A stretch of 23,391 nucleotides of DNA from Parabacteroides sp. (GTDB taxonomy: Bacteria > Bacteroidota > Bacteroidia > Bacteroidales > Tannerellaceae), in assembly GCA_020026285.1 (NCBI GenBank), contig JAHHQS010000050.1, forward strand, positions 1 through 23,391, read 5' to 3'. Made by a program: the position numbers and the translations under genes. Position 1 is the first letter of the stretch. Each line of letters opens with the position of its first letter. The notes below the pieces were generated by a model, which did not search any database, was not told where the DNA came from, and was given only the letters and a program-made list of their open reading frames with translations. Positions 1 through 23,391 of the stretch are shown piece after piece.

Positions 1-354
1 ATCCTTTCTATTTTATCTGTAATTCTCAGATGCAAATCTAAGGTAGTTGTTTAGGAGTTTTTAAACGGTTCAAATTTTTAATAAATAGAGCTAGTATCTA
101 TAATGATACAGAATAATGCAAAATAGAATGGGTAAAAGTGACACTTTGTTATTTGTGTCATTTTGATAGAATATATATCCTTCTTGAAAAGTATGTTTTA
201 ACAAATATTTTGATTATATTTGTATAGCAGCTTAACAGGAAATGAATAAAGAGAGGCCGTTTAAATCGGGTAGAGTAAATCTTCTTTTTTATTCTTTGTA
301 TGTTGAGGCAGAATCTTGGATATTTGAAATCTTAAATAAAATCAAAATTATCCT
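1..354. other. Non-coding leader upstream of the MBL-fold gene
   Basis: No convincing gene is seen in this AT-rich stretch. It holds an inverted repeat TGACAC (139-144) / GTGTCA (155-160), extendable to about 10 bp through a G-T pair, with a 10-nt loop. This could be the terminator of a gene lying left of the window, although no T-tract follows it, or a protein-binding site. A small inverted repeat GTATC/GATAC lies at 94-109. A -7 type promoter box is listed separately. A 46-codon open frame starting at 242 overlaps the start of the next gene and has no coding signature. Confidence 0.5.
215..222 (+). promoter_or_regulatory. Bacteroidota -7 box (TATATTTG) upstream of MBL-fold gene
   Basis: TATATTTG matches the Bacteroidota primary-sigma -7 consensus TAnnTTTG at every fixed position. 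No good -33 TTTG is seen at the expected 19-21 bp upstream, only T-rich sequence. If used, transcription would start near 229 and leave a leader of about 125 nt before the ATG at 355. Confidence 0.4.
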
Positions 355-1167
355 ATGGCTACTTATTCTATTACAACATTGATAGAAAATTGTGTATACA
401 GTCGTCACATGGAGGCTGAACATGGTTTGTCTCTTTTCATTCGTACACCAGAGAAAAGAATTCTTTTCGATACAGGTCAGAGTGATTTGTTGCTTCGAAA
501 TGCAGAATTGCTACCAGTTGATTTGAAGCTTGTTGATGCTTTGGTTTTATCGCATGGACATAGTGATCACACAGGTGGTTTGAGAGCTTTCATGCAAGTA
601 AATAGTCATGCATTGATTTATTGTAAGCGGGAAATCTTGAATCGTAAGTTTAAAAACAAACGCGAAAATGGAATACAGGATGCTTCAACGCTAAATTTAT
701 CTCGCTTCCGCTTTGTGGATGAAGTTACAGAAATTTGTCCGGGGGTAATTATTTGTCCGAAAATACCTTTATATGATTGGAATGATACTCATTTTGATCA
801 GTTTAATACAGAAGTGGGTGGAATGCGTATTCCGGATACGTTTGAAGATGAGCTGGCTATTATCCTGATTACCAATACAACTTATTCTGTTTTAAGCGCA
901 TGCTCTCATCGTGGGGTGACAAATCTGTTGCGTAAGACGGAAGAATTATTTCCGGATAAGAAACTGGATACACTGATGGGAGGTTTTCATATTCGTACTA
1001 CCGGTGAAGAGAAATATTATGTTATTGCTGATTATCTGAAGAAAGTGCAGCCTAAGCAGATAGGTATCTGTCATTGTACAGGGGTTGACCAGTTTGCTCG
1101 CTTCTGTCGGGATTTTCCGGATATTGTCTTTTACAATCATGTAGGAAAGATTACAGAAATAGTATAG
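355..1167 (+). CDS. MBL-fold metallo-hydrolase, DHPS-like subfamily
   Basis: This 270-residue protein has the metallo-beta-lactamase fold signature: the HxHxDH motif at residues 67-72 (H67, H69, D71, H72), with further likely metal ligands at H185 (in SACSH), H212 (in GGFH) and H240 (in GICHCTG). The N-terminal pattern (EHGLSLFI followed by ILFDTGQS) and the closing ICHCTG motif are those of the subfamily named after the 7,8-dihydropterin-6-methyl-4-(beta-D-ribofuranosyl)aminobenzene-5'-phosphate synthase of methanogens. Bacteria of this type do not make methanopterin, so that name should not be taken as the function; the substrate is unknown. No signal peptide is seen, so it is probably cytoplasmic. 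It is a single-gene unit ending in a strong hairpin shared with the convergent glutaredoxin-like gene. Family assignment is firm and the reaction is not. Confidence 0.88.
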   Translation: MATYSITTLIENCVYSRHMEAEHGLSLFIRTPEKRILFDTGQSDLLLRNAELLPVDLKLVDALVLSHGHSDHTGGLRAFMQVNSHALIYCKREILNRKFKNKRENGIQDASTLNLSRFRFVDEVTEICPGVIICPKIPLYDWNDTHFDQFNTEVGGMRIPDTFEDELAIILITNTTYSVLSACSHRGVTNLLRKTEELFPDKKLDTLMGGFHIRTTGEEKYYVIADYLKKVQPKQIGICHCTGVDQFARFCRDFPDIVFYNHVGKITEIV

Positions 1168-1181
1168 GTGATTTTAACTGA

Positions 1182-1229
1182 ATAAATAAACGGTTCTATC
1201 TGGTTATTCTGATAGAACCGTTTATTTAT
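1182..1229. terminator. Bidirectional intrinsic terminator between convergent genes
   Basis: A perfect 19-bp inverted repeat, with arms at 1182-1200 and 1211-1229, encloses a 10-nt loop. The GC core is CGGTTCTATC / GATAGAACCG and the outer parts are A/T-rich, so either strand gives a hairpin ending in U-rich sequence. It lies between the stops of the MBL-fold gene (+) and the glutaredoxin-like gene (-) and can serve both. Confidence 0.85.
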
Positions 1230-1243
1230 CTATGAATAGATAG

Positions 1244-1543
1244 TTAACAACCAGTACCATCTAAACTGCAGACAGCTCCTTCTGCAATCGGACGAGATTT
1301 TAATCCGGCATCTTCAGGCGTAAGAGTAACAGTCCCATCTTCAAGGACCAGACAAGGTATTCCTACAGAGCCTGTCTTTTTAGCTTCGTCAAAAACCGAA
1401 TTGTTATCGCGCAATTTCAGAAAAGCCTTCAAATCTTTTACGTGTTTGCCGATGTCGATTACCTCGTATTTATCATTTCCTTTCACCTGATCGTCCAGAT
1501 AAGTACAATCAGGACAAGTTTCCATACCATAAATTTTTATCAT
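1244..1543 (-). CDS. Glutaredoxin-like thioredoxin-fold protein
   Basis: This 99-residue protein starts MIKIYGMETC and carries a CPDC redox motif at residues 10-13, followed by a thioredoxin-fold pattern with the cis-proline loop GIP at 61-63. It should act as a small cytoplasmic thiol-disulfide oxidoreductase or glutathione-independent redox carrier; no signal peptide is present. It is longer than a minimal glutaredoxin (about 75-85 residues) because of an insert before the cis-proline loop and a C-terminal tail with two extra cysteines (C92 and the final residue C99). A further cysteine, C64, directly follows the cis-proline. Three additional cysteines beyond the active-site pair suggest a resolving or metal-binding role, which is inference. 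It is transcribed alone, from a likely promoter at about 1601-1608. Confidence 0.85.
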   Translation of the reverse strand: MIKIYGMETCPDCTYLDDQVKGNDKYEVIDIGKHVKDLKAFLKLRDNNSVFDEAKKTGSVGIPCLVLEDGTVTLTPEDAGLKSRPIAEGAVCSLDGTGC

Positions 1544-1600
1544 AACTAACTATTTAAATTGTATAATTCTAATAAAAAGAAGAAAGTTTCCCTTTCAGTA

Positions 1601-1608
1601 CAAATTTA
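1601..1608 (-). promoter_or_regulatory. Bacteroidota -7 box (TAAATTTG on minus strand) for glutaredoxin-like gene
   Basis: The plus strand reads CAAATTTA, the exact complement of TAnnTTTG. It sits about 58 bp upstream of the ATG at 1543. No clear -33 TTTG is seen at the expected distance, so this is a -7 element call only. Confidence 0.4.
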
Positions 1609-1767
1609 AATAAAAAAGTTTACAGGTTGATTTTTATATGTCATTTCAATGATAATTATGATTGCGTTTTAAAATCATGATTCCCTGTTTCATGATAAAA
1701 TCTTATCTTTATGGACTCGAAAGGAAAATATTTAGGATTTTAAGGATTATATAAACACGATATTTAC

Positions 1768-4464
1768 ATGGAAAAATTAAAAACACTGTTGATTGCTGTT
1801 GTTGCTGGAATTTTCCCTCTCGGAGCTCAGAATGTTGGGAAAAGCCTGACGGTCGATGATTTGGTGTCATGGCAACGAATCTCTCAACAGAAAATTTCTG
1901 ATAATGGGGAATGGGTGGCTTGTAAAATGGAACCTTGGAAAGGTGATGCCACCGTTTATCTGTATGGAATGAAAGGAGAGGAAGTGGCTAAATTTACGAC
2001 TGCCGGGCAGTTCGATTTTTCGTCTTCTTCTTCTTTTCTTGTTGTAAGTCAGTTACCGGAAACATCTTTTCTCGAAGAATTGAAAATCAAGAAGACCAAG
2101 AAAGAGAAGATGCCGATGAATTCACTGGTTATTCATGCAGTGAAAGGAGAAGGTGAGAAAATTGATTCAGTCAAGACATATCATCTGGCTCAGAAAGCCG
2201 ATTGGCTGGCTTATCAGCGTGGGCGTAAGGATTCAACTCTTTATGTTCGTTCTTTAGATGGTAAAATTGTTTACTCGTATCCTTCGGTAATATCATACGG
2301 CTTTGCGAAAAAATCGGGAATGCTTTATTATCTAGAGGGTCATAAAGACGGTAAGAAACTTTATATTCTGAACCCTGCCATGGGTAATCCCGTCCTTGTC
2401 AAGGAAGGAAAAGGAGAATTTATCAAGATGACTTTTGATGAACAAGGTGATAATTTGGCTTTTTTATATGCAGACGACAAGAAAACAGCTTATAAAGAAA
2501 CAGAACTTTGGTTGTCGAAGCATCAGCAGGAAGCCGAACGCATTGTTTCGGCAGGACATATTGCTTTACAGCAAGGTTGGGTTGTCAGTCAGTATAGTGA
2601 TTTGAATTTTTCCAAGTCTTCTTCGCGACTGTTTTTTGGAACATCTCCTGAGCCTAAACAGATTGATACACTGCAGTTGGCTGAGAATCGGCCGAAAGTA
2701 CAAGTCTGGAGTTGGAACGAACCGGTACAGTATACCGTACAACAATTTAATAAGGAAAAAGATCTGAAGAAAACTTATGGAGCTGTTTATCGTTTGAGTG
2801 ATGGAAAAGTTTTTCAATTGGCAACAGAAAAACAACCTGATTTGTCGATAGCTAATGAAGGGGATGGATCCTATGCTTTAACATCCACTTCCCGTCCTTA
2901 TTCCTTGTCATGGATGTGGGAAGGACGTACACGGCATGATTATTATATTGTTTCGTTGGAGAATGGTGAACGTAAGCAATTGGCAAAAGCCGACTATGGT
3001 TATTATCATCTTTCTCCGGAAGGTAATTATGCATATTGGTATGCTGAAACAGATAGTTGCTGGTACACCATTTCTTTGGCAGATGGAGTAAGGTATCGGT
3101 TGACTACCCCCGAATCTTTTGTAGGATGGGATGAAGATAATGATGTTCCGGATTATCCTTCAGCTTATGGGGCTGCAGGCTGGTCGGAAGGTGATGAAAG
3201 TCTTTATTTGTATGATCGTTATGACATCTGGAAGTTCGATCCGAAGGGAAAGGAGAAGCCGGTGAATATGACACTCAATGGAAGAGATAAGAAAATAGTC
3301 TATCGTCTGGTTAATCTGGATGAAGAGTCGCGGAATATAAAAGTGAAAGAAACTCAGTTGGTGAAAGGAACAGATGAGGTTGGAAAAGGAGACGGATATT
3401 ATAGTCTTCGTTTAACCAAACCTTCGGTTCCCAAGCAGTTGATGGCTGGTGATTATATGTTGAGTTCCATACAGAAGGCTAAGAATGCGAACAAGATTAT
3501 CTTTACCAAGGAATCTTATGAGATGTTTCCTGATATTCATTATTCCAATATGTCTTTCCGGAAGCCGATACAACTGACTTCTGGTTATAAGCAGCAGGAA
3601 GGTGTGATATGGGGAAAGGCCGAATTGGTTTCATGGACATCTTTGGACGGACGTAGGCTGGAAGGAGTAATTTACAAACCCGACAATTTCGATCCGAGCA
3701 AGAAGTATCCCATGATTGTAAACTTCTATGAACGTAATTCTGAAAACTTATATAAATATCACATGCCGGAAGCACATCGTTCAACGATCGATTATCGTTT
3801 GTATAATAGTAATGGTTATATCATCTTTAATCCGGATATTCGTTATCAGGATGGCCATCCGGGTGAAAGTTGTTATAATTGTATTGTTCCGGGTATTCAG
3901 AAAATACTATCGAAGGGCTATGTAAATGAAAAAGCAATTGGAGCTCAAGGTCATAGTTGGGGTGGTTATCAGGTTGCATATCTGGCAACTCGTACAAATA
4001 TGTTCGCAGCTATCGAATCGGGTGCGCCGGTTGTTAATATGTTCAGCGCTTTTGGTGGAATTCGTTGGGGGTCCGGTCTGGCTCGTGCTTTCCAATACGA
4101 ACACACTCAGAGTCGTTTAGGAACTGATCCTTGGTCTGGTCCGGAAATTTATAAAGAGAATTCTCCTCTGTTTACTATGGATAAGGTACAGACTCCAATT
4201 CTGATTATGCATAACGATTGTGACGGACATGTTCCATGGTATCAGGGAATAGAATATTTCGTTGCAATGAAACGTTTAGGTAAACCTTGCTGGATGTTGA
4301 ATTATACGGGAGAGCCGCATTGGCCGATGAAAATACCCAACAAGGTGGATTTCCAAAAACGTATGATGCAGTTCTTTAATCATTATCTGAAGAAAGAAGC
4401 TATGCCTCGTTGGATGGAAGAAGGTCTTCCTGCTGTGGAGGAACCTTTTGAATTGGGTTATTGA
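1768..4464 (+). CDS. Exported S9 family serine peptidase (prolyl oligopeptidase/DPP type)
   Basis: This 898-residue protein begins with a signal peptide (positively charged start, hydrophobic stretch, likely cleavage after LGAQ near residue 21), so it is exported to the periplasm or beyond. The long middle, to about residue 620, is the region that forms the beta-propeller in S9 peptidases. The C-terminal alpha/beta-hydrolase domain holds the catalytic triad: Ser730 in GHSWGGY, Asp819 in HNDCDGHVPW and His851 in GEPHWPM. The family cleaves short peptides, often after proline or at the N terminus as dipeptidyl peptidases; exact specificity cannot be read here. The protein is longer than classical DPP4-like enzymes (about 720-770 residues), the extra length lying before the catalytic domain. 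A -7-like box TATCTTTA lies at 1704-1711, one mismatch from consensus. The gene is a single unit with its own terminator. Confidence 0.93.
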   Translation: MEKLKTLLIAVVAGIFPLGAQNVGKSLTVDDLVSWQRISQQKISDNGEWVACKMEPWKGDATVYLYGMKGEEVAKFTTAGQFDFSSSSSFLVVSQLPETSFLEELKIKKTKKEKMPMNSLVIHAVKGEGEKIDSVKTYHLAQKADWLAYQRGRKDSTLYVRSLDGKIVYSYPSVISYGFAKKSGMLYYLEGHKDGKKLYILNPAMGNPVLVKEGKGEFIKMTFDEQGDNLAFLYADDKKTAYKETELWLSKHQQEAERIVSAGHIALQQGWVVSQYSDLNFSKSSSRLFFGTSPEPKQIDTLQLAENRPKVQVWSWNEPVQYTVQQFNKEKDLKKTYGAVYRLSDGKVFQLATEKQPDLSIANEGDGSYALTSTSRPYSLSWMWEGRTRHDYYIVSLENGERKQLAKADYGYYHLSPEGNYAYWYAETDSCWYTISLADGVRYRLTTPESFVGWDEDNDVPDYPSAYGAAGWSEGDESLYLYDRYDIWKFDPKGKEKPVNMTLNGRDKKIVYRLVNLDEESRNIKVKETQLVKGTDEVGKGDGYYSLRLTKPSVPKQLMAGDYMLSSIQKAKNANKIIFTKESYEMFPDIHYSNMSFRKPIQLTSGYKQQEGVIWGKAELVSWTSLDGRRLEGVIYKPDNFDPSKKYPMIVNFYERNSENLYKYHMPEAHRSTIDYRLYNSNGYIIFNPDIRYQDGHPGESCYNCIVPGIQKILSKGYVNEKAIGAQGHSWGGYQVAYLATRTNMFAAIESGAPVVNMFSAFGGIRWGSGLARAFQYEHTQSRLGTDPWSGPEIYKENSPLFTMDKVQTPILIMHNDCDGHVPWYQGIEYFVAMKRLGKPCWMLNYTGEPHWPMKIPNKVDFQKRMMQFFNHYLKKEAMPRWMEEGLPAVEEPFELGY

Positions 4465-4514
4465 TAGAACCGTTTGATTAGAGCGATCCGGCTTAACAAT
4501 ATGAGAAATATGAC

Positions 4515-4566
4515 AATCCGATTATCAATTGATTTTATATGAAATGATAATCGGATTATTTTTTTT
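4515..4566 (+). terminator. Intrinsic terminator after S9 peptidase
   Basis: A perfect 13-bp inverted repeat (4515-4527 with 4545-4557, core AATCCGATTATCA) is followed by an A and a run of eight T at 4559-4566. It lies about 50 bp after the S9 peptidase stop. Confidence 0.85.
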
Positions 4567-4642
4567 GAAAAAACTGTATTAAACTTTTCTTTTCGATCTA
4601 TAAATAAGATTGTGAAAGGAGTTGAGTTCGGAATAAAAGTGT

Positions 4643-4650
4643 TTACTTTG
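4643..4650 (+). promoter_or_regulatory. Likely -7 box (TTACTTTG) for the GH3 gene
   Basis: TTACTTTG differs from TAnnTTTG at one position. A GTTG at 4621-4624 lies 18 bp upstream as a possible -33 element. Transcription would begin near 4656, which argues for the ATG at 4685 rather than the upstream in-frame ATG at 4655. Confidence 0.4.
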
Positions 4651-4684
4651 TATTGTGTTTATTCGAGTAATGTTATTTCAGTTT

Positions 4685-6904
4685 ATGAAAAGAATTCTTT
4701 TGGGGTTAATCCTTCTATGTGGAATATATCCATTGTCTGCTCAGCAGAAACCTGTCTATTTAGACGATAATCAGCCTGTTGAAAAGCGAGTTGAAGATCT
4801 TCTGAAACGATTGACAGTGAAAGAGAAAGTAGCCATGCTTCATGCACAATCCAAATTTAGCAGTCCGGGTGTTCCCCGTCTTGGGATTCCCGAGTTCTGG
4901 ATGTCGGATGGTCCGCATGGAGTTCGTCCGGAATTGCTTTGGGATAAATGGAGGCTGGCCGGATGGACGAATGATTTCTGTGTCGCTTTTCCTGCGCTGA
5001 CTTGTCTGGCTGCAACCTGGAATCCGGAAATGTCTCATATATATGGAAGCTGCCTGGGCGAAGAAGCCCGCTATCGTAATAAAACGGTGCTATTGGGACC
5101 GGGCGTAAACATATATCGGACTCCATTGAATGGTCGGAATTTTGAATATATGGGTGAAGATCCTTATTTAAGCAGCCGGATGGTTGTTCCTTATATTCAG
5201 GGAATCCAGAAAAACGGGGTGGCAGCTTGTGTAAAACATTTTGCATTAAACAATCATGAGATAAACAGACATACCACAAACGTAATTGTTGGTGACAGGG
5301 CTTTGTATGAAATTTATTTACCAGCTTTCAAAGCAGCTGTTCAGGAAGGTAAGTCCTGGGCTGTGATGGCTTCGTATAATCTTTATAAAGGACAATATGC
5401 CTGTCATAACAAACGTCTTCTGAATGATATTTTAAGAGAAGAATGGAAGTTCGATGGAGTGGTCATTTCTGATTGGGGTGGTGTACATAATACGGATCAG
5501 GCAATTGCTTTTGGTGTAGATATGGAGTTTGGAAGTTGGACCAACGGCTTGTCTAGTGGAATATCAAATGCATACGATAATTATTTTCTGGCTTCACCTT
5601 ATCTGAAGAAAATAGAATCCGGAGAGATCGGAACAAAGGAACTGGATGAGAAGGTCAGGCGAATCTTGCGTTTGGCTTTCCGTACAACGATGAATCGGAA
5701 TCGTCCTTTTGGTTCTATATTGACTCCGGAACATTATGAAGCTGCTCGTCAGATTGCTGAAGAAGGGATTGTTCTGCTTCAGAATAATAATCAAGTATTG
5801 CCTATCGATCTGGAACGGACAAAGAAGATAGCGGTAATTGGAGAGAATGCTATCAAAAAGATGACTGTTGGTGGTGGCAGTTCCTCATTAAAGGTTCAGC
5901 ATGAGATTTCTCCTTTAGATGGAATTAAAAAAAGAGTAGGGAAAAAGGCGGAAGTTGTTTATGCTCGAGGTTATGTCGGTGATGTTGGCGGTATATTCGA
6001 TGGAGTCGTGACTGATAGCATAGAGGATAATCGTTCTGCTGAAGAATTGTTTGCAGAAGCTGTCAAAGTAGCTGCGGAATCGGATTATGTTATTTTTGTT
6101 GGTGGATTGAATAAAAGTGGCGGACAGGATTGTGAGGATTCCGATCGTAAATCATTGGATTTACCTTATTCACAAAATCAATTGATTACAGCATTGGCTG
6201 CAGTAAACAGGCGTATGATTGTTGTCAATATTTCAGGAAATGCCGTATCTATGCCTTGGAAGAAAGAAGTTCCGGCTATTTTGCAAAGCTGGTATTTAGG
6301 TTCTGAAGCAGGAAACTCTATTGCAGCTGTATTAATGGGGGATGTCAATCCGAGCGGGCGTCTGCCTTTTACGTTTCCGGATAAGTTAGAAGATGTAGGT
6401 GCTCATCGTCTGGGAGGTTATGTTAATTATCGTAGTGAAAAGGTGGTGGACGTTGACTACAAGGAAGGTATTTTTGTCGGTTATCGCTGGTATGACAAGG
6501 AAAAAATCAAACCTCTTTTTCCTTTTGGACACGGATTAAGTTATACCTCTTTTTCGTATGGGAAACCGGTCGTTGATCAGAAACAGATGACTGCTAATGA
6601 TACTTTAACTGTAAAAATAAAGGTCCGGAATACAGGAAATAGAGAAGGAAAGGAAGTCGTTCAGCTTTATATCAGGGATTTGAAATCGTCGTTGCCTCGT
6701 CCTGAAAAAGAATTGAAAGGTTTCCGGAAAATAAAGTTACAGCCGGGCGAAGAACAGGAAGTCTGTTTTAAAATTAAAATTGAAGACTTGCGTTTCTTCG
6801 ATGATTCTCAGCATAAATGGATTGCCGAACCTGGTAAGTTTGAGGCAATTGTTGCAGCATCGGCCACAGATATAAAAGGAAAACTGTCTTTTGAACTGAA
6901 ATGA
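4685..6904 (+). CDS. Exported glycoside hydrolase family 3 beta-glycosidase
   Basis: With this start the protein has 739 residues and begins directly with a signal peptide (MKRILLGLILLCGIYPLSAQ), so I prefer it over the in-frame ATG at 4655, which adds ten residues ahead of the signal. GH3 architecture is complete. The N-terminal TIM-barrel-type domain contains the KH(F) motif at 184-185 and the catalytic nucleophile Asp263 in ISDWGG. The GH3 C-terminal alpha/beta sandwich follows at about 370-610, and a fibronectin-III-like domain sits at about 645-730. GH3 enzymes remove single sugars from the non-reducing end of beta-glucans, xylo-oligosaccharides or related glycosides; the exact sugar cannot be told from sequence alone. 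It sits alone between terminators, not in a SusCD-type locus. The likely place of action is the periplasm. Confidence 0.92.
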   Translation: MKRILLGLILLCGIYPLSAQQKPVYLDDNQPVEKRVEDLLKRLTVKEKVAMLHAQSKFSSPGVPRLGIPEFWMSDGPHGVRPELLWDKWRLAGWTNDFCVAFPALTCLAATWNPEMSHIYGSCLGEEARYRNKTVLLGPGVNIYRTPLNGRNFEYMGEDPYLSSRMVVPYIQGIQKNGVAACVKHFALNNHEINRHTTNVIVGDRALYEIYLPAFKAAVQEGKSWAVMASYNLYKGQYACHNKRLLNDILREEWKFDGVVISDWGGVHNTDQAIAFGVDMEFGSWTNGLSSGISNAYDNYFLASPYLKKIESGEIGTKELDEKVRRILRLAFRTTMNRNRPFGSILTPEHYEAARQIAEEGIVLLQNNNQVLPIDLERTKKIAVIGENAIKKMTVGGGSSSLKVQHEISPLDGIKKRVGKKAEVVYARGYVGDVGGIFDGVVTDSIEDNRSAEELFAEAVKVAAESDYVIFVGGLNKSGGQDCEDSDRKSLDLPYSQNQLITALAAVNRRMIVVNISGNAVSMPWKKEVPAILQSWYLGSEAGNSIAAVLMGDVNPSGRLPFTFPDKLEDVGAHRLGGYVNYRSEKVVDVDYKEGIFVGYRWYDKEKIKPLFPFGHGLSYTSFSYGKPVVDQKQMTANDTLTVKIKVRNTGNREGKEVVQLYIRDLKSSLPRPEKELKGFRKIKLQPGEEQEVCFKIKIEDLRFFDDSQHKWIAEPGKFEAIVAASATDIKGKLSFELK

Positions 6905-6964
6905 TCTTTTTGATTATAGTATAATTGTTTTAGTTCCAGTTGACAGGAACAGAAAGCAGACACG

Positions 6965-7002
6965 AATCCGGTCGAGGAACAATGTTTCCGACCGGATTTT
7001 TT
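6965..7002 (+). terminator. Intrinsic terminator after GH3 gene
   Basis: The arms AATCCGGTCG (6965-6974) and CGACCGGATT (6989-6998) pair perfectly, with a further inner stem after a one-base bulge and a 3-nt loop. A run of six T ends at 7002. Confidence 0.85.
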
Positions 7003-7076
7003 GTTTGGATATAAAAGAATGTAATGGACTTGGTTCTTTCGTTCCCGGACTAACACAGGAAGAACGATTCTTCCTA

Positions 7077-7108
7077 TTTGCAAATGAGGCGGATTTTCAT
7101 TTCTTTTG
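7077..7108 (+). promoter_or_regulatory. Candidate -33/-7 promoter for the tex-ybaK operon
   Basis: TTTG at 7077-7080 and TTCTTTTG at 7101-7108 (one mismatch to TAnnTTTG) are separated by 20 bp, which fits the Bacteroidota primary-sigma layout. The predicted start near 7114 gives a leader of about 20 nt to the ATG at 7135. Confidence 0.5.
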
Positions 7109-7134
7109 TAAGTCGAATTAGAAAATAGAATAAA

Positions 7135-9264
7135 ATGATATCACTTTATGCTGGATTAATATCCAAGGTGCTTCACATAGCCGAACAGCAGGTCCGGAAT
7201 ACGATAGAACTGCTCGATTCTGGTGCTACCATCCCTTTTATCAGCCGTTATCGAAAGGAAATGACAGGGGGACTGGATGAAGTGCAGATTGCCGATATTA
7301 AAAATAATCTGGATAAATATACCGAACTGAAGGCTCGTAAAGATACTATTCTGAATGCGATTGAGAAACAGGAAATGCTGACTCCGGAACTGAAGGAACG
7401 TATCGAGGCTTCATGGGATAGTAATGAGATTGAAGATATTTATCTTCCTTATAAGCCGAAACGTACAACCCGGGCAGAGATTGCTCGGAAAAAAGGGCTG
7501 GAACCTTTGGCCAAGATGATTGCTGCTCAACGGGATCAATTCCTTGCCGGTCGAGTTCCTTCGTTTGTGAAAGGAGAGGTGAAAGATGAGGAGGACGCTC
7601 TCCAGGGAGCACGTGATATTATTGCCGAATGGGTGAACGAAAATGAACGGGCTCGTAATCAGGTTCGTCTGGCTTTTCATCAGGCAGTGATTTCCGCTAA
7701 AGTAATAAAAGGCAAAGAAGAGGAAGGTGCCAAATATCAGAATTATTTTCAGTTCGAAGAGAAGCTGAACCGTTGTCAGTCTCATCGTTTGCTGGCTGTT
7801 CGTCGAGGAGAAGAGGAAGGAATACTGAGAGTATCCATTGCTCCGGCTGATGATGAAGCCTGTCTTGAATCCCTTTATCGGATTTACAAACGGAATAACG
7901 GTGAATGTTGGGATCAGTATCAGCTGGCTATAAAAGATGCTTATAAGCGTTTGCTTAAATCGGCTATTGAATCGGAATATGCTAAGAGCAGCAAGCTGAA
8001 AGCCGATGAAGAGGCTATTCGTGTCTTTGCAGAGAATCTGCGTCAGCTTTTATTAGCCGCACCTCTTGGACAAAAACGTGTGCTCGGAATAGATCCCGGA
8101 TACAGAACCGGATGTAAAGTTGTCTGTCTGGATGCACAAGGTAATCTTATTCATAACGAGACAATTTATCCGCATCCACCAAAGAATGAACGAAAGAAAG
8201 CCGAGATCAAGATTCAGCATCTGGTGGAGGCTTATGATATAGAAGCCATTTCAATAGGCAACGGAACAGCCAGCCGCGAAACCGAACAATTCATTACAAA
8301 TATCCGGTATACCAAGCCTGTCAAGGTGTTTGTGGTAAGTGAAGACGGAGCTTCTGTGTATTCGGCTTCGGCGGTGGCTAGAGCAGAATTTCCTCAATAT
8401 GATGTAACTGTCCGTGGAGCGGTAAGTATAGGAAGAAGACTGATGGATCCGTTAGCAGAGCTGGTGAAGATTGATCCGAAAAGTATCGGTGTCGGTCAGT
8501 ATCAGCATGCCGTTGATCAGGTTCTATTGAAGAAGAGTCTGGATCAGACCGTGGAAAGTTGTGTGAATATGGTTGGAGTGGATGTAAATACGGCAAGTAA
8601 GGAGTTGTTGACTTATATTTCCGGTTTGGGTCCTTCTTTGGCTCAGAACATTGTCAATTACCGTCAGGAGAATGGTCCGTTTTCAAGTAGAAAGGAATTG
8701 AAAAAAGTGCCTCGTCTGGGAGAGAAAGCTTTCGAACAGTGTGCTGGTTTCCTTAGAATATCGGGGGGAAAGAATCCGTTGGATAATTCGGCTGTTCATC
8801 CGGAAAGTTATCCGATCGTGGAGGCTATGGCTTCTGATTTGAACTGTACGGTGGAAGAGTTAATCAGACAGAAGGATTTAAGACATAGAATCAGGCTGGA
8901 GAAATATCAGACTGAAAAAGTGGGTATGCCTACATTGGAAGACATTATGAAAGAGCTTGACAAGCCGGGAAGAGATCCGCGAAGTGAGATTCAGGAGTTC
9001 AGTTTCAACGAGAATATTCATACAATTGACGATTTGAAGGAAGGTATGGTGCTTCCGGGTATTGTGACCAACATAACGAACTTTGGATGTTTCGTTGACG
9101 TCGGAATTAAAGAGAATGGTTTGGTTCATATTTCTGAACTGGCCGATCGTTTTATAAGTAATCCGGCTGATGTGGTTTCCATTCATCAGCATGTACAAGT
9201 AAAGGTTTTGAGTATTGATACGGCTCGTAAAAGAGTTCAGTTATCGATGAAAGGTATAGAATGA
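7135..9264 (+). CDS. tex: Tex family RNA-binding transcription accessory protein
   Basis: This 709-residue protein has the full Tex order. First comes an N-terminal helical/HTH region to about residue 200 (opening with the typical ATIPFISRYRKEMTGGLDE block). A YqgF/RNase H-like domain starts at about 315, with D320 in GIDPGYRTGCK. A helix-hairpin-helix region lies around 480-560 (ISGLGPSLAQNIV), and a C-terminal S1 RNA-binding domain at about 636-706 (GIVTNITNFGCFVDVG). Tex is a cytoplasmic nucleic-acid-binding protein associated with transcription and RNA metabolism; its precise molecular role differs between reports in the family. Length is slightly shorter than the usual 720-780 residues. 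Its TGA overlaps the ATG of the downstream deacylase, so the two are co-transcribed and probably translationally coupled. Confidence 0.96.
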   Translation: MISLYAGLISKVLHIAEQQVRNTIELLDSGATIPFISRYRKEMTGGLDEVQIADIKNNLDKYTELKARKDTILNAIEKQEMLTPELKERIEASWDSNEIEDIYLPYKPKRTTRAEIARKKGLEPLAKMIAAQRDQFLAGRVPSFVKGEVKDEEDALQGARDIIAEWVNENERARNQVRLAFHQAVISAKVIKGKEEEGAKYQNYFQFEEKLNRCQSHRLLAVRRGEEEGILRVSIAPADDEACLESLYRIYKRNNGECWDQYQLAIKDAYKRLLKSAIESEYAKSSKLKADEEAIRVFAENLRQLLLAAPLGQKRVLGIDPGYRTGCKVVCLDAQGNLIHNETIYPHPPKNERKKAEIKIQHLVEAYDIEAISIGNGTASRETEQFITNIRYTKPVKVFVVSEDGASVYSASAVARAEFPQYDVTVRGAVSIGRRLMDPLAELVKIDPKSIGVGQYQHAVDQVLLKKSLDQTVESCVNMVGVDVNTASKELLTYISGLGPSLAQNIVNYRQENGPFSSRKELKKVPRLGEKAFEQCAGFLRISGGKNPLDNSAVHPESYPIVEAMASDLNCTVEELIRQKDLRHRIRLEKYQTEKVGMPTLEDIMKELDKPGRDPRSEIQEFSFNENIHTIDDLKEGMVLPGIVTNITNFGCFVDVGIKENGLVHISELADRFISNPADVVSIHQHVQVKVLSIDTARKRVQLSMKGIE

Positions 9265-9743
9265 AAGCGAAAATAAATAAAACAAATGTAGCCAGACTTC
9301 TCGATAAGGCGAAGGTGGCTTATGAATTAGTCCCTTATGAAGTGGACGAAAATGATTTGAGTGCAAAACACGTTGCTGAACAATTAGGCGAAGATGTTCA
9401 GCAGGTTTTCAAAACATTGGTGTTGAGGGGTGATAAATCCGGTTATTTCGTTTGTGTTGTTCCGGGTGACGCTGAAGTGAATCTGAAAAAGGCTGCCAAG
9501 GTTTCAGGAAACAAGAGCTGTGAAATGATTCATGTGAAAGAACTTCTTCCGTTGACAGGGTATATCCGTGGAGGTTGTTGCCCGATTGGCATGAAGAAAC
9601 ATTTCCCGACTTATATTCATTTTACGGTGGAATCGCATGAAAAGGTATATGTGAGTGCCGGACAGCGTGGTTTGCAGGTCTGCTTGGCTCCGGCTGATCT
9701 GATTCGTGAGTCGAGAGCTGAAATCGCTGAATTGATTGACTGA
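9261..9743 (+). CDS. ybaK: Cys-tRNA(Pro)/Cys-tRNA(Cys) deacylase, YbaK family
   Basis: This 160-residue protein matches the YbaK/EbsC trans-editing family in length and motifs. It has the conserved lysine K51 in VFKTLV and the GGCCPIGMKK block at 104-113, where the family usually has GGCSPIG or similar. The enzyme hydrolyses cysteine mischarged onto tRNA(Pro) by prolyl-tRNA synthetase, protecting translation fidelity in the cytoplasm. The start codon overlaps the tex stop (ATGA at 9261-9264), making it the second gene of a two-gene operon ended by a strong terminator. The pairing with tex has no obvious pathway logic beyond both being housekeeping RNA-related functions. Confidence 0.94.
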   Translation: MKAKINKTNVARLLDKAKVAYELVPYEVDENDLSAKHVAEQLGEDVQQVFKTLVLRGDKSGYFVCVVPGDAEVNLKKAAKVSGNKSCEMIHVKELLPLTGYIRGGCCPIGMKKHFPTYIHFTVESHEKVYVSAGQRGLQVCLAPADLIRESRAEIAELID

Positions 9744-9748
9744 TAAGA

Positions 9749-9798
9749 AACATCCACAGAGAAACATCGAAAAGATTGTTTTCTGTGGATGTTTTTTT
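9749..9798 (+). terminator. Intrinsic terminator after ybaK
   Basis: AACATCCACAGA (9749-9760) pairs with TCTGTGGATGTT (9782-9793), with some extra pairing inside, followed by a run of seven T at 9792-9798. It lies between the convergent ybaK and GH51 genes. The T-run favours the plus strand; on the minus strand the tail is weak. Confidence 0.85.
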
Positions 9799-9803
9799 GT
9801 CGC

Positions 9804-12284
9804 TTATTTTTCAACTCTGAATTTTAATATGGTAATTGAAGTAGGAGGAAACTTATAAGTTTTCGGTACTCCAAGCATGAAGCTTACGTGTTTCTTTACA
9901 GGCTTGATTAAGTCCGGTTTCTTGAAAGTGTTCCTGGCATCCTTTTCTCCGGCTAGTTCAACTACATCTGCCGCATCTTCTACTGAAATACCTTGAATAT
10001 TCAGTTCGGCCTTTTCTTCATGCTGAGTTGTATTCACTACTTTGATATAGACATATCCATGTTTGTGATCGATTGTGGTAACCGAAGCCAGTGACGGATA
10101 AGGAGGCATGTATCCTTTTAGAACCAACTGATCGTTTATGAAACATTGAATGGAATCATATTGGCAGGAAATCTGAACGTGGTACTCTATATTGTTCGAA
10201 ATGGAGTAAGGAATGGAAGAACTCAATGTATCTGTCACATTTCCACTCTGATGATAGAGCTGGGCTTTACCTTTACTTAATTCGAAACAGATATAATCCT
10301 GTTCTTGCTTTTCTTTTCCATTGTTTCTGACTCTGAACTGAATAGGTCCACTTCCTTTTGTCCTTTTGATTGAAGTGCTGAATTCGTAATTTGTCAGAGC
10401 CGAGTCGCCTAACAGAATATAATTCCATCGGTTCCGGATAGGGGTCAGTTTCCCGGAAGAAACATCCCATTTGCCCCTGACAGTCTTTCCTTCATTAATC
10501 AGATTATTATTGATTGTTGTCTGATTGATTTCAAAACTGTTGTCGAACATATAAATGGATGCGTATCCGCTGGTAAAGTTGGGCCGCATATACGTTTCGA
10601 TCTTAGTAGGAATCACTTCGTCGCCGCGATACTTGCCAAACAGCTGCATCAGGTAATAAGAAGGAGATGGAACCACCTGATAATTGTTGAATAATAACAA
10701 AGGCCATTTGTCTTTGGTATAACAGGCATGTCCCAAAACCGGAGAATAAGCGATTCTTGTCATCATGTTGGGATATTTCTCTATACCAATCAGGAAGCAA
10801 GCTTCGCCGATTGCTGCAGCCATGGTGCGAGCCTCCGACTTTTGAATGTTTCCGAATTCTCCAACAAAAGTATTATCCCACAGGTAACGACTCTTCACGG
10901 TGGAATATTTGCTCTCATTAGCCAGATAGAAAGAATTTTTTCCGTTGAAATGGATATCTCTCCATTCGTTTCTTGGCTGACGTCCTTCCAGACGATTGCT
11001 GATTATAGTGATATCCGGCCATTTCTCATGGATGGCCTTTCTAAACAGGTCGAATCGTTTGGTATATTCGTGACCATAATTCTCGCTTCCTATCTCTATA
11101 TATTTCAGATTGAAAGGTTTCGGATGTCCATTCTTGGCACGCATTGCTCCCAGAACAGAATCTGTCGGATAATTGGCATAGCCAATGGCATCCAGAGCTT
11201 CCTGAACCAGTTTGTCCATTTCTGTGATGGATTCGTAACGGGGACGACGATACATATTGGTGATGCCGCTGTTGATAACATATATCGGTTCGGCTCCAAG
11301 GTCTTCACAAATCTGTAAATATTCATGATATCCGGTTCCGTTGGTTGTTCCGTAACCCCAGACACCCCAGAAATGTTTTCTTTCGGCAATATCCCCGATA
11401 GTCTCTTTCCAGATCGGATATGTTCCAGCGGTATAACCTTCGGCAAAAGCTCCGCCAGGAAAACGGACGAATTTCGGATTCAGTTTGGCTATTGCTTCCA
11501 TCAGGTCTTGACGCTGACCATTTTTTCTGCCTTTCCATGTCTCTTCCGGAAATAGTGAAACAACATCCAGCCAGAACAAGTGATTGCTATCAGTCGAGAA
11601 TGTCAGAATTGCATTATCGCTGTTGGCATTGGCAATGAACTTGTGTCGGATTCGTTTCCATTCGTAGTTTGTCTTTACGGTACAGATATCACTCAGGCGT
11701 TCGTTACCGATCGAATCTTCTAAAGCAACATGTATTTCCTTCGGGAGAATTGTTGTCCCTTTCACCTGGAACGAAAGCTGATAGGCTTCTCCCTTGCGGA
11801 TGGATAGGCCGTGATAACCCTCGGCAGCAACACCGCCTCGTCCGTTTATGGCAGCCTTCGTTACTGAAACAAGCATCGATCTTTTATTCCTACCCCCTAG
11901 AGTATCTCTTCGGTCGGGATACATACTGGTTGATGGTGACAAAGGTCTCCAGCCGGGAAAAGAATCCGGACGAATAAAAGGTATTTCAAAGCCGTTCGGG
12001 GTTTTTAGCATTCTTCGCTGATAATCGAAAGGACAGTTCAAAGGAGGAACACCATCTTCGAAACTTCGGTTCTGAATCATTTCTGCATATAAACCGCCAT
12101 CAATCGCATGATTGATTTCTTCTAAAGTAATACCATATAAATTCGGATTGACAGGCTGTAGAGTCCCTTTAGCGTCTATGTGGATAATTGAAGTGACAGG
12201 CGTTTCCTGCTGACATGCTGAAAAGATTCCACCTAACAGCAGTCCAAAAACCGTAAACTTCAAGTATAATATAACTTTTCTCAT
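9804..12284 (-). CDS. GH51 alpha-L-arabinofuranosidase, lipoprotein
   Basis: With the start at 12284 the protein has 826 residues and opens with a lipoprotein signal peptide (MRKVILYLKF, hydrophobic core, lipobox FSAC with Cys24). The in-frame ATG at 12320 would add 12 residues before the signal and lies upstream of the predicted transcription start. The N-terminal block (ITLEEINHAIDGGLYAEMI) and catalytic motifs resemble the longer, plant-like branch of GH51. The acid/base is Glu401 in GSENYG and the nucleophile is Glu476 in GEFGN, 75 residues apart. A carbohydrate-binding-like beta-sandwich precedes the TIM barrel at about 120-245. A concanavalin-like segment at roughly 590-720 interrupts the C-terminal sandwich. 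It should release arabinofuranose from arabinan or arabinoxylan while anchored to a membrane by the lipid. There is no SusC/SusD partner nearby. Confidence 0.9.
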   Translation of the reverse strand: MRKVILYLKFTVFGLLLGGIFSACQQETPVTSIIHIDAKGTLQPVNPNLYGITLEEINHAIDGGLYAEMIQNRSFEDGVPPLNCPFDYQRRMLKTPNGFEIPFIRPDSFPGWRPLSPSTSMYPDRRDTLGGRNKRSMLVSVTKAAINGRGGVAAEGYHGLSIRKGEAYQLSFQVKGTTILPKEIHVALEDSIGNERLSDICTVKTNYEWKRIRHKFIANANSDNAILTFSTDSNHLFWLDVVSLFPEETWKGRKNGQRQDLMEAIAKLNPKFVRFPGGAFAEGYTAGTYPIWKETIGDIAERKHFWGVWGYGTTNGTGYHEYLQICEDLGAEPIYVINSGITNMYRRPRYESITEMDKLVQEALDAIGYANYPTDSVLGAMRAKNGHPKPFNLKYIEIGSENYGHEYTKRFDLFRKAIHEKWPDITIISNRLEGRQPRNEWRDIHFNGKNSFYLANESKYSTVKSRYLWDNTFVGEFGNIQKSEARTMAAAIGEACFLIGIEKYPNMMTRIAYSPVLGHACYTKDKWPLLLFNNYQVVPSPSYYLMQLFGKYRGDEVIPTKIETYMRPNFTSGYASIYMFDNSFEINQTTINNNLINEGKTVRGKWDVSSGKLTPIRNRWNYILLGDSALTNYEFSTSIKRTKGSGPIQFRVRNNGKEKQEQDYICFELSKGKAQLYHQSGNVTDTLSSSIPYSISNNIEYHVQISCQYDSIQCFINDQLVLKGYMPPYPSLASVTTIDHKHGYVYIKVVNTTQHEEKAELNIQGISVEDAADVVELAGEKDARNTFKKPDLIKPVKKHVSFMLGVPKTYKFPPTSITILKFRVEK

Positions 12285-12317
12285 TCTTATTAAAAGAGCC
12301 TCTCTTAAATTTGAGTG

Positions 12318-12325
12318 CAAACTTA
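12318..12325 (-). promoter_or_regulatory. Bacteroidota -7 box (TAAGTTTG on minus strand) for GH51 gene
   Basis: The plus strand reads CAAACTTA, a perfect complement of TAnnTTTG. The transcription start would be near 12312, about 27 nt before the ATG at 12284, which supports that start over the one at 12320. A matching -33 is not evident. Confidence 0.45.
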
Positions 12326-12371
12326 TACAAATAATCTCAGATTTTCTATAGTTCGAATCCGTAAATCAACG

Positions 12372-12379
12372 TATATTTG
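12372..12379 (+). promoter_or_regulatory. Bacteroidota -7 box 1 (TATATTTG) upstream of Plug-family gene
   Basis: This is an exact match to TAnnTTTG, 93 bp before the Plug-family ATG. A weak GTTCG at 12351-12355 is the only -33-like sequence. Confidence 0.35.
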
Positions 12380-12403
12380 CATGATTTCCATAGTAGGAAC
12401 CTA

Positions 12404-12411
12404 TAAATTTG
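12404..12411 (+). promoter_or_regulatory. Bacteroidota -7 box 2 (TAAATTTG) upstream of Plug-family gene
   Basis: This is a second exact match to TAnnTTTG, 61 bp before the ATG. A TTTG at 12376-12379 lies 24 bp upstream, slightly longer than the usual 19-21 bp, and itself is part of -7 box 1. Which of the two boxes is used cannot be decided by reading. Confidence 0.35.
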
Positions 12412-12471
12412 AGTCGTTTGAGGTATGATAAGGCAAATGATTCGTCTTGTTTGTATTATAAATAAAAAATC

Positions 12472-13770
12472 ATGCAGAAAATATATTCCCGTTCGATAAG
12501 TAGATGCTTGCTTCTTTTGGCGTGTTGTTTCACTTCTCTAGCTATATTGAAAGCACAGACCGTTTACGAAACAAAAGTCTTCAAACCAAAAAGGATCAAG
12601 ACATTGCAGGTGGTCAAGCCGGATGAAGTATTTACGACTCCCGTCATAACACTGGATAGTGATGAGCAGATACTGATTAATTTTGATGATCTGACACCAA
12701 ACTATACACGATACGCCTATTCCATCATTCATTGTGATGCCAACTGGCAGCAGTCGTCGTTGAGTATGCTCGAATATATGCAGGGATTTCAAGGACTGCC
12801 TATTGAGGATTTTGCGCCATCCTTTAACACAACGGTTCAGTATACCAATTATCAGTTGATGTTGCCGAATGATGAGGTGCAGTTCAAGGTTTCCGGTAAT
12901 TATGTAGTGAAAGTCTATCTGGAAGAAAATCCGGATGATGTCATTTTCACGGCTCGTTTTTCGGTGGTTGAACCGCAGGTGGAAATCCTTTCCGAAATCA
13001 CAGGAAATACTTTGGTCGATACATATCAGAAAAGTCAGCAAGTCAAGTTTACCGTTTTGAAAAAGAATTTCAATATTACTTATCCGCAGACCGATTTGAA
13101 AATTCGTGTGGAACAGAACAATCGAATTGATAATTCGGTTACGAAAGTGATGCCGACAGGTATTCTGAATGATCGTATCTCTTACGATAATTGTAGAGAA
13201 TTGATATTCCCGGCTGGTAATGAGTATCGTCGAATGGAATATCTGACGCATAAATACAATGGTATGCGAGTTGAGGAAATATCTTATTTCAATCCGTATT
13301 ATCATGTGGAACTGACAAAGGATCGTCCGAGCAGTATGGTCCCTTACGAATATGATCAGGATCAGAACGGACGTTTTTATATCGGTTGCAGTCGTTGCGA
13401 CAATGTAGACGTGGAAGCGGATTATTATATTGTTCACTTTGCTCTGGAGATGCCCGAAGCCAAGCAGGGAAAGGTGTATCTGAATGGTGATTTTACCAAT
13501 AATCAGTTTGATGAAAACAGCGAAATGATTTATAATCAGGATACGCAACAGTATGAAAAGGCGTTATTACTGAAACAGGGAAACTATAATTATCAGTATT
13601 TATATGTTCCTGCCGGAGAAAAGGTCGGAAAAACCGGAAGTATTGAAGGTGACTTTCATCAGACAGAAAACGAATACACTATCTATGTTTATTTCCGTCC
13701 GATGGGTGCACGCTATGACCGTCTGATAGGCGTACAGACTACCCATATTCACGGTCATGAAGAAAAATGA
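12472..13770 (+). CDS. Type IX secretion system Plug-domain protein (DUF5103 family)
   Basis: This 432-residue protein has an N-terminal signal peptide (hydrophobic stretch about residues 11-24, likely cleavage after ILKAQ near 29). After it come beta-rich sequences in the order of the T9SS Plug/DUF5103 family: an N-terminal domain (LDSDEQILINFDDL, then YSIIHCDANWQQSSL) and an immunoglobulin-like C-terminal part (GKVYLNGDFTNNQFDENSEM). In Flavobacterium johnsoniae the Plug protein closes the periplasmic face of the SprA outer-membrane channel, so this gene suggests, but does not alone prove, that the organism has a type IX secretion system. No other T9SS gene is in the window. Its stop codon directly touches the stop of the opposing guanine deaminase gene. 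Confidence 0.85.
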   Translation: MQKIYSRSISRCLLLLACCFTSLAILKAQTVYETKVFKPKRIKTLQVVKPDEVFTTPVITLDSDEQILINFDDLTPNYTRYAYSIIHCDANWQQSSLSMLEYMQGFQGLPIEDFAPSFNTTVQYTNYQLMLPNDEVQFKVSGNYVVKVYLEENPDDVIFTARFSVVEPQVEILSEITGNTLVDTYQKSQQVKFTVLKKNFNITYPQTDLKIRVEQNNRIDNSVTKVMPTGILNDRISYDNCRELIFPAGNEYRRMEYLTHKYNGMRVEEISYFNPYYHVELTKDRPSSMVPYEYDQDQNGRFYIGCSRCDNVDVEADYYIVHFALEMPEAKQGKVYLNGDFTNNQFDENSEMIYNQDTQQYEKALLLKQGNYNYQYLYVPAGEKVGKTGSIEGDFHQTENEYTIYVYFRPMGARYDRLIGVQTTHIHGHEEK

Positions 13771-15078
13771 TCATATCTTATGGACGCATCTGCCTGCAAT
13801 ATAGGTTGCCTTGATTGCTCTGTCGTCGGCTTGCGTCATTAATCCGAACAACATATTCTCTACATTCCACAGGTCTGATTCCACCAAATGTTTGTATCGA
13901 GCCTGCTGGGCTTGTGTCGACTGATAATCAACCACGATAAAGTCGGCATATTTCCCTGTTTGAAAATTGCCAATCTCCTGATCCAGCTGCAAGGCATGAG
14001 CACTTCCCAAGGTAGCCTTATAAAAGGCTTCGAAAGCAGACATCGGATAACCATTCAATTGCTGGACTTGATAGGATGCTCCTAAGGTCTGGAACATGGA
14101 AAAAGTTGTTCCGGCCCCGACATCAGTTCCCATTACGGTCTGCATATTGAATTTGTTCGCCTTCTGCATATCATACAATCCACTTCCCAGAAAATTGTTT
14201 GAAGTGGGGCAGTGTACGACGATTGCTTTTACTTTGGATATTCGCTCGCATTCGGAATCGCTTAGATGAATTCCGTGTGCCAGTAAGGTCCGATCGGTGA
14301 GTAAGCCGAACGATTCGTAGACGCTTAGGTAATCCGGACAATCTGGAAAAAGTCTTTTTACAAAGGCAATCTCATTTCTATTTTCAGACAGATGAGTCTG
14401 TATATAAGTATCAGGATAATCTTCATGAATCATTCGGCAGACATCCAGTTCTTCAGGTGTGCAGCTGATGGCGAATCGGGGGGTAATCACGTATCGGTTG
14501 CGACCTTTTCCGTGCCATTTTTCTATCAGATTTCTTACATCCTTGTCTGCTGTCTGGGGCGTGTCGCAGAGATAATCAGGAGCTTCACGATCCATCAGAA
14601 CTTTTCCGGCCATTATACACATATTCTGTTTGGATGCTTCCTCGAACAGGATATCTGTAGCCTGAGGATGTACGGAACCGTATGCCGAACAAGTGGTTAC
14701 TCCGTTCTTAAAAAGTTCTTTCAGGAAGATCTGCGATATTTGACGACAATGATCGGTATTTTCGAAAGCCTGTTCTGCCGGGAAAGTATATAAATTCAGC
14801 CAGTCGAGCAGTTGCTTCCCATACATGCCGATAATCTCGGTCTGGACATAATGGACATGGGCATCTATGAATCCGGGCATCAGAATTCTCCCTTGAAAAT
14901 CCACAACCTTTGCATCTGAATATTTTGATAATATATCCGATGATTTTCCGCAATCCAGTATTCGTCCGTTACAAACACATAATGCACCATTCTTGATGTA
15001 GGTGTATTTATTTTCATTCTCCGAAGTATCGTTGAAATGAAAAATGTCTCCTAAATAAATAACTTTCTCTTCAGACAT
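13771..15078 (-). CDS. guaD: Guanine deaminase
   Basis: This 435-residue amidohydrolase converts guanine to xanthine and ammonia in purine salvage or catabolism in the cytoplasm. Metal and active-site motifs are complete: H74 and H76 in PGFIDAHVHYVQT, H229 and E232 in THLSEN, H268 in LLAHGIHLS, and D319 in GTDVGAGTTFSM. The TPRFAISCTPEEL block is diagnostic of guanine deaminase against other amidohydrolases. The length is typical of the family. It is transcribed alone and toward the Plug-family gene with no intergenic space. A TATCTTTA box on the minus strand (15135-15142) lies about 57 bp before the start and is a plausible -7 element. Confidence 0.95.
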   Translation of the reverse strand: MSEEKVIYLGDIFHFNDTSENENKYTYIKNGALCVCNGRILDCGKSSDILSKYSDAKVVDFQGRILMPGFIDAHVHYVQTEIIGMYGKQLLDWLNLYTFPAEQAFENTDHCRQISQIFLKELFKNGVTTCSAYGSVHPQATDILFEEASKQNMCIMAGKVLMDREAPDYLCDTPQTADKDVRNLIEKWHGKGRNRYVITPRFAISCTPEELDVCRMIHEDYPDTYIQTHLSENRNEIAFVKRLFPDCPDYLSVYESFGLLTDRTLLAHGIHLSDSECERISKVKAIVVHCPTSNNFLGSGLYDMQKANKFNMQTVMGTDVGAGTTFSMFQTLGASYQVQQLNGYPMSAFEAFYKATLGSAHALQLDQEIGNFQTGKYADFIVVDYQSTQAQQARYKHLVESDLWNVENMLFGLMTQADDRAIKATYIAGRCVHKI

Positions 15079-15134
15079 AATTTACTTCCAGTTATAATCG
15101 CTTACAGAAATTACTGTATATGATTGTTTCAGAA

Positions 15135-15142
15135 TAAAGATA
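15135..15142 (-). promoter_or_regulatory. Possible -7 box (TATCTTTA on minus strand) for guaD
   Basis: The plus strand reads TAAAGATA. It is one mismatch from TAnnTTTG and about 57 bp from the guaD ATG; there is no clear -33. Confidence 0.3.
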
Positions 15143-15234
15143 CGAAAAAAATCATACATAATATCTTATTTGCAGGTTGTTGAATATTTTGTCTCTGATT
15201 TATAAATTTCGGACACATATTTCATCACCATTCT

Positions 15235-15296
15235 CTTTCCACTTAGGTGGTTCACTCTTTCCACAATCGTGGAAAGAAAAAACGTCGGTCGTTTTT
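15235..15296. repeat. Tandem short hairpins with repeated CTTTCCAC
   Basis: CTTTCCAC occurs as a direct repeat at 15235-15242 and 15257-15264. The second copy pairs with GTGGAAAG (15269-15276) in a perfect 8-bp stem with a 4-nt loop. The first copy can form a small CCAC/GTGG stem (15239-15250). A third hairpin, AAAAACG/CGTTTTT with a 5-nt loop, fills 15278-15296. No transcript from the left on the plus strand obviously needs a terminator here, so a protein-binding or leader role is possible. Confidence 0.55.
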
Positions 15297-15393
15297 ATAA
15301 AAATGTCCAATGTTTTATGAAAAAAGAGGGACGAAAAAAATAAAATACGGGATGTTCTCTAGTTTTTATCAAAACTTTCCTATGAATTCATGT

Positions 15394-15410
15394 AAAGTTA
15401 TTTAACTTTG
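15394..15410 (+). promoter_or_regulatory. panB -7 box (TAACTTTG) inside a palindrome
   Basis: TAACTTTG at 15403-15410 matches TAnnTTTG exactly, 27 bp before the panB ATG. It forms the right half of a perfect palindrome AAAGTTA-TT-TAACTTT (15394-15409), which would place an operator exactly on the promoter. CATGTAAA is also directly repeated on both sides (15389-15396 and 15411-15418). A -33 TTTG is not evident. Confidence 0.5.
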
Positions 15411-15436
15411 CATGTAAATTTTAAACACAATTTATT

Positions 15437-16261
15437 ATGTCAGTAGCAAAAAGAGATGATGATAATCGCAAAGTAACAACTCATCGTCTGTTTGAAATGA
15501 AACAACGTGGGGAAAAGATTTCTATGTTGACAGCCTATGATTATTCTATGGCAACATTGATTGATCAATCAGGTATGGATGTTATTTTGGTTGGCGACTC
15601 AGCTTCGAATGTGATGGCTGGAAATACAACAACTTTGCCAATCACTCTTGATCAGATGATTTATCACGGAAGATCTGTAGCAAAGGCTGTAAAGCGTGCT
15701 TTAGTAGTTGTGGATCTGCCTTTTGGTTCTTATCAGGGAAATTCAAAAGAAGCTTTGGCATCAGCAATTCGTGTTATGAAAGAAACACATGCTGATTGTA
15801 TCAAGCTGGAAGGAGGTTCTGAAGTACGTGAATCTATTGAACGAATCTTGTGTGCAGGTATTCCAGTTATGGGACATTTAGGATTGACTCCTCAGTCAAT
15901 AAATAAGTTTGGTACTTATGCCGTACGTGCCCGTGAAGAAGCCGAAGCTGAAAAATTAGTGGCTGATGCCCATTTATTGGAAGATATAGGATGTTTCGCC
16001 CTTGTATTGGAAAAGATTCCTGCAACTTTGGCTGCCCGTGTCGCTCAAGAAATAAATATTCCGGTAATCGGTATCGGTGCTGGTGGTGGAGTAGACGGCC
16101 AGGTTCTGGTTATGCATGATATGTTAGGAATCAATCAGGGCTTCTCTCCTCGTTTCCTTCGTCGATATGCAAATTTGGCCGAAGATATATCACATGCAGT
16201 TCAGCAATATATTGAAGATGTAAAAAGAGGTGACTTCCCTAATGAGAAGGAACAATATTAA
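15437..16261 (+). CDS. panB: 3-methyl-2-oxobutanoate hydroxymethyltransferase (ketopantoate hydroxymethyltransferase)
   Basis: This 274-residue protein catalyses the first step of pantothenate (vitamin B5) synthesis, adding a methylene-THF-derived hydroxymethyl group to 2-oxoisovalerate. Motifs are intact: the [10 protein letters not shown] start of the barrel, metal-binding Asp54 in VGDSASNV and Asp93 in VVDLPFGSY, Glu125 in [15 protein letters not shown], and LVLEKIP carrying the expected catalytic glutamate. It is cytoplasmic and of typical length for the family. It stands apart from panC, panD and panE, none of which is in the window. It has its own promoter with a palindrome and is followed by an intrinsic terminator before the histidine kinase. 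Confidence 0.97.
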
Positions 16262-16296
16262 TAACCTCTTTATTTGAAAATATTATTTCGCTGTTG

Positions 16297-16345
16297 AAAA
16301 GCATATTGATGATCTTGCGTTGTCAATATGCTTTTCTTGTTTTTT
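16297..16345 (+). terminator. Intrinsic terminator between panB and histidine kinase gene
   Basis: A perfect 13-bp inverted repeat (16297-16309 with 16323-16335, AAAAGCATATTGA) with a 13-nt loop is followed by CTTG and six T. It overlaps the upstream in-frame ATG (16328) of the kinase, so that start is unlikely. The kinase start at 16367 lies only about 20 nt beyond, so the kinase depends on readthrough or on a promoter in or very near the terminator. Confidence 0.75.
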
Positions 16346-16366
16346 AATATACTTGAGAAAAATTTG

Positions 16367-18904
16367 ATGTCAGAAAAGGATAGACATATTACTGGTAAGG
16401 TTATTTGGGGCTATTTGTTCTTATTGCTGATGGCTATGGGAGGTGTGGCTTATGTCTATACTGAATTTGAAGAACTCGCAGTTGAAGAAGTATCTCAGTT
16501 CGAAACCAGAAAGAAAACGATTCTGATAACCAATACGCTTTCCATGGTGTATGAGAGTGATGCTTTGAATTATTTTGCCGATTTGGAAAAGAATAATCTT
16601 AACTCTCTGCGTCTGAAATATTATCGGGCAGTGCATAACCTGGATTCTTTGCGAACCATGCTTACTGAAAATCCAATCCAGCAGAAGAAAGTTGATACGA
16701 TTCAATATCTGTTAGAAAGAAAAAAATGGAATACGGTTCAGCTTCTTGAGATTTTGCAGGAATGGAATGGAGGACAGATCTATCTGGATAATATTGAACG
16801 GGTAATTGCTAATCAGGATTCGATATTGCGTTTTAGAAGGAAGGATTCTATACCTCAAAAAATTGTTTATCAGCAACTGATGACGAAACAGGATACAATA
16901 GTCATTCCCAAAATAAAAAAAGGATTTTTCGGTTCATTGGGTGAAGTTTTGTCTAGTAAAGGAGAGACGGATACAACCTGGGTTTTTAATTCGGAGCAGA
17001 AGCTGATTACGGATACGGTAAAAGTGGCCTATAATCTGTCTGATACGATTATTCAGATTTTAAGAACTTTACAGACAACAATGGCTGGTCAGCAGGAAGT
17101 TATGACTAGCAAGCTGTTTGTCCGAGCTAATAATCTGCGATATAATAATACGATTCTTTCCAATCAGATTAATCAGATGCTTCATGATATTGAGAATGAA
17201 TCGGCTCAGGAGTCTATGTTAAGGATGGAGAAAAGGCAGAGTATGTTGAGAGAAACAACTCGTCTGGTCGCTTATATGGGACTGATTATTACTCTTGTCG
17301 CCATAGTATTCCTGGTTATTATAGTTCGAGACATTTCAAAGACCTACTATTATCGTAGGCAGTTGGAGAAAGCGAATGTCTATGCCAGGGAATTACTTAA
17401 TACGCGCGAGAATCTGATCATGACAATCAGCCATGATATTCGTGCTCCTATTTCTTCCATCCTAGGGTTTATAGAATTGTTATTGAAGCGTAATCCGGAT
17501 GAACGTCAGCGTTATTATTTAGATAATATGACAATTTCGTCCAGACATGTGCTTTCTTTGGTTAATGATTTGCTTGATTTCCATCGTCTGGAATCGGGAA
17601 AAATGGAGATTCATCCGGTTCCGTTTTCTGTGTCTAATCTGATAAATGAAATATATACCAGTTTCAAACCGATGGCCAGATCTAAAGGTTTGACGCTCGA
17701 TTTGCAGATTAAACCGGATTTTATGCAACAGACCTATATGGGTGATACAAATAGAATCAGACAGGTTATCAATAATTTGCTTTCGAATGCGATTAAATTC
17801 ACTTCTGAAGGAAGGGTCTTCCTGCATGTAGGAATTCTCGAGAAAGATGAGCAAAACTTTGATCTGGTCGTTACAGTCTCAGATGAAGGTCCGGGTATTC
17901 CTGAGTCGGAAAGAGAACGTATATTCTGTGATTTTGCCCGTTTGGAAGAGGCCCGGCTGGAAGAAGGTTTTGGATTAGGACTTCCCATCACCCGTCGTTT
18001 AGTAAATTTACTGCACGGTACATTGGATTTACATACAGAAGTCGGTATAGGGAGTGATTTTGTGATGACAATTCCGATACCTCTGTCTGAAAATGTTTTA
18101 AATCCGGTAACGGAGGAGGACAAAAAAGAGGCGGATGAGGAGAATGCTACTCCTTCCATTATGGAAAAAGACAGGACTGTCTATTGTCTGTTGATAGATG
18201 ATGATCCTATTCAGCTGGCTTTGACTGAAGAACTGCTTAAACGTAGTAATGTGGAGGTGGTTTGTATTTCAAATCCTCAGGAAGTATTGGATGTTCTTAA
18301 AAACATATCATTCGATGCGGTCATAACCGATATACAAATGCCGGGTGTTAACGGATTCAAATTGTTGAAGATGATACGTGAATCGGGTATAGAAGGAATG
18401 GACCAGGTTCCTGTAATCGCTCTTTCTGCGAGTGTTGCCAACGAATCGGATTATTATAAGGAGAAAGGATTTACGGCCTTTCTGAATAAGCCATTTACAG
18501 CTGTTCAATTGATAAATTTACTGAACAATGTTCTGACAATTCATTTGAAGCCTGTTGTTAAGATGGATTTCTCTACATTAACTGCTTTTGCAGGAGAAGA
18601 TCAAGAAGCCTCTGTTAATATTTTGAAAACATTTTCGGAAGAAACAAGCAAGAGTGTTGATTCTCTCAAAAAGGCATTGGAAAATAAAGATAGAAACGAA
18701 GTTTCCCGTCTGGCACATAAATTAATTCCATTGTTTACAATGATTGGAACAAACAATTTAGTACAAAAACTTCGTATCTTGGAGAAAGATGATGAAGAGC
18801 TTACTAATACGGGCTGGAATGTCTTATTGTCGGATGTTATTGTATGTATTACAGATATAAATAAAAAGACAATTGAAGAATATAAGCAAAGAATGGGGAA
18901 ATAA
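16367..18904 (+). CDS. Hybrid sensor histidine kinase (HisKA-HATPase-REC-HPt)
   Basis: With the ATG at 16367 the protein has 845 residues (the alternative at 16328 lies inside a terminator stem). It has TM1 at about 11-33, a periplasmic sensor region of roughly 265 residues that I do not recognise and which looks mostly helical, and TM2 at about 300-324. A HisKA domain follows with phospho-acceptor His356 in ISHDIRAP, then HATPase_c with N-box N470/N474, DEGPGIP at 506-512 and a GFGLGLPI G-box. A receiver domain has acidic residues 611-613 and phospho-acceptor Asp655 in ITDIQMPG. The C-terminal HPt domain has His784 in LAHKLIP. All phosphorelay residues are present, so it should autophosphorylate and pass phosphate His-Asp-His to a separate response regulator, which is absent from the window. 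A -7-like TATACTTG at 16348-16355 is only weakly convincing. The nearby sigma-54 transporter promoters make an NtrC-type partner plausible (inference). Confidence 0.93.
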   Translation: MSEKDRHITGKVIWGYLFLLLMAMGGVAYVYTEFEELAVEEVSQFETRKKTILITNTLSMVYESDALNYFADLEKNNLNSLRLKYYRAVHNLDSLRTMLTENPIQQKKVDTIQYLLERKKWNTVQLLEILQEWNGGQIYLDNIERVIANQDSILRFRRKDSIPQKIVYQQLMTKQDTIVIPKIKKGFFGSLGEVLSSKGETDTTWVFNSEQKLITDTVKVAYNLSDTIIQILRTLQTTMAGQQEVMTSKLFVRANNLRYNNTILSNQINQMLHDIENESAQESMLRMEKRQSMLRETTRLVAYMGLIITLVAIVFLVIIVRDISKTYYYRRQLEKANVYARELLNTRENLIMTISHDIRAPISSILGFIELLLKRNPDERQRYYLDNMTISSRHVLSLVNDLLDFHRLESGKMEIHPVPFSVSNLINEIYTSFKPMARSKGLTLDLQIKPDFMQQTYMGDTNRIRQVINNLLSNAIKFTSEGRVFLHVGILEKDEQNFDLVVTVSDEGPGIPESERERIFCDFARLEEARLEEGFGLGLPITRRLVNLLHGTLDLHTEVGIGSDFVMTIPIPLSENVLNPVTEEDKKEADEENATPSIMEKDRTVYCLLIDDDPIQLALTEELLKRSNVEVVCISNPQEVLDVLKNISFDAVITDIQMPGVNGFKLLKMIRESGIEGMDQVPVIALSASVANESDYYKEKGFTAFLNKPFTAVQLINLLNNVLTIHLKPVVKMDFSTLTAFAGEDQEASVNILKTFSEETSKSVDSLKKALENKDRNEVSRLAHKLIPLFTMIGTNNLVQKLRILEKDDEELTNTGWNVLLSDVIVCITDINKKTIEEYKQRMGK

Positions 18905-18914
18905 AACATACTTT

Positions 18915-18935
18915 AGTGTGGAATTATTCCACACT
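18915..18935. repeat. Perfect palindrome after the histidine kinase gene
   Basis: AGTGTGGAA (18915-18923) and TTCCACACT (18927-18935) pair perfectly around TTA. It begins 11 bp after the kinase stop and may end that transcript, though only TTCCCC follows rather than a T-tract. A related TTTTCCACACT lies at 18948-18958. Confidence 0.55.
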
Positions 18936-19086
18936 TTCCCCACATGCTTTTCCACACTATCATCAAAAATTCCCCAACTTATATTTTCTGACGGTCTATT
19001 TAATCGGTTCAATAGACTAAAATTGAAAAAAAAACGATTTTTATCGGATGTGGAAAAGTTTGGCACGGATTTGGTATATATATTAG

Positions 19087-19300
19087 TGAATACATAATAA
19101 GTGTTTCTACATTTATCCGTTTTTATAGGTTAAATTTACTCAGTGTAAATGAGTAGTAAGTTAAAGTGTTTTTTGATTAAGTCTGCTAATAAGAGGTGAC
19201 TCGTGAGAGCATACCTCTTTATTCCAAAACCTTGATAAAAGAAAGTTCCCTTGTTAAAGCACAAAGTTTTGACTTGGGAACTTTCTTTGTTTAAGAATAT
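19087..19300 (+). ncRNA. Candidate structured small RNA (hypothetical)
   Basis: Three hairpins occur in a row: 19136-19156 (about 6 bp, 9-nt loop), 19191-19219 (AAGAGGT/ACCTCTT with an inner CTC/GAG), and 19238-19288 (perfect 13-bp repeat AAAGAAAGTTCCC / GGGAACTTTCTTT), the last followed by the T-rich GTTT and looking like a terminator. A sigma-54-like TGGCAC-N5-TGGT lies at 19061-19075, which would start transcription near 19087. The boundaries are guesses, and the last hairpin could instead simply end readthrough from the kinase gene. Confidence 0.25.
19238..19292 (+). terminator. Long terminator-like hairpin in the non-coding region
   Basis: A perfect 13-bp inverted repeat (19238-19250 with 19276-19288) with a 25-nt loop is followed by GTTT. 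It is the strongest hairpin between the kinase gene and the permease. Confidence 0.55.
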
Positions 19301-19607
19301 ATTGTCAAAAAAAATCAAATTAAAACTGTTACTTATTGTAGATAATATCAATTGTAACAATCAATTGAAAGGACTTTCTGCTAAAATCGTTTTAACATAG
19401 AATCGCCACTCGATATCGGCTGTAAAAATCGAACTTCTATTTTGAGATAAAATTATTTTCTTTTCTCATATACCTTGTAGTAAAGGAAGTATGTATCTAT
19501 GTTTTCGCTTTCAACTTCACTTCAGCAAAAGCATTTAGAAACTGGTCTAAATTTTTTAGAGATTATTCAATACTTTTATTACTTGAATTTGTAATTTTAT
19601 AAAAAAG

Positions 19608-19655
19608 TGTCCGTTTTCTGTTATCCGAAAACGGACAAGTGTCCGATATCGTACA
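19608..19655 (+). promoter_or_regulatory. Operator array (TGTCCG-N4-CGGACA type) upstream of permease
   Basis: A perfect 11-bp inverted repeat TGTCCGTTTTC (19608-19618) / GAAAACGGACA (19627-19637) spans 30 bp. Within and beside it are two 16-bp palindromic sites: TATCCG-AAAA-CGGACA (19622-19637) and TGTCCG-ATAT-CGTACA (19640-19655), centres 18 bp apart. The last site ends 45 bp before the sigma-54 -24 element. The same layout occurs before the ABC ATPase gene, so these are likely enhancer sites for one activator. Confidence 0.75.
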
Positions 19656-19700
19656 GTATAGGTGAATACTAAGTGTCAGTAAATAAATGTTTTGGCTTTA

Positions 19701-19715
19701 TGGTACGATTGTTGT
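19701..19715 (+). promoter_or_regulatory. Sigma-54 promoter of permease gene (TGGTAC-N5-TTGT)
   Basis: TGGTAC (19701-19706) and TTGT (19712-19715) are spaced as in the sigma-54 consensus TGGCAC-N5-TTGC, with GG and GT 12 bp apart instead of GG and GC. Predicted transcription start is near 19727, about 26 nt before the ATG. Confidence rests on the matching promoter of the next unit. Confidence 0.65.
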
Positions 19716-19752
19716 AGATAGGATGGAGAAAAATACCTAAATATGAGGGAAG

Positions 19753-22317
19753 ATGATGAAACAATACATCTTACAGGTTCTTGCCCTTATCCGGCAGGAA
19801 AAACTTTTTAGTTCAATTTATATTATCGGTACAGGATTAGCAGTATCGATGGTGATGGTGGTGGCTATTGCACTTAATATACAGCTTGATGACGTTTATC
19901 CGGAACAACATCGTGACAGAATGCTGAAACTTGGGCATACATGGGTGAAATATGAGCATAGTAACCGGACAGGGTATTTTGCAGAACAGACTCTTCGAGA
20001 TGTATTTGCAGAGATGGAAGGTCTGGAAGTCATGACGATTTACCATTCCTCTTCTCCTAAGATAAAATTACACAAAGCTCAATCCTTAGAGAGGGTGGAC
20101 GCCGTTTCCAGAATGGTGGATGCCAACTATTGGAAGGTGTATGATTTTCAGTTTGTAAGTGGTAAACCCTTTACCGAGGCAGATTTTCGTTCGGGTATAG
20201 CTAAGGTAGTTGTAGGCGATGATCTGGCAAAAGAACTTTTCGGTACGATAGAAGTACAAGGCCGGGAGATTACTTTCGACTATAAAACCTTTCAGATTTG
20301 TGGGGTGGTACGTGCCACTTCGCCGTTGGTATCCGGAACTTATGCCCAGCTATGGTTCCCTTATACGGCATGGTCGGGTTATCGGCTGGTGGAGCAGAAT
20401 GCCCCTGTCGGTATGGGTGACTATCAGGCCACTTTACTTGTCCGTGACGATGCCGATATCCAGGCCGTCAAGCAGGAAGGGGTAGAGCGTCTGCGCCGAA
20501 TAGGTCAGGGAGAAAAAGAGGGTATTTACGATTTTCGTGGCCAACCGTGGACCTATATTGAATCGTTGTCGGTTCACCCGCTATATGGTTTAGGTTTACC
20601 AAAGCCCGGGGAATGGTGGGCACGTTGGATGGTCTTTTTTATCGTGTTACTGATTGTCCCGGCTGTCAGCCTTTCAGGAATGACGGATAGCCGTATGGAA
20701 CGTCGTGTGGTGGAGCTGGGGGTACGTCGTGCATTCGGGGCTCCTAGATCTATACTTTTCCGACAGATTTTCATTGAGAACTTTGTCTTCACCCTATTAG
20801 GAGGACTATTTGGTCTGCTGATTTCATTCCTGCTGGCCTATATCTTTAAGGATTGGGTGTTCGACATCTTGCTGGATCCTGTCAAGTATGGGGAGTATGA
20901 GGTCAGCTTCCTGCCGGAGATGTTTTTAAATCTGAAGGTCTTTATTGGAGCTCTGTTGGTTTGTTTTGTTTTGAATCTGCTGACTTCTTTCATTCCCGCC
21001 TGGCGTGCTTCGCGCAGGCAGATTGTGGAGTCGATGAATAGTCAGGCGGGACACGAAGAGGAGGGTTCCTTCTTCCGTAAGCTAAGACAAAATCTTTGGA
21101 TGGGAGTGGAACTGATGCTGGTATTCGGGCTGACCTTGTATGTAACAGATTATTTCCTGACCGATACATTGACACGTCTGCATCCTAATCACCGTTCGTT
21201 CGACCGTACCTGGTGTATTGGTTTCGGTACAGGTTCAGGATACGATTTTAACCCTGAGGGAAAGGCACAGCAGTTACGAGACTTCGAGTTGGTGATTCAA
21301 CAACTTGAAAATGCCGACGAAGTGGAGGCCGTTGGTCTTCCCGAACGGCATTGTGTACCCTGTAGTGGATATATGCATGGCACGTTGGTTTATCTGCCGG
21401 GGGATACTGTGAACTGGAAATCGGTTCGTGAGATAGTTTTCGATCCGCAGGTTGATTTTTTCCGCACCTATGGTTATACTTCGCCGGAAGGTAAACCGCT
21501 TTCGGTCGACGATTTCGACTGGTCGGTCCGTAATGCTACTCTGGTGAGCGAAACGCTGGCTCGGAAGTTCTTTCCCGACGGGAATTCTATCGGGAAAACC
21601 ATCATAGATGATAACAATCGTGAACGGCATATCATCGGGATTGTTGGAGATGTAAAGGACAGGGATTACCTGCGTCCAGAGATGGACTTCTATACTGCCA
21701 ACCCAATGACGGCGCAGAATATCGATAATTTCGGTTCGGTTTGTATTCGACTCAAACCTGGGGTGAATGAGTATGGTTTTGCTGAACGTTTCAAACAAAA
21801 GATATCCGACAGATTACATATAGGTAAATATTTTATGGAGTCGGTTGTTTCCACCTCCGAAATGCAAGAGGAACTTGAAAGGAGGGAAGGATTTACTGCC
21901 CAATCCTCGATGTGCCGTACCTTGATGGGGTACTTCCTGATCAACATACTCCTTTGTGTAATGGGTACGTTCTGGTATCGTATCCGTCGCCGACGTGAAG
22001 AAATCGGTATTCGGATGGCACTGGGGGCAAGTCGCAGGTGTATTGCCCGGCTGTTCATCGGTGAAGGCCTTACCCTTCTTACTTTGGCTGCTATCCCGGC
22101 CATGTTGATTGTCCTCCAACTCATCCTTACCGAAGTAGTGCCGTATGGTTCACCAGATGGAGAACTTTTGATATTAACCGATTACCCGGTACTGCGCTTC
22201 ATCGTCACCCACATCCTTACATGGTTGCTGCTGGCTGGTGTGGTCATCACCGCCATCTTCATCCCTGTAAGTCGTGCAGTACACATATCTGCGGCCGAAG
22301 CATTGCAGGAAGAATAA
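19753..22317 (+). CDS. MacB/FtsX-type ABC transporter permease, fused double permease
   Basis: This 854-residue membrane protein is built as two MacB-like permease units in one chain. The first half has TM1 at about 21-42, a periplasmic MacB core-like region to about 285, then three TM segments (about 288-310, 342-365, 393-420) forming an FtsX domain that contains ELGVRRAFGAPR. The second half repeats this: TM at about 450-470, a periplasmic region, then TMs at about 724-745, 767-793 and 816-842, with EEIGIRMALGASR. MacB-family permeases transmit ATP hydrolysis to periplasmic movements in efflux or lipoprotein transfer rather than passing substrate through the membrane. One fused chain could replace the usual permease dimer. 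It is alone behind its own sigma-54 promoter and presumably uses the ATPase encoded next. The ATG at 19753 gives the same spacing to the LF motif as in the downstream paralogue; 19756 is an alternative. Confidence 0.9.
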   Translation: MMKQYILQVLALIRQEKLFSSIYIIGTGLAVSMVMVVAIALNIQLDDVYPEQHRDRMLKLGHTWVKYEHSNRTGYFAEQTLRDVFAEMEGLEVMTIYHSSSPKIKLHKAQSLERVDAVSRMVDANYWKVYDFQFVSGKPFTEADFRSGIAKVVVGDDLAKELFGTIEVQGREITFDYKTFQICGVVRATSPLVSGTYAQLWFPYTAWSGYRLVEQNAPVGMGDYQATLLVRDDADIQAVKQEGVERLRRIGQGEKEGIYDFRGQPWTYIESLSVHPLYGLGLPKPGEWWARWMVFFIVLLIVPAVSLSGMTDSRMERRVVELGVRRAFGAPRSILFRQIFIENFVFTLLGGLFGLLISFLLAYIFKDWVFDILLDPVKYGEYEVSFLPEMFLNLKVFIGALLVCFVLNLLTSFIPAWRASRRQIVESMNSQAGHEEEGSFFRKLRQNLWMGVELMLVFGLTLYVTDYFLTDTLTRLHPNHRSFDRTWCIGFGTGSGYDFNPEGKAQQLRDFELVIQQLENADEVEAVGLPERHCVPCSGYMHGTLVYLPGDTVNWKSVREIVFDPQVDFFRTYGYTSPEGKPLSVDDFDWSVRNATLVSETLARKFFPDGNSIGKTIIDDNNRERHIIGIVGDVKDRDYLRPEMDFYTANPMTAQNIDNFGSVCIRLKPGVNEYGFAERFKQKISDRLHIGKYFMESVVSTSEMQEELERREGFTAQSSMCRTLMGYFLINILLCVMGTFWYRIRRRREEIGIRMALGASRRCIARLFIGEGLTLLTLAAIPAMLIVLQLILTEVVPYGSPDGELLILTDYPVLRFIVTHILTWLLLAGVVITAIFIPVSRAVHISAAEALQEE

Positions 22318-22325
22318 AGAAATTC

Positions 22326-22357
22326 GGGAAAGCTATAGGCTAAAATAGCAAGTTCCC
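22326..22357. repeat. Hairpin after permease gene, no T-tract
   Basis: GGGAA (22326-22330) pairs with TTCCC (22353-22357) and GCTAT (22332-22336) with ATAGC (22345-22349), loop 8 nt. No run of T follows, so it is at best a weak terminator between the permease and the ATPase promoter. Confidence 0.35.
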
Positions 22358-22379
22358 CACAAGTAACAAACGAAAAAAT

Positions 22380-22427
22380 TGTACGGAGTAAGTATCCGTA
22401 TTCGTACAGGGTGTCCGATTTCGGGCA
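22380..22427 (+). promoter_or_regulatory. Operator array (TGTCCG-N4-CGGACA type) upstream of ABC ATPase
   Basis: TGTACG (22380-22385) and CGTACA (22403-22408) form the ends of a 29-bp inverted repeat that includes the 16-bp site TATCCG-TATT-CGTACA (22393-22408). A second site TGTCCG-ATTT-CGGGCA follows at 22412-22427, centres 19 bp apart. The last site ends 45 bp before the -24 element, exactly as before the permease. Confidence 0.75.
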
Positions 22428-22472
22428 TACTCTTATGAAGATAAAAAACTGATATATAGTATATTATGATTT

Positions 22473-22487
22473 TGGCACAGTTCTTGC
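22473..22487 (+). promoter_or_regulatory. Sigma-54 promoter of ABC ATPase unit (TGGCAC-N5-TTGC)
   Basis: TGGCAC (22473-22478), five bases, TTGC (22484-22487) is an exact match to the sigma-54 -24/-12 core. Predicted start is near 22499, about 38 nt before the ATG at 22537. Confidence 0.85.
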
Positions 22488-22536
22488 CTATATAAAGGTG
22501 TAAAACAATTATTAAAAATTAAAAGATTAAAAGAAT

Positions 22537-23202
22537 ATGATTAAGTTATCAAGAATCAATAAGGTTTATCGTACAGATGAAGTAGAAACACAGGCATTAG
22601 AGAATGTGAATCTGGAAGTGAAAAAAGGTGAGTTTTTGAGTATTATGGGACCATCTGGTTGTGGAAAGTCTACACTTCTGAATATTATGGGATTGCTCGA
22701 TGCTCCTACAAGTGGAACCATTGAAATTAATGGAACGAACGTGGATGGTATGAAAGACAGCGAACTGGCTGCTTTCCGAAATCGGACACTTGGCTTCGTC
22801 TTCCAGTCTTTCCATCTGATAAACTCGCTGAATGTATTGGATAATGTGGAACTTCCTTTGTTGTATCGCAAGGTCAGTGCGAAGGAACGCCGCGAACGTG
22901 CCCGTGAAGTGTTGGAAAAAGTAGGTTTGTCGCATCGTATGCGCCATTTCCCGACACAGCTTTCCGGCGGTCAGTGCCAGCGTGTAGCCATTGCTCGTGC
23001 CATTATCGGCAATCCGGAGATTATTTTAGCCGATGAGCCAACGGGTAATCTGGATTCAAAGATGGGAGCAGAAGTAATGGAAATCCTTCAGCGCCTGAAC
23101 AAAGAAGATGGTCGTACCATCGTGATGGTGACTCACAATGAAGCTCAGGCTAAACAAACACAACGCGTAGTTCGCTTCTTCGATGGTCGTCAGGTGGAAT
23201 AA
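22537..23202 (+). CDS. ABC transporter ATP-binding protein (MacB/LolD type)
   Basis: This 221-residue stand-alone nucleotide-binding subunit has Walker A GPSGCGKST (38-46), Q-loop Gln90, signature LSGGQ (142-146), Walker B IILADE (162-167) with EPTGNLD following, and switch His200 in VTHNEAQA. Sequence and length fit the MacB/LolD/FtsE group that powers FtsX-domain permeases at the inner membrane. It opens a sigma-54 unit and is followed after 18 bp by a permease gene. The upstream permease has no ATPase of its own, so this subunit may serve several permeases. Confidence 0.95.
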   Translation: MIKLSRINKVYRTDEVETQALENVNLEVKKGEFLSIMGPSGCGKSTLLNIMGLLDAPTSGTIEINGTNVDGMKDSELAAFRNRTLGFVFQSFHLINSLNVLDNVELPLLYRKVSAKERRERAREVLEKVGLSHRMRHFPTQLSGGQCQRVAIARAIIGNPEIILADEPTGNLDSKMGAEVMEILQRLNKEDGRTIVMVTHNEAQAKQTQRVVRFFDGRQVE

Positions 23203-23220
23203 ACGGGAAGGAGCGAAGAA

Positions 23221-23391
23221 ATGATTCAGTTATATTTCAAGCAAGCCTGGACACTGATGAAGCAACATCGGCTGTTCACTTGTATTTATGTACTGGGAAC
23301 GGGATTATCTATTGCCTTTTCGATGGTGTTAATCATCGTTCTCTACATGAAGTTTGCACCTATTTATCCGGAATATAATCGGGATAAGATT
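23221..23391 (+). CDS. MacB/FtsX-type ABC permease, 5' part only (cut by window end)
   Basis: The first 57 codons are present and the frame runs off the window. The start MIQLYFKQAW, followed by a TM segment with IYVLGTGL and then IYPEYNRDK, aligns with the N terminus of the permease at 19753 (IYIIGTGL, VYPEQHRDR), so it is a paralogue. It lies 18 bp after the ATPase stop with a purine-rich GGAAGGA before the ATG and is surely in the ATPase operon. Confidence 0.9.
   Translation, partial: MIQLYFKQAWTLMKQHRLFTCIYVLGTGLSIAFSMVLIIVLYMKFAPIYPEYNRDKI

Follow-up and report, generated by a model that had tools for sequence, protein, structure and literature searches.

NifA palindromes have the form TGT-N10-ACA, as do the operators described here. 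Bce modules combine an OmpR-type regulator with a 10-helix, BceB-type permease, and an intramembrane-sensing kinase has two membrane helices, a very short linker between them, and no other outside input domain. The open-access literature yielded little about which genes sigma-54 controls in Bacteroidota or which operators its activators use and, in titles and abstract openings, no description of the operator or regulator considered below. Sigma-54 control of FtsX/COG0577 permeases has been predicted in Bacteroidia (PMC12316311), and the promoters reported here share with that prediction the permease class, the class Bacteroidia, and a sigma-54 promoter. The accessible part of that paper names no activator or operator for these permeases, nor does it give an enhancer geometry, a bending site, or a kinase. 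A first-pass annotation of this DNA had called the regulon undescribed. Compared with the accessible part of the paper, this stands for the activator, the operator, and the geometry but not for sigma-54 control of the permease family.

We analyzed a 23,391-nucleotide stretch of Parabacteroides DNA (the window) together with DNA fetched from relatives. Judging from sequence, we consider it about 85% probable that two sites in the window act as sigma-54 promoters for a single exporter circuit, in which an NtrC-type activator would act from tandem palindromes with the help of an IHF-like bend, and which would amplify itself. Direct reading of the window bore out, to the base, the sites, spacings, half-sites, and gaps of the first-pass annotation (Table 1). 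The two palindromes start 18 bp apart at promoter 1 and 19 bp apart at promoter 2, and at both promoters 45 bp separate the end of the proximal palindrome from the T of TGG. Both elements fit the sigma-54 TGGCAY-N5-TTGY type with its invariant GG and G. Promoter 1 has T for C, and its TGGTAC is atypical, since 52 of the 53 promoters collected below have C at that position.

Table 1. Promoter sites and exporter genes in the window
Feature	Position	Strand	Basis or remark
Upstream half-site TGTCCG	19608..19613	+	Left arm of the 30-bp inverted repeat 19608-19637; read directly
Predicted distal activator palindrome, TATCCGAAAACGGACA	19622..19637	.	Pattern match
Predicted proximal activator palindrome, TGTCCGATATCGTACA	19640..19655	.	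Pattern match
IHF-consensus-like element, promoter 1	19682..19694	+	8/9 informative positions; start lies 19 bp ahead of the -24 box
Sigma-54 -24/-12 element, promoter 1, TGGTACGATTGTTGT	19701..19715	+	Pattern match
Fused (duplicated) MacB_PCD/FtsX permease, 854 aa	19753..22317	+	Start 37 nt after promoter 1
Upstream half-site TGTACG	22380..22385	+	Left arm of the 29-bp inverted repeat 22380-22408; read directly
Predicted distal activator palindrome, TATCCGTATTCGTACA	22393..22408	.	Pattern match
Predicted proximal activator palindrome, TGTCCGATTTCGGGCA	22412..22427	.	Pattern match
Weak IHF-like counterpart, promoter 2	22454..22466	+	6/9, under the counting threshold of 7
Sigma-54 -24/-12 element, promoter 2, TGGCACAGTTCTTGC	22473..22487	+	Pattern match
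ABC ATPase, MacB/LolD type, 221 aa	22537..23202	+	Start 49 nt after promoter 2; under NCBIfam equivalog cut-offs
Beginning of another FtsX-type permease, truncated where the window stops	23221..23391	+	By-eye match to alignment consensus

The composites in the window are not chance. Paired palindromes followed by a sigma-54 element occur twice in the window and never in 300 dinucleotide shuffles of it, and those shuffles held no palindrome pairs when the sigma-54 term was dropped. The strict palindrome pattern by itself is weak evidence: at up to 3 mismatches, it has 10 matches in the window versus 5.15 expected, and 3 of 100 shuffles reach 10. An extra 1-mismatch palindrome at 22773 lies within the ATPase coding sequence; given that place, it was set aside as an operator and presumed to be a coding coincidence. 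A search with Rfam (gathering thresholds) and ARAGORN gave no matches in the window.

We then looked at the same arrangement in relatives, defining a composite as two TGTNCG-N4-CGNACA palindromes followed by a sigma-54 element. Counting the window's two, the fetched DNA and the window together contain 53 unique composite promoters; many stem from related clusters rather than being independent cases. Between palindrome and -24 box lie 43 to 45 bp in 29 of them and 52 to 55 bp in the other 24, so the two classes differ by one helical turn. To reach this count, 13 of 70 rows with gaps outside 43-46, 52-56, and 62-66 bp were dropped (18, 24, 31, 32, 36, 51, 75, 95, 97, 123, 132, and twice 136), and 4 of the 57 kept were second readings of promoters already counted. 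The distribution has two peaks rather than three because gaps of 63 to 64 bp belong to third, more distal palindromes. Upstream half-sites like those of the window occur within the 40 bp upstream of 13/53 promoters, versus 2.4 (maximum, 9) in a mononucleotide shuffle. At three loci (L186, L188, and L094), two divergent promoters seem to share a single palindrome pair.

The phasing bears on a simple objection, that the palindromes are operators of an unrelated repressor, or that the activator works through a sigma-70-type promoter, and that the -24/-12 match is incidental. Palindromic operators are common, and the -24/-12 consensus is short, with 22 matches in the window at up to 2 mismatches versus 12.25 expected. 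However, in the 53 promoters the palindromes keep to two helix-phased distances from the -24/-12 element. When loci were sought by the palindrome pair without any sigma-54 term, 15 of 19 carried the element at 43 to 45 or 52 to 54 bp, and the remaining 2 of 21 palindrome-pair places also carry a phased element. The four loci without one include L189, which adjoins an activator with a different helix-turn-helix (HTH). Moreover, the regulator at locus L018, a receiver-AAA-Fis-type HTH protein, contains a sigma-54 interaction domain. We therefore regard an incidental match as very improbable. Sigma-54 is encoded in all 17 of the relatives' genomes.

The expectation that the palindrome pair is tied to -24/-12 elements rather than scattered at random was borne out by controls as well as by the fixed gaps. 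The tandem palindrome with sigma-54 element gave 41 nonredundant matches in 2.99 Mb, and six control palindromes gave 0, 0, 0, 0, 0, and 1. A one-palindrome version gave 29 matches in 15 of 17 genomes, at least one of which (G008:C22:25409) looks coding, versus 1 for the backwards control. The proposal that the palindrome alone could find the regulon failed. In three genomes, counts of the exact single palindrome stayed close to background (3, 5, and 4, versus 2, 4, and 4 for the backwards control), and the matches inside the exporter cluster numbered 2/3 (G002), 3/5 (G013), and 0/4 (G003). A scan for the tandem palindrome matched 7 of 123 genomes of the family and 3 of 395 of the phylum, both lower bounds since the scan demands exact matches at both sites. 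An order-wide scan allowing gaps of 32 to 62 bp matched 49/295 genomes, a figure unusable as prevalence because the backwards control also matched about 25 and many matches had other gaps and looked coding.

The composite goes with one clade of NtrC-type regulators (SH-aLRT, 99). Among the matches listed, it accompanies 26 of 34 regulators inside the clade and 3 of 63 outside, where all three are also linked to TolC or ATPase genes. The 88 activator stretches were those scoring at least 195 bits among the matches listed, and five (L162, L165, L173, L175, and L177) gave no protein that passed the filters. Fifteen of the 34 clade members entered the set solely through loci that had been fetched on account of their permease. 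When activators were sampled from 17 genomes regardless of exporters, the composite was found at 13/19 clade members and 3/63 others among the matches listed. The fetched DNA of eight clade members contains no paired composite; in three of these, a lone palindrome stands 44 to 46 bp from a sigma-54 element. The sigma-54 interaction loop reads GAFTDA in 26 clade members, GAFTGA in 7, and GAFTNA in 1.

Another reading is that the sites answer to an unlinked activator, either one responding to the hybrid kinase at 16328-18904, which lies 0.7 kb ahead of promoter 1, or a global factor resembling NtrC. The window holds no activator with a sigma-54 interaction domain and Fis-type HTH, its regulator is deduced from relatives only, and the different HTH beside L189 fits this idea. 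Against it, the hybrid kinase has, by Pfam, neither a DNA-binding domain nor a sigma-54 interaction domain, and the composite is rare near outside-clade activators. We consider an unlinked activator unlikely. An activator gene beside the transporter array is indeed usual in relatives: for 27/34 clade members, the stretch that was fetched also carries a TolC gene. Since the regulator usually sits in the same cluster, this fits a cognate activator outside the window, to the right. The earlier claim that one such activator controls both units is partly supported by the relatives and the single regulator clade.

Between palindromes and promoter lies a third element, which we scored against the IHF consensus; its binder would presumably be an IHF-type protein. 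At a threshold of 7 of 9 positions, 37 of 47 Bacteroidota promoters carry it with its start exactly 19 bp ahead of the -24 box; L201, scoring 8/9, was omitted from this set. The element is present at 51 of 62 sigma-54-like sites with the palindrome and at 2 of 17 without, one element with a 2-mismatch palindrome having been excluded. None of five Ignavibacteria/Kapabacteria promoters has it (scores of 2 to 3 of 9). That absence, together with the rigid position, close to the polymerase footprint, favors a role in an extended form of sigma-54 recognition, or as the site of a second regulator, over bending. The match to the IHF consensus, the rarity at sites lacking palindromes, and 4 to 17 HU/IHF-family matches per genome in the 8 genomes searched speak for bending. 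A nonbending role is a serious possibility, though short of an even chance, and we retain the IHF-like bend as part of the main reading.

The genes behind these promoters point to an exporter. The window's MacB_PCD and FtsX permease and MacB/LolD-type ATPase, parts of the MacAB-TolC type, pass Pfam cut-offs but not NCBIfam equivalog cut-offs. No full-length homologue of the permease above 43% identity was found among the matches listed, and NCBIfam gave no match to the 57 residues of the last permease start. At 49 of the 53 composite promoters, the first gene encodes an HlyD, TolC, ABC-ATPase, or FtsX/MacB permease protein; the composite precedes TolC in 12 cases. Adaptor and TolC partner genes are found in the relatives' clusters and not within the window. 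Several mapped loci (L017, L036, L054, and L097 among them) run from HlyD through permeases, the ATPase, and more permeases to TolC, the regulator, and the kinase. By hydropathy, 10 of 11 kinases chosen from relatives have two adjacent N-terminal helices and that of L050 has one, so the kinases neighboring the regulators look intramembrane sensing; the window holds none of this type.

Our best reading is a two-component/sigma-54 circuit that serves a MacAB-TolC-like exporter, acts for the most part locally, and probably amplifies itself. Its kinase, which would have two N-terminal membrane helices and scarcely any periplasmic loop, would signal damage to the envelope or the exporter's activity to an NtrC-type response regulator. 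The gene for that regulator probably lies just beyond the window, next to tolC and the kinase gene, as in relatives. We infer the same downstream genes for this genome and predict an activator, to the right of the window, with an HTH end like GNLSHVATALGISRAALYRRLEKY. The regulator would bind the two tandem palindromes and assemble as an AAA+ oligomer, which a bend at the IHF-like site would bring onto the sigma-54 polymerase at the promoter. At so short a distance, the palindromes would have to keep to a fixed face of the helix. Promoter opening by ATP hydrolysis would follow, and with it production of the exporter's inner-membrane parts, namely the fused permease, the ATPase, and the next permease. 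Since the same promoter often precedes the tolC-regulator-kinase unit in relatives, the circuit probably amplifies itself.

What is gained is an exact operator and the clade of its likely activators, together with a candidate bending site and a geometry rule in which steps of one turn occur naturally; Parabacteroides or Proteiniphilum species are organisms in which the operator and geometry rule can be tested. The arrangement resembles IHF-assisted sigma-54 enhancers of the NtrC/NifA/PilR type in the receiver-AAA-Fis-type HTH activator of relatives, its paired upstream palindromes, and a putative bending site between enhancer and promoter. It differs in the inner CCG/CGG specificity, the exporter target, two short helix-phased distances common to distant lineages, and the prevailing GAFTDA loop. 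Like MacAB-TolC, the relatives' clusters join an HlyD-type adaptor, a MacB_PCD/FtsX permease, a LolD/MacB-type ATPase, and a TolC-type outer protein; unlike it, ATPase and permease are separate genes, permeases come in arrays (nine in L018), and the window permease is fused. In relatives, a kinase with two predicted helices and a very short loop beside an FtsX-type ABC transporter resembles BceRS-BceAB. Yet an NtrC-type regulator with sigma-54 and MacB_PCD/FtsX permeases take the place of the OmpR-type regulator and BceB-type permease that define Bce modules, so the comparison holds at most as "works like." Tentatively, and with more doubt than confidence, we suggest a widespread envelope-defense module of Bacteroidota and their neighbors. 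In it, an intramembrane-sensing kinase would sense how active or how loaded a MacB-like exporter is; the NtrC-type regulator, IHF-like bend, and helix-phased twin operators would switch on exporter and regulator together, as a sigma-54 counterpart of Bce flux sensing.

The window carries two pairs of TGTNCG-N4-CGNACA palindromes, each with a sigma-54 (-24/-12) element 45 bp downstream. Reading the sequence directly, we found the coordinates, sequences and distances that the first-pass annotation had given for these two promoters to be correct. No palindrome pair with a sigma-54 element appeared in 300 dinucleotide shuffles of the window. The genes and other features are collected in the table. 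The hybrid histidine kinase upstream of promoter 1 has no DNA-binding domain in Pfam.

Features of the window
Feature	Position (nt)	Remark
709-aa protein, presumably Tex	7135-9264	
Protein with type 9 secretion plug first domain	12472-13770	amidohydrolase gene adjoins
Hybrid histidine kinase	16328-18904	upstream of promoter 1; receiver and weak Hpt domains
854-aa fused MacB_PCD/FtsX permease		
MacB/LolD-type ATPase		
Start of further permease		assigned by eye
Palindrome copy with 1 mismatch	22773-22788	within ABC ATPase coding sequence; without matching partner site

We then considered relatives of the window. A single genome-contig scan with permease alignment gave 60 loci, with identities of at most 42% over long segments. 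They are chiefly from Bacteroidales, with 14 from Parabacteroides, 10 from Tannerella or Tannerellaceae, and others from Porphyromonas, Proteiniphilum, Bacteroides and more; outside this order, five are from Ignavibacteria/Kapabacteria, one is from Holophagae and three are weak matches in actinobacteria. Many of these loci again have tandem palindromes, mostly with a sigma-54 element downstream. The 709-aa protein of the window is 73-75% identical to its counterparts in eight Parabacteroides genomes (G001-G007, G009) and 69-70% identical to those in three further Parabacteroides genomes (G008, G010, G011), which places the window organism in the Bacteroidales, outside the species sampled.

Allowing 5 to 139 bp between the proximal palindrome and the T of TGG, we found 41 non-redundant composites of palindrome pair and sigma-54 element in 2.99 Mb of sequence (185 records, some of which overlap, the window among them). 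Six control palindromes produced 0, 0, 0, 0, 0 and 1 composites in the same scan. A wider scan, with later loci added and up to 4 summed mismatches permitted, returned 70 rows; the 57 with phased gaps collapse to 53 unique promoters. The gap is 43-45 bp in 29 of these and 52-55 bp in 24, so that the two classes lie about one helical turn apart. Taking the longest frame starting within 450 nt of the promoter as the first gene, we assigned 26 to HlyD, 12 to TolC, 7 to ATPase and 4 to permease, leaving 4 unassigned. By eye, two of the latter are permease-like (L187) and TolC-like (L197), and at L193 the contig ends. The fourth, at L201 (also L204, 9584), belongs to a 7-Mb genome and has a perfect palindrome pair, with the sigma-54 element at 52 bp and an IHF-like element scoring 8/9; the gene after it encodes not an exporter component but an apparently secreted protein rich in repeats.

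The palindrome pairs had been proposed to be tied to -24/-12 elements rather than scattered at random. Indeed, when we searched for pairs alone, leaving the sigma-54 element out of the pattern, 15 of the 19 places retrieved as loci had this element at 43-45 or 52-54 bp, which upholds the proposal; the remaining two of the 21 places (L207, L212) have it at 53-54 bp. Of the four pair loci lacking a phased element, two (L202, L203) neighbor activator and HlyD genes, and a third (L185) adjoins a permease gene. At the fourth, L189/L215, a perfect pair has no sigma-54 element near, and the HTH of the adjoining activator is unlike that of the regulator clade described below. In L186 and L188 one pair is flanked on both sides by sigma-54 elements, one facing HlyD and the other TolC, and in L094 (Porphyromonas, 7033-7071) divergent elements stand 55 bp away on both sides. 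The pair appears common to two divergent promoters in these three loci, at equal or nearly equal distances.

We also scored the spacer that separates the -24 box from the proximal palindrome for WATCARNNNNTTR, which we take to be the IHF consensus. In 37 of 47 Bacteroidota promoters, a match to at least 7 of its 9 positions stands exactly 19 bp upstream of TGG; mononucleotide shuffles gave a mean of 1.0 and a maximum of 5. With one promoter per locus and the palindrome-scan loci left out, 21 of 26 had it. Of the strong sigma-54-like elements that precede an open frame, 51 of 62 with a palindrome were accompanied by the IHF-like element, versus 2 of 17 without (Fisher p about 1.4e-7). The two window promoters score 8/9 and 6/9, and the element is absent from five Ignavibacteria/Kapabacteria promoters. 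Judged from sequence, it is a candidate bending site for a DNABII protein.

Sigma-54 is encoded in 17/17 genomes examined. Among the matches listed, 88 activators reached at least 195 bits in these genomes, and 83 were retained after filtering by length and motif; together with those of the first loci they make 97 distinct proteins. In a quick tree, 34 form one clade (SH-aLRT 99), with a member in 17/17 genomes. A paired composite accompanies 26/34 clade members versus 3/63 others (Fisher p about 2e-13, the rows not being independent). Since 15/34 members come solely from loci retrieved by way of the permease, a fairer count is restricted to activators taken from the 17 genomes, each with its own stretch: 13/19 versus 3/63 (p about 3e-8). 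The three outsiders (L157, L158, L164) have a 54-bp gap, and clade members L115, L098 and L100 have a single palindrome with the sigma-54 element at 44-46 bp. The regulator of L018 (15760-17130) has receiver, sigma-54 interaction and Fis-type HTH domains. The sigma-54 contact loop of the clade reads GAFTDA in 26 members, GAFTGA in 7 and GAFTNA in 1; other activators have GSFTGA, GSFTSA or GSFTDA. In PMC12316311, GAFTGA is described as invariant. Of 11 kinases picked from the loci, 10 have a pair of hydrophobic N-terminal helices set almost directly one after the other; that of L050 has one. This helix pair, with the PAS and HATPase domains of the L018 kinase, is compatible in sequence with an intramembrane-sensing kinase.

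It had been suggested to look for an activator gene beside the transporter array, and in relatives many composites do have a clade regulator within about 15 kb. Most exact palindromes of G013 and G002 fall within the exporter cluster; those of G003 do not. Composites also occur elsewhere in G001, G008 and G011, and in G404 (L207-L212) palindrome pairs, nearly identical to one another, number at least eight and are spread over several contigs, several of them before ATPases or permeases. These extra composites and pairs disfavor a strictly local circuit. With permeases of about 800 aa and a gap of 53-54 bp, G404 shows the same operator in a broader variant.

The regulon had been called undescribed, which holds in part. 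According to PMC12316311, COG0577 permeases of Bacteroidia show sigma-54 enrichment upstream; the paper describes its evidence on the FtsX-like family as the first. As a prediction, the sigma-54 link has therefore been published before. The sections consulted contain no activator, operator or geometry for COG0577/FtsX-like permeases. To that prediction, the present analysis adds the operator, the activator clade, the phasing, a candidate bending site and the type of kinase.
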